NCBI GenBank assembly: GCA_026417625.1
Contig: JAOACW010000008.1
Coordinates: forward strand, 1 to 64,000
Source of the DNA: Syntrophales bacterium
Lineage (GTDB): Bacteria; Desulfobacterota; Syntrophia; Syntrophales; UBA8958
Direction of reading: 5' to 3'
DNA: 64,000 nt
Shown: piece by piece, positions 1 to 64,000 of the stretch
Numbering within the stretch: the first letter of the stretch is position 1
Layout of the letters: each line of letters starts with the position of its first letter
Translations under genes and position numbers: made by a program
The notes under the pieces: model-generated
The model's database searches: none
The model's input: the letters and a program-made list of their open reading frames with translations, nothing else
What the model was told of the DNA's origin: nothing

Positions 1-10
1 ATTTCTGAAG

Positions 11-516
11 GATGAAATGAGACCTGATCATTGAAGGGATTGCGACCCATGTTCATCCTGGCATATTACATGGGGAACCATCGCGATGAAATGAGACCTG
101 ATCATTGAAGGGATTGCGACTTTATCTTTGTGAATGAGATAATTGTACAGTTCTTTAGCTAAGAGTGATGAAATGAGACCTGATCATTGAAGGGATTGCG
201 ACCTCCCGCAACCCCTACCCAACAAGATGGGTGGGGTCTTAACACAGATGAAATGAGACCTGATCATTGAAGGGATTGCGACCTTAAGGGGAGGGCCGCC
301 GGTATTTTCTCCGCCCCGGCGGCGGATGAAATGAGACCTGATCATTGAAGGGATTGCGACGTGGGGTCTTAACACAAGAGACCCTTTCTCCGTGCGCTCA
401 ATGGATGAAATGAGACCTGATCATTGAAGGGATTGCGACATGACGCTCCTCCCCTACTCTGATATAGTAGTGCTTTTTCCGATGAAATGAGACCTGATCA
501 TTGAAGGGATTGCGAC
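11..516 (+). CRISPR. CRISPR array, trailer portion: 7 repeats, 6 spacers
   Basis: Seven identical 36-nt repeats begin GATGAAATGAGACC and end GGGATTGCGAC, at 11-46, 85-120, 167-202, 247-282, 325-360, 404-439 and 481-516. The six spacers are 38, 46, 44, 42, 43 and 41 nt. The array continues past the left edge, because the first ten bases of the window read as the end of another spacer. The last eight repeat bases (ATTGCGAC) resemble the ATTGAAAC/G 5' handle of type I and III crRNAs. I therefore infer transcription left to right, with the leader outside the window. No cas gene is present, so the subtype cannot be assigned. Long, variable spacers fit type I or III. Confidence 0.98.
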
Positions 517-1080
517 TTAAAGCTTTTTGTCCTTTGTTCCACGGTGTTCTGGAGATGAAATCGAAAATTTGTCGTCATCGGTACCTCCGACGACGACAAA
601 ACGACCCTCCATCTGGATTTGCTTCTACACAAGGTTACCAAAAGGCGTATGCCAGAATTCGTGGAAGCAATACTTTGGTCTATTTGCCGGTAAGTACAGT
701 ATGTTTGCAACGGTAAGGTTAAACTATGACGGAACAATACAGGAATTACAGGACGTTCTGTTTCCAAACGGTCGGCGAGTACCGCAGAGAATCTTCATCC
801 GGTTACGTGCCTGCAATTATAGGGTTGCTAAAATTCAAGGGCAAAAAGTAGGACAATTTTATGTGCGGTATTTATCTCCACTCATGAACAGGTTGTTAAG
901 ATTATACGTGAATCTGTGCTTCGCAATTTTGAAGCGGGTAGAATACCGATGAAAAATAACACTTTTGTTACTTTGATTTTTTTTCCGAACGAAAATGTTT
1001 ATTATGTCACTTTTTATTATTGCCCGCCTTGTTTCGTTGATCTTCCAGTATTCATTGCGAATTTAGCTCCTTTTGTTCCC
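517..1080. other. Intergenic stretch with no recognisable gene; possible decayed coding sequence
   Basis: About 560 bases between the CRISPR array and the amt promoter hold no ORF I recognise. A plus-strand reading frame at 527-952 starts with TTG, has no Shine-Dalgarno sequence and gives no family signal. Short protein-like stretches occur in different frames, for example KFVVIGTSDDDKTTLHL near 570-625 and EQVVKIIRESVLRNFEAGRIP near 885-950. Both are broken by stops, as expected of a decayed gene, but I cannot name it. Bases 554-561 repeat the first eight bases of the CRISPR repeat at spacer-like distance from the last repeat. Confidence 0.4.
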
Positions 1081-1081
1081 C

Positions 1082-1096
1082 TGGCATAATATTTGT
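1082..1096 (+). promoter_or_regulatory. Sigma-54-like promoter for amt-glnK
   Basis: TGGCAT-N5-TTGT closely matches the -24/-12 consensus TGGCAC-N5-TTGC with the correct GG-to-G spacing. The invariant -12 GC is GT here. Ammonium transporter/PII operons are commonly NtrC/sigma-54 controlled, which supports the call. I see no clear NtrC site upstream. Confidence 0.5.
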
Positions 1097-1102
1097 TCTG
1101 GC

Positions 1103-1123
1103 ATTTGAGCGCATAGCTCAAAT
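1103..1123 (+). promoter_or_regulatory. Inverted repeat in the amt 5' leader
   Basis: ATTTGAGC-GCATA-GCTCAAAT is a perfect 8-bp inverted repeat with a 5-nt loop. It sits between the predicted start of transcription (about 1107) and the amt Shine-Dalgarno GGAGGTGAT. It could be an RNA hairpin affecting ribosome access or a protein operator. The function is not known. Confidence 0.5.
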
Positions 1124-1138
1124 TATGGAGGTGATACA

Positions 1139-2371
1139 ATGAATTCAGGGGATACTGCTTGGTTACTCATTTCTACCGTATTAGTTTTTTCGATGACCCT
1201 TCCTGGACTTGCGTTTTTCTATGGGGGACTGGTAAGGCGAAAAAATGTGCTTTCCATTTTAATGCAGTGTTTCTCAATCGCTGCGCTTATTGCCCTTCAG
1301 TGGGTTTTATTCGGTTACTCCTTATCTTTCGGACCAGATGTAGGTTACGGTGTTATAGGGGGCCTGGAGTGGGTAGGCTTAAGGGGAGTTGGAGCAAATC
1401 CTTTTTCTGAATATGCCGGAACTGTTCCGCATGCCCTTTTCATGGTTTTTCAATGCATGTTTGCTATCATAACACCAGCTCTTATGATAGGGGCTTGCGC
1501 TGAAAGGGTTAAGTTTTCTTCTCTCATGGTGTTTATCCTTCTCTGGGCTACATTTGTTTATGATCCTCTCGCGCACTGGGTATGGGGTAATGGCGGGTGG
1601 ATGAAAGTACTTGGAGGTCTTGACTTTGCTGGTGGCATTGTTGTGCACGCAAGTTCGGGTGTATCTGCTCTGGTCATTTGTTTGCTGTTAGGTAAGCGGT
1701 CAGGTTATCTTAAAGAGCCCTTTAGACCACACAACCTACCACATACAATTCTTGGTGGATGCTTGCTCTGGATAGGTTGGTTCGGTTTTAACGCGGGTTC
1801 TGCCCTTGCTGCAAATGAGCTGGCCACTCATGCTTTAATTACGACACTTATTGCTCCTTCTGCTGCGGGTCTGACCTGGGCATGTATTGAGTGGTATGTT
1901 AACGAAAAACCTACAATACTTGGTGCCGTATCTGGAGCCTTAGCTGGATTAGTTGCTATAACCCCCGCTTGTGGTTACGTAAATGTGATGAACGCAGTTT
2001 TTATCGGAGTTATAGCTGGTGCTGTATGTTATCTTTTTGTCGTCAAGGTTAAGAACATTTTGGGATACGATGATTCTCTAGATGCATTTGGTATTCACGG
2101 CATAGGGGGTATATGGGGCACGATTGCCACAGGACTTTTCGCCGAAAAAGCTGTAAACAGTGCAGGTGCAGATGGTTTGTTTTTCGGCGGCTCTCAGCTT
2201 GTACCTCAACTAATTATGGTTCTTGTAGCCCCCATATTTGCTGCGGTCGTTACGTATATACTTTACAAAGCCGTTGATCTCACTCTGGGCTTAAGAGTGA
2301 ATGATAAAGATGAGACAATTGGTTTAGATTTAACACAACACGGTGAAGCTGCATATACGGTAATCGAGTAG
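1139..2371 (+). CDS. amt: Ammonium transporter (Amt/MEP/Rh family)
   Basis: This 410-residue inner-membrane channel for ammonium uptake has about 11 hydrophobic segments. The two pore histidines of the family are recognisable: H170 in [11 protein letters not shown] and H320 in [10 protein letters not shown]. The N-terminal stretch [13 protein letters not shown] is typical of the family. ATG is preceded by GGAGGTGAT at good spacing. No separate cleavable signal peptide is obvious. The PII gene follows after 23 bases, the standard pair in which GlnK plugs the Amt pore when nitrogen is sufficient. Expression is probably from the sigma-54-like promoter at 1082-1096. Confidence 0.97.
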
Positions 2372-2394
2372 AATTGCAGGAAGGAGACATAAAA

Positions 2395-2736
2395 ATGAAA
2401 TACATAATCGCTATAATTCAACCACATAAACTTACGGATGTTATGAACGCACTTGAAAAGGCCAACATTCCCCTAATAACAGTTTCAAATGTTATTGGGA
2501 GAGGTCGCCAAAAAGGGATAACAGAAACATACCGCGGTACAAGAGAAGCGGGGAGTCTTTTGAAAAAAGTCAAAATTGAAATCGCAGTTAACGACGAATT
2601 TGTTTTTCCTGCTGTTGAGGCGATTACATCGGCTGCGAAGACAGGTGAAATCGGGGATGGAAAAATCTTTATTTTCGATCTTCTTGAAGCAATAAGAATA
2701 AGGACAGGAGAAAGGGGTGCTGAAGCTATCGGCTAA
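2395..2736 (+). CDS. glnK: PII nitrogen-regulatory protein (GlnK/GlnB type)
   Basis: This 113-residue PII protein is the expected partner of the adjacent Amt. The start MKYIIAII follows AGGAAGGAGA; an upstream in-frame codon at 2374 lacks such a site. It has the T-loop [14 protein letters not shown], the ATP/2-oxoglutarate loop [11 protein letters not shown] and the C-terminal RIRTGERG. In gap-free alignment with E. coli GlnK, residue 46 is Tyr but residue 51, the uridylylated Tyr in enterics, is Glu (YRGTREAG). Control by GlnD-type uridylylation is therefore unlikely at that site. Effector binding and Amt docking could be unaffected. Confidence 0.95.
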
Positions 2737-2800
2737 GCTTCAACGTTTGATTTGAAAGGTCAGTGGAGGGCAAAGTTTGAAAGTTTCTGTTAAAAGATGG

Positions 2801-3349
2801 CTATTTTTTCCGGCTGTACCTGCCCATGAGAATCGCTTCAGACAAAACTTTGCCCTTCATCGATTGGAGAACGTCGTTCTTTGTTGCACCTGGACCTAAA
2901 TCGAGCACTGCATCTAAAGCATAAATCTTGAAGAAGTATCTGTGTGTTCCACTTGGAGGACAGGGACCTCCATAACCGATTTTTGCCCAGCTATTAAGCC
3001 CGTGCTTTGCACCAGTGACAGGGAGCACATTCCTTGCGGGTATATTCTCCTCAAGCTTTCTCACATTTGCAGGAATGTTGTATACAACCCAATGGACCCA
3101 CGTTCCCTTGGGGGCGTCGGGATCGTCACAAATTAAAACAAATGATTTTGTGTTCGCTGGGATATTTCCCCATTCAAGAGGTGGCGAGATGTTTTCTCCA
3201 TCGCAGGTGTATTTTGGAGGAATGAGATCCCCGTGTTTAAATGCGGTACTTCTAAGGTACATTTTGTCTTCTTTACTTTCTCCAAACGCAACCCCATAAA
3301 AAACAAGTGCGAAAAAAAACATTAATATCAGATGTGCTGCTCTATTCAT
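2801..3349 (-). CDS. Secreted YbhB/YbcL-type PEBP (Raf-kinase-inhibitor-like) protein
   Basis: This 182-residue protein has an N-terminal signal peptide (about residues 1-22, hydrophobic core LILMFFFALVFYGVA). The mature part is a phosphatidylethanolamine-binding-protein fold. Family motifs are visible: YTCDGENISPPLEW, CDDPDAPKGTWVHWVVYNIP and GYGGPCPPSGTHRYFFKIYALD. Biological roles of bacterial members are poorly defined. The gene lies 18 bases behind the upstream winged-helix gene and probably shares its promoter at 3802-3830. The export signal suggests a periplasmic location. Confidence 0.9.
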   Translation of the reverse strand: MNRAAHLILMFFFALVFYGVAFGESKEDKMYLRSTAFKHGDLIPPKYTCDGENISPPLEWGNIPANTKSFVLICDDPDAPKGTWVHWVVYNIPANVRKLEENIPARNVLPVTGAKHGLNSWAKIGYGGPCPPSGTHRYFFKIYALDAVLDLGPGATKNDVLQSMKGKVLSEAILMGRYSRKK

Positions 3350-3367
3350 GGCAGATAACCAAATTGC

Positions 3368-3769
3368 TCAGGCGCCTATGTAGACCCCTCTTTTGAGCTT
3401 TTTAATCAAGCCTTTTTTCTCTGCTCTGTAGACGATAGTTCTTATCTGTCTCTCAGGAATCCCCGTTTTCTGGGAAATCTCCTTTGTAGTAATTCCTTCG
3501 GGCTGTTCTTTAATTGCTGCTACTACTGCTTCAGAACCCGGTTCTCTTCTCCTTGCTCGCTTTGATGTTCTTACCGGTGTTTTAAGAACGGCTGTTTTCT
3601 TTGTTTTCGTTATTTCTTGTTTGGTATGAACTTTTTCTACTTCTGGTGCGGAAGTGGTAATAAGGGATTGGATCTTATCAAAGTAGGTACGCACGAATTT
3701 TTCTGAACCTTCAATTTCAATTTCACGTGTTATTGGATTAAACTTTATCCTCGAGGGTAAATTTTTCAT
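3368..3769 (-). CDS. Small putative winged-helix DNA-binding protein
   Basis: This 133-residue protein has three parts. Residues 1-45 resemble a short alpha/beta domain (IEIEGSEKFVRTYFDKI). Next comes a Lys/Arg/Thr-rich linker (KKTAVLKTPVRTSKRARRRE). The C-terminal part reads as a winged helix (AIKEQPEGITTKEISQKTG, then RQIRTIVYRAEKKGLI and a basic wing KLKRGVYIG). I do not recognise a named family. The start follows AAAGGAG. Its own sigma-70 promoter lies just upstream, and the PEBP gene follows. A regulatory or nucleoid role is inferred only from the fold-like features. Confidence 0.7.
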   Translation of the reverse strand: MKNLPSRIKFNPITREIEIEGSEKFVRTYFDKIQSLITTSAPEVEKVHTKQEITKTKKTAVLKTPVRTSKRARRREPGSEAVVAAIKEQPEGITTKEISQKTGIPERQIRTIVYRAEKKGLIKKLKRGVYIGA

Positions 3770-3801
3770 GATTTACTCCTTTCAATGGTGAAATTCATTT
3801 T

Positions 3802-3830
3802 CTTATAAATTATAGTAAGTTGTGAGTCAA
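3802..3830 (-). promoter_or_regulatory. Sigma-70 promoter for the winged-helix/PEBP genes
   Basis: On the minus strand TTGACT (3825-3830), 17 bases, then TATAAG (3802-3807), in an AT-rich tract about 33 bases upstream of the start codon at 3769. Confidence 0.6.
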
Positions 3831-3899
3831 TACAATTTTGCTAAAAAATTGAAAAATTTTTATTTGATAAATGATTGGAAAAGTATACTGGCTTTTGTA

Positions 3900-9253
<5,354 letters not shown>

Positions 9254-9325
9254 GTGGTTGGTTTTTAACTTATAGACGTTCGCTTTGTCAATAAAAGTGT
9301 AGGACCTTCATAGTGATGTGCAAGG

Positions 9326-9354
9326 TTGACATGGTCAGCTTTTGATGATACTGC
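9326..9354 (+). promoter_or_regulatory. Candidate sigma-70 promoter for the beta-helix gene
   Basis: TTGACA at 9326-9331 is followed at 15-17 bases by GATACT/TACTGC. Transcription would then begin near 9362, which favours the ATG at 9392 over an upstream in-frame ATG at 9329-9331 region. A minus-strand TTGACA at 9286-9291 may serve the divergent GlmS-like gene. Confidence 0.4.
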
Positions 9355-9391
9355 CTTGGGCCATCCATGGTCTAGACAACACATAGGTGCC

Positions 9392-10621
9392 ATGTCGAAG
9401 GAAGCCATTGAAATTTTGAAGAGAAAGGGAGTTACTTTTCTGCACCCTGATAGTGTGTACATTGGAGCGGAAGTGGTTCTCGAAAACTTTGCGGGTGAAG
9501 GGGTGGTTATTTTCCCCCACTGCCGGATCATGGGAGATAGAACGGTGATTGGGCCATTTGTTGAGTTGGGGAGGGAAGGCCCTGTTACCATAGAGAACTG
9601 TCGAGTTGGGAGGGGTGTGAAGCTTAGAGGTGGTTATTTTAGAGAGTCAGTCTTTCTCCCAGGAGTGGAAATAGGGGGTTGTGCTCAGGTTCGAGAGGGT
9701 TGTATCCTGGAAGAGCAAGCTCGGTGTGCCCACTCTGTGGGGTTAAAACAGACGATTCTTTTTCCCTTTGTAACACTGGGAAGTCTTATTAACTTCTGTG
9801 ATTGTCTCATGGCGGGAGGGACAGATAGAGAAAATCACAGTGAAGTGGGAAGTTCTTACATTCACTTCAACTTCACACCGAGGGGAGATAAAGCCACGCC
9901 ATCACTGATAGGTGATGTTCCCCGAGGTGTAATGTTAAGGGAAAAGCCCATTTTTTTGGGGGGGCAAGGAGGGATAGTTGGTCCGTTGAGGATTGAATAT
10001 GGGGTAGTTGTGGCGGCGGGAACTATTTTAAGGAGGGACGTACTGGAACAGAACGTTAAAATCCTACCCGTTCGACAACCAACTTCCCAATTTGGGAAGA
10101 CCTCCAGAGGGACATACTCATTGGAGAGAATATTTGCAAAAAATGTTAATTACATCGCCAATCTTTTCGCTTTGAAGTTCTGGTATCGTTATGTACGGGA
10201 GCCTTTTTTCTTAAAAAGTTCGTATGATAGAATTTTATTTAACGGCGCTCTGGAGACATTGGAAGGTGCCATAGAGGAGCGAAAGAAGAGGTTGAGGGAT
10301 TTTCTATTTCTTGTGAGTAAACGCGAGGTTGGGTATTCAGAAAGTGTAGTTTCCCCTCTTGATTCAACTGATTTTAGTGCGTATGCGGATAAGATTGACA
10401 AAGTTTTTTCCGATTTTCACGAAAGCGAAGAGATGATCGTCTTGAAAGAGGAATTCCTCCATGTTTTCTCGGATCATCTAAACAAAGATAAGATGGATTA
10501 CGTAACAACGATCAAGAGTATACCGTTTTCTGTGGCACAGTTGGGAACGCAATGGTTAAAAACTGTTGTGGATGGTTTGTGGCATCTAGCAAGCAAAGCG
10601 GTACCTGTACTCAACCTATAG
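9392..10621 (+). CDS. Left-handed beta-helix (GlmU C-domain-like) protein without a nucleotidyltransferase domain
   Basis: This 409-residue protein has residues about 10-240 forming hexapeptide-repeat turns (VTFLHPDSVYIGAEVVLE, GEGVVIFPHCRIMGDRTVIGPF, then VEIGGCAQVREGC). The order is like the acetyltransferase half of GlmU, including the NHSEVGSSYIHFNF segment near the acetyl-CoA site. The N-terminal uridylyltransferase domain of GlmU is absent. About 170 C-terminal residues are helical and of unknown type. It lies 18 bases before glmM and divergent from the GlmS-like gene, so a role in UDP-GlcNAc or related sugar activation is likely. The precise enzyme is not known. The start was chosen by the promoter position. 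Confidence 0.75.
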   Translation: MSKEAIEILKRKGVTFLHPDSVYIGAEVVLENFAGEGVVIFPHCRIMGDRTVIGPFVELGREGPVTIENCRVGRGVKLRGGYFRESVFLPGVEIGGCAQVREGCILEEQARCAHSVGLKQTILFPFVTLGSLINFCDCLMAGGTDRENHSEVGSSYIHFNFTPRGDKATPSLIGDVPRGVMLREKPIFLGGQGGIVGPLRIEYGVVVAAGTILRRDVLEQNVKILPVRQPTSQFGKTSRGTYSLERIFAKNVNYIANLFALKFWYRYVREPFFLKSSYDRILFNGALETLEGAIEERKKRLRDFLFLVSKREVGYSESVVSPLDSTDFSAYADKIDKVFSDFHESEEMIVLKEEFLHVFSDHLNKDKMDYVTTIKSIPFSVAQLGTQWLKTVVDGLWHLASKAVPVLNL

Positions 10622-10639
10622 CAGTAGGGAAGGTGATCT

Positions 10640-11998
10640 ATGGGGAAGTTGTTTGGCACGGATGGCATAAGAGGAAGGGCTAATCAGTACCCTATGAACG
10701 GCGAAACGGTTTTTTCCATAGGGCAGGCTGTTACGTACTACCTTCGGCAAAAAAATCAAAAACCTAGATTGGTTTTGGGAAGAGATACGAGAATATCGGG
10801 TTATATGATCGAAAGTGCCTTGCAAGCGGGTATAACGTCTATGGGAGGTACTGCACTGCTTGTGGGGGTTATGCCAACACCTGGTGTAGCATTCATCACT
10901 AGGGCCGTTAAGGCTGATTGTGGAATTGTTATTTCGGCCTCCCATAATTCCTATGAGGATAATGGGATAAAGATATTCTCCGATAGAGGTTTTAAACTTT
11001 CCGATGATGAAGAAACCAAGCTCGAAAAGTTGATCCTCTTCGATGAAATGTCGACACATCTTCCTGGTCCCAGTGGTCTGGGTTGTTCTTTACCTCTTGC
11101 GGACGGTTATAAGTGTTATGTGGATTACCTGAGAAGTACGTTTCCAAGAGATCTCTCTTTGAAAGATGTGAAGATAGTAGTTGATGCGGGAAACGGGGCA
11201 ACGTATAGGGTGGTGGAAGATGTTTTTCCATTTACTGGTGCCGATGTAGATATCATTCATAATACCCCTAACGGATTCAATATCAATGATCACTGTGGCA
11301 CTCAGGATACGGAGAATCTAAAGAGACGAGTGTTAGAGAAAAGGGCAATGTTGGGTTTGGCATTTGACGGGGACGGGGACCGGTTGGTAGCTGTTGATGA
11401 GAATGGTGAGGAGATTAATGGAGATAAGTTGTTGTTCATCTTCGCCAAAGCGCTTAAGGAGGAGGACCGTCTCAAGAACAATATCGTTGTTAGTACTGTT
11501 ATGAGTAATCTGGGGTTCAGGATGGCGTGCCGAAAATGCGGGATAGCCACATACGAAGCTCCAGTTGGGGATAAGTATGTGCTAGAGGCGATGCATCGTT
11601 TGGGATCAGTCCTGGGAGGAGAACAGGCAGGTCACATAATTTTTCTCGATCATAGTACCACTGGTGATGGAATTGTTGCGGCACTTCAGCTACTTGCCGT
11701 TATGGTGAAAAAAGGAAAGACCCTTTCTGAATTGGCAGAAGAGGTTATCATGTTTCCCCAAAAACTCATTAATGTGCCTGTGAGGGAAAAGAGGAAACTG
11801 GACGAAATGCCGTATTTAAAGGATGCAATAGCTGAGGCGGAATCCCAACTTGGCGATGAGGGAAGAATAATTGTCAGGTATTCTGGGACGGAAAACGTGT
11901 GTCGTGTAATGGTAGAGGCTTCCTCGCCGGAAGTCGCTGAACGAATTTGTAAGGATATTGCCTCTATAGTTGAACGCGAGATAGGTTTGAATCCTTAA
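10640..11998 (+). CDS. glmM: Phosphoglucosamine mutase
   Basis: This 452-residue protein converts glucosamine-6-P to glucosamine-1-P for UDP-GlcNAc synthesis in the cytoplasm. The N-terminus GKLFGTDGIRGRAN is diagnostic. The phosphoserine loop ISASHNSYEDNG places catalytic S101. The metal loop is DGDGDR, the sugar-binding GGEQAGH is present, and the phosphate-binding RYSGTENVCRVMVE closes the protein. ATG follows GGGAAGGTGATCT. Length is normal. It is probably co-transcribed with the beta-helix gene upstream. Confidence 0.98.
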   Translation: MGKLFGTDGIRGRANQYPMNGETVFSIGQAVTYYLRQKNQKPRLVLGRDTRISGYMIESALQAGITSMGGTALLVGVMPTPGVAFITRAVKADCGIVISASHNSYEDNGIKIFSDRGFKLSDDEETKLEKLILFDEMSTHLPGPSGLGCSLPLADGYKCYVDYLRSTFPRDLSLKDVKIVVDAGNGATYRVVEDVFPFTGADVDIIHNTPNGFNINDHCGTQDTENLKRRVLEKRAMLGLAFDGDGDRLVAVDENGEEINGDKLLFIFAKALKEEDRLKNNIVVSTVMSNLGFRMACRKCGIATYEAPVGDKYVLEAMHRLGSVLGGEQAGHIIFLDHSTTGDGIVAALQLLAVMVKKGKTLSELAEEVIMFPQKLINVPVREKRKLDEMPYLKDAIAEAESQLGDEGRIIVRYSGTENVCRVMVEASSPEVAERICKDIASIVEREIGLNP

Positions 11999-12010
11999 AA
12001 GGAGGGGTTC

Positions 12011-12280
12011 TTAAAGGCCGTATTTATTCATCTTTTTCTGCAGTGTATTTCGGTTTATACCCAGGTAGCTTGCAGCTTTGCTTTTAATGGAGTTATTTCT
12101 CTCCAGAGCTATTTTTAGAAGACTTCTTTCCACCATTTCCATTATTTCTTCATACAGGTGACTTTTTTCTCCTGGTGGCACAGCAAGAACCGTGGTTATA
12201 TCTGCTATTCTTTCATCAATGATGGCTTGGACCAACTCTCGGGGCGAGGTTGGTTCATCTTTTTTTTTATTCACGTTCAC
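12011..12280 (-). CDS. Small Fis-type helix-turn-helix protein
   Basis: This 89-residue protein has a C-terminal Fis/NtrC-type HTH_8: MVERSLLKIALERNNSIKSKAASYLGINRNTLQKKMNKYGL. The remaining N-terminal half is helical with no AAA+ domain. It therefore resembles stand-alone Fis or an orphan DNA-binding domain of an NtrC-family regulator. It is the last gene of a run with moaC and the PH-like gene, 22 bases behind the latter. Targets are unknown. The start follows a GGAGGTGAAC-like sequence. Confidence 0.85.
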   Translation of the reverse strand: MNVNKKKDEPTSPRELVQAIIDERIADITTVLAVPPGEKSHLYEEIMEMVERSLLKIALERNNSIKSKAASYLGINRNTLQKKMNKYGL

Positions 12281-12302
12281 CTCCGAAAATAGGAAAAGTT
12301 TT

Positions 12303-12824
12303 TTACGAATTAATTTTAACCCAAATAATAGCTGCCAGGATAACAGCGGCTATCCAGGCGGCAACTAAATCGGACGTATTTCGAACAGGATTCTCTATCT
12401 GATCCCGGGCTTCTTTTTCAACCTCTATTTCTGGACTGGGCAGATGGCTTATGATACTTTGGATGAGATTTGGAAAGCGTTCATATGCGTTGGATATGAT
12501 CTGTAAACCTCTCTTCGTCGTAAGGAGTATGTAGACTTTACTCCTGATTACGAGACATCCCACGTGGGTAATATCATCCCAGCTTAGCTTTTTTACGCGA
12601 AAATATTTTTTGATGGTTAGAGCTTCATCGGTAATGGTAATCTTTCGGATGAAAATTTCCCATAATACGAAGAGAAGAGGTATGAAAAACAGGGTGAGAA
12701 CCCCTCTTTCCACTGTGGATCCTTTCCAGAAATAGACGAGACTAACAAGTACCCCCATAAGAATAACATCAAGTGTGAAGGGAATAACGAATGATTTTCT
12801 GATTTTGTAAGTTTGTTCAGCCAT
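12303..12824 (-). CDS. Membrane protein with bacterial PH-like domain
   Basis: This 173-residue protein has two N-terminal transmembrane segments (about 15-33 and 40-58, the latter LTLFFIPLLFVLWEIFI). A soluble part follows with the pattern ITDEALTIKKYFRVKKLSWDDITHVG, typical of bacterial PH-type (bPH/YdbT-like) domains. A C-terminal transmembrane helix ends the protein (DLVAAWIAAVILAAIIWV). Function unknown. It starts six bases after the moaC stop, so the two genes are likely translated from one mRNA. Confidence 0.65.
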   Translation of the reverse strand: MAEQTYKIRKSFVIPFTLDVILMGVLVSLVYFWKGSTVERGVLTLFFIPLLFVLWEIFIRKITITDEALTIKKYFRVKKLSWDDITHVGCLVIRSKVYILLTTKRGLQIISNAYERFPNLIQSIISHLPSPEIEVEKEARDQIENPVRNTSDLVAAWIAAVILAAIIWVKINS

Positions 12825-12830
12825 AGACTG

Positions 12831-13283
12831 TCAGCGGTGTATATTTCCGCTTTTACCTCCTTCTTTCCAGAGCAGGTGTATATTTTTTATGGTTATGTTT
12901 TTGTCAACAGATTTGCACATATCGTAGACAGTGAGAGCAGCCACACTAACTGCTGTTAAAGCTTCCATTTCTACACCGGTTCTTCCGTTACTACTCACCT
13001 TCGCCTCGATAGTTATCTCGCCTGTGCCGGGTGTTGTTTGAAGGGAAACATCCACACCTGTTATTTCAATGTTATGACAGAGGGGAATAATTTCCCCTGT
13101 TTTTTTGGCTGCCATAATCGCTGCTATGCGGGCCACATTGAAAACGTCACCTTTAGGAATTTTACCTTCCTCGATGTACTCTATGGTTTTTTGATCTAAG
13201 CATACCGTTGCCCTTGCACAAGCCACCCTACGTGAGATGGGTTTATCCGTGACATCTACCATGTTTACACTATGGGGATCCAT
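12831..13283 (-). CDS. moaC: Cyclic pyranopterin monophosphate synthase
   Basis: This 150-residue protein acts with MoaA in the first step of molybdenum cofactor synthesis, converting the MoaA product to cPMP. The family signature is clear: MVDVTDKPISRRVACA, KGDVFNVARIAAIMAAKKTGEIIPLCHN, and TGVEMEALTAVSVAALTVYDMCKSVDK. Length is normal. moaA lies elsewhere in the window (35548), so the moa genes are scattered. The gene is divergent from comM across 139 bases. Confidence 0.97.
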   Translation of the reverse strand: MDPHSVNMVDVTDKPISRRVACARATVCLDQKTIEYIEEGKIPKGDVFNVARIAAIMAAKKTGEIIPLCHNIEITGVDVSLQTTPGTGEITIEAKVSSNGRTGVEMEALTAVSVAALTVYDMCKSVDKNITIKNIHLLWKEGGKSGNIHR

Positions 13284-13422
13284 GTTCCTTTACTTCCACC
13301 TTTCAGACGACATTAACACACACATTTTTATACCGTCAAGCGGCCTGTTTTTCCGTTGGGGTCTATATGAAAAAACTTGCCGCTTTTCTTATTTTTGGAT
13401 AAAGTTCCAAGTATACGGAATT

Positions 13423-14952
13423 ATGATAGTTAAAGTTATCAGCTGTGCAACCATTGGCATAAATGCGTACAGAGTGGATGTGGAGGTAGATACATCTACA
13501 GGTCTTCCCCATTTTTCTACCGTAGGATTGCCCGATGTTGCTGTTAAGGAGAGTAAGGATCGGATTAAGGCCGCTGTTAAGAATTCTGGTTATCCCTTCC
13601 CTCGGCATCACGTGACGGTTAATCTGGCTCCCGCTGATGTGCGTAAAGAAGGGACGTCGTTTGATCTTCCCATAGCCGTAGCTATACTCGCTACTCAGTC
13701 ACTGATCGATGTTGCTCGTCTTTCTGATTATCTCATTTTAGGTGAACTTTCCCTTGATGGAGGTGTGAAAGGGGTCCGAGGGGTTATGTCGGCGGCTTTT
13801 TTGGGCAGATCTTTAGGATTAAGGGGAATAATTCTTCCCTTTGATAACGCATATGAAACATCTTTCGTTCAAGGTATCGACGTTTTTCCAGTCAGACACC
13901 TTTCTGATGTTGTGGAGTTCCTTGGGGGTCGAAAAGAAATAGAACCATTCAAGGGGAATATCGACGAGATTTTGAAGAGAAGATCCACGTACAGTGTAGA
14001 TTTTCGAGATGTAGCAGGACAGGATCATGTTAAGAGGGCACTAGAAGTAGCGGCTGCAGGAGGGCATAACGTCCTGATGATTGGGCCACCAGGCAGTGGA
14101 AAAACAATGCTGGCAATGCGATTGCCCACAATTCTTCCTGAACTTTCTTTTGAAGAAGCTATTGAGACCACAAAAATTTATTCTGTGGCAGGTCTTTTGA
14201 GTAGAGACGAATGCATAATTACGAACCGGCCCTTCAGAAACCCACATCATACTATCTCCGATGCTGGTCTTGTTGGAGGAGGTCAGACACCAAAACCAGG
14301 CGAAATAAGCCTTGCTCATAACGGTGTTCTTTTCCTGGATGAGTTGCCGGAATTCCGGAGGAATGTCTTAGAATCACTGAGACAACCTATGGAAGAAGGT
14401 ACTGTAACTATCTCCCGTTCGACCATCTCAATTACATTTCCCGCTCGTTTTATGCTTGTCGCGGCTATGAATCCCTGTGTCTGCGGACATTATGGAGATG
14501 CTGTTAGAGTGTGCCGTTGTACTGCGCAACAGATACGTCAGTATCAGGGCAGGATTTCCGGCCCATTGCTAGACCGCATTGATATTCATGTAACAGTTCC
14601 TGCTGTCAGACACCGGGATATCAGAGGTAGATATTCAGCGGAATCATCTGCAGCCATCAGAGAGCGTGTTGTAAGAGCACGAGATGTGCAGCGCAGACGA
14701 TTCACATCTCGAGAGGGGGTGCTAAACGCTCGCATGACAGAAGCAGATATAAAAGAGTTTTGTCGACTTGATGAGGAATCAATGAGAATTTTGGAGATGG
14801 CAATGGAGAAACTTGGCTTAAGTGCTAGGGCATATGCGAAAGTGCTGAAAGTAGCTAGAACTATTGCAGATTTGGATGGGAGCTTTGAAATAAAAACACC
14901 GCATGTGGCTGAAGCAATTCAGTATCGTAGTCTTGATATGCGCATAGTTTAG
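13423..14952 (+). CDS. comM: YifB/ComM-family AAA+ ATPase (Mg-chelatase-like)
   Basis: This 509-residue protein has an N-terminal Lon-protease-S5-like domain (about 20-145), then the Mg-chelatase-type AAA+ domain with Walker A GPPGSGKT near residue 223 and Walker B LFLDELPEF. A Cys-rich insertion follows (CVCGHYGDAVRVCRC). The C-terminal Mg-chelatase domain closes it. ComM is a hexameric helicase that promotes branch migration during natural transformation in several bacteria. The start MIVKVISCATIGINAY was taken because the longer frame overlaps moaC and is not conserved-looking. Shine-Dalgarno is weak. Confidence 0.93.
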   Translation: MIVKVISCATIGINAYRVDVEVDTSTGLPHFSTVGLPDVAVKESKDRIKAAVKNSGYPFPRHHVTVNLAPADVRKEGTSFDLPIAVAILATQSLIDVARLSDYLILGELSLDGGVKGVRGVMSAAFLGRSLGLRGIILPFDNAYETSFVQGIDVFPVRHLSDVVEFLGGRKEIEPFKGNIDEILKRRSTYSVDFRDVAGQDHVKRALEVAAAGGHNVLMIGPPGSGKTMLAMRLPTILPELSFEEAIETTKIYSVAGLLSRDECIITNRPFRNPHHTISDAGLVGGGQTPKPGEISLAHNGVLFLDELPEFRRNVLESLRQPMEEGTVTISRSTISITFPARFMLVAAMNPCVCGHYGDAVRVCRCTAQQIRQYQGRISGPLLDRIDIHVTVPAVRHRDIRGRYSAESSAAIRERVVRARDVQRRRFTSREGVLNARMTEADIKEFCRLDEESMRILEMAMEKLGLSARAYAKVLKVARTIADLDGSFEIKTPHVAEAIQYRSLDMRIV

Positions 14953-14991
14953 TGTTAAGTCGAAAATGATAATAACTAAGGAGGGTGTAAA

Positions 14992-16068
14992 TTGAAGGAG
15001 AAAATTCAGAAAATGTTGGTAGAAAAGGGCAAACCAAAACCCCAGGATGAGAGTCAGCTCGGTTTTGGTAAGATTTTCACTGACCACATGTTTACTATGT
15101 ACTACACCCAAGAAAAAGGTTGGCACAATCCCACCATAGGTCCGTACAGAGAAATTGCACTGGATCCTGCGGCTATATGCCTTCATTATGGACAGCTGAT
15201 ATTCGAAGGACTTAAAGCTTATCGGGGCGGGAAGGGTGAGATATATCTGTTTCGCCCCTGGGAGAATATCAGGCGAATGAATAACTCCGCAATACGTCTC
15301 TGTATGCCCACTATTGATGAGGAGTTCTTTTTAGAAGCAATGAAAGAACTTGTAGTTACTGAGAGAGATTGGATTCCACGGGGTAGGGGTACATCTCTAT
15401 ACATCCGTCCCACAATGATTGCCACAGAAAAGGCACTGGGTGTACATGCTGCGAATGAATATCTATTTTTCATCATAGTGTGTCCAGTAGGGGCATATTA
15501 TCCTGAGGGTTTTAATCCGACGAAGATATACGTAACTGAGGAATACGTGAGGGCTGCTCCAGGTGGGGTAGGTTTTTGCAAGGCAGCAGGTAATTACGCT
15601 GCAAGTCTTCTGGCAAGCACATTAGCTCAGAAAAAAGGATACACCCAAGTCCTTTGGTTAGATGCCGTTCACAGGCGTTACGTCGAAGAAGTGGGAACGA
15701 GCAACATCTTCTTTTTGATTAACGGTGAGCTAGTAACCCCACCACTTACGGGAACTATTTTACCCGGTGTAACCCGTGATTCTGTAATTAAAATTGCCAG
15801 ACACTGGGGTATAAAAGTGGTTGAAAGAGCCATTTCGATAGACGAAGTAATAGAGGGGGCAGAGAAGGGAACATTAAGCGAAGTTTTCGCCACAGGAACT
15901 GCAGCAATTATTTCACCTGTGGGCTGTTTAAATTACGGTGGCCGTGAATATATCATTAACCAAGGGAAAACGGGGGAATTGACGGAGAAATTGTATAATG
16001 AAATCCTGCAGATTCAGTACGGTGAAAAGGAAGACCCCTTTGGATGGAGATTGAGGATCTTTGGATGA
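14992..16068 (+). CDS. ilvE: Branched-chain amino acid aminotransferase
   Basis: This 358-residue class IV PLP enzyme transaminates Leu, Ile and Val with 2-oxoglutarate. The length and motifs are of the larger, eukaryote-like subgroup: the GLKAYRGGKGEIYLFRP segment, PLP Lys K197 in GFCKAAGNYAAS, EEVGTSNIFF, and TGTILPGVTR. The TTG start is supported by AAGGAGGG eight bases upstream. In this window it could feed branched-chain oxoacids towards the isovaleryl-CoA-type dehydrogenases, but that link is only inference. Confidence 0.95.
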   Translation: MKEKIQKMLVEKGKPKPQDESQLGFGKIFTDHMFTMYYTQEKGWHNPTIGPYREIALDPAAICLHYGQLIFEGLKAYRGGKGEIYLFRPWENIRRMNNSAIRLCMPTIDEEFFLEAMKELVVTERDWIPRGRGTSLYIRPTMIATEKALGVHAANEYLFFIIVCPVGAYYPEGFNPTKIYVTEEYVRAAPGGVGFCKAAGNYAASLLASTLAQKKGYTQVLWLDAVHRRYVEEVGTSNIFFLINGELVTPPLTGTILPGVTRDSVIKIARHWGIKVVERAISIDEVIEGAEKGTLSEVFATGTAAIISPVGCLNYGGREYIINQGKTGELTEKLYNEILQIQYGEKEDPFGWRLRIFG

Positions 16069-16120
16069 TTTTTTAGGATTTGTCAATGATAACGCTATGT
16101 TATTTAGATTTTAACATATT

Positions 16121-16153
16121 TGTGGACAGACCTGTGGATAAACCTGTGGACGA
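16121..16153 (-). promoter_or_regulatory. Three tandem DnaA-box-like repeats, 12-bp period
   Basis: TGTGGACAG, TGTGGATAA and TGTGGACGA start at 16121, 16133 and 16145, exactly 12 bases apart, in the 237-base gap between ilvE and lolA. The middle one is the complement of the perfect DnaA box TTATCCACA. The outer two differ at two positions each. AT-rich sequence lies on the left. This could be a DnaA-controlled promoter, a DnaA titration site or part of an origin. Confidence 0.5.
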
Positions 16154-16305
16154 ATACTTTAAGTGTGCGAAGAACAGATAAAACCATCGATTTGCCTAAC
16201 GAGTGAGCACCGGGAAGTTCCAATAATATCAATAACTTGAGGTATTTTTTTGTCAGATACGATACTTACAGAAGAGAGGGGTTTGGGATTTCGAAGGTAT
16301 TGGAA

Positions 16306-16998
16306 ATGAGAAATGAATCATCTAATTGTTCGATTTTTTTAGTTTTTTATTTTTTCGTTGGGTGTCTCTTCGTGTTTTGTTTGTTCCCATTGAATGCATC
16401 TGGTCAGTTATCACTCGAGGAGGTCGTTGACAAAGTTCAACGTAATTATGAGAAGATTATTGATTTAAAGGCTAATTTCCATCAGGAAACGTATGTTCCA
16501 TATTTGAAGAGATCGGTGATTGAGGACGGGACGGTGTTCTTTAAGAAACCGGGAAAGATGAGATGGGATTACAAGCATCCTACATCAAAGACTCTATACT
16601 TAACTTCTGCTAAAGCGTGGTTGTATGTACCGAAGGAAAGAGCGGTATATGTACAGGATGTGAAAAGGTTGTTCGATACGCAGCTACCTCTGCGTCTGTT
16701 AAGCGGCAAAGCAAACTTGAAGGAGGATTTTATAGCCAGATTTGATCCCGCGGGTCCTATGGATAAAAATGGGAATTATCTGCTCCAACTAGATGAGCGC
16801 AGATCGGAGTGGGGTGTGAGAGGTATCGGAATAAAGATTGATGGTCAGGAATTCTATATTTTATCGTTGAGTTTTTCGGATGTTCAGGGAAATTCGACTG
16901 TTATCAGTTTTAAAGATCTCCGTATTAATGAAGGGATTTCAGATAGTGTTTTCGTTTTCCAACCACCTCGGGGTATTCAGGTGTATGATCACCCCTAG
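16306..16998 (+). CDS. lolA: Outer-membrane lipoprotein carrier LolA
   Basis: This 230-residue periplasmic chaperone carries lipoproteins from LolCDE to the outer membrane. It has a signal peptide (about residues 1-35, hydrophobic FLVFYFFVGCLFVFCLF). The mature domain has family features: the LKANFHQETYVPYLKRSVIEDGTVFFKKPGKMRW segment (residues about 60-93) and WLYVPKERAVYVQDV. I chose the ATG at 16306, where MRNESSN leads directly into the signal peptide. The longer frame from 16237 would place 23 extra residues before it. Its presence implies a Gram-negative envelope. Confidence 0.92.
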   Translation: MRNESSNCSIFLVFYFFVGCLFVFCLFPLNASGQLSLEEVVDKVQRNYEKIIDLKANFHQETYVPYLKRSVIEDGTVFFKKPGKMRWDYKHPTSKTLYLTSAKAWLYVPKERAVYVQDVKRLFDTQLPLRLLSGKANLKEDFIARFDPAGPMDKNGNYLLQLDERRSEWGVRGIGIKIDGQEFYILSLSFSDVQGNSTVISFKDLRINEGISDSVFVFQPPRGIQVYDHP

Positions 16999-17003
16999 AT
17001 GGG

Positions 17004-17228
17004 TTATTTTCGGCCCATAAGCCAGAAAAAGATGGTGAGAAGCACACTAACAAGTATACAAGTGGTTATAGGAAAATAGAAGGTAAAACGTTCACCTTTA
17101 AAGTAAATATCTCCTGGTAGACGACCAATCCACGGTAACTTACTCCCCAGTGCTACAATGATTCCAATCCCCGTTATTACAAGACCAATGATTATTAGTA
17201 GTCTTCCTAATCCAAAAAACTCATTCAT
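17004..17228 (-). CDS. DUF2905 family small membrane protein
   Basis: This 74-residue protein has two transmembrane helices (about 8-28 and 50-70). The conserved middle KLPWIGRLPGDIYFKGERFTFYFPITT is diagnostic of DUF2905. Function unknown. Its ATG overlaps the stop codon of the upstream radical SAM gene (TAATG), so translation is coupled. It ends six bases from the convergent lolA stop. Confidence 0.93.
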   Translation of the reverse strand: MNEFFGLGRLLIIIGLVITGIGIIVALGSKLPWIGRLPGDIYFKGERFTFYFPITTCILVSVLLTIFFWLMGRK

Positions 17229-18151
17229 TAAATCCCATCCCAGTTAAAGGGTTTTTCTCTATCAAAGTCGGGCATTATATGCTTATCGTTCAATTCTTGT
17301 ATATATATCACTTCGAATCCCATGTCCAGAGCAGCCTCGATAATGATATCGTATTCCTCCTTCAAAATACGTCTGTTTAAAGGTGGCTGGTTTTTCACCT
17401 TTGGTGTGGGTGTGTATTGGGACATGAGGCTCAGCGGTACTTCCGTTGATATCTCACGGCTGATTATTCTCAGCACTTCAAGACTGTTTTCAATCTCCCC
17501 GGGAAGCACAAGGTGGCGTATGAGAAGGCCACGACGAGCAATACCATCCTTCGTTTCCAGTGTATTACCTACTTGATCTGCCATTTCTTTTATGGCAAGC
17601 AACGTTTTAGCAACGTAGTCAGGAGCCTTTGCGTAACGTAGCGCTATCTCATCATTTCCAAACTTGAAGTCGGGCATATATATATCCACAAGACCTTTTA
17701 GTAATTTTAGCGTTGATAGTTCCTCGTATCCACTGCTGTTATTGATGAAAGGCACGGTGAGTCCGTTTAGTCGTGCCTTCACCAAACCTGCCACTACAAA
17801 TGGTATATGTGGTGTAGGGGTAACTGCCTCTATGTTGTGACATCCCTGGGCTTCCAGCGACAACATCAATTGGGCAAGGTCTTCAACGGTCATTTTTTCG
17901 CCCCGGATGGCATGACTGATCTGATAATTCTGACAAAAAATGCAGCGGAGGTTACACCCGGAAAAGAAGATTGTACCTGCTCCTTTTGAACCTGAAATAG
18001 GTGGTTCTTCTCCGAAATGAGGTAGGGCAGATGCCACCTGGAGAACATCTTCCACACCGCAGAAACCTCGCTCTCCTTTTGTTCTGTCAACCCCGCATTT
18101 ACGGGGACAGAACTTACAATTTTTCAGGAGTTCGAAAAGATAGTTATCCAT
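17228..18151 (-). CDS. PflA/PflX-like radical SAM protein
   Basis: This 307-residue protein has the radical SAM cluster motif CNLRCIFCQN (CxxxCxxC) near residue 70. An N-terminal Cys cluster precedes it (CKFCPRKCGVDRTKGERGFCG). This is the pattern of the PflX-type group related to pyruvate formate-lyase activases. The target is unknown; no glycyl-radical enzyme is in this window. A second, AmrS-type member lies at 36596. It forms a small operon with the patatin-like gene upstream (17-base gap) and DUF2905 downstream. Confidence 0.9.
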   Translation of the reverse strand: MDNYLFELLKNCKFCPRKCGVDRTKGERGFCGVEDVLQVASALPHFGEEPPISGSKGAGTIFFSGCNLRCIFCQNYQISHAIRGEKMTVEDLAQLMLSLEAQGCHNIEAVTPTPHIPFVVAGLVKARLNGLTVPFINNSSGYEELSTLKLLKGLVDIYMPDFKFGNDEIALRYAKAPDYVAKTLLAIKEMADQVGNTLETKDGIARRGLLIRHLVLPGEIENSLEVLRIISREISTEVPLSLMSQYTPTPKVKNQPPLNRRILKEEYDIIIEAALDMGFEVIYIQELNDKHIMPDFDREKPFNWDGI

Positions 18152-18168
18152 TCTGAGGATGTTCAGGT

Positions 18169-19260
18169 TTAATTTTTTTTGTATTTTAATAGCTTAACAT
18201 GTTTTTTTAATCGGGGGCTCAATGTAACTTCTAAAAACAGGTCCCCGAGGTGACTGCACATATCTGCAGCCTTTTCCCAGTATTCTATCCGTTTTTCTGG
18301 ATTGTCTATAAAGGTTAGAAAGTCGTCCCTATCCGGCACTTTTTTCATGGGAAGTCTGGCGATAAGTTCTGGACTGGGGTATACAAGTAGCAAGTTCTCC
18401 AGAGCTTCACCAGAGGGGAAACGGTTTTTGAGTGTTTTGTCAAGCCACGTTGGGATAATCCTCCCTTGATGTAAGAAGAGTAGGGTTATCTCGTGGTCGC
18501 CCGTTGAGTACTGTCTGGCTAGGTGGTAATCCGTAAGCCCACCGTCGCGATACATCCCCCGAGGTGCACCGAATATATCCTTAACGCCTCTCACAACCAT
18601 GGGAATAGCACCGCTCGCAACCAGGGCATCTTTAAAATTGATTTCTGTAAGCGGAACAACAGTTCCTTGAAATTCTTTCTTAAATGTGAATTTTGGTGGA
18701 ATCACACCCGTATAAAAAACTACAGGTTCAAAGAAAAATTTCATAAGTCTTTGGTTAATTGCGTTCAAAAGATAGCAGAGCAGGAATCCAAACCGTAAAG
18801 CTATATTACTTTCTAGAGAGAGGATACTTTTTGTTCTCGCTGTAATCACTGCGAGTCTGTAAAATTGATTGTTAATCGCGAAGGACAGGGCGTCATCGTC
18901 TAAAACGGTATTAATCAGCGAGTACATATTTCTCTGTACACTAGTTGGGTTGTCTTCATGTTCGTATTTGAAACTGATGTATTCTTTGAGTAGTAGTTGA
19001 TATTTTTTTTCACATTCAGGTTGTATCCACGCACTGAATCTCCATGCACCAGCTGAGGCGCCAGCCAAAAGGAGGGGGTTCTTCTTTCCAAGTAACTTTT
19101 CTCTAATCAGCGAAAGGTCAAAACCTGCAGCTATTAACCATCGTGGACCTACGGCTGGACCTACGTAAACCCGGATACTGTCAAAGGTAAATCCTCCGTC
19201 CATTATGATAGCATATGCTTTCTCACCAGCCCTGATTCTAAGATCGTCCAAATGACTCAA
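18169..19260 (-). CDS. Patatin-like phospholipase domain protein
   Basis: This 363-residue protein shows the patatin Ser-Asp dyad: nucleophile elbow GASAGAW (GxSxG) near residue 67 and DGG in MYRDGGLTDYH near residue 242. No signal peptide is visible, so it may be cytoplasmic or peripheral on the inner membrane. A lipid acyl hydrolase activity is expected for the family; the substrate is not known. A candidate promoter is TTGACA at 19373-19378 with TATTTT at 19352-19357 (15-base spacing, weak). Confidence 0.8.
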   Translation of the reverse strand: MSHLDDLRIRAGEKAYAIIMDGGFTFDSIRVYVGPAVGPRWLIAAGFDLSLIREKLLGKKNPLLLAGASAGAWRFSAWIQPECEKKYQLLLKEYISFKYEHEDNPTSVQRNMYSLINTVLDDDALSFAINNQFYRLAVITARTKSILSLESNIALRFGFLLCYLLNAINQRLMKFFFEPVVFYTGVIPPKFTFKKEFQGTVVPLTEINFKDALVASGAIPMVVRGVKDIFGAPRGMYRDGGLTDYHLARQYSTGDHEITLLFLHQGRIIPTWLDKTLKNRFPSGEALENLLLVYPSPELIARLPMKKVPDRDDFLTFIDNPEKRIEYWEKAADMCSHLGDLFLEVTLSPRLKKHVKLLKYKKN

Positions 19261-19398
19261 AAGGTTGCGCCCCCCTTTTTGTTTTTTATAACACCCTTTA
19301 TTCTTGACAGTTTCAATTTCCTCCTGTTAAGGTTAAAAAAATTGAATGTGAAAAATATCAAATTAGTTTTTTTGTCAACCGCAATGTAGGAGGATGGG

Positions 19399-20655
19399 AT
19401 GGGATTGGATGTTCTAATTCGGGAGATGGCAACTAAGGCCAAAGAATCAGCTCGGGTGCTGGCTCAAACTTCCTCTGCCGTGAAAAACGATGTTCTTCTC
19501 AGAATTGCCGAGACCCTAGTTGAAAGAAAACTTTTTATTCTTGCAGAGAACGAAAAAGATGTGCAAAACGCAAGAAATTCAGGATTGAGCCCCGCGTTTA
19601 TCGACAGGTTAACCCTGAAGGAAAGTACAATCGAAAATATGGCTCAAAGCGTGAGGGAAGTGGCTGCACTGCCTGACCCTGTGGGAAAGATAACTTCGAT
19701 GTGGAGACGTCCAAACGGTCTACTTGTGGGAAGGATGAGGATACCTCTGGGTGTTATTGGTATCATTTACGAATCTCGCCCTAATGTTACTGTAGATGCC
19801 GCTGTTCTCTGTTTAAAGTCGGGTAATGCAGTTATACTGAGAGGTGGATCTGAAGCAATAAACTCTAATATGGCCCTCGGCCGTATAATTGAGGAAGTTC
19901 TCAGCGATTATCCTATACCAAATGCGGTTGTTCAGGTGGTTCCTGTTAAGGACCGGGAGGCTGTTAATTTGCTGTTGCAACAGGAGGAATTCATAGATCT
20001 TATCATACCTCGAGGCGGTGAGGAGTTGATAAGAACGGTAGTTCAGAACTCAAGAATTCCAGTAATAAAACATTATAAAGGGGTGTGCCATATTTTTGTT
20101 GATAAGAGCGCTGATTTGGAAATGGCCGTGCGTATTTGTCTCAATGCTAAAGTGCAGCGTCCGGGCGTATGTAATGCCATGGAGACGCTTCTTGTTCATG
20201 AAGCAATTGCAGAAGAATTTCTGCCTGTTATGGCTGCTCGTTTCAAAGAAGCGGGTGTGAAACTTAAGGGATGTGTGAAAACAAGAAATATCGTTGAGGG
20301 GGTGGAGGAAGCAACGGAAGAAGATTGGTACGCAGAGTATTTAGATCTGATCCTGGCGGTTAAGGTTGTGAGTGGGATAGACGAAGCAATCGAACACATT
20401 TCCCGCTATGGCTCTCTCCATACCGAATCCATCATCACTAGGGACTACGATAACGCTCAGCGATTTTTAAACGAGGTTAATTCTTCCACTGTGCTCGTAA
20501 ACGCATCAACACGTTTTAGCGACGGGTTTGAACTTGGTCTGGGCGCAGAGATAGGAATAAGTACCACTAAGCTCCACGCTTTTGGTCCTATGGGCCTCGA
20601 GGAGTTAACAACTACAAAATTCATAGTTTATGGCAATGGACAGGTGAGAACATGA
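19399..20655 (+). CDS. proA: Gamma-glutamyl phosphate reductase
   Basis: This 418-residue protein reduces glutamyl-5-phosphate to the semialdehyde with NADPH in proline synthesis. Aldehyde-dehydrogenase-fold motifs are visible: [33 protein letters not shown] (residues about 115-147), and catalytic C258 in [14 protein letters not shown]. The ATG follows TAGGAGGATGG. Its last codons overlap nadD (ATGA). proB, the kinase, is not in the window. Confidence 0.98.
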
Positions 20656-21302
20656 AATGGGGGTTACTCGGGGGAACGTTTGATCCCATCCATTATGGAC
20701 ATTTACGTTGTGCCGAAGAGGTGTTGGAGTTGTTCGGGCTGAACAGGGTGGTCTTCATTCCTGCGGCTCGTCCACCCCACAAATTAAGTGGTGAGATATC
20801 ACCTTTCTATCATCGGGAACATATGGTCAAGATGGCTATTGAAGACAATCCCAACTTTACATTCTCAGATGTGGAAAAGGTTCGTGGTGGAATTTCCTAT
20901 TCTTTTGAAACTGTAGAATACATCCTGAATAAGTATTTACCAAATTTAGAGTTGTTCTTTATCATAGGCCAAGATGCATTTCATGCCATACAGACGTGGA
21001 AAGAATGGCGAAGACTGCTCCTCATGTGCCATTTTGTTGTTATGACAAGGCCCGGTTATGAGAAGAAAGGGCTAGATAGTATTCTACCTTCTGATTTTGC
21101 TATGAATTTCAAATATGATCCCGAACGTGATGGATACAGGGGATCTACGGGCAACTTCATTTACTTCAGAGAGGTTACTTTTCTTGATATTTCTTCAGGA
21201 AAGATCCGTCGTCTTGTAAAAGAGGGAAGATCCATAAAATACCTTACACCTGAATCGGTCAGGCATTACATAATGCAGAATAAACTTTACATGGACGTGT
21301 GA
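20652..21302 (+). CDS. nadD: Nicotinate-nucleotide adenylyltransferase
   Basis: This 216-residue protein transfers AMP to nicotinate mononucleotide in NAD synthesis. The N-terminal HxGH nucleotidyltransferase motif [13 protein letters not shown] and the C-terminal ISSGKIRR (ISSTxIR) are both present, with [17 protein letters not shown] between. It overlaps proA by four bases, so the two genes are translationally coupled, an arrangement common in proteobacteria. Confidence 0.97.
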
Positions 21303-21312
21303 AGGTAGATCA

Positions 21313-21678
21313 ATGAATGTTAGGAAGATAATCATCTGTGTTGTTTGTGGTTTAATTATGTGCATCGATCAGCCAGTTTTGGCTTTTCGGTGTGGTAGTG
21401 GATTGGTAAACATCGGCGATTCTAAGTCAAAGGTAATTATAGAATGTGGCCCTCCAACATATAAGGAAAAGGTAGGAGTTACGGATAAAACGTATTACAG
21501 TGGTGATCCTGCTAAAAGACATGGTAAAACACGGAAGAGCAAGACTGTTGAGCAGTGGACGTACAATTGTGGTGAATCTGATTTTATATACCTTCTCACA
21601 TTTGAGGGAGGAAAACTCGTCAAGGAAGAAACCGTGGGGCGTGGTAAAGGTAAATCTCAGTGTCTGGGAAGAAGATGA
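21313..21678 (+). CDS. DUF2845 family exported protein
   Basis: This 121-residue protein has an N-terminal signal sequence (about 1-24). The mature part starts FRCGSGLVNIGDSKSKVIIECGPPTYKE, characteristic of DUF2845. It has paired cysteines and ends WTYNCGESDFIYLLTFEGGKLVKEETVGRG. Function unknown; probably periplasmic. It follows nadD by 10 bases, and its end nearly touches the convergent PpiD-like gene. Confidence 0.85.
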   Translation: MNVRKIIICVVCGLIMCIDQPVLAFRCGSGLVNIGDSKSKVIIECGPPTYKEKVGVTDKTYYSGDPAKRHGKTRKSKTVEQWTYNCGESDFIYLLTFEGGKLVKEETVGRGKGKSQCLGRR

Positions 21679-21679
21679 A

Positions 21680-23278
21680 TTACAATTCCTTTAGTTCAGG
21701 GTGATACTTTATACGACCCTCCTTCTCGAGACGCTCTTTTGTATGTTGCAACCAGCTGCTGATCATTTCGTTTGATTTCACCATTTTGAGTATACTCTTA
21801 AGAATTTGTTTTTGCTCTTGGAAAGTTCTTTCATCTGCCGGTTTTCTGTCTTTAAGTTCCAAAACGATGTAGTCCCCACGTGATAATAATGGTTCCTCCG
21901 CGTAGGGTTTTTTGGGGCTGAGTGAACTGGCAACCCTGCTTAACTCTAAAGAATTGCCGAAGCTGGCAGGAGGGGCAGCGAGTATTATGAAGAAACCTGT
22001 TTCTTCTATGGAAAACCCTCTTGCTTTCCCGATTTGCACAAGTGACTTACCATTTTTCATTTCATTAATGATCTTCTCAGCTTCTTTTTGTGCTAGTTGT
22101 CTTGCTTCGCTATGGACAAACTTCTCTCTCACCTTTCCTTTTATTTCACTTAATGATGGTATGTAACCCGGCTTTCTAGCGACCATCTTCACAATGCAAA
22201 AACCATCCTTTATAGAAAGGACACCACTTATGTCGTCTTTCTGAAGTTTAGCTAGTATGTTCGATACGTTGTTGATCTCTCGGAGGGGCTTGGGTACGTC
22301 CTGTAAGGTGAAGGATGAAGTAGTTTCAACTCTGATACCTCGAGAACTAGCGTATGATTCAAAGTTTTCCTGCTGGTAAATAGTGTCGTGGGCCTTTTTT
22401 GCCTCAGCATAAGCCATCTTCATACCTTTGCTTATACGGATCTCTCTCTCAATGGCAATTCTTTCTGAAGGTGTGGGTTTGTCTTTATCCCGAGAGGATT
22501 TACCCTTTGTTCGCTTGAACGTTTCTAAGATTTCGTCTTCACTTACTTTTATTTTTTCGCCGTAGTCCCGGGCCATAAAGAGTAAGTACTTGACCTGGAA
22601 TTGGTCGGGCACTCTGAACTCTGAGGCGTGCTCTTTAAGGAACTTTTCTAAATTTTCGTCTGATACATTTACGTAGTTTTTGAACTTTTCTGGTGAAATT
22701 CTGATGTACGTAAGATTTATCAGATCGTTCCGTGATCTAAAGAAGTTATATGCCTCTTCGTCAGTAATGAGTGCTGCTTCCTGAATCAGGTCTTTCAGTC
22801 TAGCCGCAGTTATTGATTTTTTCTGCAGGAGTTCAAAATCTTCGGGCGTCAAACCTTGATGACGTAACATCTGCTGATAAAGCTGTTGGCTGAAAACGCC
22901 ATCTCTCTGAAAGATAGGGTAAGAAGTAATTAATTTGATAATTTCTTCGTCAGATATTCCCAAACCGAGTTTCTTCCCTCTATTTGCAAGTATTTCTTGG
23001 AAGATGAGTTGTTCGATAACTTGCTGTTTTAGGTTTAGCGACTTTAGCATCTCGTCATTTAACTGTCCACCAGTCTGTTGGCGATAGAGTTCGATGAGAT
23101 CTCTATAGGCTTTTTGGTATTCTGTAAGAGTGATTGTTTTTCCCTCAATAGTCACCAAGATGTTGGCCCGATGTCTCCACGTTGTGGAACCGAAGTAGAA
23201 AATAAATACCACAATTATAGTTCCCAGTAGGATCTTCATGATCCAGTTACGGGCGTGTTTACGCATAAGTTCTAACAT
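21680..23278 (-). CDS. SurA/PpiD-type membrane-anchored periplasmic chaperone/peptidyl-prolyl isomerase
   Basis: This 532-residue protein has a single N-terminal transmembrane anchor (about 12-31, IMKILLGTIIVVFIFYFG). A SurA_N-like helical domain follows (LTEYQKAYRDLIELYRQQTGG, then LKQQVIEQLIFQEILA). The parvulin region around 260-390 is divergent. The order is that of PpiD. Such proteins assist folding of exported proteins at the translocon. AAGGAG precedes the start. It is divergent from the mre operon. Confidence 0.9.
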   Translation of the reverse strand: MLELMRKHARNWIMKILLGTIIVVFIFYFGSTTWRHRANILVTIEGKTITLTEYQKAYRDLIELYRQQTGGQLNDEMLKSLNLKQQVIEQLIFQEILANRGKKLGLGISDEEIIKLITSYPIFQRDGVFSQQLYQQMLRHQGLTPEDFELLQKKSITAARLKDLIQEAALITDEEAYNFFRSRNDLINLTYIRISPEKFKNYVNVSDENLEKFLKEHASEFRVPDQFQVKYLLFMARDYGEKIKVSEDEILETFKRTKGKSSRDKDKPTPSERIAIEREIRISKGMKMAYAEAKKAHDTIYQQENFESYASSRGIRVETTSSFTLQDVPKPLREINNVSNILAKLQKDDISGVLSIKDGFCIVKMVARKPGYIPSLSEIKGKVREKFVHSEARQLAQKEAEKIINEMKNGKSLVQIGKARGFSIEETGFFIILAAPPASFGNSLELSRVASSLSPKKPYAEEPLLSRGDYIVLELKDRKPADERTFQEQKQILKSILKMVKSNEMISSWLQHTKERLEKEGRIKYHPELKEL

Positions 23279-23369
23279 TTTAGGTTTCTCCTTTTAGGTA
23301 AGAGGATCAAGCTGACTCGTTCTATTACAGAAGATCAAAAATCTCAACGGAATTTTGCCCAAAAAGGCG

Positions 23370-23398
23370 TTGCTTAGGTACAGCAAATGAGCTATACC
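23370..23398 (+). promoter_or_regulatory. Candidate promoter of the mre-rod operon
   Basis: TTGCTT (23370-23375), 17 bases, TATACC (23393-23398), upstream of mreB. An imperfect inverted repeat TAGGTA...TACCTA overlaps it. The match to consensus is only moderate. Confidence 0.35.
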
Positions 23399-23429
23399 TA
23401 GATCCGCTTTTTACGGAGTATAAAACTAA

Positions 23430-24482
<1,053 letters not shown>

Positions 24483-24562
24483 TCTATCAAGTTAAATTAA
24501 TCTTAATCTCTTTAGTACCCTGGAATGTCAGGTGGCAATAGCTTATTTGGATAGAGGTTGAG

Positions 24563-25381
24563 GTGGTGTTTTCTCGAAAACATCTTTCGTTTCTTGTGAT
24601 TATTTTTTGCCTCGCAGTATCCGCAACTTTTCTGTCGGCAAGTTTACGTGACCCTCATCCGAGTTTTCTACGTCAGTTAATAGTTGAATTTTCTGCTCCA
24701 GTTGGGCGCATTATTCGTTTTCCCGTGGATTACTTGAAGAAGCTATGGGAACGTTACATCTTTCTCGTAGGGCGGGAAGAGGAAAGCCGCAATCTCAAAA
24801 AGAAAAACACAGAACTCTTATTTCAGATTCAGATGTACAAGGAAGGTTACTATGAGAGCTTGAGGCTCCGGCATCTTCTTGCCCTCAAGCAACGAATTAA
24901 ACATCGAAGTATCGCATCCCAGGTGATTTTCAATTATAGGGGATCACCTGTAAGAAGTATTCTGATTGATCGAGGTTCTTCAGATGGGGTCAAAAGAGGT
25001 TTTCCTGTAATGAACCATGATGGTGTGGTGGGACGTGTAGTCGAAACGTCGTGGCATACATCTCGTGTACTTTTAATAACGGACAGCAGCAGTAAGATTG
25101 ATGCTTTAATTGCTTCCAGTAGGATTCAGGGTATACTTCAAGGTTCGGGGGGAGATGTATGTTATTTAAAGTATGTATCCAGGGCGGATAAGGTCAATCC
25201 GGGGGATGAGATAATTACGGCAGGGATGAGCGAATTTTTCCCGAAAGGTCTACTTTTGGGGAAAGTCACGAGGGTTGAGGATCGAGGAGGAATGTTTCAT
25301 TACATTGAAGTAATGCCTGCTGCCAGGTTCTCAAATATCGAAGAGGTTTTAGTTCTGATACCCGAAAGAGAAGGGGAGTAA
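24563..25381 (+). CDS. mreC: Rod-shape protein MreC
   Basis: This 272-residue protein has one N-terminal transmembrane helix (about 7-27), a coiled coil (about 65-105, ESRNLKKKNTELLFQIQMYKE) and the beta-barrel domain with LIDRGSSDGVKRGFPVMNHDGVVGRVVE. It is the periplasmic scaffold linking MreB to PBP2. GTG start; its stop overlaps the mreD start (TAATG). Confidence 0.96.
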   Translation: MVFSRKHLSFLVIIFCLAVSATFLSASLRDPHPSFLRQLIVEFSAPVGRIIRFPVDYLKKLWERYIFLVGREEESRNLKKKNTELLFQIQMYKEGYYESLRLRHLLALKQRIKHRSIASQVIFNYRGSPVRSILIDRGSSDGVKRGFPVMNHDGVVGRVVETSWHTSRVLLITDSSSKIDALIASSRIQGILQGSGGDVCYLKYVSRADKVNPGDEIITAGMSEFFPKGLLLGKVTRVEDRGGMFHYIEVMPAARFSNIEEVLVLIPEREGE

Positions 25382-25863
25382 TGTATTATTTTACTTTGTT
25401 TGCAGTTGCGTATTTGTTTGTGGTGTTTCAATACGGTATTTTGAGCTATTTTACAGATGGTCGACTAGTGCCAGAAATATCCCTTGTTATTATAGTATTT
25501 CTAGGGTTTCATCTTGATACGATAAGGGGTTGCATATTGAGTGTAATAATTGGCTTTCTTGTGGATTGCCTCTTAGGAACTTTAACAGGGTTTAACATGT
25601 TCATTTATACATTTGTCTTCTTCCTTTCCAGATTAATTGCCCCCCATGTCTACGTAGAGAAGAGGGAGGCAATCATAGTGGTTACTTTGCTTTGTGCCTT
25701 TGGGAAAATGGTCTTAGAGGTCTTTCTCGGAAAATGGGTTTACAACCTGGAAATATCGGGGGAGCTAATTGGTCTTTATTTGGTACAACTTATTATTGTT
25801 AGTTATCTGGCGCCCCTTGTATTTGAACTTCTGAGATATTCCCAACAAAAACACAGGGCATAG
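25381..25863 (+). CDS. mreD: Rod-shape protein MreD
   Basis: This 160-residue hydrophobic protein has about five transmembrane helices, the usual size and topology for MreD. It includes the segment LDTIRGCILSVIIGFLVDCLLG. The call rests on its position between mreC and mrdA as well as sequence character. Its start overlaps the mreC stop codon. Confidence 0.92.
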   Translation: MYYFTLFAVAYLFVVFQYGILSYFTDGRLVPEISLVIIVFLGFHLDTIRGCILSVIIGFLVDCLLGTLTGFNMFIYTFVFFLSRLIAPHVYVEKREAIIVVTLLCAFGKMVLEVFLGKWVYNLEISGELIGLYLVQLIIVSYLAPLVFELLRYSQQKHRA

Positions 25864-25866
25864 ATT

Positions 25867-27714
25867 ATGCCACTGTTACTCAATGATAGGGACACAACTC
25901 ATCTGAAGAAACATTATCGTTACATCTCTTTGGTTGTAGTTTCGATTTTTTTTGTTCTTTTTATGCGACTCTTTTATCTCCAGATTTTACGTGGTGACGA
26001 GTTTAAATTGCGCTCGGAGTATAATAGTATACGGGTAAGATATCTGAACGCTCCAAGGGGGATAATTAAGGATGCCGAGGACATTTCCGTTGCTGAAAAT
26101 CAGCCTTCATTTGATCTTATTTACGTTTCAAAGAGTAAAGAAGAAATAAAAGATGTGCTGGAGAGGATAAAGGCGTTGTATTCACGTTATGGACTAACTC
26201 TGGAAGCCGATCGTGATTTTTCTGGGAAAACGAGGCCTTTTTCCCCGGTAATAATAGAAAGAAATCTAGATTGGCGGAAGATAGCGATTCTCGAAGCCCA
26301 CGCGCTTGATATGCCAGGGTTCATTGTAGAGGTGAGTTCGATTCGCAAATATCTGGAAGGAAAGGCGATGGCCCATGTTGTCGGTTACACAGGCGAGATA
26401 AACCAAGAGGAGTTAACTCTTGGATCGATTGACGGATTGTTGCCGGGTGATCTTGTGGGCAGATCAGGAGTAGAACAATATCTTGATGGTTACCTTAGGG
26501 GAAAACCTGGTGTTGAGCAGGTGGAGGTTGACGTGTATGGAAGAGTGGTACGCACGTTGGGGAAAATTGATCCGGTTGCGGGTTGCAATGTAAGGCTTTT
26601 CATTTACGCTCGGCTCCAGCGTGTGGCGTATGAGGCTCTGAATGGTAGAGCAGGAGCAGTTGTAGCTCTTGATCCCCGAAATGGAGCAGTTCTAGCTTTG
26701 GTTAGTTCTCCCTCATTTGATCCGAATGCTTTTGCGGGGGGAATTACTAAAGATGAACTTCAGAAGATTCTCAAAGATCCGTTAAAGCCTTTTGAAAATC
26801 GTGCTGTTGCAGGGCTTTATCCACCGGGGTCAACGTTCAAGGTTATAGTTGCAGCTGCTGCCCTTGAAGAGGGAATAGTTACACCGATTTCACGGTTTTT
26901 TTGCAATGGGACGTTTGATATTGGAAGTTGGCTATACCACTGTTGGCAAAAAGGGGGTCACGGTTGGGTAAGTCTACATCGTGCTATTGTGGAATCATGT
27001 GACGTGTATTTCTATAATCTGGGTAGACTTTTAGGGATAGATAAAATTGCATACTACGCGAGGAGTTTTGGGTTGGGTTCGGTTACAGATGTTGATTTGC
27101 CCAGAGAGAAGGCAGGGCTTGTTCCGTCAGATGAATGGAAGAAGAAGAGATTCAAGGAACAGTGGCGTTTAGGAGATACCATTGCTGTTTCCGTAGGACA
27201 GGGATACAATCTTATAACTCCCCTACAACTTGCAGTTACCTATGCGGCTTTCGCAAATGGAGGGACTTTATGGAAGCCGCGTATTATAAGTGCTATTGAG
27301 ACCCCTGATGGGCAGATATTAAAAAATTTTCCTCCGGAAATAAAGGGAACAGTTCCCATCTCCAAAAAAAATATGGAACTTATTGCAACAGCCTTAAGGG
27401 GCGTGGTTAATGAGGATGGAGGAACGGGAAGAGCGGCAAAAATAGTCGGCATTGAAGTAGCGGGAAAAACTGGAACAGCCCAGGTGGTGTCCATTGGCCG
27501 GAATGGCAATCCAAAGACGCATGCAGGCAACTTACAGGATCATGCCCTTTTTGTTGCTTATGCACCTTATGATAATCCAGAAATAGTTGTGGCTGTCATT
27601 GTCGAACACGGAGGAAGTGGGGGAGCTGTAGCTGCGCCTATAGCTAGGAAGGTAATTGAGACATATATGCAGATAAAAAAAGATAAGATTTCCGAAGGGA
27701 GATTGGAGAATTGA
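25867..27714 (+). CDS. mrdA: Penicillin-binding protein 2 (peptidoglycan transpeptidase)
   Basis: This 615-residue protein is the class B PBP of the elongasome. It has an N-terminal membrane anchor (about 17-40), a dimerisation/pedestal domain, and a transpeptidase domain with S322 in PPGSTFK, the SxN-equivalent SCD in VESCDVYFYNLG, and KTGTAQ near residue 537. Length is normal. It lies three bases after mreD and overlaps rodA. Confidence 0.98.
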   Translation: MPLLLNDRDTTHLKKHYRYISLVVVSIFFVLFMRLFYLQILRGDEFKLRSEYNSIRVRYLNAPRGIIKDAEDISVAENQPSFDLIYVSKSKEEIKDVLERIKALYSRYGLTLEADRDFSGKTRPFSPVIIERNLDWRKIAILEAHALDMPGFIVEVSSIRKYLEGKAMAHVVGYTGEINQEELTLGSIDGLLPGDLVGRSGVEQYLDGYLRGKPGVEQVEVDVYGRVVRTLGKIDPVAGCNVRLFIYARLQRVAYEALNGRAGAVVALDPRNGAVLALVSSPSFDPNAFAGGITKDELQKILKDPLKPFENRAVAGLYPPGSTFKVIVAAAALEEGIVTPISRFFCNGTFDIGSWLYHCWQKGGHGWVSLHRAIVESCDVYFYNLGRLLGIDKIAYYARSFGLGSVTDVDLPREKAGLVPSDEWKKKRFKEQWRLGDTIAVSVGQGYNLITPLQLAVTYAAFANGGTLWKPRIISAIETPDGQILKNFPPEIKGTVPISKKNMELIATALRGVVNEDGGTGRAAKIVGIEVAGKTGTAQVVSIGRNGNPKTHAGNLQDHALFVAYAPYDNPEIVVAVIVEHGGSGGAVAAPIARKVIETYMQIKKDKISEGRLEN

Positions 27715-28820
27715 ACTTGGTTCGACGTTTTTTCTCCCATTTTGATTTTGTCCTCTTTCTCTTAGTTATGACTATATGTTTGGTTGGAGTGCTTAACATC
27801 TACAGTGCGGGATTTAATATCTCTGATGTAAAAGGGTCCAATAATTATGTACGACAGCTCCAGTGGGTTCTTTTAGGTGTATTTGGCATGATTCTTACTT
27901 ATTCGATTGATTATAGAACAATTAATTCTTGGGCGTATGGAATATATGGCTTTGCTATTTTTCTACTTATACTAACTTCACTTTTTGGTTATACCACTCA
28001 CGGTGCTAAGAGGTGGATTTATTTTTCGGGGTTTACCTTTCAGCCTTCAGAACTTGTAAAACTAGCACTCGTTTTAGCTCTAGTAAGGTACTTTCATGAT
28101 CATCCGACGGAAAATGTTTATTCATGGAGGGAACTTGTAATTCCTTTTTTGATGACGGCGGTGCCCTCATATATCATTCTTAAGCAGCCGGATCTCGGCT
28201 CTGCTCTTATGCTTATTATAATTTTCTTCAGCTTGGTAATTTTTGTAGGTGTTCGCGTGAAAGATTTTGTCTTAATCATGTTTCTTTTAATTTCCATTAG
28301 TCCTCTTTTCTGGTTTTTTCTAAAAGAGTACCAGAGAGGACGCATATTGGCTTTTTTGAATCCGGAAAGAGACCCACTGGGTACGGGTTACCATTTGATA
28401 CAGTCGATGATAGCTGTGGGTTCAGGTGGTTTTTTTGGCAAAGGCTTTCTTAAGGGAACCCAGACTCAGCTTAAGTTTCTGCCAGAGCAACAGACAGACT
28501 TTATCTTTTCAGTATTCGCAGAGGAGTGGGGATTTTTAGGGAGTGTTTTATTACTTTTTCTCTTTTTGATTCTGATTCTATGGGGATTGAGAATTTCCAT
28601 GCATTCCAGGGATTATTCAGGTAGTGTACTGGCATTCGGTGTTACTGTTCTCATCTTTTGGGGAATAGTGATAAACGTGAGTATGGTACTGGGTTTGCTG
28701 CCAGTTGTGGGGGTGCCGTTACCTTTTCTGAGTTATGGAGGGTCAGCGATGCTTGTTAATATGCTTGGTGTAGGGATCTTACTTAACGTAAGTGGTCACA
28801 GGTTTCGATTGCAACCATAA
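27711..28820 (+). CDS. rodA: Peptidoglycan glycosyltransferase RodA
   Basis: This 369-residue SEDS-family polymerase partners PBP2. About ten transmembrane helices are visible. Family motifs include TTHGAKRWIYFSGFTFQPSELVKLALV, EEWGFLGS and the C-terminal PVVGVPLPFLSYGGSAMLVNM. TTG start overlapping the mrdA stop. It is the last gene of the rod operon. Confidence 0.97.
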   Translation: MNLVRRFFSHFDFVLFLLVMTICLVGVLNIYSAGFNISDVKGSNNYVRQLQWVLLGVFGMILTYSIDYRTINSWAYGIYGFAIFLLILTSLFGYTTHGAKRWIYFSGFTFQPSELVKLALVLALVRYFHDHPTENVYSWRELVIPFLMTAVPSYIILKQPDLGSALMLIIIFFSLVIFVGVRVKDFVLIMFLLISISPLFWFFLKEYQRGRILAFLNPERDPLGTGYHLIQSMIAVGSGGFFGKGFLKGTQTQLKFLPEQQTDFIFSVFAEEWGFLGSVLLLFLFLILILWGLRISMHSRDYSGSVLAFGVTVLIFWGIVINVSMVLGLLPVVGVPLPFLSYGGSAMLVNMLGVGILLNVSGHRFRLQP

Positions 28821-28839
28821 ACTTCAAGGCAAAATTTAC

Positions 28840-28868
28840 TTGACATTAACGTTCACTTATGTTTAGTA
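28840..28868 (+). promoter_or_regulatory. Candidate promoter in the rodA-atp gap
   Basis: A perfect -35 TTGACA (28840-28845) is followed after 17 bases by TTAGTA (28863-28868), a weak -10. It would start transcription of the leader that contains a small ORF and terminator before the ATP synthase genes. Confidence 0.4.
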
Positions 28869-28893
28869 GTGCGCGCTTTTTAGGAGGGTGGAG

Positions 28894-29022
28894 GTGAGTT
28901 GGAGTTTTTTTCCAGTTTCCGCTAGTGGGTTGAAGATTTGTGATAGAGAACGTTTAGTATGTGGATATGTGAGTAATGTTAAAACGGGTGGGGTGGAATC
29001 TCCACTCGTTTTTTTTGAATAA
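28894..29022 (+). CDS. Possible 42-residue leader peptide of the atp operon
   Basis: AGGAGGG (28882-28888) sits five bases before a GTG that opens a 42-codon frame: MSWSFFPVSASGLKIC..., ending ...SPLVFFE, stop TAA at 29020-29022. The 3' part of the frame runs through the stem, loop and T-run of the terminator hairpin at 28983-29016. Translation to the stop would block that hairpin. I recognise no protein family. It may be a leader peptide, an unrelated small protein or chance. Confidence 0.35.
   Translation: MSWSFFPVSASGLKICDRERLVCGYVSNVKTGGVESPLVFFE
28983..29016 (+). terminator. Intrinsic terminator/attenuator before the ATP synthase operon
   Basis: An 11-bp stem (two G-U pairs) from 28983-28993 pairs with 29000-29010, with a 6-nt loop and eight T residues at 29009-29016. 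It lies 28 bases before the first atp start codon, which leaves little room for another promoter. It either ends the rod operon or acts as an attenuator. The 3' arm can alternatively pair with GGGTGGAGG at 28886-28894. Confidence 0.7.
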
Positions 29023-29044
29023 ACGTTTTTAAGAGGTTTTAGCT

Positions 29045-29470
29045 GTGGTTGATATAAATGCAAGCCTTTGGGTACAAATGGTTAATTTTGTACTCCTCAT
29101 TTTTATCTTGAATTACTTGTTGTATAAACCTCTTCTGGGCATAATAGAGAAGCGCAAGAAACAGTTAGAAGATGCAGATGAGGAAGTTCGCCGATTGCAA
29201 GAAGCGGTGGAACAGAAGATGGCAGAATACGAACAGAAGCTTGCCCAAGCGAAGGCAGAGGCGCTAAACAGAAGGGCGGAGCTACTGAAAGAGGCTACAG
29301 AAAAGGCTAAGCTCATCATGGATGAGCAGCGTGCTAAAGTTCCAGTTATGATGGCCGAGTTCCAGAGTAAGCTTGCCCGGGAGATCGAGGAGGCAAGGAG
29401 GTTACTTACCGATAAGGTACGGATGATTTCTCAGGAAATAGTGCAGAAGTTACTTGGAAGGAGTGTTTGA
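29045..29470 (+). CDS. atpF': ATP synthase F0 subunit b'
   Basis: This 141-residue protein has one N-terminal transmembrane helix (about 8-28, VQMVNFVLLIFILNYLLYKPLL). A long charged coiled coil follows (about 35-130), the peripheral stalk. With atpF next to it, the organism has a heterodimeric b/b' stator. GTG start. It overlaps atpF by four bases. Confidence 0.93.
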   Translation: MVDINASLWVQMVNFVLLIFILNYLLYKPLLGIIEKRKKQLEDADEEVRRLQEAVEQKMAEYEQKLAQAKAEALNRRAELLKEATEKAKLIMDEQRAKVPVMMAEFQSKLAREIEEARRLLTDKVRMISQEIVQKLLGRSV

Positions 29471-30066
29471 TGATGGGCATAAGACCCCATAACAACGTAT
29501 GGGTTTGTTGTTTATCCCTTCTATTTCTATTGCTTCTTGTGGTTAGTGTTTACGCCGCAGGAGGTGAACATGGTGGTGATAAAAAGGCGGAGTGGATAGA
29601 TTTTGGTTGGCGCCTTTTGAACTTTGCGGTTCTCGTAGGTTTTCTCTATTGGCTCTCGGCTAAGAAAATTAAGGAGTTCTTTGTAACACGGAAGGATGAT
29701 ATAAAGATAGCGCTCGATAGGGCTGAGAGTGCTAGGAAGGAAGCTGAGGAGAAATATAAAGAATATACGGTACGGTTGGCAAAGGCAACCGACGAAATCG
29801 CTGGTCTTGTGAAAATGATCGAGGAACAGGGATTAGCAGAAAAGGAAAAAATTATTGAAGATGCTAAGGTGGCCGCTTTGAAAATTGAAGAGGATACTAA
29901 AGCGAGAATGGAGCAGGAATTTAAAACTGCCACAATTGAGCTTCGTAAGGAGGCGGTTAAGCTCTCGGTGCAGATGGCGGAAGAAATATTGAGAAGGGAG
30001 ATTACACAGAAGGACCATGAGGCATTGGTCCGAGAATATTTGGATAAGGTGGTGGTGAAGAATTGA
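29467..30066 (+). CDS. atpF: ATP synthase F0 subunit b
   Basis: This 199-residue protein has a signal-like hydrophobic segment (about 11-31, ending SVYAAGG). The true membrane helix follows (about 46-66, FGWRLLNFAVLVGFLYWL), then the coiled-coil stalk. The extra N-terminal segment is common in deltaproteobacterial b subunits. It is coupled to atpF' and atpH by 4-base overlaps. Confidence 0.93.
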   Translation: MMMGIRPHNNVWVCCLSLLFLLLLVVSVYAAGGEHGGDKKAEWIDFGWRLLNFAVLVGFLYWLSAKKIKEFFVTRKDDIKIALDRAESARKEAEEKYKEYTVRLAKATDEIAGLVKMIEEQGLAEKEKIIEDAKVAALKIEEDTKARMEQEFKTATIELRKEAVKLSVQMAEEILRREITQKDHEALVREYLDKVVVKN

Positions 30067-30611
30067 ATGGTGGAAATACAGTAGCAAAACGTTATGCAAA
30101 GGCATTTTTCGAGGTAGCTGAGGAGCAAGGCAGGATAGAGAAATTCTACGAAGAGTTGAGTGTTTTTCTTTCATTAATTCAAGAGAACAAAGATTTCAGG
30201 GAATTTCTGGCTAATCCAATATTCGACCAGCATGAAAAAAGGGTAGTAGTTGATACAGTCCTAGGCATGATGAGTGTGTCGGATGTAACCGCTAATTTTC
30301 TGAGGCTTCTTACGGATAAACGCCGTATAGTTTTGCTAAAGGAGATAGTTGACAGTTACCGTGATATGATGGACGAAGCCCTTGGTATTGTCCGTATTGG
30401 TGTTATGACCGCTTTTCCCCTAACGGATGAGCTGAGGGGAGAGTTGCAGTCTAAGCTAGAGATGCTGACCGGAAAGAGAGTAGTTATGACTGTAGTCGAA
30501 GACAGATCATTGCTGGGAGGAATTGTGGTTCGTATTGGTGATACCGTGTATGATAACAGCGTCAGAACCCAGCTTAACAATATAAGGAATCTTTTGTGGG
30601 AGGAAAGATAG
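30063..30611 (+). CDS. atpH: ATP synthase F1 subunit delta
   Basis: This 182-residue OSCP/delta subunit joins F1 to the peripheral stalk. Family features are KRYAKAFFEVAEEQGRIEKFYEEL near the N-terminus, FLRLLTDKRRIVLLKEIVDSY, and the C-terminal DRSLLGGIVVRIGDTVYDNSVRTQL. It overlaps atpF and lies three bases before atpA. Confidence 0.97.
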   Translation: MNGGNTVAKRYAKAFFEVAEEQGRIEKFYEELSVFLSLIQENKDFREFLANPIFDQHEKRVVVDTVLGMMSVSDVTANFLRLLTDKRRIVLLKEIVDSYRDMMDEALGIVRIGVMTAFPLTDELRGELQSKLEMLTGKRVVMTVVEDRSLLGGIVVRIGDTVYDNSVRTQLNNIRNLLWEER

Positions 30612-30614
30612 AGA

Positions 30615-32126
30615 ATGAATGGCATTAGAGCAGAAGAGATCAGTCAGATAATAGCCAAACAGATAAAGGAGTATGAGAAAAAACTTGATATAAGTGAAAC
30701 GGGTACCGTGCTCTCTGTGGGAGATGGTATCGCCCGCGTATACGGTGTTCAGAATGCGATGGCTATGGAACTTCTGGAGTTTCCCGGCGGTATTTTAGGT
30801 ATGGTGCTCAACCTAGAGAGAGATAACGTCGGTGTAGCAGTTTTGGGCGAGGTTACCCATATTAAAGAGGGGGATATAGTAAAGAGGACGGGTAAAATCG
30901 CGCAGGTTCCAGTGGGTGAGGCAGTTCTTGGGAGGATAATAGATGCGACTGGCGCTCCACTTGATGGTAAAGGACCTATTGAGGCGACAGAATTTCGCAG
31001 GATAGAGATGATCGCGCCGGGCGTTGTTCATCGCCAGCCAGTGAAAGAACCGATGTATACAGGTATCAAAGCAATTGATGCCATGACTCCCATTGGGCGA
31101 GGTCAAAGAGAGTTGATTATCGGTGATCGCCAGACTGGTAAGACTGCTATATGTATTGATGCTATCCTGAGGCAAAAAGATACGGGTGTCAAGTGCATAT
31201 ACGTTGCCATTGGCCAGAAAAAATCCACAGTTGCTCAAGTGGTGGAGACGTTGCGCCGATATGACGCGCTGAAGTACACTTGTGTAGTTGCAGCCTGTGC
31301 CAGTGACCCTGCAACTTTGCAGTATATTGCAGCGTATTCAGGATGTGCAATTGGTGAGTATTTCCGCGACCGGGGTCAACACGCCTTGATTATATACGAT
31401 GATCTTTCTAAACAGGCGGTTGCTTATCGTCAGATTTCCCTATTGCTTAGAAGACCTCCTGGACGTGAGGCGTATCCGGGTGACATCTTTTATAACCACT
31501 CTCGTCTGCTTGAAAGGGCTGCCAAGCTCAGTGATGAAAAAGGTGGTGGATCTCTTACGGCTCTTCCAATAATAGAAACGCAAGCAGGTGACGTGTCAGC
31601 GTATATTCCTACAAACGTTATTTCGATCACGGACGGTCAGGTTTACCTAGAGCCCGGATTGTTTTATTCTGGTATACGACCCGCAATTAACGTTGGATTA
31701 TCGGTGTCACGAGTGGGTGGTGCCGCTCAGGTAAAAGCGATGAAACAAGTGGCAGCCACACTGAAGCTTGATCTAGCTCAGTATCGCGAACTGGCGGCTT
31801 TTGCTCAGTTCGGTAGCGAATTAGATAAGGCTACGCAAGCCCAGCTCGAGAGGGGTGTGCGGTTGGTTGAGATTCTAAAACAACCACAGTTCCAGCCGAT
31901 GTCACTTTCGGAGGAGGTTGTTGTCCTCTTTGCTGGAACAAGGGGCTTTTTGGATAAATATCCGGTTCACCGGATCAGGGATTACGAAAATCAGCTTCTC
32001 TCTTTTGTTAAAGGTAGATATCCTGAAATAATGAGGGAGATTGAGGAGAAGCAAGAAATAAGTCCCGAACTAGAAAAAAAGATGAGAGAAGTACTTTCAG
32101 AGTTTGATTCGGTGTTTGGGGCGTAA
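30615..32126 (+). CDS. atpA: ATP synthase F1 subunit alpha
   Basis: This 503-residue non-catalytic nucleotide-binding subunit has P-loop GDRQTGKTA near residue 172, the conserved [17 protein letters not shown] and the [13 protein letters not shown] loop, and [10 protein letters not shown] with the arginine finger. Length is typical. It sits centrally in the atp operon. Confidence 0.99.
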
Positions 32127-32173
32127 TTAGCATGTTCTATGTACGAACTTATATGTGAAATAGGGGTGATAAA

Positions 32174-33055
32174 GTGGCCGCACTCAAAGATTTAAGAAGG
32201 AAGATTCAGGCTGTACAAAAAACCAAGCAGATTACCAGAGCCATGAACATGGTGGCGGCCTCTAAGTTGAGGAATGCACAGCAGAGATTGGAGAGTTTTC
32301 GCCCCTACGCTGGCAAATTTATGGAAGTGTTGAATAGTTTGGCTCTTCGTGTAGATACCAGGTCACATCCTCTTCTTGCTGTGCGTCCACCCAGGAGGAT
32401 CTGGGTTGTCTGCATAACTGCAGATCGTGGATTATGTGGTGGCTTTAATTCCAATATAATTAGGGCTACGGAGAGGTTTGTTCAGGTCAAGACTGCAGAG
32501 GGTGCTGATGTGACGGTGATCCCCGTTGGACGAAAGGGGAGAGATTATTTCCGCAAAAAACAGAAGATAATTTACCCCCGGGCAGATGTCATGGGAAGGT
32601 TTGATATGAGTCTTGCTGTTTCAATTGCCCGTGACATTATACCCCCGTTCGTTCAGGAGGAGTATGATGAGTTATATGTGGTGTACAGCGAGTTCAGAAA
32701 TACAATGGTTCAGCGACCTGCAGTGGTGAGGTTGTTACCACTACCTGCCATTGGTTCAGAAGAGGCGGTTGACCCCGATAAGCGGATAGAGTATATTTAC
32801 GAGCCCTCGGATGAGCTACTTCTGGATCAGTTGCTCCCGATGTATGTTCGGGTTTTGCTATTCCGAGCATTGCTTGAAACTTCGGCGGGGGAAAATGCTG
32901 CCCGGATGGTAGCGATGGATAATGCAACAAGGAACTGCGATGAGCTTATCAATTCCTTGACGCTTAAGATGAATAAGGCAAGGCAAGCAGCAATTACCGC
33001 GGAGCTGATGGACATAGTTGGCGGTACAGAGGCTCTAGCAAAAAGTAGAACCTAA
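32174..33055 (+). CDS. atpG: ATP synthase F1 subunit gamma
   Basis: This 293-residue central rotor stalk has the conserved N-terminal LRRKIQAVQKTKQITRAMNMVAASKL and C-terminal MVAMDNATRNCDELINSLTLKMNKARQAAITAELMDIVGG helices (each over 25 residues in the protein). GTG start with AGGGGTGATAAA upstream. A 47-base gap separates it from atpA. Confidence 0.98.
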   Translation: MAALKDLRRKIQAVQKTKQITRAMNMVAASKLRNAQQRLESFRPYAGKFMEVLNSLALRVDTRSHPLLAVRPPRRIWVVCITADRGLCGGFNSNIIRATERFVQVKTAEGADVTVIPVGRKGRDYFRKKQKIIYPRADVMGRFDMSLAVSIARDIIPPFVQEEYDELYVVYSEFRNTMVQRPAVVRLLPLPAIGSEEAVDPDKRIEYIYEPSDELLLDQLLPMYVRVLLFRALLETSAGENAARMVAMDNATRNCDELINSLTLKMNKARQAAITAELMDIVGGTEALAKSRT

Positions 33056-34501
<1,446 letters not shown>

Positions 34502-34521
34502 TTTGACACAGGGAGGAAAGG

Positions 34522-34929
34522 ATGGCCGATGATTTGTTATTAGAGCTCGTTACACCGGAGAAGCTTGCCTTTAGTGGGAAGGTGGAAGAGGTAACAATAC
34601 CTGGATCTGAAGGAGAGTTCGGCGTACTGCGAGGTCACGCAGCCCTTTTGAGTGCCGTTCAGGTTGGTGAATTGAGCTTCGTACATGAGAATAAAAGATA
34701 CTATTATGCCGTTACAACGGGATATGCAGAGGTACTGTCAGGTAAAGTGACAGTTCTAGTGGAATCTGCAGAAAGGTCTGATACAATCGACAAAGATGAG
34801 GTTCGTAAACTCAAAGCGGAACTTGAGGCACAGCTCCAGAAGGTCTCAAAGGAGGATCCAAAGTTTTTGAAAATATCTGAGGAATTGAAGATCGCGGAAA
34901 CACGTCTCAAAGTTGCAGAAAAAGCATGA
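34522..34929 (+). CDS. atpC: ATP synthase F1 subunit epsilon
   Basis: This 135-residue protein has the N-terminal beta-sandwich (LELVTPEKLAFSGKVEEVTIPGSEGEFGVLRGHAALLS, residues about 6-43) and C-terminal helices that can inhibit rotation. GGGAGGAAAGG precedes the start. It is the last gene of the operon; a perfect terminator follows. atpB and atpE are not in the window, as is usual where F0 a/c genes form a separate operon. Confidence 0.97.
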   Translation: MADDLLLELVTPEKLAFSGKVEEVTIPGSEGEFGVLRGHAALLSAVQVGELSFVHENKRYYYAVTTGYAEVLSGKVTVLVESAERSDTIDKDEVRKLKAELEAQLQKVSKEDPKFLKISEELKIAETRLKVAEKA

Positions 34930-34955
34930 TTGCTTGAAGTTTCACAGAGATATGG

Positions 34956-34982
34956 CCGGGTAACACTTTACCCGGTTTTTTT
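34956..34982 (+). terminator. Terminator of the ATP synthase operon
   Basis: CCGGGTAA-CACT-TTACCCGG, a perfect 8-bp stem with a 4-nt loop, followed by seven T residues. It lies at the end of the convergent greA gene, whose stop codon overlaps the T-run. Confidence 0.95.
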
Positions 34983-35451
34983 ATATACAAATATCGAGAA
35001 TTTGAATCGTTTTTTTACCGCCGGGTGTTTGCACCACAACCGTATCACCAACAGTTTTGCCTATAAGAGCTTTACCAATGGGCGAAGTAACAGATATTTT
35101 GTTCTGGCTAATATCGGATTCAAAGGGGCCTACTAGTTTGTACGAAAGGATTTCTCCTGTATTTACATCTTCAATGGAAACTGTGGTTCCGAAGACGACT
35201 TTATCGGTGCTCAGGTTGCTCGTGTCTACTACCTCTACAGAAGATAGGTTTGATTCCAACTCTTTTATTCTACTGTGTATGAACGCTTGACGTTCTTTGG
35301 CGGCAGTGTACTCGGCATTTTCAGATAGGTCGCCGTGCGCTCGCGCCGCTTCGATATCACGAATGTTTTCCTGCATGACTACAGTTTTAAGATATTCCAA
35401 TTCTTTTTTTAATTTCTCATAACCTTCTTTTGTGATCGGGACTTTTCTCAT
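34981..35451 (-). CDS. greA: Transcription elongation factor GreA
   Basis: This 156-residue protein rescues backtracked RNA polymerase by stimulating transcript cleavage. The coiled-coil tip has the acidic GDLSENAEY motif near residue 40. The C-terminal FKBP-like domain ends SPIGKALIGKTVGDTVVVQTPGGKKTIQIL. I prefer the start MRKVPITKEG, which matches the usual N-terminus. An in-frame ATG four codons upstream (35463) is also possible. Neither has a strong Shine-Dalgarno. Confidence 0.96.
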   Translation of the reverse strand: MRKVPITKEGYEKLKKELEYLKTVVMQENIRDIEAARAHGDLSENAEYTAAKERQAFIHSRIKELESNLSSVEVVDTSNLSTDKVVFGTTVSIEDVNTGEILSYKLVGPFESDISQNKISVTSPIGKALIGKTVGDTVVVQTPGGKKTIQILDICI

Positions 35452-35547
35452 GTGTAATCCCATTTTAATTTTTCTGCGGAAAGCTAATGAAGTTAAGACG
35501 TATTGTCAAGGGTAAAGTAACTTATAGCTTGTAGGACTCATTAATCT

Positions 35548-36570
35548 GTGTTAGCAAAAGAGTCGAATATCCTTATGAAGGACAGATCCGGCAGAAAGAT
35601 AAACTACCTCAGGATTTCTGTTACCGATAGATGTAATTTGCGCTGTCTTTACTGTATGCCCGAGGGGGAACTATCCGTCATTCCCCAAAAGGATATCCTA
35701 AGCTATGAGGAAATGTTACGTGTTGTAAAAGTGGCGGTTAAGCTTGGTATACGTAAGGTTCGCGTAACGGGAGGAGAACCTCTGGTGAGGAAGAGGATAG
35801 ACTACTTTTTAAAACAACTCTCCACGCTGGAGGGGCTTTTTGAGATTACAATGACCACCAACGGGACTCTACTAGGAGAATTTCTTGACTGTCTAAAGTG
35901 GTCTGGTGTGAGTCGAGTAAATGTGAGTCTCGACTCCCTGGATGGAGATAAATACCGTTTCATTACCGGTGGTGGAAATCTAAAAGATGTGTTGTTTGGG
36001 TTATACACAGCTGTGACACGGGGTTTGTTTCCACTTAAGGTTAATGTAGTGATGATTAGGGGATTCAATGATGATGAGATTCTTGATTTTGTTCGTTTTT
36101 CAAACGAAGTGCCTTGTGAGATTCGTTTCATTGAGCTCATGCCTGTCTGCGAGATAATGAATGGTTATCACGAGAAATTCATTTCCATTCAGGAAGTTAT
36201 GAGCGTTATAAAAGAGCATTATAATCTAGAGCTCCTTCCTCCTACCCATGATGAGAGTAGTGGTCCTGCTCGAAGGTATAGAATAAAAAATCAGGAGGGC
36301 ATCGTCGGTTTTATAGGTCCTATGAGTGATAATTTCTGTGAGAACTGCAACCGCATTAGACTTACGGCGGATGGGTATTTACGCCCTTGTCTCTTTTCAG
36401 ATAGGGAGGTTGATGTCAAAAGGATGCTGCGGAGTAGTTCGGAGGATAAAGAAATAGCGGTAGCGATTGAGGAGGCGGTGAGAAAAAAGCCCCAAAGAGG
36501 GACACAATGCCATGCACAACACCAATTTTCCCTTCCGGTAGGACGACCTATGTGTGTCATAGGTGGGTAG
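35548..36570 (+). CDS. moaA: GTP 3',8-cyclase (molybdenum cofactor synthesis)
   Basis: This radical SAM enzyme starts Moco synthesis from GTP; MoaC (12831) does the next step. The N-terminal cluster motif is CNLRCLYC. The C-terminal cluster has CENCNRIRLTADGYLRPC. The protein ends ..MCVIGG, matching the family's catalytic GG tail. About 340 residues with the GTG start at 35548, or 331 from the ATG at 35575. Neither start has a good ribosome site, so the start is uncertain. amrS follows after 25 bases. Confidence 0.97.
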   Translation: MLAKESNILMKDRSGRKINYLRISVTDRCNLRCLYCMPEGELSVIPQKDILSYEEMLRVVKVAVKLGIRKVRVTGGEPLVRKRIDYFLKQLSTLEGLFEITMTTNGTLLGEFLDCLKWSGVSRVNVSLDSLDGDKYRFITGGGNLKDVLFGLYTAVTRGLFPLKVNVVMIRGFNDDEILDFVRFSNEVPCEIRFIELMPVCEIMNGYHEKFISIQEVMSVIKEHYNLELLPPTHDESSGPARRYRIKNQEGIVGFIGPMSDNFCENCNRIRLTADGYLRPCLFSDREVDVKRMLRSSSEDKEIAVAIEEAVRKKPQRGTQCHAQHQFSLPVGRPMCVIGG

Positions 36571-36595
36571 TGAGGTGTTTCAGGAGGAATGTGTT

Positions 36596-37603
36596 ATGCA
36601 CGAAGCAATGTTGTACGAGAGAGGGGAAAATAAAGAGATTAGGTGTAATTTATGTGCCCATAGGTGTAGGATAAGTTTAGGACGACGCGGTGTGTGTGGG
36701 GTAAGGGAGAATGTGGATGGGACACTTTACTCACTCGTATACGGTAAGCTGATTGCAGAGAACGTTGATCCAATCGAGAAGAAACCACTCTTTCACATTT
36801 ATCCAGGCTCACGTTCTTATTCCATTGCGACCGTGGGGTGCAATTTTCGTTGCCTCTTTTGTCAGAATGCTGACATTTCCCAGATGCCACGGGAAACCGG
36901 TGAAATTATGGGGAGAAAGGCAACACCTGAAGAGGTTGTGGAAAGGGCCATCCGTTCAGGATCTCGTACAGTTGCCTATACTTATACCGAGCCCACAGTA
37001 TTTTTTGAATTCGCCTTTGATGTGGCTACATACGCCGCCAAAAGAGGTTTGAAAAACGTTTTCGTCACCAACGGCTATATGACTCATGAGGCACTGGAAA
37101 CAATCGCTCCTGTTCTTCATGGTGCAAATGTGGATCTTAAGTCTTTTCAGGAGGAATTTTACATCAAACAGTGCGGAGCTAAATTATCACCCGTACTGGA
37201 TTCTCTCAAAAAGATGAAAGAACTTGGCATCTGGGTGGAAGTGACTACTCTGATCATACCAGGTTTGAACGACAGTAAAGAAGAACTCAGAAAAATTGCG
37301 GAGTTTGTTCTGAGTCTTGGAAGGGAAACACCCTGGCATGTAAGCCGTTTCTATCCCCGTTACAAGGTGTTGGATAAGCATCCCACCCCTATAGAAACCG
37401 TGTATAAAGCCCTTAAAATAGGCAGGGATGTGGGGCTTAAGTACGTGTACAGCGGAAACATCCCCGGTGGCGAGGGAGAGGATACTTTCTGTGCTAACTG
37501 TGGCAAAACCCTCGTATCACGATATGGATACTTAATAAAAGGGTACTATGTGAAGGATGGTCGTTGTTCGTACTGTGGAGAAACACTGGACGGTATTTTT
37601 TAA
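36596..37603 (+). CDS. amrS: AmmeMemoRadiSam system radical SAM enzyme
   Basis: This 335-residue protein has an N-terminal Cys cluster (CNLCAHRCRISLGRRGVCGVREN), the radical SAM motif CNFRCLFCQN near residue 83, and a C-terminal zinc-ribbon-like part (CANCGKT... CSYCGETLDG). This layout is that of AmrS, which usually works with AMMECR1 and Memo proteins. Neither partner is in this window. The start was set at the ATG behind AGGAGG. The reaction of the system is not well established. Confidence 0.88.
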   Translation: MHEAMLYERGENKEIRCNLCAHRCRISLGRRGVCGVRENVDGTLYSLVYGKLIAENVDPIEKKPLFHIYPGSRSYSIATVGCNFRCLFCQNADISQMPRETGEIMGRKATPEEVVERAIRSGSRTVAYTYTEPTVFFEFAFDVATYAAKRGLKNVFVTNGYMTHEALETIAPVLHGANVDLKSFQEEFYIKQCGAKLSPVLDSLKKMKELGIWVEVTTLIIPGLNDSKEELRKIAEFVLSLGRETPWHVSRFYPRYKVLDKHPTPIETVYKALKIGRDVGLKYVYSGNIPGGEGEDTFCANCGKTLVSRYGYLIKGYYVKDGRCSYCGETLDGIF

Positions 37604-37618
37604 CGCCACCCTGAAGAT

Positions 37619-37897
37619 TCATTCGGACGGAGTATCCCACGGAATTTCTCCCTCCTCAAAAGATTTGAGCAGAATATCTTTAGCGCGGGCTTCATCTGTC
37701 TCTGAGACAAAGATTTTAACTTCACCGAGGCCATCTATTGTTATACCATAAATGGGACCTGCAGCGTCGTATTTTAACCTTGTAGGAATTCCCTCTGATT
37801 CTAGTCTGCCAGTGATGATACTGGCTTCTAACATACCAGATGCTGTGTATATGTATACCCAACGCTGTTCATCCATATCATGGATCCTTACACTCAT
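37619..37897 (-). CDS. DUF2007-type small protein
   Basis: This 92-residue protein resembles DUF2007 (putative PII-like signal-transducing family). Seen features are WVYIYTASGMLEASIITGRLESEGIPTRL followed by VKIFVSETDEARAKDIL, the common beta-alpha-beta pattern. It is convergent with amrS (15 bases) and divergent from smc. Function unknown. Confidence 0.75.
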   Translation of the reverse strand: MSVRIHDMDEQRWVYIYTASGMLEASIITGRLESEGIPTRLKYDAAGPIYGITIDGLGEVKIFVSETDEARAKDILLKSFEEGEIPWDTPSE

Positions 37898-37961
37898 TTG
37901 ACACTTCTGTGAAGATACAACATATTGTGTTTTTTGTTTTTTTAGGCCATATATGTTGTAT
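37898..37961 (+). promoter_or_regulatory. Candidate smc promoter with an 11-bp inverted repeat
   Basis: TTGACA (37898-37903), 17 bases, CATATT (37921-37926) forms a plausible sigma-70 promoter for smc. ATACAACATAT (37915-37925), which overlaps the -10, is repeated inverted as ATATGTTGTAT (37951-37961), a perfect 11-bp match 25 bases apart with a T-rich interval. The placement would suit an operator. Confidence 0.45.
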
Positions 37962-38002
37962 TTCTTGTTTACGTGCAGGTTTTTTTCTGTTAATTTAGGG
38001 AC

Positions 38003-41000
38003 ATGAGATTAACGCGGATAGAGATATTCGGTTTCAAATCATTTAGGGACCGCGTTATTTTTGATTTTCCGGGGGGTATTACCGCAATAGTTGGTCCCAA
38101 TGGAGCCGGAAAAAGTAATTTCGTTGACGCGCTGCGGTGGGTAATGGGTGAACAGAGAATAAGGTCCTTGCGGGGTAAAAGTATGCAGGATGTGCTTTTT
38201 GCTGGGACTGATCAAATGCAACCCTCGAATTTGGCCGAGGTATCCATCATTCTCAATCGCCGTCCCGATTTTTCTTTTCCTTCTCCTTATGAGAGCTGTG
38301 ATGAAGTAATGATAACGAGACGTCTTTACCGGGATGGAGAAAGTGAATACGAAATAAATCGTGTGTCTTGTCGTTTGTCGGATGTTCGGGAATTTTTCAT
38401 GGGAACCGGTGTTGGTTCTCGATCGTATGCGGTCATTGAGCAAAATAACATATTTGACCTGGTGGAGGCGCGGCCAGAGGATAGGCGGTATTTCATTGAA
38501 GAAGCTGCGGGCATATCCAAGTACAAGAGCCGCAGAGAAGAAGCAATGCGAAAAATGGAAGCAGCGAAGCAGAATCTTCTACGGGTGAATGACGTTCTTA
38601 AAGAAGTAAAAACGAATCTAAATTCCCTGAAGCGTCAAGCCAGAAGAGCAGAGCAATTTAGGTCTCTGAAAAATGCAGTCAGGGAGAATGAGATCCTTTT
38701 AGCGCGGTATGTAAACGGCGAATTGCTTGCCTCAAAAATGGAGCTGCTGAAGGAGTTGGAGGTTCTGACAGAGAAGGTTGAGGGGCTGGAGATTCAATTG
38801 AACCAGATTGAACTTATTAGGGAGGAAGGAAAAATAAAGTTGATAGATCTTGAAGGGCGTCGGGAACTTTTTGAAAAGGATCTCTTCAATTTTAAACATC
38901 AAATCGAGTTGAAGGAGAAGGAGATAGAATACTCAGAGAGCAAAATAGAGGAATTGATCAGGGACAGGGAAAGATGGGTCTCTGTCAGTTTGAAGGGAAA
39001 GGAGAGACTTGAAATAATTGAAAAAAACATTTTGGAATGGAACGAACGTATCGCCAATATCGAGATGGAACTTTCTATGAAGAGAAAAAACATTGAAAAG
39101 TTGGAGTATGAAGTTAGAAAGTGGCGTGAAGAGGAATGGAAGATTAGGAAGATGATCGATGAGAAGAAGAAACAGTACGTTGATATAGTAGCGGAAAGAG
39201 CGAGATTGAAGAATATGATTTTAATGTTTAACCGTACACTTGATGAAATGGAAAAGAGGCTAAATAGGGAGAAAGAAGAATTATCCAAACACGATCTTCA
39301 GTTGCAAGAGTTGAAAAAGAAGGAAAGTGCAATTCTAAAAGAATTGCAGGATTGGGAGAAGCGTGTTCTTGAGTTACAGAGCATGAAAGATGAAACATCT
39401 GAAAAAGAGAAAGATTTAAAAACAGTCACCGAAAAGCTTGATTTAATACTGGCTGAACTGAAAGATGAATTCGGTCATAAATCCACGCGGCTTAATTCTT
39501 TGAGGGAGTTTCATGATAGTTACGCATGGTGCAACGAAGCTACGCGTAATCTTCTAAAGATTAATAATCAGGAGTCCTCGTTGTGCTTTTTAGGATTGGT
39601 TGCAGATTTTATATCTGTACCACCTCCATATGAAAGGGCTGTGGAGGCTGTGTTAGGTGAAAAACTTGGATATGTTATTGTTAAAAACCCCGAGGATGGG
39701 GTTTCTGCTATTGAGTTATTGAAAAGACAGGCCTTAGGGAGAACTACATTTGTTCCTCTGGAGTTGAGGATTAGAAAAAGTGTAGATCAATCTTCTGAAT
39801 GTCTGGAAGGTGTTGTGAAACTAATTAACTTCGTGGATGTTAGGGAAGAGTTTAGGCCTGTAGTGGAGTTTTTACTCGGCGATGTTATTTTGATACCTGA
39901 TCTGAGGTCAGGTCTTAACCTTTGGAGGCAGAACGGTTTTCGTGGAACTTTTGTAACACCAGATGGGGACTTAATCACATCCAGTGGGCTTCTGAGTGGA
40001 GGTAGTGCTGGAGCAAATGAGCGGTATCCGCTTAAGGACAGAAGGGAAATGCGCGAACTGGAGTTATCTGTCCAAGATTTGAGGGCAACAATTGATAGTC
40101 TTACAGAAAAACGCCGATTGATCAAAGAAGAACAGGATAACTGCCATGTTACTTTAGCCAGGATTTCAGAGGAATTGCATGGGATTGAGATTAAGTGCAG
40201 CGGTCTTCGAAAGGATCTGGAAAAGGTTCATGAGGACCTTAGGAGAGCAGAGAGGGCACAGCTTGTTGGTAGGCTTAATGTGGAGCAGTTACTTCAGGAT
40301 AAGATGGGATACGTTGATCAAAAGAAAAATGCTGAAGGTCATCTTGCTAAGATTCAAGAAGAAGTGGAATTCTTCGATGGCGAGCTAACTTCCATGGAAT
40401 CACACTTGGATGAGATTGTGAGAACTATCCATGATAATGAGAGGAATTTGACTGAGGAAAAGGTTCAGTTAGTAAAAATTGAAGGAAACTTGAAAACGGC
40501 TATCAGAGAGAGGGAGTTACAGCTTAGAGACAAGAAGAAGATCCTTGAAAGTGTTTCCGAGGGTGAAAAGCAGATGATTTATCTGGATGAGAGGATATCG
40601 GAAATAAAAAGGAAAATAGCCGAAGACAAAAAGTTTATTGTAGAAACTCATGCTAGTTATTTAAATGCTGAGAAGAATCTGCAGTTACTTTTGGAGGAAC
40701 TCAATGAACTCCGGGGGAAGCAAAATGATCTCGAGCAGGAGATCAAATCTATAAGGGCAAAGAGGGATGAAAAAACTGAAGAGTTGAGAAATGTGAAGGT
40801 AGAATTGGACCGAATTAAGAGTCAGTCCGATGCCCTGAGGCGGATGATAGGGGATAAGTACGGCGTAGACATTTCAAAGGATGATCGAATTGTTTCTCTT
40901 GAGTCAGAAGAAGTAGAAAGGATAGAGGCTAAATTGAGGAAGGACAGAGAAGAATTGGATAATTTTGGAGAAGTAAATCTCCTTGCCATAGATGAATACG

Positions 41001-41557
41001 AGCAGGTTAAATCGAGGTACGACTTTCTCACATCTCAGGTTTCTGATTTAAATAATTCTATCGCTACCTTGCAGAGGACAATTGCTCGGATCAATAGAGA
41101 CTCCAGGGAAAGGTTTGCGGAAACATATAACGGTATCAATGGGTGTTTCCAAGAGGTGTTTTCCCGAATGTTTCCGGGAGGTAAGGCAGAATTGATACTT
41201 ACGGATGAGAGTGATCTTCTTGAGACAGGTGTGGATATAAGTGTCCGCCTGCCCGGGAAAAAGGTTCAAAATATTTCGCTACTTTCCGGCGGTGAGAAAT
41301 CAATGATCTCCATTGCGCTGATCATGGCTATTTTGATTTACAAACCGGCTCCTTTTCTTGTTCTCGACGAAGTAGATGCTGCACTCGACGATTCAAACAT
41401 TGATACCTTCACTGTTTTACTTCAAGAAATAGCCGCGAGATCGCAGATAATATTAATTACACATAATAAGAGAACGATGGGTATAGCTGATCATATTTAC
41501 GGCATTACAATGGAAAGGAAGGGTGTATCCACTGTTGTTTCAGTAAAAATGAAGTAA
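38003..41557 (+). CDS. smc: Chromosome segregation ATPase SMC
   Basis: This 1184-residue condensin ATPase has Walker A GPNGAGKSNFVDALRWVMGEQ near residue 32. Two long coiled coils (about 170-480 and 665-1000) flank a hinge (about 510-650, with AVEAVLGEKLGYVIV). The C-terminal head has the signature LLSGGEKSMISIALIMA and Walker B FLVLDEVDAALDDSN. Length is normal. No ScpA/ScpB genes are adjacent. ftsY follows after 32 bases, a frequent pairing. Confidence 0.98.
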   Translation: MRLTRIEIFGFKSFRDRVIFDFPGGITAIVGPNGAGKSNFVDALRWVMGEQRIRSLRGKSMQDVLFAGTDQMQPSNLAEVSIILNRRPDFSFPSPYESCDEVMITRRLYRDGESEYEINRVSCRLSDVREFFMGTGVGSRSYAVIEQNNIFDLVEARPEDRRYFIEEAAGISKYKSRREEAMRKMEAAKQNLLRVNDVLKEVKTNLNSLKRQARRAEQFRSLKNAVRENEILLARYVNGELLASKMELLKELEVLTEKVEGLEIQLNQIELIREEGKIKLIDLEGRRELFEKDLFNFKHQIELKEKEIEYSESKIEELIRDRERWVSVSLKGKERLEIIEKNILEWNERIANIEMELSMKRKNIEKLEYEVRKWREEEWKIRKMIDEKKKQYVDIVAERARLKNMILMFNRTLDEMEKRLNREKEELSKHDLQLQELKKKESAILKELQDWEKRVLELQSMKDETSEKEKDLKTVTEKLDLILAELKDEFGHKSTRLNSLREFHDSYAWCNEATRNLLKINNQESSLCFLGLVADFISVPPPYERAVEAVLGEKLGYVIVKNPEDGVSAIELLKRQALGRTTFVPLELRIRKSVDQSSECLEGVVKLINFVDVREEFRPVVEFLLGDVILIPDLRSGLNLWRQNGFRGTFVTPDGDLITSSGLLSGGSAGANERYPLKDRREMRELELSVQDLRATIDSLTEKRRLIKEEQDNCHVTLARISEELHGIEIKCSGLRKDLEKVHEDLRRAERAQLVGRLNVEQLLQDKMGYVDQKKNAEGHLAKIQEEVEFFDGELTSMESHLDEIVRTIHDNERNLTEEKVQLVKIEGNLKTAIRERELQLRDKKKILESVSEGEKQMIYLDERISEIKRKIAEDKKFIVETHASYLNAEKNLQLLLEELNELRGKQNDLEQEIKSIRAKRDEKTEELRNVKVELDRIKSQSDALRRMIGDKYGVDISKDDRIVSLESEEVERIEAKLRKDREELDNFGEVNLLAIDEYEQVKSRYDFLTSQVSDLNNSIATLQRTIARINRDSRERFAETYNGINGCFQEVFSRMFPGGKAELILTDESDLLETGVDISVRLPGKKVQNISLLSGGEKSMISIALIMAILIYKPAPFLVLDEVDAALDDSNIDTFTVLLQEIAARSQIILITHNKRTMGIADHIYGITMERKGVSTVVSVKMK

Positions 41558-41589
41558 AAGAAAATTTTACAAGAAAAAGTGTAGATAAA

Positions 41590-42534
41590 ATGTTGAGTGA
41601 AAAAAAAGGTTTCATTGATCGTTTGAAGCAGGGTCTTGAAAAGACCCGCAAATTACTTTTCACAGATATAAACGAAATCCTGTTCAGAAATAGGAAGATC
41701 GATCAGAGCCTCTACGATGAATTAGAGGAGATTCTGATTAAGGCTGATATCGGTCCTGCCTTAACTTTTGAACTCATAGATAGAGTGAAAGATCACGTAA
41801 GAAGGAAAGAAATAATCAGTGCAAATGAGCTTATACCGGTTTTAAAAGAAATAATGAGGGATATACTTATTAGGTGTGAAGAACCATTGGTTATCCCTGA
41901 TAACGTTCTCTATACGATCATGGTAGTTGGGGTAAATGGAACGGGAAAGACAACAACGATAGCCAAACTTGCCCATGAGTTCAAACAGAAAGGGAAGTCT
42001 GTGATGCTTGTGGCTGCCGATACCTTTAGAGCCGCTGCGATCGAGCAGCTGGATATGTGGAGCAAAAGGGTAGGCGTAGCCATGATAAGTCAAAAAGTCA
42101 ATGCCGATCCTGCGGCGGTGATTTATGATGGTTTGCAGGCGGCAAAGGCAAGAGGTATAAACATCGTAATAGTTGATACAGCGGGACGTCTTCATACAAA
42201 AGTTAATTTAATGGAGGAGCTCAAGAAAATAAGGCGTATCATGGCAAGGGAACTTCCCGGAGCACCCCATGAGGTATTACTCGTTATTGATGCAACAACC
42301 GGTCAAAATGGCATTGTACAGGCTCGAACGTTCAAAGAGGAGGCAGGTGTTACAGGTATTGCCCTTACGAAGCTTGATGGAACGGCGAAAGGAGGAGTTA
42401 TTCTTCGCATTGCCAGTGAACTGCGAATACCGATTCGGTACATTGGTATAGGTGAGGGATTGGATGATCTCAGGCCTTTTAGTGCTCGCGAGTTTGTGGA
42501 TGCCCTTTTTGAGGAGAAGGAAAGTGGAGAATGA
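41590..42534 (+). CDS. ftsY: Signal recognition particle receptor FtsY
   Basis: This 314-residue GTPase docks SRP-bound ribosomes at the membrane. It has a short N domain, then the G domain with GVNGTGKTTTIAKLA near residue 118, ADTFRAAAIEQL, DTAGRLHTK and TKLDGTAKGG. The acidic A domain seen in E. coli is absent, as in many bacteria. It overlaps ftcD by ATGA. Confidence 0.97.
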   Translation: MLSEKKGFIDRLKQGLEKTRKLLFTDINEILFRNRKIDQSLYDELEEILIKADIGPALTFELIDRVKDHVRRKEIISANELIPVLKEIMRDILIRCEEPLVIPDNVLYTIMVVGVNGTGKTTTIAKLAHEFKQKGKSVMLVAADTFRAAAIEQLDMWSKRVGVAMISQKVNADPAAVIYDGLQAAKARGINIVIVDTAGRLHTKVNLMEELKKIRRIMARELPGAPHEVLLVIDATTGQNGIVQARTFKEEAGVTGIALTKLDGTAKGGVILRIASELRIPIRYIGIGEGLDDLRPFSAREFVDALFEEKESGE

Positions 42535-43511
42535 ATAAGATCATTGAGTGTGTGCCCAACGTGAGTGAAGGTCGGGATCCGACAAAAATTGCGAACATAG
42601 TTAAGGCGATAGAAAGTGTTAGAGGTGTTCGATTGTGTGATGTCCACTCTGATCCTGATCATAACCGATCTGTTTTTACATTTATGGGAGGGCAAGATGC
42701 TGTACTAGAAGCGGCACTAGCTTTGGGAGAAGTGGTAGTTGAATGTCTGGACATAAGCAAACACGAAGGTGTACATCCCCGTATCGGGGTCCTTGATGTG
42801 GTACCTTTTGTGCCCCTCGTTGGGGTGACTATGGAAGAAGCTGTTCGCACAGCGAGAAGCTTTGGAAAACTTTTCTCAGAGCATTTTCAGGTACCAGTTT
42901 ATTATTATGAAGAAGCGGCAACTAGTGAGGAGAGAAGAAACTTGTCACGTATAAGAAAAGGTGGTCTGGAGGGTTTGCGCTCACGTATAAATGACCGAAG
43001 TTGGCTACCTGACGAAGGTCCGGCGTTATGTCATACAAAATGTGGGGTGACTGCCGTTGGGGCAAGGATTCCATTGGTGGCCTTTAACGTGAATCTTGAC
43101 TCCAACGATCTCCAGTTGGCGAGAGTAATTGCGCGCGCAGTTAGGGAATCGGGAGGTGGTTTGCCTCACGTCAAAGCGCTGGGTTTATTTTTGCGTAGCC
43201 GAAGTATTGTTCAGGTTTCAATGAATCTTACAGACTACAGGGTAACTTCGATGAGGAAAGCCTTCGATGAAGTTAAAAGATTGGCTATGAATTCAGGTGT
43301 GGAGATTTTAGATTCTGAGCTTGTGGGACTTGCACCTGAGGCGGTACTTGATGAGGAAACAGCCTGTCATATACGCCTTATAGGGGGGTACGCAAAAAGT
43401 AGAACCATAGAGTTTCACGTGGAGCAAATTTTGTTGACACAGCGAAATGAGGCATGTTACTCATATTCCGGTGCCCCCGTAGCTCAGGAGGATAGAGCAC
43501 CGGATTCCTAA
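42531..43511 (+). CDS. ftcD: Glutamate formimidoyltransferase-like protein; 3' end overlaps a tRNA gene
   Basis: This 326-residue protein starts with the family signature IIECVPNVSEGRDPTKI and carries SDPDHNRSVFTFMGGQ, HEGVHPRIGVLDVVPFVP and PHVKALGLFL. It transfers a formimino (or formyl) group between glutamate and tetrahydrofolate. No cyclodeaminase domain is fused. The frame runs 39 bases into the tRNA-Arg gene, so the last 13 residues (GAPVAQEDRAPDS) are encoded by tRNA sequence, stopping at a TAA in the anticodon loop. A family-length protein would end just before, near HVEQILL. Confidence 0.92.
   Translation: MNKIIECVPNVSEGRDPTKIANIVKAIESVRGVRLCDVHSDPDHNRSVFTFMGGQDAVLEAALALGEVVVECLDISKHEGVHPRIGVLDVVPFVPLVGVTMEEAVRTARSFGKLFSEHFQVPVYYYEEAATSEERRNLSRIRKGGLEGLRSRINDRSWLPDEGPALCHTKCGVTAVGARIPLVAFNVNLDSNDLQLARVIARAVRESGGGLPHVKALGLFLRSRSIVQVSMNLTDYRVTSMRKAFDEVKRLAMNSGVEILDSELVGLAPEAVLDEETACHIRLIGGYAKSRTIEFHVEQILLTQRNEACYSYSGAPVAQEDRAPDS
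43434..43464 (+). promoter_or_regulatory. Candidate tRNA-Arg promoter within ftcD
   Basis: TTGACA at 43434-43439 is followed at 17-18 bases by TTACTC/TACTCA. It would start transcription a few bases before the tRNA. It lies inside the last codons of ftcD. Confidence 0.35.
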
Positions 43512-43546
43512 TCCGGGTGCCGCGCGTTCGAATCGCGCCGGGGGCA
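43473..43546 (+). tRNA. tRNA-Arg (anticodon CCU)
   Basis: The 74-nt gene has a perfect 7-bp acceptor stem (GCCCCCG/CGGGGGC), discriminator A and no encoded CCA. The anticodon stem CCGGA/TCCGG encloses loop TTCCTAA, giving anticodon CCT and reading AGG. The T arm is GCGCG-TTCGAAT-CGCGC. It is on the same strand as ftcD and overlaps its last 39 bases. Confidence 0.97.
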
Positions 43547-43610
43547 TTAAGTTTTGTCTTAAGAACCTTTCAGATAGTAGCAAGTATACAGATATGGATT
43601 TTCGCTGTTT

Positions 43611-44177
43611 ATGAGGATAATTGTGAATTTTATTTACCGTATAGTCACGGGTGAGAATCGGTTGCGCAAAATTTTAACCCCGATATTCGCGAGTTTCTTT
43701 CTTTTAGGGATTGTTCTTCTTATACTCATTGCATTTAAAACCGATGAATTTTTCCATATTTCGGGACCCTTACACTACCCCTGGAGTGTCGTTGTCTCTA
43801 TTCCACTGCTATTTATAGGTGTGTTGTTGTGGGGATGGTCGGTTCTTCAGTTTTTTAAAGTCGGGGGAACCCCCGTACCTATTAATCCACCGGATGTGCT
43901 TGTTGATACCGGTCCGTATGCTTACACGAGAAACCCAATGCTCTCAGGTGTATATCTTATTCTCTTTGGTGTTGGTTTTATTACGGAATCACCATCACTT
44001 GTTTTTCTATATGCACCCCTCTTTGTGGTATTGAGCATCGTGCATTTTAAACTTATCGAAGAGCCTGAGTTGGAGAAACGCTTTGGTGAGGCGTATATTG
44101 AGTACAAGAGAAGAACTCCAATGATTATACCTGATGTAATCCTAAACTGGAGGGGAAAGAAAAAACTTAGATGTTAA
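43611..44177 (+). CDS. Isoprenylcysteine/phospholipid methyltransferase-like membrane protein
   Basis: This 188-residue protein has about four transmembrane segments. The C-terminal half carries the ICMT/PEMT pattern VDTGPYAYTRNPMLSGVYLI followed by LIEEPELEKRFGEAYIEYKRRTPMIIP, in which the AdoMet-binding RNPM and EEP...F...Y elements are clear. The bacterial substrate is not known; small-molecule or lipid methylation is expected. Confidence 0.88.
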   Translation: MRIIVNFIYRIVTGENRLRKILTPIFASFFLLGIVLLILIAFKTDEFFHISGPLHYPWSVVVSIPLLFIGVLLWGWSVLQFFKVGGTPVPINPPDVLVDTGPYAYTRNPMLSGVYLILFGVGFITESPSLVFLYAPLFVVLSIVHFKLIEEPELEKRFGEAYIEYKRRTPMIIPDVILNWRGKKKLRC

Positions 44178-44209
44178 TAAATTTACTTCCAGCAGGCATC
44201 AACTAAAGT

Positions 44210-44941
44210 TTACCGCTTTTTTGCCAGAATTTCTTTCAATCTTGAGGCGTTCATTGGGGCATATCCGCCGAAGTCGTTATCGAAAAATACGTAAGTTTCT
44301 CTTTGCCATTCTAAAATCTTATTTGCCCAGATGTGCAACTCATCCTCGGTGTAGCTTGAAGCGTACAGTTTCTTAGATCCGTGGAGACGAATGTACACGA
44401 AACTTGCGGTAATCACCTCGGCATAGGGGTATCTACCCGCCGTATCAGATATACAGAAGGCGACACCGTATTTTTCCATGATTGAGAAGGCTCTCTCGTT
44501 TATCCAACTTTTGTTGCGCACCTCCAATGCACATGGATGCCTATATATCACAACGTTATCCAAAAAACGCAGTAGAGTATCCTCTTTGAACATGAGACTC
44601 GGGGGTAACTGAAAAAGAACAGGACCAAACTTTTCTCCAAGATTGCTAGCATCAGTGAAAAACTTCGCCAGTGGATCTTTCACCTCCTGGAGACGTTTGA
44701 TGTGGGTGATGAATCTATTTGCCTTCACTGCCCAAACGAATCCCTCAGGTGTTTGGTTTCGCCAGTTTTCAAATGTGCTTGGTTTTGGTTGTCTATAGAA
44801 TGTGGCGTTTATTTCAACTGTGGAGAAATGTTGACTGTAAAACGGGAGCCACTTCTTTTTGGGAAGCCCTGGTGGATAAAATACACCTTCCCAGTGGTTA
44901 TAATTCCATCCAGAAGTGCCTATCTGTATCTTATGATTCAT
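44210..44941 (-). CDS. DUF72 family protein
   Basis: This 243-residue protein has the DUF72 signatures IGTSGWNYNHWEGVFYPP at the N-terminus, TVEINATFYRQPKPSTFENW and the C-terminal YVFFDNDFGGYAPMNASRL. The family has a TIM-barrel-like fold with no settled function. It ends 32 bases from the convergent methyltransferase gene. Confidence 0.95.
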   Translation of the reverse strand: MNHKIQIGTSGWNYNHWEGVFYPPGLPKKKWLPFYSQHFSTVEINATFYRQPKPSTFENWRNQTPEGFVWAVKANRFITHIKRLQEVKDPLAKFFTDASNLGEKFGPVLFQLPPSLMFKEDTLLRFLDNVVIYRHPCALEVRNKSWINERAFSIMEKYGVAFCISDTAGRYPYAEVITASFVYIRLHGSKKLYASSYTEDELHIWANKILEWQRETYVFFDNDFGGYAPMNASRLKEILAKKR

Positions 44942-45036
44942 TTTTCAGCAGCAGATCTTTTTTAAGTATAACTCACCTTATGATTTTACCCTGCATGTAG
45001 CTGAAAAAAAGAATCTTCGTTGTTAGAAATCTCGCA

Positions 45037-46218
45037 CTAGTAACAGCGGCGACTCCCCAGAGATTTCTCAAGTTCCTGAAGTGCGTACATTTTTTGTAAC
45101 ACCTTCGTTATGATTTCGACCGCCCGTTTTATTTGTCTTTCTGTATTACCCCATCCGAGACTGAATCTCACTGTACCTCTTGCTACTTCCGGAGGAACTC
45201 CAAGAGCAGCAATCACATGAGATATGTCTTTCTTTCCTGAGGTGCATGCAGAACCCGCAGATACGGCTACACCTTCTTTATCAAGAGATTTTGTAATCTC
45301 TTCGCCATCAAGCATAGGAAATGAAATACTCAGAATATGGGGCAAGCGATTCTCAGTATTACCGTGTATACGACAATCGGGGAATTTTTCAATAATGGAT
45401 TTTTGAAGTAGATCACGTAAATACTGGAGATTTTCAGTTCTTTCTTGCATCTCCTTCTCTGCAATTTCACATGCCTTGCTATACCCCACAATTGCTGCGA
45501 CATTTTCTGTCCCCGCCCGGATATTTCTTTCTTGGTGACCTCCTGTAATTATAGGGCTGATTTTTGTGCCCCGTCTGACAAAGAGGGCGCCTACACCCTT
45601 TGGTCCGTTTATTTTATGAGCTGAAAATGACATGAGATCTACGGGTAAAAGCCTGACGTCGAGAGGAATTTTCCCCACAGTCTGCACAGCATCTATATGA
45701 AACAGAACACCGTTTTCTTCTGCAATTTTCCCTATAATTTCAACGGGTTCGATCGTACCTATTTCATTGTTCGCATGCATTATGGTTATCAGAATGGTTT
45801 TATCAGTGATCGCCTCTCTAATAGCATCAATGTCCACTGTACCTGTGCTATCAACTGGTATGTACGTGACGCTTAATCCCTTTCGTTCGAGGTCTCTGCA
45901 TGTGTTTAGCACCGATGGATGCTCAATAGCTGAGGTTATTATGTGTGTTCCTCTGTTTTGTTGACATTCTACCACACCACGAATAGCTAAATTGTTTGCT
46001 TCCGTACCGCTTCCAGTAAAGATAATCTCTTCCGCATCGGCGCCTATCAATCTGGCTACTTGATAACGAGATTCTTCAATTGCATTCTTCGTTACTTTTC
46101 CGAATGCATGCGTGCTTGATGGGTTTCCAAAGTGTTTTTTTATGAAGGGTACCATTGCTTCCCATACTTCTCTTCTTAGAGGAGTTGTAGCACAGTGGTC
46201 TAAATATATGGGTTTCAT
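45037..46218 (-). CDS. Cysteine desulfurase (IscS/NifS family)
   Basis: This 393-residue PLP enzyme takes sulfur from cysteine for Fe-S clusters or thio-cofactors. The N-terminus MKPIYLDHCATTPLR is typical. PLP Lys lies in SFSAHKINGPKGVGALF, and the persulfide Cys in VSAGSACTSG. The start at 46218 overlaps the stop of the Fe-S protein gene (ATGA), so translation is coupled. It is the last gene of the sigma-54 acyl-CoA operon. No IscU/NifU-type scaffold is adjacent, so it may supply clusters to the operon's own Fe-S protein. Confidence 0.95.
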   Translation of the reverse strand: MKPIYLDHCATTPLRREVWEAMVPFIKKHFGNPSSTHAFGKVTKNAIEESRYQVARLIGADAEEIIFTGSGTEANNLAIRGVVECQQNRGTHIITSAIEHPSVLNTCRDLERKGLSVTYIPVDSTGTVDIDAIREAITDKTILITIMHANNEIGTIEPVEIIGKIAEENGVLFHIDAVQTVGKIPLDVRLLPVDLMSFSAHKINGPKGVGALFVRRGTKISPIITGGHQERNIRAGTENVAAIVGYSKACEIAEKEMQERTENLQYLRDLLQKSIIEKFPDCRIHGNTENRLPHILSISFPMLDGEEITKSLDKEGVAVSAGSACTSGKKDISHVIAALGVPPEVARGTVRFSLGWGNTERQIKRAVEIITKVLQKMYALQELEKSLGSRRCY

Positions 46219-47207
46219 AGTTCGCCAATGGCTAGACGACAGATATCGGTAAGCATCAGAGGTATAAGATTTGCTGTTTTGCATTTGTCAGAGAGAGCAT
46301 CCAGGCACATTGGACAGAGAAAAACCATGGCCTGCGCGCCGCTCGCGACCGCATCTCGGACATTATCATCTTGAAAGTAGGGGAATTTATCTCCTCTTTT
46401 GACGAGACCTTTAAGATCCTGTCCGCAGCACATGGAGTTTTCCCTGTCGTAGGTCCGATTTACCCGAAAAACTCCAATCAAGTGAAAAATTTCATCGAGG
46501 AGTGGTTCTTTCCAAGGGGTTAAACGGGAGGCACAGGGTCTCTGATATGCTACCTTTACGTTAAGGGGTTTGACATTTGACTTCAATTCCTGAAGTTTGT
46601 CCCTTAGGTATTCAAACAAGTGTACAGGCCTAAAAGGTAGTTCGATACCGTATTGGGGTGCAAGGTCAGTCATTAATGTATAGCAGTCGTCATGCATAAA
46701 AATGATTTCATCGCAGCCAAAAGATGCGTATTTTTCAACTAGGTGAGGTAATTTTTCTTGAACGATACTCTTATTGCCAAGGTGCACAAATAAAACATTA
46801 CAGAAGAAGTGCCGTCCCCTTACCAATTCTAAACCTTCAAATAGTCTGCCTTCAGGGGGGTGGGGTAGATTGCCTGCAACTGTGCAGAGGGAGAGGATGC
46901 GACCTTTGACTTTAGGGGCTTGGAATGGTTCTTTAGGGGAAAAGCGTTCTTGAATTAAGGATAAAACGTTTGAATTTACGTAGTCACCTCTTTTCCCCAG
47001 ATGTTCCAAGATGAGGTCGAAAGGTCGGGCTCCCTTAGTGCAAAATTCATTGCACGCAAAACAGGTGATGCATTTATTTAACCATGCTCCTTCCCCAAAC
47101 TGGTATAGGTTCTTTAATGCTTTTCCTCCACTTACTTTATCGAAGTTCAAGTAAAGACAACTTTCGAGACATTCACCGCAGAAATCACATTTCCGCACGT
47201 CAAACAT
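46215..47207 (-). CDS. HdrD/GlpC-like iron-sulfur oxidoreductase subunit
   Basis: This 330-residue protein has two N-terminal 4Fe-4S motifs (CDFCGECLESC and CITCFACNEFC). A CCG-type region follows, with SMCCGQDLK and LCPMCLDAL near the C-terminus. The first CCG half is poorly conserved. Such proteins pass electrons between flavoproteins and quinones or thiols. In an operon with acyl-CoA dehydrogenases it probably takes electrons from them, directly or through ETF, which is not encoded here. It lies 14 bases behind the acyl-CoA dehydrogenase gene. Confidence 0.85.
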   Translation of the reverse strand: MFDVRKCDFCGECLESCLYLNFDKVSGGKALKNLYQFGEGAWLNKCITCFACNEFCTKGARPFDLILEHLGKRGDYVNSNVLSLIQERFSPKEPFQAPKVKGRILSLCTVAGNLPHPPEGRLFEGLELVRGRHFFCNVLFVHLGNKSIVQEKLPHLVEKYASFGCDEIIFMHDDCYTLMTDLAPQYGIELPFRPVHLFEYLRDKLQELKSNVKPLNVKVAYQRPCASRLTPWKEPLLDEIFHLIGVFRVNRTYDRENSMCCGQDLKGLVKRGDKFPYFQDDNVRDAVASGAQAMVFLCPMCLDALSDKCKTANLIPLMLTDICRLAIGEL

Positions 47208-47221
47208 GATTCCTCTTTCCC

Positions 47222-48400
47222 TCAGGAGAAATCTTTGAGGCCAAGGATTTCCCTAGCGATTATGAGGATCTGGATTTCGTCTGTTCCCCCTCCGATTTGC
47301 TGGAGTTTTGCATCGCGCATCATGCGCTCCACTGGGAATTCCTTCATATAGCCGTAGCCACCCAGTATTTGGACTGCTTCGGTCGTTATCTTCATAGCAG
47401 CTCTCGCTGTGAAAAGCTTAGTGTAGGAAGCTATAAGGTTCATTTCACGGGACATGTGCATACCCATATCGGCCATCTTAGCGCCTTTATAGGTGATAAG
47501 ATGTGAGAGCTCAATAAGCATCGCCATTTTTGCTAGTTTTGCTTGAATCAGTTGGAATGATGCAATTGGTTTTCCAAACTGGATCCTTTGTTTTGCATAA
47601 TTAAGTGCACATTCATAAGCACCACGGGAAAGACCAAGGGACATGGCACCTAGACATACCCTTTCTGTATTGAGACCACTCATAAGAACTTGGGCTCCTC
47701 TGTTTTCCCCACCGAGAAGATTCTCAGCGGGAACTAGGCAATCCTCAAATATCAGCTCACCAGTCGGTGATCCTCGCCAGCCCATCTTCTCAAACTTTTT
47801 CCCCCTCTGGAAACCGGGGAAGTTTTTTTCGACAATGAAGGCTGATACTCCCTTGGGGCCCATTTCGGGAGCGGTTTTTGCATAAACAACGAAGATGTCA
47901 CCCACAGGGCCATTGGATATAAAGATTTTACTACCGTTCAGTACATAAAAATCACCCCTGTGTTCCGCTTTAAGGCGCATGGACATTACGTCGGAACCAG
48001 CGGTGGGTTCCGTCATCGCCAACCCGCCGATCAATTCACCCTTGCAGAGAGATGGTAGGTACTTTTTTAGCTGAAATTCGTTTCCATTGCGTCTGATATT
48101 ATCAACACATAGTAGAGCGTGAGTTCCCCAGGAGGCAGCAGTGGAAAGGCAAACGGCGGACAATTCTTCGCATATTATGCATAACTCTGTGTAACCAGCA
48201 CCTCCGCCTCCGAACTCGGGTGGAACTGTGATACCCAAGAGTCCCATGTCTCGAAGCTTGTTAAAGCTCTCTATGGGAAAGCGTTCATCCCGGTCTATTT
48301 CATAAGCCAGAGGTGCGACCTCTTTTCGGGCAAATTGGCGTATCGTTTCCCTGAGCATCTTTTGTTCGTCTGTGAACTCAATCATATAAACCTCTTCCAT
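47222..48400 (-). CDS. Acyl-CoA dehydrogenase, isovaleryl-CoA dehydrogenase type
   Basis: This 392-residue FAD enzyme oxidises a short acyl-CoA to the 2-enoyl-CoA. Motifs are AMTEPTAGSDVMSMRLKAE, FISNGPVGDIFVVYAKT and VQILGGYGYMKEFPVERMMRD. The usual C-terminal catalytic Glu (YEGT) is missing (QIGGGTDEIQ). A Glu stands instead in SGLNTERVCLG, the position used by isovaleryl-CoA dehydrogenase. HALLCVDNIRRNGNE also matches that enzyme. An in-frame ATG at 48385 is an alternative start. The ribosome site overlaps an intercistronic hairpin. Confidence 0.93.
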   Translation of the reverse strand: MEEVYMIEFTDEQKMLRETIRQFARKEVAPLAYEIDRDERFPIESFNKLRDMGLLGITVPPEFGGGGAGYTELCIICEELSAVCLSTAASWGTHALLCVDNIRRNGNEFQLKKYLPSLCKGELIGGLAMTEPTAGSDVMSMRLKAEHRGDFYVLNGSKIFISNGPVGDIFVVYAKTAPEMGPKGVSAFIVEKNFPGFQRGKKFEKMGWRGSPTGELIFEDCLVPAENLLGGENRGAQVLMSGLNTERVCLGAMSLGLSRGAYECALNYAKQRIQFGKPIASFQLIQAKLAKMAMLIELSHLITYKGAKMADMGMHMSREMNLIASYTKLFTARAAMKITTEAVQILGGYGYMKEFPVERMMRDAKLQQIGGGTDEIQILIIAREILGLKDFS

Positions 48401-48407
48401 AATTACT

Positions 48408-48438
48408 CCCCGGTTGCCCTAAAAGAAGAGCAACCGGG
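48408..48438 (-). promoter_or_regulatory. Intercistronic stem-loop covering the acyl-CoA dehydrogenase ribosome site
   Basis: A perfect 9-bp inverted repeat (CCCGGTTGC at 48409-48417 with GCAACCGGG at 48430-48438, 12-nt loop) fills the 54-base gap between the CoA-transferase and dehydrogenase genes. In the minus-strand mRNA the 3' arm merges into the Shine-Dalgarno GGGGAG. No T-run follows in that direction, so it is not a simple terminator. Confidence 0.7.
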
Positions 48439-48454
48439 TTCTCCTCTTTTTCAA

Positions 48455-49789
48455 TCAGAATACTTTTTTCTTAAGCAAACCCATCTCTCTAGCTGCTTTC
48501 TCCAGTTCTTCGCGGAAGTTGGGATGGGCGATGTTGATTAGTGCCTCAGCCCTTTCCGGTTCTGTTCTTCCATAGAGATCTGCTATGCCATACTCAGTGA
48601 CCACTATACCCGCATAATGGCGGGGCACTGTAACGCGGGCACCGGGGCTCAATGTTGGAACAATGCGAGATCGTGTACCTTTCATTGCGGTGGAGGGAAG
48701 GAGGTTTATAGCTCTTCCACCAGGAGACAAGAAGGCACCAATGACGAAGTCGAGTTGTCCACCTGTTCCGCTTCTCATTCTGAAACCGTAAGATTCAGAG
48801 TTAATCTGACCGTAGAGATCTATCTCTACGGAGCCATTGATTGCCACCACGTTATGTTCCTGAGCTATTACACTTATGTTGTTTGCGTAGAACGTCTGTC
48901 GCCATTCGCACATAGGGTTATTGGCTAGAAAATCGTATAGTTCTTTGTCGCCGAGTGTGAAAGCGAGAACTATTTTGCCGGGATTTATTTTTTTGTATTT
49001 GCATGTAACAATGCCCTTTTCCACAAGTAGATGTGTTCCAGCAGGTGCCATTTCTGTGTGAATACCAAGATCTTTGAGATTTGAGTTCAGTAGCAACTTG
49101 CTTATCATTGCTGGAACTGCTCCAATACCCACCTGGAGGCAATCGCGATCTCTAATCAAGGAAACAACGTTTTCCGCCATTTTAACTTCTACATCTGAGG
49201 GTTGGGGAGTTGGTATTGCAGGAATTGGACTGGAATTTTCCACAAAAGCATCAAACATAGATACGTGGAAATTGGTTTCCCCGTATGTTCTTGGCATCTG
49301 ATCGTTTACTTCAGCGATGATGTAATCTGCTTGCTGCATAAGGGTGTAGGTATAAAAGGTGTCAAGGCCGAGGTTTACATAACCATGTTCATCAGGGGGT
49401 GTGACCTGCGTGATGATTCCCATCCTTCTCGGGTAAAGTCGCTTCCTATGGGGCATTTTTATTGCTATATCCGAACTCTGGCATGGCCAGAAATTTGCCC
49501 ATTCACTGTCGGCAAGTGCTTGCTGATGCGGCATGGGTGAGTAAAATGCTGGTACTAGCTTAAATGTATCTCGATATTCGGGTTGAAAGATCTTGTAAGG
49601 TCTTAAGACAAGGGCAAAGTTGTACTCTACATCTTCAAGTTCATCCTTCCGCGCTGCGATAGCGTCCATGATCAGGTTAGTGGGTTGACCAAGACAAAGT
49701 GGTGTCCAAAAGCGATCTCCAGATTTAATGAGTTTTGCTGCCTCTTCGGCACTCATCAATCTGCTTTTGTAGATTTCCTTCCAGCTCAT
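48455..49789 (-). CDS. Acetyl-CoA hydrolase/4-hydroxybutyrate CoA-transferase family protein
   Basis: This 444-residue class I-type CoA-transferase would activate a free acid with acetyl-CoA or another thioester. Seen features are TQVTPPDEHGYVNLGLD, DCLQVGIGAVPAMIS, the catalytic-Glu region SVEIDLYGQINSES and SGTGGQLDFVIGAFLSPGGRAI. These match AbfT/Cat-type enzymes. The substrate is not fixed by sequence. It would provide ATP-free entry of an acid into this operon's pathway. Confidence 0.92.
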   Translation of the reverse strand: MSWKEIYKSRLMSAEEAAKLIKSGDRFWTPLCLGQPTNLIMDAIAARKDELEDVEYNFALVLRPYKIFQPEYRDTFKLVPAFYSPMPHQQALADSEWANFWPCQSSDIAIKMPHRKRLYPRRMGIITQVTPPDEHGYVNLGLDTFYTYTLMQQADYIIAEVNDQMPRTYGETNFHVSMFDAFVENSSPIPAIPTPQPSDVEVKMAENVVSLIRDRDCLQVGIGAVPAMISKLLLNSNLKDLGIHTEMAPAGTHLLVEKGIVTCKYKKINPGKIVLAFTLGDKELYDFLANNPMCEWRQTFYANNISVIAQEHNVVAINGSVEIDLYGQINSESYGFRMRSGTGGQLDFVIGAFLSPGGRAINLLPSTAMKGTRSRIVPTLSPGARVTVPRHYAGIVVTEYGIADLYGRTEPERAEALINIAHPNFREELEKAAREMGLLKKKVF

Positions 49790-49833
49790 AGGTACCTCCT
49801 TTTATTTATTTTCCCCCATAGACAGGCTTTTTT

Positions 49834-50295
49834 CTACACAGGCTTGAAATAAAGAATATCCATGATATGTCCTTTTCGGTCTTCGCTCCAAACTGCCTTT
49901 ACCTTCATGCCGTTTTTCACAATTTTGGAGACATTCTCGAAGCTGCTGAGATCAAAGCCTCCAATGAGATGTAGGAAATTCACGTCTGTTCCATCTAGCC
50001 TTATAAGAGCACCAATGTAAGGTGGTTCTGTAGGCATACCGAAATAACGGTAATTCACATATGACCATGCTTCCACAGTTCCTTCCTGGTTTACTTCCAC
50101 CCACTCATCTGTTTCCACAAAGCACCGAGGACAAAAGCTCCTCGCAGGGACTAAAACCCTTTTACATTTTTTGCACTTGGTGCCGTATATTTTTTTCTCT
50201 TTCAATCCTTCGAAGAATCTTGTCCATGTAGCTCCGTATGCGATTTCATAGGGCAGATGAACTTCGGTTTTTAAGGTTCTATATTCTTTGGACAT
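49834..50295 (-). CDS. DUF35 Zn-ribbon/OB-fold protein
   Basis: This 153-residue protein has an N-terminal rubredoxin-like zinc ribbon (CKKCKRVLVPARSFCPRC) and an OB-fold DUF35 domain (TVEAWSYVNYRYFGMPTEPPYIGALIRLDG). Such proteins bind a neighbouring thiolase-like enzyme. Known examples are the archaeal thiolase/HMG-CoA synthase complex, BbsA with BbsB, and ChsH2 with the aldolase Ltp2. It lies 19 bases behind the first thiolase-like gene, in line with that partnership. Confidence 0.93.
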   Translation of the reverse strand: MSKEYRTLKTEVHLPYEIAYGATWTRFFEGLKEKKIYGTKCKKCKRVLVPARSFCPRCFVETDEWVEVNQEGTVEAWSYVNYRYFGMPTEPPYIGALIRLDGTDVNFLHLIGGFDLSSFENVSKIVKNGMKVKAVWSEDRKGHIMDILYFKPV

Positions 50296-50314
50296 CGCTT
50301 TACCTCCCCATTTT

Positions 50315-51481
50315 TTATATTTCCGATCCCAGGATCATAATGCCGTTAAACTGGTCCACCCCACCCATAGCGTGTGCGAGGGCCAGTCTTGCTCCAGGTA
50401 TTTGATGTTCTCCTGCTCTGCCTGTCACCTGGAGGGCTGCCTCTGCGACACGTATGAGACCTGTTGCACCAATGGGATTGGTGCACAGAACCCCTCCTGA
50501 CGGGCAAACAGGGAGCTCACCTTTTCGTGAGAATGTTCCTTTCAGAACTAAATCAGGTGCTGTACCAAAGTCACAAAAACCGAAGCATTCGTAGAATAAC
50601 ATTTCCTGGTATGTAAATGGATTGTATACTTCCGCAACATCGAGCTCCTTAAGTGGGTTTTTGATTCCCGCCTGGTCGTATGCCTGCTTGGCAGATTGGA
50701 TAGCGCTTTGCCACATAACTTTGTCGCTATCGCCAAAAAACTGTTCATCACCTCTGTATCCAACACCCTTCACCCACGCTGCTTTTCGGCCCATTTTTTT
50801 TGCTACCCTCTCAGAAGCGAAAATGACTGCACAAGCGCCATCAGAGTTGGGACATACATCCAACAGTCGAATGGGGTACGTTATTATACGTGAGTTTTTC
50901 ACATCATCCATTGTAACTTTTATCTTGATGTGTGCGTATGGATTGTCAAATGCGCTGTCATGGTGTGTTACGGAAATGTACGCGGCAGCATCTCGTATTT
51001 TTTCTTCTGGAAGGTTATAGCGAGCTGCCCACATCTGGGACTGCATGGAAAACACGCCTGGTGCTCCGGCTATGAAGTAGCGCTGGTAAAAAGGTTCTGC
51101 GACAGTAGTCATCGTGGCTTGACTATCCCCTTCTGACATCTTCTCGTGTCCCACGGCCAGCACGACATCTGCCATTCCCGATGCTACCCAGTAAAACGCC
51201 GTGTGGGCGATGGAAACCCCAGTGGAACCACAGGTTTCCGTTTTTAGAATGGGTTTACCCACAGCTTGCATGACCTCAGCGAAATAAAAATGGGTAAGGG
51301 CAATACCCTCCATCATTGAGGGCATTGTTCCGGATACTACACCGTCAATATCATTGGGGGAAAAGCCCGTATCTTCGAAAACCCTCACGATGGCTTCTCT
51401 AACGAGATCAGGATAGGAAACATCCAGTCTCCTTCCGTGATTTGTTTGACCTACGCCGACTATTGCAACTGCTCTTGCCAT
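50315..51481 (-). CDS. Thiolase-superfamily (lipid-transfer/SCP2-like) protein
   Basis: This 388-residue protein starts ARAVAIVGVGQTNHGRR. The nucleophile region reads TETCGSTGVS: C84 is one residue ahead of the usual C-x-[ST]-G position. The usual active-site His loop reads EVYNPFTYQEM, with Tyr where SCP2 thiolases have His, and the last loop is ALAHAMGG. Ltp2-type steroid aldolases also replace thiolase residues with Tyr. With DUF35 next door, C-C cleavage or condensation is likely; thiolysis is not certain. The start is the ATG behind TAGGAGGTG. Confidence 0.85.
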   Translation of the reverse strand: MARAVAIVGVGQTNHGRRLDVSYPDLVREAIVRVFEDTGFSPNDIDGVVSGTMPSMMEGIALTHFYFAEVMQAVGKPILKTETCGSTGVSIAHTAFYWVASGMADVVLAVGHEKMSEGDSQATMTTVAEPFYQRYFIAGAPGVFSMQSQMWAARYNLPEEKIRDAAAYISVTHHDSAFDNPYAHIKIKVTMDDVKNSRIITYPIRLLDVCPNSDGACAVIFASERVAKKMGRKAAWVKGVGYRGDEQFFGDSDKVMWQSAIQSAKQAYDQAGIKNPLKELDVAEVYNPFTYQEMLFYECFGFCDFGTAPDLVLKGTFSRKGELPVCPSGGVLCTNPIGATGLIRVAEAALQVTGRAGEHQIPGARLALAHAMGGVDQFNGIMILGSEI

Positions 51482-51493
51482 GATTTTCACCTC

Positions 51494-52636
51494 CTATCTT
51501 CCCAGGATAACCACACTGTGACATTGTCCGGCAAATCCGTGAGTTCCATGTACAAGGGCTGTTTTTATTTCTCTGTGAACTTGTCTTTCCCCTGCCTCAC
51601 CGCGTATCTGGAGGAAAGCTTCACAGGCGCGCTGTAAACCCCTTGAAACGTATGGGTTGTTAGCGAGAACACCCCCTGAAGGATTGACGGGGAGTTTACC
51701 GTTTTTTTCAGTTATTCCTTTATCTATCAACTTTCCTCCCTCACCTGGTTCACAGAATCCAAGTTGTTCGCACCATAGAAGTTCTTGAAATGCGTACGGT
51801 TCACTTATTTCTGCAAGATCGATTTCATTTTTTGGATTTTTTATCCCCGCCATCTTGTAAGCTCGTTTAGCTGCATTTTTGAGTTCACCGTCAAGGAGAT
51901 CACGATCCCCTATCATGTAAGCATCTATAGAGGTGCCGAAACCGCGAATCCAAACAGGTCGATCAGTAATTTTTTTTGCTGTTTTTTCAGAAGCGAGAAC
52001 CGCGGCCACCATACCATCCGATTTTGGCGCACATTGGAGTTTGGTTAATGGATCCGCTACAATCTCAGAATTAAGAACATCATCTACCGAGAAGATGCCT
52101 TTTCTATGGGCATGAGGGTTGAAAATGGCGTTTTTTAGGTTTTTTACCGCAACCTTTGCGCACTGCTCTTTGGAAATTTTGTACTTTTTCATGTACAGTT
52201 TCATCTGGAAAGCGGCTGCGAGTGTTTCATTGAGACCCAGCGGTCTGAAATAAAAGGGATCTGAAAACATGAGTGTACATGTGTCATTGTCTGGGTTTTC
52301 AGAACCTTTGCATAGGCTGATCGTTAACACTGTGTCGTAGTGCCCAGACATAATCCTCATCGCGCCGTATATCAAGGCGAAGAGGGAATCCCCATCCTGA
52401 CGTGAACCATTTTTCAAGAATGCCCCAGCTGGATCCCAGTGGTGAGCGTTAGCACAGGATATACCACTGTGAAACACATCCGATGCAGCAGTTATCACAC
52501 TTCCCACCTGGTCTCTTGATAGACCTGCCTTGTCTAGAGCCTCTTTGGCGACTTTAAAGGTTAGATCATACAAACTATCTTTTGATTCAGTACCACTGCT
52601 TTGAGCAACGGACACAATTGCGACTTTTTTTGCCAT
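51494..52636 (-). CDS. Thiolase-superfamily protein lacking the catalytic cysteine
   Basis: This 380-residue protein is homologous to its downstream neighbour, from MAKKVAIVSVAQSS to NPSGGVLANNPY. The segment aligned with the nucleophile is NGSRQDGDSLF, with Gln80 opposite the neighbour's Cys84 and no Cys nearby. The His loop is EISEPYAFQEL and the last loop ALVHGTHGFAG. It is either a non-catalytic subunit of a hetero-oligomer or an enzyme with other chemistry. AAAGGAG precedes the start; a longer frame would overlap the MaoC gene. Confidence 0.85.
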   Translation of the reverse strand: MAKKVAIVSVAQSSGTESKDSLYDLTFKVAKEALDKAGLSRDQVGSVITAASDVFHSGISCANAHHWDPAGAFLKNGSRQDGDSLFALIYGAMRIMSGHYDTVLTISLCKGSENPDNDTCTLMFSDPFYFRPLGLNETLAAAFQMKLYMKKYKISKEQCAKVAVKNLKNAIFNPHAHRKGIFSVDDVLNSEIVADPLTKLQCAPKSDGMVAAVLASEKTAKKITDRPVWIRGFGTSIDAYMIGDRDLLDGELKNAAKRAYKMAGIKNPKNEIDLAEISEPYAFQELLWCEQLGFCEPGEGGKLIDKGITEKNGKLPVNPSGGVLANNPYVSRGLQRACEAFLQIRGEAGERQVHREIKTALVHGTHGFAGQCHSVVILGR

Positions 52637-52649
52637 ATACTCACTCCTT

Positions 52650-53108
52650 TCAACCCGCGGGTTTTCTTCCCACGAGGATCTTAGTGTTAAAAAAGATAAC
52701 CGTTTCACCTTTCTGGTTTTTTATAGCGTTTTGAGCTTCTATGATCCCTCTTTTAGAATCCTTTTCCGTTAGGGCAGAAATGGTCATCTCACAGTGTATA
52801 GTGTCCCCAATTTTTATGGGGGCTGTGAAACGGACAGTGTCCATACCGTAGAATGCGATGAAACTCTTCGGTACTGCTACGTAGGGTCCGAGTCGAAAGA
52901 GAAGGGCCATTCCTACCGTTAGACCCAGCATTCCATGAGCAATTCGCTCTCCAAACGGAGTTTTAGCCGCATATTCGACATTGGTGTGAAGTTCGTGCCA
53001 GTCTCCCGTGAAAGCTGAGAACAACACAATATCCGTTTCTGTAATGGTCCTGCCGGGAGAAACCAAAACCTCTCCTACTTTGTAGTCTTCAAAAAACTCC
53101 TTTTCCAT
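52650..53108 (-). CDS. MaoC-family enoyl-CoA hydratase
   Basis: This 152-residue single hot-dog domain has the catalytic Asp/His pair in FTGDWHELHTNVEYA and the FGERIAHGMLGLTVG motif of R-specific hydratases. It would add water to the enoyl-CoA made by the dehydrogenases. It starts 12 bases after the first gene of the operon. MaoC, DUF35 and thiolase-like genes together recall the ChsH1/ChsH2/Ltp2 steroid side-chain set. Confidence 0.93.
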   Translation of the reverse strand: MEKEFFEDYKVGEVLVSPGRTITETDIVLFSAFTGDWHELHTNVEYAAKTPFGERIAHGMLGLTVGMALLFRLGPYVAVPKSFIAFYGMDTVRFTAPIKIGDTIHCEMTISALTEKDSKRGIIEAQNAIKNQKGETVIFFNTKILVGRKPAG

Positions 53109-53120
53109 TTTACACCCCCT

Positions 53121-54281
53121 CTACATTTTGAAGATTTCCCTAGCGATGATGAGCCTTCTCATTTCTGATGTTCCCGCACCTATGGTTCCTAGCTTTGCAT
53201 CTCTCCAGTATCTCTGCACTGGAAACTCAAGACAATAGCCATAACCTCCATGAATTTGGACCGCCTCCTCACATACATAACATGCTGTTTCAGCAGATAA
53301 GAGAATAGCTGCCGCTGCTACTTTGTGCACTTCTGTTCCCTTTCCACCTCTCTGTGCAGCGTCGGCGAGCATTACAGCCTTGTAACATAGCAATTTTGCC
53401 GCCTCGATGCGTGTGTACATATCAGCGATTTTCTGCTGGATAAGCTGAAAAGAGGCAATGGGTTTGCCAAACTGCACTCTTTGGCGAGCATATTCCACTG
53501 AAGCTTCAAACGCCGCTTCGGCTAAACCCAAACTGTAGGCGGAGAAAAAAGCTCTTTCCACGTCAAGGCCACCCATCATTACTGCGATACCGTTATTTTC
53601 TATGCCAAGCACGTTTTCAACAGGAATTAAACAATCCTCCAAAATCAATTCTCCTGTTGCGGAACCACGGTTTCCCACCTTTTCTATCTTTCTGGAAACT
53701 GAAAATCCCGGAAAGGTGGTATCAAGGATAAAAGCGGTTATGCCTCTAGGCCCCAAGCTTTTATCAGTTTTAGCGTAGAGAACAATAGTTCTGGCAATTG
53801 GACCGTTTGTAATAAACGTCTTGGTTCCGTTGACAACGTAATAATCACCTTTTCGAACTGCAGTTGTTTGGATATTCACGGCGTCGGAACCTGCACCAGG
53901 TTCCGTAAGTCCTAAAGCACCGATGTGTTCTCCACTGCATAGAGGTGGTAGGTATTTCTTTTTCTGACTATCGTTGGCATTGGTGTTGATGTTATGGCAA
54001 CAAAGATTGGCGTGTGCTCCCCAGGATAGTGCAACGGCTCCCGAAGCTTTTGCAAGTTCTTCACACGCTAGAAAAGCTGACATGAGGTCAGCCCCCGCTC
54101 CTCCGTATTCCTGGTCCACTGTAATGCCCATTATGCCCAAGTTGGCGAGTTTCTCCCAAAGCCCTTCTGGCCATTCATCCTTTCGGTCAATTTCCTCAGC
54201 TATGGGAGCAATTTCTTTGGCAGCAAAGTTTGCGATGGTTTGTTTAAATATACGGTGTTCCTCCGAAAGAGTAAAATCCAT
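53121..54281 (-). CDS. Acyl-CoA dehydrogenase, isovaleryl-CoA dehydrogenase type
   Basis: This 386-residue FAD enzyme is the first gene of the sigma-54 operon. It shows GLTEPGAGSDAVNIQTTAV, FITNGPIARTIVLYAKT and IHGGYGYCLEFPVQRYWRD. The C-terminus reads TIGAGTSEMRRLIIAREI, like isovaleryl-CoA dehydrogenase (GAGTSE), with the catalytic Glu expected in GGLDVERAFFSAY. It is clearly a paralogue of the 47222 enzyme. The two might form a heteromer or act on different substrates. Confidence 0.94.
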   Translation of the reverse strand: MDFTLSEEHRIFKQTIANFAAKEIAPIAEEIDRKDEWPEGLWEKLANLGIMGITVDQEYGGAGADLMSAFLACEELAKASGAVALSWGAHANLCCHNINTNANDSQKKKYLPPLCSGEHIGALGLTEPGAGSDAVNIQTTAVRKGDYYVVNGTKTFITNGPIARTIVLYAKTDKSLGPRGITAFILDTTFPGFSVSRKIEKVGNRGSATGELILEDCLIPVENVLGIENNGIAVMMGGLDVERAFFSAYSLGLAEAAFEASVEYARQRVQFGKPIASFQLIQQKIADMYTRIEAAKLLCYKAVMLADAAQRGGKGTEVHKVAAAAILLSAETACYVCEEAVQIHGGYGYCLEFPVQRYWRDAKLGTIGAGTSEMRRLIIAREIFKM

Positions 54282-54320
54282 TGAGTGTCCCCCCTCCGAT
54301 TTTGGATCGCTTTATTCAAG

Positions 54321-54336
54321 TGCAAGTATGGTGCCA
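54321..54336 (-). promoter_or_regulatory. Consensus sigma-54 promoter of the acyl-CoA operon
   Basis: On the minus strand TGGCAC-CATAC-TTGCA matches the -24/-12 consensus at every position. Transcription would start near 54311, about 30 bases before the start codon at 54281, which has its own GGAGGGGGG ribosome site. The divergent gene is a sigma-54 activator. Confidence 0.9.
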
Positions 54337-54392
54337 CCCTAGGATTAAGTACCGGTTATAAAAATACTTTTAATAAAAACAAAATTTTTTGG

Positions 54393-54408
54393 AATCTCGT
54401 GGGAGATT
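54393..54408. promoter_or_regulatory. Candidate activator-binding inverted repeat
   Basis: AATCTC-GTGG-GAGATT is a perfect 6-4-6 inverted repeat centred about 90 bases upstream of the predicted sigma-54 start site, a normal enhancer distance. ATTCAAGTG also occurs twice, at 54314-54322 and 54411-54419. Confidence 0.4.
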
Positions 54409-54498
54409 TAATTCAAGTGTTAATATTTCGACATCTAACTGTAGTTATATTTTTTGTTTTATGCTACATGAGTAGTAATACGTGAGGGGGGTGATAGT

Positions 54499-57400
54499 AT
54501 GTCCAGACGTAACTTTGAGATAAATCAACTCTCCCTGACGGAAAGAGATTTACTCTTCTCACTAGCCGCTTTTCAGGATTTTTTCTCTCTTGATTGGTTT
54601 CTAGATGTAGAAGGGTTCCGTCCCTCCTGTATAGTTTCTGTAGTTAATTTTTTGAAGCAAAAAAAGTGGATTACCTCACTTGATAGTTCTTTTGGTTTTT
54701 ATCGCTGGACTTGCAGTTTCCCGCGAGATGAAGTTTTATTACTTATCCCGGAAAACGAAAAGATGTTCTATCTTCGCAGGGCGGCTGATTTATTAAAAAG
54801 GCATTTGCCCTCTGAAAGAAAATACCTACCCTTATTGGCCGAATCACTTATAAAAGCTGGTCTTCGCGATGAAGACTTACCACTTCTTTTAGAGGCGGCG
54901 TTTTACGAGGAAGAGTGTCATCGTACATCACAAGCAGTGAGGATTTACGATACTCTGCTAACTTTCCTATTTTGTGAAGTGATTCCCGATGAGAGGATTA
55001 ACTCTGAAGATTTCTTTAAAATAATGCTCACCGCTCTTGAACGACGCGTAATGCTCTCTCTTCTCTACCCGGACATAAAAAAGATGGGGCCATGGTTATT
55101 GAAGGCCCGAGAAGTGGCTGGTGATGTGGAGGATGTAAGATCCCTCGCAAGGTTGGAATTGTTAATAGGACAGTTCTATTGGATGAGTTTTCAGTATGAG
55201 CAGTCGGTGCAACACTTCGAATCAGCGTGGGGCATGATCGAAAAATTTGATGATATGTCTCTGAGGAAGCGGGGACTTCAACTGAGAAGTCTTTCGTTTC
55301 TGATAAGGGGTAACTTGTGTAAAGCTATTCAGGCCTATGAAGAATATCTTGGGGAGCTTGAAGAATACGGGAAAGACGATTTTTCTCTAATTACGGCCTT
55401 GCACCTTTGCCAGTGTTATACCCAGATAGGAATGCCACAGAGGGCCCTTGGCATTGCTGAGTCAATTCTGGATTTCGCAAAGAAGCAAAATAACTGGCCA
55501 ATTGTTTGTTTTTCCCTAGCTACCGCTGGTGTTGTTCTCTTGGAAATGATGCATTTGAAAGAGAGTCGCGATTACTTCGAGAAGGCTTTGGAAATTTCCA
55601 GGAAAGAGAACATACCTATGGCTGAAATAATTGCAGGGATTGGGCTTGCAAATATAGAATGTTTGGAGGGCTACTTTGAAAGGGCGGCGGAGCACTTCAA
55701 GGTTCTTTTTAAGATCCGAAAGTCAAGCTGGTATCACACATTGAACGTTTTTCATATCTTTGAACCTGGTTTCATACTACATCGTCATGGCAAATCTCCG
55801 ATGCCTCTCGAATCAGTTATAGGATACCTTTCAGGTTTGAAGGAACATCAGTTGAATCCAATTCTGCACAGCACAATAAGACGACTAAAAATAAAATACC
55901 TTGAGCCGGATTATCAGGCTAAGGATAAGATTAGAGAGCTGAGGGGTATTGAAAGCACCCTGGAAAAGGTTGGCGCGCATCTGGAACTGGCAAAAACGAG
56001 AATTGATCTTGCGCGCCTTTACCTTGAGGTCAAACAGTGGTCAGAAGCAGAAGAGGTCGCCCTTAAGGCCTGGGATTTTCTAAGAAGGGTAACTAAAGCC
56101 GCTTTTCCAAGTGATTTGAAAGGTCTTTTATCTTTGGATGAGGGGGATGACACTAGATTATACGATATAATCATCGAGATGGGGGAGGCTCTTACGACGC
56201 AGAAAAATACGGAACATCTGTTGACGAATATTGTCGCATCCATTTCAAGATTGACAGGTGCTGAAAGGGCAGCGATATTTATAATGGACAAACGGTCATC
56301 GGAGTATCGCATCGTAGCGTCCCGAAATCTTACAAGAGAATATTTCGATTCTCGAGAGTTTAAAATGGTCAAAGCCTCTATGAGCGAGGTGACGATTAAA
56401 AAGGACAGTCGTGTCATACAGACTGAAAACTTCGGAGATAAGACTAATGGAAGAAGAAAAATAATCCTCACACCTCTTCTTCTAGGAAAACAGGTCATAG
56501 GAATTCTTTATCAGGATAGTCGCTACTTTTCGCTAGATCTTACACCTGACGGCCTCCGTCTCCTTTCTGCTTTAGGTGCTCAGATAGCTGTTTCCATCGA
56601 TAGAGCGAAGGCGTACGATGAGATTGTGGAACTTAACGAAAAACTCATGGCTCAGAACATTTACTATCAGGAGGAGAAAGAGGAATTCCGACCTTTTGGT
56701 GATATTGTCTATTCTAGCAAAGCGATGAGAGATCTCATTAACATGATACATAAAGTAGCGCCAACGAAATCCACCGTTCTTATTACTGGCGAAACTGGTG
56801 TTGGGAAAGAGCTGATTGCAAGAGCAATCCACAGAGAGAGTGCTCGACGAAATGGACCTTTTATCAGGGTTAACTGTGCTGCTCTACCAGAAACGCTAAT
56901 TGACAGTGAACTTTTTGGTCACGAAAAGGGGGCTTTCACTGGGGCCACACGTTTAAAACCTGGTCGTTTTGAACTAGCAAATCAGGGAACTATATTTCTC
57001 GATGAAGTTTCGGAGCTGCCCCTTTCGACCCAGAGCAGGCTGCTTCGCGTCCTTCAGGAAGGTGAGTTTCAACGTGTAGGTGGGACCAAAATGCTTTATT
57101 CAGATTTTCGCCTTCTTGCTGCTACTAATAAAGATCTGGAGAAGGAAGTTCACGCGGGACGATTCCGATCAGATTTGTATTTTCGGCTGAATGTTTTCCC
57201 CATCAGAGTGCCACCTTTGAGGGAACGTAAGGAGGATATTATCCCGCTTGCCCAGCATTTCCTCAGGCGCTTCTCCCAACAATACAATAAACCGTGTCCT
57301 TCAATTCCTCGCGGAGAAATGGAAAAGCTTATGAACTATTCTTGGCCTGGAAATGTTCGTGAATTGGCCAACGTAATAGAAAGAGCTGTTATTCTCGGTG

Positions 57401-57639
57401 ATTTCGATATTCGGTTACCCACCATTTCTAATCATTCAAAGTATTTTGAAATAGAGGGACCATTTCTCACATTGAAAGAGATGGAGCGGAAACATATCAT
57501 TGAGGCTCTGCAGATAACAGGGGGGAGGCTTGGGGGTAAAAAAGGAGCAGCAGCGCTTCTGGGCGTAAAGAGAACTACCCTCATCCACAGAATGAAAAAA
57601 TTGGGGATCAATGTAAATAGAAACCTTATAATTGAATAA
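54499..57639 (+). CDS. Large sigma-54-dependent transcriptional activator (TPR-like + GAF + AAA+ + Fis HTH)
   Basis: This 1046-residue protein has a mostly helical N-terminal half (about 1-560) with TPR-like repeats (for example ALHLCQCYTQIGMPQRALGIAESIL). A GAF-like sensor domain spans about 567-705. The AAA+ domain (about 735-965) has Walker A GETGVGKE near 763, the sigma-54 contact loop GAFTGA near 813 and DLYFRLNVFPIRVPPLRER. A Fis-type HTH closes it (GGKKGAAALLGVKRTTLIHRMKKLGI). No phosphoreceiver domain is present, so it is likely controlled by a ligand or by protein binding. It is divergent from the operon with the consensus sigma-54 promoter, and upstream of a second catabolic unit. 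GAGGGGGGTGATAGT precedes the start. Confidence 0.95.
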   Translation: MSRRNFEINQLSLTERDLLFSLAAFQDFFSLDWFLDVEGFRPSCIVSVVNFLKQKKWITSLDSSFGFYRWTCSFPRDEVLLLIPENEKMFYLRRAADLLKRHLPSERKYLPLLAESLIKAGLRDEDLPLLLEAAFYEEECHRTSQAVRIYDTLLTFLFCEVIPDERINSEDFFKIMLTALERRVMLSLLYPDIKKMGPWLLKAREVAGDVEDVRSLARLELLIGQFYWMSFQYEQSVQHFESAWGMIEKFDDMSLRKRGLQLRSLSFLIRGNLCKAIQAYEEYLGELEEYGKDDFSLITALHLCQCYTQIGMPQRALGIAESILDFAKKQNNWPIVCFSLATAGVVLLEMMHLKESRDYFEKALEISRKENIPMAEIIAGIGLANIECLEGYFERAAEHFKVLFKIRKSSWYHTLNVFHIFEPGFILHRHGKSPMPLESVIGYLSGLKEHQLNPILHSTIRRLKIKYLEPDYQAKDKIRELRGIESTLEKVGAHLELAKTRIDLARLYLEVKQWSEAEEVALKAWDFLRRVTKAAFPSDLKGLLSLDEGDDTRLYDIIIEMGEALTTQKNTEHLLTNIVASISRLTGAERAAIFIMDKRSSEYRIVASRNLTREYFDSREFKMVKASMSEVTIKKDSRVIQTENFGDKTNGRRKIILTPLLLGKQVIGILYQDSRYFSLDLTPDGLRLLSALGAQIAVSIDRAKAYDEIVELNEKLMAQNIYYQEEKEEFRPFGDIVYSSKAMRDLINMIHKVAPTKSTVLITGETGVGKELIARAIHRESARRNGPFIRVNCAALPETLIDSELFGHEKGAFTGATRLKPGRFELANQGTIFLDEVSELPLSTQSRLLRVLQEGEFQRVGGTKMLYSDFRLLAATNKDLEKEVHAGRFRSDLYFRLNVFPIRVPPLRERKEDIIPLAQHFLRRFSQQYNKPCPSIPRGEMEKLMNYSWPGNVRELANVIERAVILGDFDIRLPTISNHSKYFEIEGPFLTLKEMERKHIIEALQITGGRLGGKKGAAALLGVKRTTLIHRMKKLGINVNRNLIIE

Positions 57640-57783
57640 GAGATAAAAACTCGGCCATTAATTCATTCATCTTTGTGTCGAAATAATAACAGTTGTTCAA
57701 AAAAGAACTTTTCTTGCCAATTCATCATTTTAGTTGAACACGTTGTGTGGTAATCAAAAGTCGGATCTGAGGGAAGGAATGGA

Positions 57784-57798
57784 TGGCATTTTTTTTGA
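57784..57798 (+). promoter_or_regulatory. Sigma-54-like promoter for the second catabolic unit
   Basis: TGGCAT-N5-TTGA has the right -24/-12 spacing but an A in place of C in the -12 GC. It lies 42 bases before the acyl-CoA dehydrogenase start in the 201-base gap behind the activator gene. The rest of the gap is AT-rich with no clear gene. Confidence 0.4.
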
Positions 57799-57840
57799 AA
57801 CACAGGATTGGAAAGTTTTTTATAGAAAGGGGGATCTTGG

Positions 57841-59103
57841 ATGTTACTCGACGTGTTGTTAACAGAGGAAGAGAAGGTTTTGAAGCAGGAAGTGAGGGAG
57901 TTTGTGAAAGGGGTATCGCCTGAATTAACTAAAAAACTTGATAAAGATGAGATTCAGTATCCCAGAGACTATGTGAAGAGACTTGGGGAGTTAAATCTAC
58001 TCGGTCTCCGATTTCCGAAGGAATACGGGGGAAGGGGATTACCCTGGACTGCTGAAATTGCTGCTCTGGAAGAAATCGGTGTTCTTGGGACGGCGCTGGG
58101 TTGTGCTTTCGCTATGCCCTCGATTGTAGGCGAGGCGCTTTGCGTTTTTGGTACGGAGGAACAGAAGGAGAAGTTCCTTAAACCCATGTTGAGAGGCGAA
58201 CTTGTGTCTGCTGAAGCGCTTACTGAACCTAGAGGGGGCTCTGATTTCTTTGGAGCCACGACGAGGGCTGAATTGAAGAATGGGATTTTTACCGTCAGAG
58301 GTCAGAAGAGATTTGTCGTGGGAGCTTCCAGCGCGGATTTCTTTCTTGTGTACGTTAACACGAACCCAGCGGGTAAACCTCACGAGAGAATAAGTTTGCT
58401 TATCATAGAACGAGATCGGCCGGGTGTGGAGGTTAAATATCTTTACGGGCTCATGGGGACAAGGGGTGGAGGAACTGGAAGACTCGTGTTTAGAGATGTT
58501 CAAGTTCCAGAATCAAATCTTGTCGGAAAGCTTAACGAAGGGGCCCACATATTCAACACCATGATGGTACCAGAAAGGTTAACATCCGCCGGTGCATCTC
58601 TGGGTATGGGGAGAGCGGCACTGGAAGTTGCGGTCCGTTACAGTGATCGTCGCAAGGCTTTTGGTCAGAAGATTAGGACATTTCAGGGTGTAAGCTTCAA
58701 AGTCGCTGAGGCGATTACCCAACTGGATGCTGCGAGGGCCTTGACTTATGCGGCTGGTAAGGCAGCGGATCTGAAACTACCTACGACTCGCCGCCTTGTA
58801 AGTGAAGCTAAGAAGTTTGCCACTGATGCGGCGTGGAATGTAATCAATCTCTCGATGCAAATAGTGGGGGGTATAGGTTATACAAATGTATTTCCCATAG
58901 AGAAAATGGTTCGTGATGCAAGACTCATCCAGATCTGGACGGGTACTAATGAGATCATGAATCTTCTCATTCAGCATGAGTTCTACAGAGAAATGCTTAC
59001 CGATCCCAACCCCGGCCGCAACATAGAGATTGATGCTCATGAAGGTCACATGAAGGATGAGATTGTCTACGAAGACGAGGAGATGTGGACAAAAGGATGG
59101 TAA
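57841..59103 (+). CDS. Acyl-CoA dehydrogenase family protein
   Basis: This 420-residue flavoprotein differs from the two in the minus-strand operon. It has LTEPRGGSDFFGATTRAEL, QIVGGIGYTNVFPIEKMVRD and QIWTGTNEIMNLL. The usual C-terminal catalytic Glu is Thr (WTGT); a Glu occurs in MMVPERLTSAG at the isovaleryl-type position. An extra acidic tail of about 30 residues follows the domain. AAAGGGGGATCTTGG precedes the start. The AbfD-like gene starts 36 bases on, so they form one unit and may act in sequence. Confidence 0.92.
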   Translation: MLLDVLLTEEEKVLKQEVREFVKGVSPELTKKLDKDEIQYPRDYVKRLGELNLLGLRFPKEYGGRGLPWTAEIAALEEIGVLGTALGCAFAMPSIVGEALCVFGTEEQKEKFLKPMLRGELVSAEALTEPRGGSDFFGATTRAELKNGIFTVRGQKRFVVGASSADFFLVYVNTNPAGKPHERISLLIIERDRPGVEVKYLYGLMGTRGGGTGRLVFRDVQVPESNLVGKLNEGAHIFNTMMVPERLTSAGASLGMGRAALEVAVRYSDRRKAFGQKIRTFQGVSFKVAEAITQLDAARALTYAAGKAADLKLPTTRRLVSEAKKFATDAAWNVINLSMQIVGGIGYTNVFPIEKMVRDARLIQIWTGTNEIMNLLIQHEFYREMLTDPNPGRNIEIDAHEGHMKDEIVYEDEEMWTKGW

Positions 59104-59139
59104 ACAATTGCACTTGCGTTGAAGGGGGTGAAGGAACCC

Positions 59140-60600
59140 ATGATAATGGATGGGAAGGATTATATTTCTAGTCTGGAGAAAATGGAGACGGTAGTCTATA
59201 TAGGAGGAGAGCGCGTGCGGGAATACTGGAAGCATCCTGCTATTCAGCCTGCAGTTAATGCACTCGCTGCAACGTACGATCTTGCAAGCAACTCCACTCT
59301 GAATGAGGAGATTCACGAATTGATTGTCACCGAAAGTCCGTTGACAGGCGACAAAATAAATCGTTTCCTCCACATCATCCAATCACAAGAGGATCTCCTA
59401 GCTCGGATGAAACTACAACGAGCTCTGATGAGGTTCACCGGGGGATGTTTTGGTGGCAGGTGTGTTGCTGGGGCAGTTATAAACGCCCTTTGGTCCGTAA
59501 CCTATGAGGTTGACAGAGCAAACGGTGGAAAAACAGAGTACCATAAGCGGTTTTCCGCATATGTTAAGATGTGCCAGGAGAAGGATCTCGCCGTTTCGGG
59601 CAATATAACCGATGCGAAGGGTGATAGATCGAAACCACCGCATAAACAGGCAGACAGCGATCTCTTTGTTAGAATTGTGGAGAAGAGAAAGGATGGTATT
59701 GTTGTAAATGGCGCTAAACTTCAGCAATCGGGAGCACCTATTGCCCATGAGAGGCTTGTGGTTCCCACAACTGCGTTAGGTCCTGATGATGAAGTGTATG
59801 CAGTGGCTTTTGCTGTTCCGGGGGATGCAGAGGGGGTGATCCACGTTAATGACACTGCATGTGTAAATTCTAAGTTTATGTCCATGGAGCCCGAGGATAT
59901 AGGAAATGTAAAATACGGTATACATCAGAGTGCTCACGTTATTTTTGATCACGTTTTTGTACCATGGGAGAGAGTTTTTCTATGCGGTGAGTGGAAAGCT
60001 ACGAGAGCTCTAGTACATAGGTTCTCTGACTTCCAGAGGTTTGCGTCCTCTGCTTGTCGCTGTGGTTATATAGACCTCTGTATAGGTGCAGGTCTTGCTA
60101 TGGCTGATTACAACGGTGTGGCGGATAAAACACACATAGTGGATAAGCTTATAGACATGAGCATAGATGCGGAAACCCTCCAAGGATTGGTGGCAGGAGC
60201 AGCGGCTTTGGCCTATAAAACTACATCTGGTGTTATGGTACCAGAGACGCTCACTGTAAATGCAGCTAAATTGTATATGAACGAGGCAATTTTGAAAACC
60301 GCTCAGAGACTTGCCGATATCGGTGGGGGGATCCTAGTCACAAGGCCCAGCATTAAGGACCTTCAAATCCCGAAAATAGGTGATCTTTTGAAGAAGTACC
60401 ACCAAGCGAGAAGATGGGAAGATACGGATAAAAGAATCAAGATGGCACGCCTTTGTGAAACCCTAGCCGGTCTTGGATCACCCACACCGATCCTATCGGT
60501 TATTGCAGCTGGTCCTCCGGCAACACAGAGACTTAATTTTCGCCTGTTTACGCCTTTTGAAAGGGATAGAAAAGCAGCAGAACGTTTGGCGGGGATTTAA
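59140..60600 (+). CDS. 4-Hydroxybutyryl-CoA dehydratase-like flavoprotein with altered active-site residues
   Basis: This 486-residue protein belongs to the HpaB/AbfD superfamily. DAKGDRSKPPHKQADSDLFVRIVEKR and GAKLQQSGAPIAHE (residues about 158-205) match 4-hydroxybutyryl-CoA dehydratase closely. Compared with the C. aminobutyricum enzyme recalled from memory, the Cys pair is spaced C103-x4-C108 rather than C-x3-C. The ligand His292 is Gln299, Tyr296 is Ser303 and Glu455 aligns with Leu452. Cys299 is kept as C306, and an extra C308 is present. It is probably not the classical dehydratase. The ATG was chosen behind GGGGGTGAAGGA. Confidence 0.85.
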   Translation: MIMDGKDYISSLEKMETVVYIGGERVREYWKHPAIQPAVNALAATYDLASNSTLNEEIHELIVTESPLTGDKINRFLHIIQSQEDLLARMKLQRALMRFTGGCFGGRCVAGAVINALWSVTYEVDRANGGKTEYHKRFSAYVKMCQEKDLAVSGNITDAKGDRSKPPHKQADSDLFVRIVEKRKDGIVVNGAKLQQSGAPIAHERLVVPTTALGPDDEVYAVAFAVPGDAEGVIHVNDTACVNSKFMSMEPEDIGNVKYGIHQSAHVIFDHVFVPWERVFLCGEWKATRALVHRFSDFQRFASSACRCGYIDLCIGAGLAMADYNGVADKTHIVDKLIDMSIDAETLQGLVAGAAALAYKTTSGVMVPETLTVNAAKLYMNEAILKTAQRLADIGGGILVTRPSIKDLQIPKIGDLLKKYHQARRWEDTDKRIKMARLCETLAGLGSPTPILSVIAAGPPATQRLNFRLFTPFERDRKAAERLAGI

Positions 60601-60611
60601 TTGATGTTGCA

Positions 60612-60655
60612 GAAGGGGAGAGGCATACGCGAAAAACATGACCTCTCCCTTTATT
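60612..60655. terminator. Bidirectional terminator between the AbfD-like and phospholipase genes
   Basis: GGGAGAGG (60616-60623) pairs with CCTCTCCC (60642-60649) around an 18-nt loop, followed by TTTATTT. It lies between two convergent genes. The T-run is modest, so strength is uncertain. Confidence 0.6.
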
Positions 60656-61622
60656 TGTGCGAAAATATAGACTCTTTCGCCGAATAAATGACTCTGTAAT
60701 CCTTCTGATCCAACAGATCGAAGTTGAGGGATGGTCCCCTCTCGGTTAGGTTTTCTTCGTTTCCTGTGACAACAATGGTATCTATCTTCTCTATAAGTGT
60801 AATGCTCCTTTGTATTGATAGGTCGAAGAGATCCCTGAGGGCTGCTTTATTTTCTTTACCAGTCACTGGGTTTCGAAATTCGAGTTGGCCTTCAATCCTG
60901 GGCATGAATCTATAAAGCTGAGGGCTGTAGAAAAGACCGGCGATTTCTCTAATTTTACGGGGTAGAAGAGGGGAGATGGCAAAGAGTATGCGGGCGATTT
61001 TTTCTCTTCGGGATAACTGAACCATTGTATGGAAATTCCTTAGAGCTTCGATTGTAACGTTTGGCAAAGAGCGAAATGATGAATCCATAGTTGCTGATAA
61101 TCGGGCGAGCAGGTAAATGAGCGGAAACTCTAATCCGTTTAGGATTGCTTTTATGTTGAAATTTTCAGGTTGATATGTCCCTTTTAAGAAATACATGTCA
61201 ATAAGCGTTTCGAGCAATCTATGCCTCTGGATGGCTTTGCTCCTGACAGAAGGGTCGTTATCTTCGCAGTCTCCGGTCATATAGTATACCATGGGATGGA
61301 ATACTGCATCGGCATGAATATGAGTTGCCACACCTGCAATGAAGGAGAGTATCTGATTCTTGTAGGGGCTATCTTTGGCTACTTTTATTAAATGTCTGAC
61401 GAATTCGTAGGTGTCTTCCCCGTTTACACCGTGTAGTATATGAGCAAGGTCTTTGTATGGGAGATAGGCTTTTTTTGATCCGAGAAAGAAAAAGACATCC
61501 AAAAATACGGCGCCCAATTTTAATGCGTTTGGGTTGTGAAGAACGGCATCTCCCATTTTTGTTCCCCCGAGGAGATCTGCCGTTTCTAAGCATATTAGCC
61601 AGTGAGTTATTTCTTTTGGCAT
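60651..61622 (-). CDS. Zinc-dependent phospholipase C-like protein
   Basis: This 323-residue protein shows the Zn-dependent PLC domain pattern: EITHWLICLETADLL at the N-terminus, LAHILHGVNGEDTYEFVRHLI, and GVATHIHADAVFHPMVYY with the metal-binding His/Asp residues. No signal peptide is visible, so it may be cytoplasmic, unlike secreted clostridial PLC. Similar proteins of unknown role occur in Desulfobacterota and Firmicutes. Confidence 0.8.
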   Translation of the reverse strand: MPKEITHWLICLETADLLGGTKMGDAVLHNPNALKLGAVFLDVFFFLGSKKAYLPYKDLAHILHGVNGEDTYEFVRHLIKVAKDSPYKNQILSFIAGVATHIHADAVFHPMVYYMTGDCEDNDPSVRSKAIQRHRLLETLIDMYFLKGTYQPENFNIKAILNGLEFPLIYLLARLSATMDSSFRSLPNVTIEALRNFHTMVQLSRREKIARILFAISPLLPRKIREIAGLFYSPQLYRFMPRIEGQLEFRNPVTGKENKAALRDLFDLSIQRSITLIEKIDTIVVTGNEENLTERGPSLNFDLLDQKDYRVIYSAKESIFSHK

Positions 61623-61708
61623 AGCGACTTAATTAGGGAATTAACCCGTTACTTATCATTTTTTTGTGGTAATAGCGATGCTTTTTAATTAATTATAATG
61701 AAACTTAG

Positions 61709-62947
61709 TTGTTGAATAACCAGATGGATGAAAAACTTAGCAAAAGAACATTAATAAGTTGGTGCTTATATGATTTTGCCAATTCCAGCTATGCTGCTGT
61801 AATTTTAGCGGTTGTATTTCAGGTTTATTACATCGAAAACATAGTGGGAAATGCGAACGGATCAGGAGATCTATGGTGGGGAAGGGCCATTTCAACAAGT
61901 ATGTTCATCATATCCCTCATTTCTCCTTTTTTGGGAGGTATAGCTGATTTTGCTGGGTGGCGGAAACAGTTTCTTATCCTTTTTACTCTAATTTGTGCAG
62001 GGTCTGTTGTCGGTTTTTCTTTTTTAACGCCTGGGGCTGTTCTTTTAGGATTCGTTCTTATTGTGCTTGCAAACATAGGTATGGAGGGAGGGGTAGTTTT
62101 TTACAACTCTTTTCTTCCTCGAATCGCTTCCACTGAGTTCCAGGGAAGGATTTCTGGTTGGGGATTTGCCGTAGGTTATGCAGGTTCAATTGTATCTTTG
62201 CTTCTCGCTCTGCCACTGGCGAAAGCGGGATACTTCAATGTCGTCTGGCTAATGGTAGCTGCGTTTTTTGTTTTATTCTCAATACCTTCTTTTCTTTTTT
62301 TGCCCCAGGACACAAGGACTCAATTTTCACCCTTGTATGCAGGTAGGTTGGGAGTAATTAAAACGTATACTACTCTTTCTGAAATGTGGAAGTCGAGAGA
62401 TATAAGGAGATTTTTTCTTGCCTATCTTTTGTATGAGGATGGTGTAAATACCGTAATTGTATTCTCAGCAAGTTTTGCTTCTGCAACGTTTAGTTTCACA
62501 CACCAAGAGTTGATTGTTCTTTTCTTGCTAATTCAGGTAACAGCACTGATAGGTGCACTTGCTCTCTCACGACCTACGGATGAGTGGGGACCTAAAAAAG
62601 TTGTAATTCTTTCGCTTATTTTGTGGTCTAGTGTTTCCTCGTTAGCTTACTTTGTTTATGACAAAGCCCATTTCTGGATACTTGCGGTAGTTGCAGGAAT
62701 GGGGCTTGGGTCCGTTCAGTCAGCCACGCGTGCGCTTTTTGCTCGATTTGTACCGGAAGGTAAAGAAGCTGAGTACTTTGGCGTTTATTCACTTGTGGGT
62801 AAGACATCGGCAATAATAGGACCTCTTTTGTTTGGATATTTATCTGCAACATTTGGAAGTCAGCGGCCAGCAATCCTTTCGGTAACTCTATTTTTTCTCT
62901 TGGGATTGATAATTTTGTTCCCGCTGAAGACAGTGGAAAAACGTTAA
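61709..62947 (+). CDS. UMF1/Atg22-like MFS transporter
   Basis: This 412-residue protein has 12 predicted transmembrane segments. The N-terminal WCLYDFANSSYAAVILAVVFQVYY is the signature of the UMF1 family (related to yeast Atg22). Family members may export amino acids; the substrate here is unknown. The start is unsure: TTG at 61709 or ATG at 61724 (MDEKLSKRTL). Neither has a clear ribosome site. Confidence 0.92.
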   Translation: MLNNQMDEKLSKRTLISWCLYDFANSSYAAVILAVVFQVYYIENIVGNANGSGDLWWGRAISTSMFIISLISPFLGGIADFAGWRKQFLILFTLICAGSVVGFSFLTPGAVLLGFVLIVLANIGMEGGVVFYNSFLPRIASTEFQGRISGWGFAVGYAGSIVSLLLALPLAKAGYFNVVWLMVAAFFVLFSIPSFLFLPQDTRTQFSPLYAGRLGVIKTYTTLSEMWKSRDIRRFFLAYLLYEDGVNTVIVFSASFASATFSFTHQELIVLFLLIQVTALIGALALSRPTDEWGPKKVVILSLILWSSVSSLAYFVYDKAHFWILAVVAGMGLGSVQSATRALFARFVPEGKEAEYFGVYSLVGKTSAIIGPLLFGYLSATFGSQRPAILSVTLFFLLGLIILFPLKTVEKR

Positions 62948-62996
62948 AAGATGAGCAAAGTTGGGATAATTCAACATTAACGGGGAGGTTCTGCTA

Positions 62997-63530
62997 ATGG
63001 ACAGAGAATTGATATTTAGAAGAAGTATCACCATTGACACGTACGAAATAGGAGAAAACGTAATTGCCGTTGAAGGTGAACTTACGGATGAACGTTTTTA
63101 TCCTTCTTTAGTCTACTCCACAGGCGTTAGAAAGGATAAGGGCATAATGCATAATATGTTAGTAAAAATGAACATTTTATTGCCCAATCTGAAAATTTTA
63201 TCGGTGAGTGCTGAGATGCCCGCGACACCCTTGGAGGGATGTTCGGAGATAAAGGATTCGATTAAAAAAATGGAGAATATGGAGATTAAATCAGGATTTA
63301 CGTCTTGGGTAAGAGAGAATTTTGGAAGAGAAAAGGGATGCCTCCACCTATCAAATTTGATTCTTGCAATGGCCTCTGCAGCGGTTCAGGGTATGTGGTC
63401 CTATTACGCGCGAATAAGAGAGGGGGGTGAAGTTAAAAGACCTGTGGGAGTTAGAACCCTTGCGGTGGATAGCTGCTGGATGTGGCGCAAAGACGGTCCT
63501 CTTGCGAAGAGGTTTCTGGAAAAGGTGTAG
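62997..63530 (+). CDS. DUF2889 family protein
   Basis: This 177-residue protein has the DUF2889 layout: an N-terminal beta-rich part (AVEGELTDERFY), then IMHNMLVKMNILLPNLKILSVSAEMPATPLEGC, and a C-terminal helical part GCLHLSNLILAMASAAVQGMWSYYAR. Function unknown. GGGGAGGTTCTGCTA precedes the start. It lies 10 bases before cmk. Confidence 0.8.
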   Translation: MDRELIFRRSITIDTYEIGENVIAVEGELTDERFYPSLVYSTGVRKDKGIMHNMLVKMNILLPNLKILSVSAEMPATPLEGCSEIKDSIKKMENMEIKSGFTSWVRENFGREKGCLHLSNLILAMASAAVQGMWSYYARIREGGEVKRPVGVRTLAVDSCWMWRKDGPLAKRFLEKV

Positions 63531-63540
63531 AGAATAATCT

Positions 63541-64000
63541 ATGGGAAGGAAGAAAATAGTAATAACCATTGACGGACCGGCGGGAGTAGGGAAGAGCACA
63601 GTCGGCAGAATCGTTGCAAAAAATTTGTCTTATATCTACTTGGAAACAGGGGCAATCTATAGGGCTTTGGCTCTTAAGGTTCTTGAATCAGGCATTCCAT
63701 GGAACGATGAGTGTTTGTTGAAAAAAATGGTGGAAGGCACAGATATAAGTGTGAAAGTAGTTAACAATGAGAGCAGGGTTTTTCTGGATGGGCGAGATGT
63801 CACAGATGTTTTGAGAACTGAAGAAATCGCTCGTTTAGCCTCAGATGTATCCACTCTTTCAGTAGTCCGGAGATTTTTACTGGGCATACAGCGTAACGTT
63901 TCTTCTTCGGGGGGCGTAGTTGCAGAAGGTCGGGATATGGGAACGGTCGTTTTCCCAGATGCGGAGCTGAAAATTTATCTCGATGCAGATTTCAAAGAGC
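63541..64000 (+). CDS. cmk: Cytidylate kinase (5' part, cut by window end)
   Basis: The first 153 codons encode a (d)CMP kinase: P-loop IDGPAGVGKSTVGRIVAKNL at residues 9-28, YLETGAIYRALAL, and AEGRDMGTVVFPDAELKIYLDA. It phosphorylates CMP and dCMP for nucleotide recycling. The gene continues beyond position 64000. ATG with a weak ribosome site. Confidence 0.97.
   Translation, partial: MGRKKIVITIDGPAGVGKSTVGRIVAKNLSYIYLETGAIYRALALKVLESGIPWNDECLLKKMVEGTDISVKVVNNESRVFLDGRDVTDVLRTEEIARLASDVSTLSVVRRFLLGIQRNVSSSGGVVAEGRDMGTVVFPDAELKIYLDADFKE

Follow-up and report, generated by a model that had tools for sequence, protein, structure and literature searches.

A putative acid-degradation operon with a retro-aldolase-type thiolase-fold subunit in an uncultured Syntrophales-type bacterium

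Characterised retro-aldolases of the thiolase superfamily (Ltp2 and Sal) come from aerobic steroid degraders. Ltp2, which belongs with ChsH1/ChsH2 and ChsE1/ChsE2, is a steroid side-chain aldolase of Actinobacteria (TcLtp2, 6ok1). Sal-Shy is the bile-acid aldolase of Comamonas testosteroni, whose substrate yields an aldehyde; in CtSal (9myr), a Tyr replacing the thiolase His is reported to be essential, and a Gly replacing the nucleophilic Cys to rule out thiolysis (PMC12329534). Two further systems come from anaerobic pathways: the benzoylsuccinyl-CoA thiolase BbsAB (7pxp), and the ThnQS lyase of naphthalene degradation, which splits a tertiary 3-hydroxyacyl-CoA made by an acyl-CoA dehydrogenase and a hydratase (PMC12016498).

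The locus described here lies in a 64,000-nucleotide stretch (the window) of the 1.79 Mb genome (assembly 97.8% complete) of an uncultured, syntrophic Syntrophales-type bacterium. Seven minus-strand genes (47222-54281), separated by gaps of 3 to 54 bp, make up the operon, and every component listed in a first-pass annotation is present. As that annotation also stated, the operon encodes neither a 3-hydroxyacyl-CoA dehydrogenase (HAD) nor a biotin carboxylase; the genome has one biotin carboxylase, elsewhere. The operon and its flanking genes are as follows.

54499..57639, plus strand: divergent sigma-54-dependent activator (TPR, GAF, AAA+, Fis HTH), the probable regulator, found beside the operon in most type-I loci
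53121..54281, minus strand: ACAD1, acyl-CoA dehydrogenase of the isovaleryl-CoA dehydrogenase (IVD) clade (catalytic Glu in GLDVERAFF, Gly in TIGAGT, tree)
52650..53108, minus strand: MaoC-fold enoyl-CoA hydratase (GDxxxxH catalytic motif, GDWHELH)
51494..52708, minus strand: ThlA, degenerate thiolase-fold subunit (no nucleophile Cys, SEPY for HDxF, NNPYVSRG for GHPxGxSG); probable start at ATG 52636, 13 bp after MaoC, with a Shine-Dalgarno-like GGAG
50315..51490, minus strand: ThlB, thiolase-fold subunit with a retro-aldolase-type signature (Gly88, Tyr289 in YNPF, Asn338 in TNPIGATG)
49834..50295, minus strand: DUF35/OB-fold zinc-ribbon partner, adjoining ThlB (C4 zinc finger, C-x2-C-x10-C-x2-C)
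48455..49789, minus strand: Cat1/AbfT-type acyl-CoA:acetate CoA-transferase (HTE motif with the probable catalytic Glu)
47222..48400, minus strand: ACAD2, second IVD-type acyl-CoA dehydrogenase (catalytic residues, tree)
46215..47207, minus strand: 4Fe-4S/CCG-domain protein, a probable electron-transfer partner, downstream of ACAD2 and kept in several relatives

The same gene order is kept in at least 17 genomes from many families of the order, so the operon is not a chance arrangement. The motifs of the hydratase, zinc finger and CoA-transferase are all intact. For both ACADs the closest solved relatives are isovaleryl-CoA dehydrogenases (ACAD1 scores 393 bits to the 4kto IVD), and both have the IVD-type catalytic Glu ('xxER') and a Gly at the usual Glu position. 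ACAD1 groups within the clade of authentic IVDs. ACAD2 falls in its sister group, which recurs beside ThlA/ThlB in other genomes, for example in Smithella sp. SCADC (76% identical). ACAD1 is therefore predicted to be IVD-like by residues and clade, and ACAD2 by residues and as a sister lineage; solved relatives, catalytic residues and tree agree with the two isovaleryl-type dehydrogenases proposed in the annotation.

Alignment with solved structures places Gly88 of ThlB where thiolases hold the nucleophilic Cys, and Tyr289 in place of the His of the thiolase HDxF motif. Both replacements are common to TcLtp2 (YDHF) and CtSal (YDCY), and neither occurs in the solved Cys-thiolases compared (BbsB, zebrafish SCP2 and P. 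furiosus 7yvy), which have the Cys and HDxF. ThlB has Asn and Pro where YDHF has Asp and His, and four of its residues (Gly88, Tyr289, Pro291 and Asn338) do not vary among 28 ThlB homologues. In ThlB and ThlA alike, other residues replace the nucleophile Cys and the His of both HDxF and GHP, which bears out the first reading of both proteins as lacking the normal Cys motif. These active-site residues rule out ThlB as a normal BbsB-type thiolase, and the alignment supports a predicted active site of lyase rather than thiolase type. In overall fold and sequence, ThlB is as near to true thiolases as to aldolases, or nearer; predicted structures confirm the thiolase fold and do not separate the two activities. 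In the tree ThlB belongs neither to the Ltp2/Sal clade nor to the thiolases, which rules out Ltp2 orthology: the proteins have the signature in common, but a common function does not follow from orthology. The retro-aldol logic proposed in the first-pass annotation, drawn from the Ltp2 system, is therefore retained for the Gly/Tyr signature and for the absence of a detected HAD from the loci, but not as a matter of orthology.

The residue preceding the nucleophile position in ThlB is a Cys (Cys87), which the annotation had not mentioned. It is kept in close ThlB orthologues, and it raises the alternative of an unconventional ThlA-ThlB-DUF35 thiolase whose nucleophile has shifted, ordinary β-oxidation being completed by a HAD encoded elsewhere. 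HAD genes are indeed present elsewhere in the genome, and true thiolases are among the nearest solved relatives in both sequence and fold, for example BbsAB, which has a DUF35 partner. However, the shifted-nucleophile reading has to accommodate the loss of both His residues (HDxF and GHP), and Cys87 is Gly in related ThlB paralogues, in which Gly88 and Tyr289 remain invariant. Gene neighbourhood also argues against it. Across 30 ThlA/ThlB loci, surveyed with a few reference proteins, no HAD was detected within 6 kb, a distance within which an acyl-CoA dehydrogenase occurs in 25 loci and a hydratase in 21; by comparison, five of the seven ordinary thiolases in this genome have a HAD nearby. We consider a thiolase of this kind unlikely.

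On balance, the operon probably encodes the CoA-dependent degradation of an acid in which a lyase replaces the last two steps of β-oxidation. The Cat1/AbfT-type CoA-transferase would presumably activate a short acid, which ACAD1 and ACAD2, together with ETF and the FeS protein, would convert to a 2-enoyl-CoA for hydration by MaoC to the 3-hydroxyacyl-CoA. A ThlA-ThlB-DUF35 complex would then cleave this intermediate by a retro-aldol reaction, giving acetyl-CoA (or propionyl-CoA) and a ketone or aldehyde. The base that removes the proton of the 3-hydroxyl would be Tyr289 of ThlB, and Gly88 would leave space where thiolases hold the nucleophilic Cys, with ThlA acting mainly as a structural partner and DUF35 as a zinc-ribbon scaffold. 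The sequences themselves show the gene content, its conservation, the active-site substitutions and the lack of a detected HAD nearby; the reaction, the existence of a complex, what Tyr289 and ThlA do, and the substrate class are inferred. The substrate is probably a small, 3-branched acid; 3-branching makes most sense because it yields a tertiary 3-hydroxy intermediate, for which oxidation to a ketone is impossible.

One particular form of the lyase scheme, offered as a guess in the annotation, runs from isovaleryl-CoA through 3-methylcrotonyl-CoA and 3-hydroxy-3-methylbutyryl-CoA to acetone and acetyl-CoA. The placement of ACAD1 in the IVD clade, the IVD-type ACAD2 and the short-chain family of the CoA-transferase are all consistent with it, and the tertiary 3-hydroxyl would account for the missing dehydrogenase. 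Against this, the genome encodes much of the usual isovalerate route, which makes the acetone route less likely. One cluster carries MCC-beta-clade carboxyltransferase, crotonase and HMG-CoA-lyase-like genes, and the genome also has a true HMG-CoA lyase as well as a third IVD-like dehydrogenase (C1:300.6 kb). The carboxylation-route genes lie at C2:116.7-120.5 kb and C2:141.6 kb, the 3-methylglutaconyl-CoA hydratase being assigned by position only. The carboxyltransferase scores about 388 bits to MCC-beta structures versus at most 169 outside the MCC/GCC-type group, although its top match (389.5 bits) bears the name propionyl-CoA carboxylase beta. A dedicated MCC biotin carboxylase (MCC alpha) was not found in the assembly; the sole Biotin_carb_N protein of the genome (C12:5.3 kb) has, about 2 kb away, an HMGL-family ORF of 646 aa resembling a partner of pyruvate carboxylase. 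The search for methylcrotonyl-CoA carboxylase suggested in the annotation thus recovered a candidate beta but no dedicated alpha component, and the complete leucine pathway that it had named as contrary evidence is largely present, save for that biotin carboxylase. The MCC-beta cluster and HMG-CoA lyase genes rule out the proposal that the genome has no biotin-dependent carboxylase route.

The wider distribution of these genes also weighs against acetone formation from isovalerate. MCC-beta is present in 14 of 17 operon-bearing versus 34 of 83 operon-free genomes (Fisher p = 0.003, uncorrected for relatedness). Just three operon-bearing genomes (G014, G037 and G087) have no close MCC-beta gene, and the G037 contig ends just past the crotonase of the MCC cluster, so its absence there may reflect an assembly break; these genomes were rejected as support for an isovalerate bypass. 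Acetone carboxylase was likewise rejected as the next step: none was found in this genome, including the gamma subunit, and the gamma subunit occurs in only two of the 17 operon-bearing genomes. A literature search for 3-hydroxy-3-methylbutyryl-CoA with acetone and isovalerate returned nothing relevant. Nor does the acetone route explain why BKACE genes repeatedly turn up next to or inside the ThlA/ThlB loci in relatives. The IVD-type ACADs still speak for isovalerate, but we regard this specific route as distinctly unlikely, slightly more so than the shifted-nucleophile thiolase.

The recurrence of BKACE genes would fit synthetic or other carbanion chemistry, such as an aldol reaction that adds acetyl-CoA to a ketone, or a β-keto-acid exchange with BKACE, and acyltransferases such as PhlABC also use this fold. 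This reading is very improbable, given that the CoA-transferase, dehydrogenases and FeS protein of the operon look degradative and that BKACE is absent from the window itself. A neighbouring 4-hydroxybutyryl-CoA-dehydratase-type gene, linked in several relatives, was considered as a pathway member and set aside, as no coherent scheme was found.

ThlA-like matches number up to about 18 per genome. A bolder possibility, somewhat less likely than not, is that ThlA-ThlB-DUF35 represents a third, independently evolved and heteromeric family of thiolase-fold retro-aldolases, with many paralogues in Syntrophales and in other genomes of the phylum. It would let syntrophs cleave tertiary 3-hydroxyacyl-CoAs derived from acids other than steroids (possibly isovalerate, giving acetone and acetyl-CoA) with neither oxidation nor carboxylation. 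If the complex is active as a lyase, many genes of uncultured syntrophs now called thiolases are mis-annotated, and metabolic models of methanogenic food webs lack a route that degrades branched acids with release of a ketone or aldehyde and spares the carboxylation step. Gly and Tyr at the two positions would then offer a simple sequence test to tell lyases from thiolases in metagenomes.

Judged by its sequence features, the module appears to be a variant on known retro-aldolase logic, with ThlA added and a different ThlB clade. Like the Ltp2-ChsH1/ChsH2 system with ChsE1/ChsE2, it combines two ACADs, MaoC, DUF35 and a thiolase-fold protein in which Gly and Tyr take the nucleophile and HDxF positions, and has no HAD. 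In contrast to that system, MaoC and DUF35 are separate proteins, a degenerate thiolase subunit is added, the ACADs are IVD-type, the CoA-transferase is for short acids and the host is anaerobic. A point against the lyase reading is that ThlB lacks the second catalytic residue of both known aldolases: Asn338 stands in the motif region of Ltp2 Tyr344 (the general acid), and Pro291 at the position of Cys304, which Sal needs (YDCY). Sal, too, is a DUF35-bound aldolase of the thiolase fold in which Gly replaces the Cys and Tyr the His, but the zinc finger of Shy is C3H1 rather than C4. BbsAB shares the anaerobic setting, DUF35 partner and thiolase subfamily, whereas BbsB groups in the thiolase clade and has an intact nucleophile Cys, HDAF and GHP. 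ThnQS resembles the proposed pathway in the tertiary intermediate and its formation; ThnQ and ThnS are AtuA-like, not thiolase/DUF35 proteins, and the operon content differs. A similar arrangement is a cluster on the Rhodococcus qingshengii plasmid pLP1 (NZ_CP088909.1, about 38-44 kb), which encodes a ThlB homologue (44%, YAPF, Gly-Gly), a short ThlA-like protein, a zinc-ribbon OB-fold protein, two ACADs and two MaoC proteins, but in an aerobic host and with LLM-type and mycofactocin-coupled SDR oxidoreductases in the vicinity and a CaiB-type CoA-transferase plus ligase.

All seven genes listed in the first-pass annotation lie exactly where it placed them, in an operon whose genes are 3 to 54 bp apart and mostly preceded by Shine-Dalgarno-like sequences. 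The host genome comprises 1.79 Mb in 32 contigs (completeness 97.8%). The features are listed below, the operon genes in the order of transcription (ACAD, acyl-CoA dehydrogenase; ThlA and ThlB, thiolase-like proteins; DUF35, zinc-ribbon OB-fold protein).

54499-57639, divergent from the operon: sigma-54 activator
47222-54281, minus strand: ACAD1, MaoC, ThlA, ThlB, DUF35, CoA-transferase, ACAD2
Following ACAD2: 4Fe-4S/CCG protein
45037-46284: NifS-type aminotransferase, last gene of the operon, overlapping the FeS gene

Homologues of the aminotransferase, less conserved (51-58%), occupy similar places in relatives. Beside the regulator, 57841-60600 encodes ACAD3 and a 4-hydroxybutyryl-CoA dehydratase/vinylacetyl-CoA isomerase-type protein (336 bits to 6vjr), whose Cys motif, CFGGRC, is one residue longer than the CFQRC of 6vjr. 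Several relatives have the dehydratase-type gene linked to their operon.

The related thiolases BbsB (7pxp), zebrafish SCP2 (6hsj) and P. furiosus 7yvy share a nucleophile Cys in CxxG and two further key His residues, one in HDxF and one in GHP; aligned with these, ThlB shows Gly88, Tyr289 (YNPF) and Asn338 (TNPIGATG) instead. The same replacements of the Cys by Gly and of the HDxF His by Tyr occur in Ltp2 (6ok1) and Sal (9myr), the two retro-aldolases of this fold with solved structures. In Sal, the Gly is reported to rule thiolysis out and the Tyr to be essential, Y302F being nearly inactive (PMC12329534). Gly88, Tyr289, Pro291 and Asn338 are invariant across 28 ThlB homologues, with identity down to 35%. 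Because ThlA lacks the nucleophile Cys and both His residues, it is probably, judging from sequence, a structural partner. Foldseek identifies a thiolase fold in the models of both proteins, with best matches that include thiolases, BbsB, Sal and Ltp2, so the fold cannot by itself tell which chemistry applies.

An IQ-TREE phylogeny puts Ltp2 and Sal together in one starred clade and places BbsB, SCP2 and archaeal thiolases in a second. A third group, whose join has only moderate support (91/96), comprises ThlB with its paralogues and a homologue from a Rhodococcus plasmid; ThlA forms a fourth. Despite the common signature, this separate grouping rules out ThlB as a member of the Ltp2 or Sal family; it also lacks the second catalytic residue of each, Tyr344 of Ltp2 and Cys304 of Sal. 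That ThlB is a thiolase with a shifted nucleophile stays as a rival reading, because its orthologues retain Cys87, one residue ahead of the nucleophile; in the paralogues this residue is Gly.

The neighboring genes are consistent with retro-aldol cleavage. Both ACAD1 and ACAD2 have the catalytic Glu of isovaleryl-CoA dehydrogenases (IVDs), ACAD1 falling inside the group of authentic IVDs (100/97) and ACAD2 being sister to it. The MaoC GDxxxxH, DUF35 C4 zinc finger and CoA-transferase HTE motifs are intact. Of 30 ThlA/ThlB loci, 25 have an ACAD within 6 kb and 21 a hydratase; in none did a gene within that distance match any of three reference 3-hydroxyacyl-CoA dehydrogenases, a set small enough for divergent dehydrogenases to escape, and at one locus an SDR sits about 5 kb off. 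Five of the seven ordinary thiolases of the host genome have a 3-hydroxyacyl-CoA dehydrogenase gene in their neighborhood. These observations fit a module in which activation would be followed by dehydrogenation, hydration and lyase cleavage. Substrates branched at C3 are the most reasonable, since a tertiary alcohol cannot be oxidized. The retro-aldol mechanism proposed earlier gains from the Gly/Tyr signature and the dehydrogenase survey, and the position of ThlB outside the Ltp2 clade and its lack of Tyr344 count against it; we consider it plausible, by a little the probable reading, and better supported than the first-pass annotation could know.

The substrate suggested there, isovaleryl-CoA, cleaved via 3-hydroxy-3-methylbutyryl-CoA to acetone and acetyl-CoA, fares less well. 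The host genome encodes a carboxyltransferase of the methylcrotonyl-CoA carboxylase (MCC)-beta clade, a crotonase and an HMG-CoA-lyase-like protein (contig C2, 116.7-120.5 kb), an HMG-CoA lyase (C2, 141.6 kb; 304.7 bits vs an NCBIfam cut-off of 246) and a third IVD-clade ACAD (contig C1, 300.6 kb). The carboxyltransferase scores 388 bits to 3u9r and no more than 169 bits against proteins outside the MCC/GCC-type group; its highest-scoring match, at 389.5 bits, carries the name propionyl-CoA carboxylase beta. The genome yielded a single biotin carboxylase and no dedicated MCC alpha subunit. Several relatives have a true HMG-CoA lyase inside the MCC-beta cluster. A close MCC-beta gene is present in 14/17 operon-bearing genomes vs 34/83 without the operon (Fisher p = 0.003, uncorrected for relatedness), so the operon does not stand in for an absent MCC. 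The host genome lacks acetone carboxylase gamma, as do 15/17 operon-bearing genomes in all. Given the MCC-route genes and this absence, acetone formation from isovaleryl-CoA is possible but unlikely as the main role. In a survey of methanogenic bioprocesses, uncultured Syntrophales were likewise credited with degrading isovalerate by carboxylation and lyase (PMC7382037). A two-subunit CoA-transferase-like gene pair (loci L045, 16149-17933; L143, 4.7-6.5 kb), labeled IpdA/IpdB by resemblance only, accompanies the MCC-beta/HMG-CoA-lyase cluster or lies close to it.

Among 100 relatives searched, 16 genomes (the host not counted), from many families of the order, have ThlA orthologues at 67-73% identity. 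These keep the order regulator/ACAD1-MaoC-ThlA-ThlB-DUF35-CoA-transferase-ACAD2 with some losses, such as that of MaoC in G013 and G032. ThlA-ThlB pairs of lower similarity (about 60-65% and 40-47%) are arranged differently, accompanied by AMP-ligases, crotonases and one or two DUF35 genes. ThlA-like matches reach about 18 in some genomes, and ThlB relatives at E below 1e-75 occur in 25/148 genomes sampled from the phylum. Several relatives have a 2,4-dienoyl-CoA-reductase-like flavoprotein (Oxidored_FMN + Pyr_redox) close to the operon (L060, 0.5-2.5 kb; L061, 1.2-3.2 kb); none was seen in the window. Genes for a beta-keto acid cleavage enzyme (BKACE) recur near ThlA/ThlB (L077, L081, L083-L085, L088, L090, L092, L094, L096, L099), five of them 84-85% identical to the host's own BKACE, which scores 428.5, just below the cut-off of 430 of the 3,5-dioxohexanoate-type family. 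In Smithella sp. SCADC (L101, 9.1-13.5 kb), ThlA-DUF35-ThlB-DUF35 adjoins an ACAD2 homologue (76% identity), a possible cultured-lineage handle on function; related MAGs have an AMP-ligase with this set.

The gene logic of the operon matches that of the mycobacterial igr set and of Sal-Shy. A Rhodococcus plasmid cluster combines two ACADs, two MaoC proteins, a short ThlA-like protein, a ThlB homologue (44%) and a zinc-ribbon OB-fold protein. Cleavage of a tertiary 3-hydroxyacyl-CoA has an anaerobic precedent in the naphthalene pathway, where the AtuA-like lyase ThnQS carries it out (PMC12016498, citing unpublished work).
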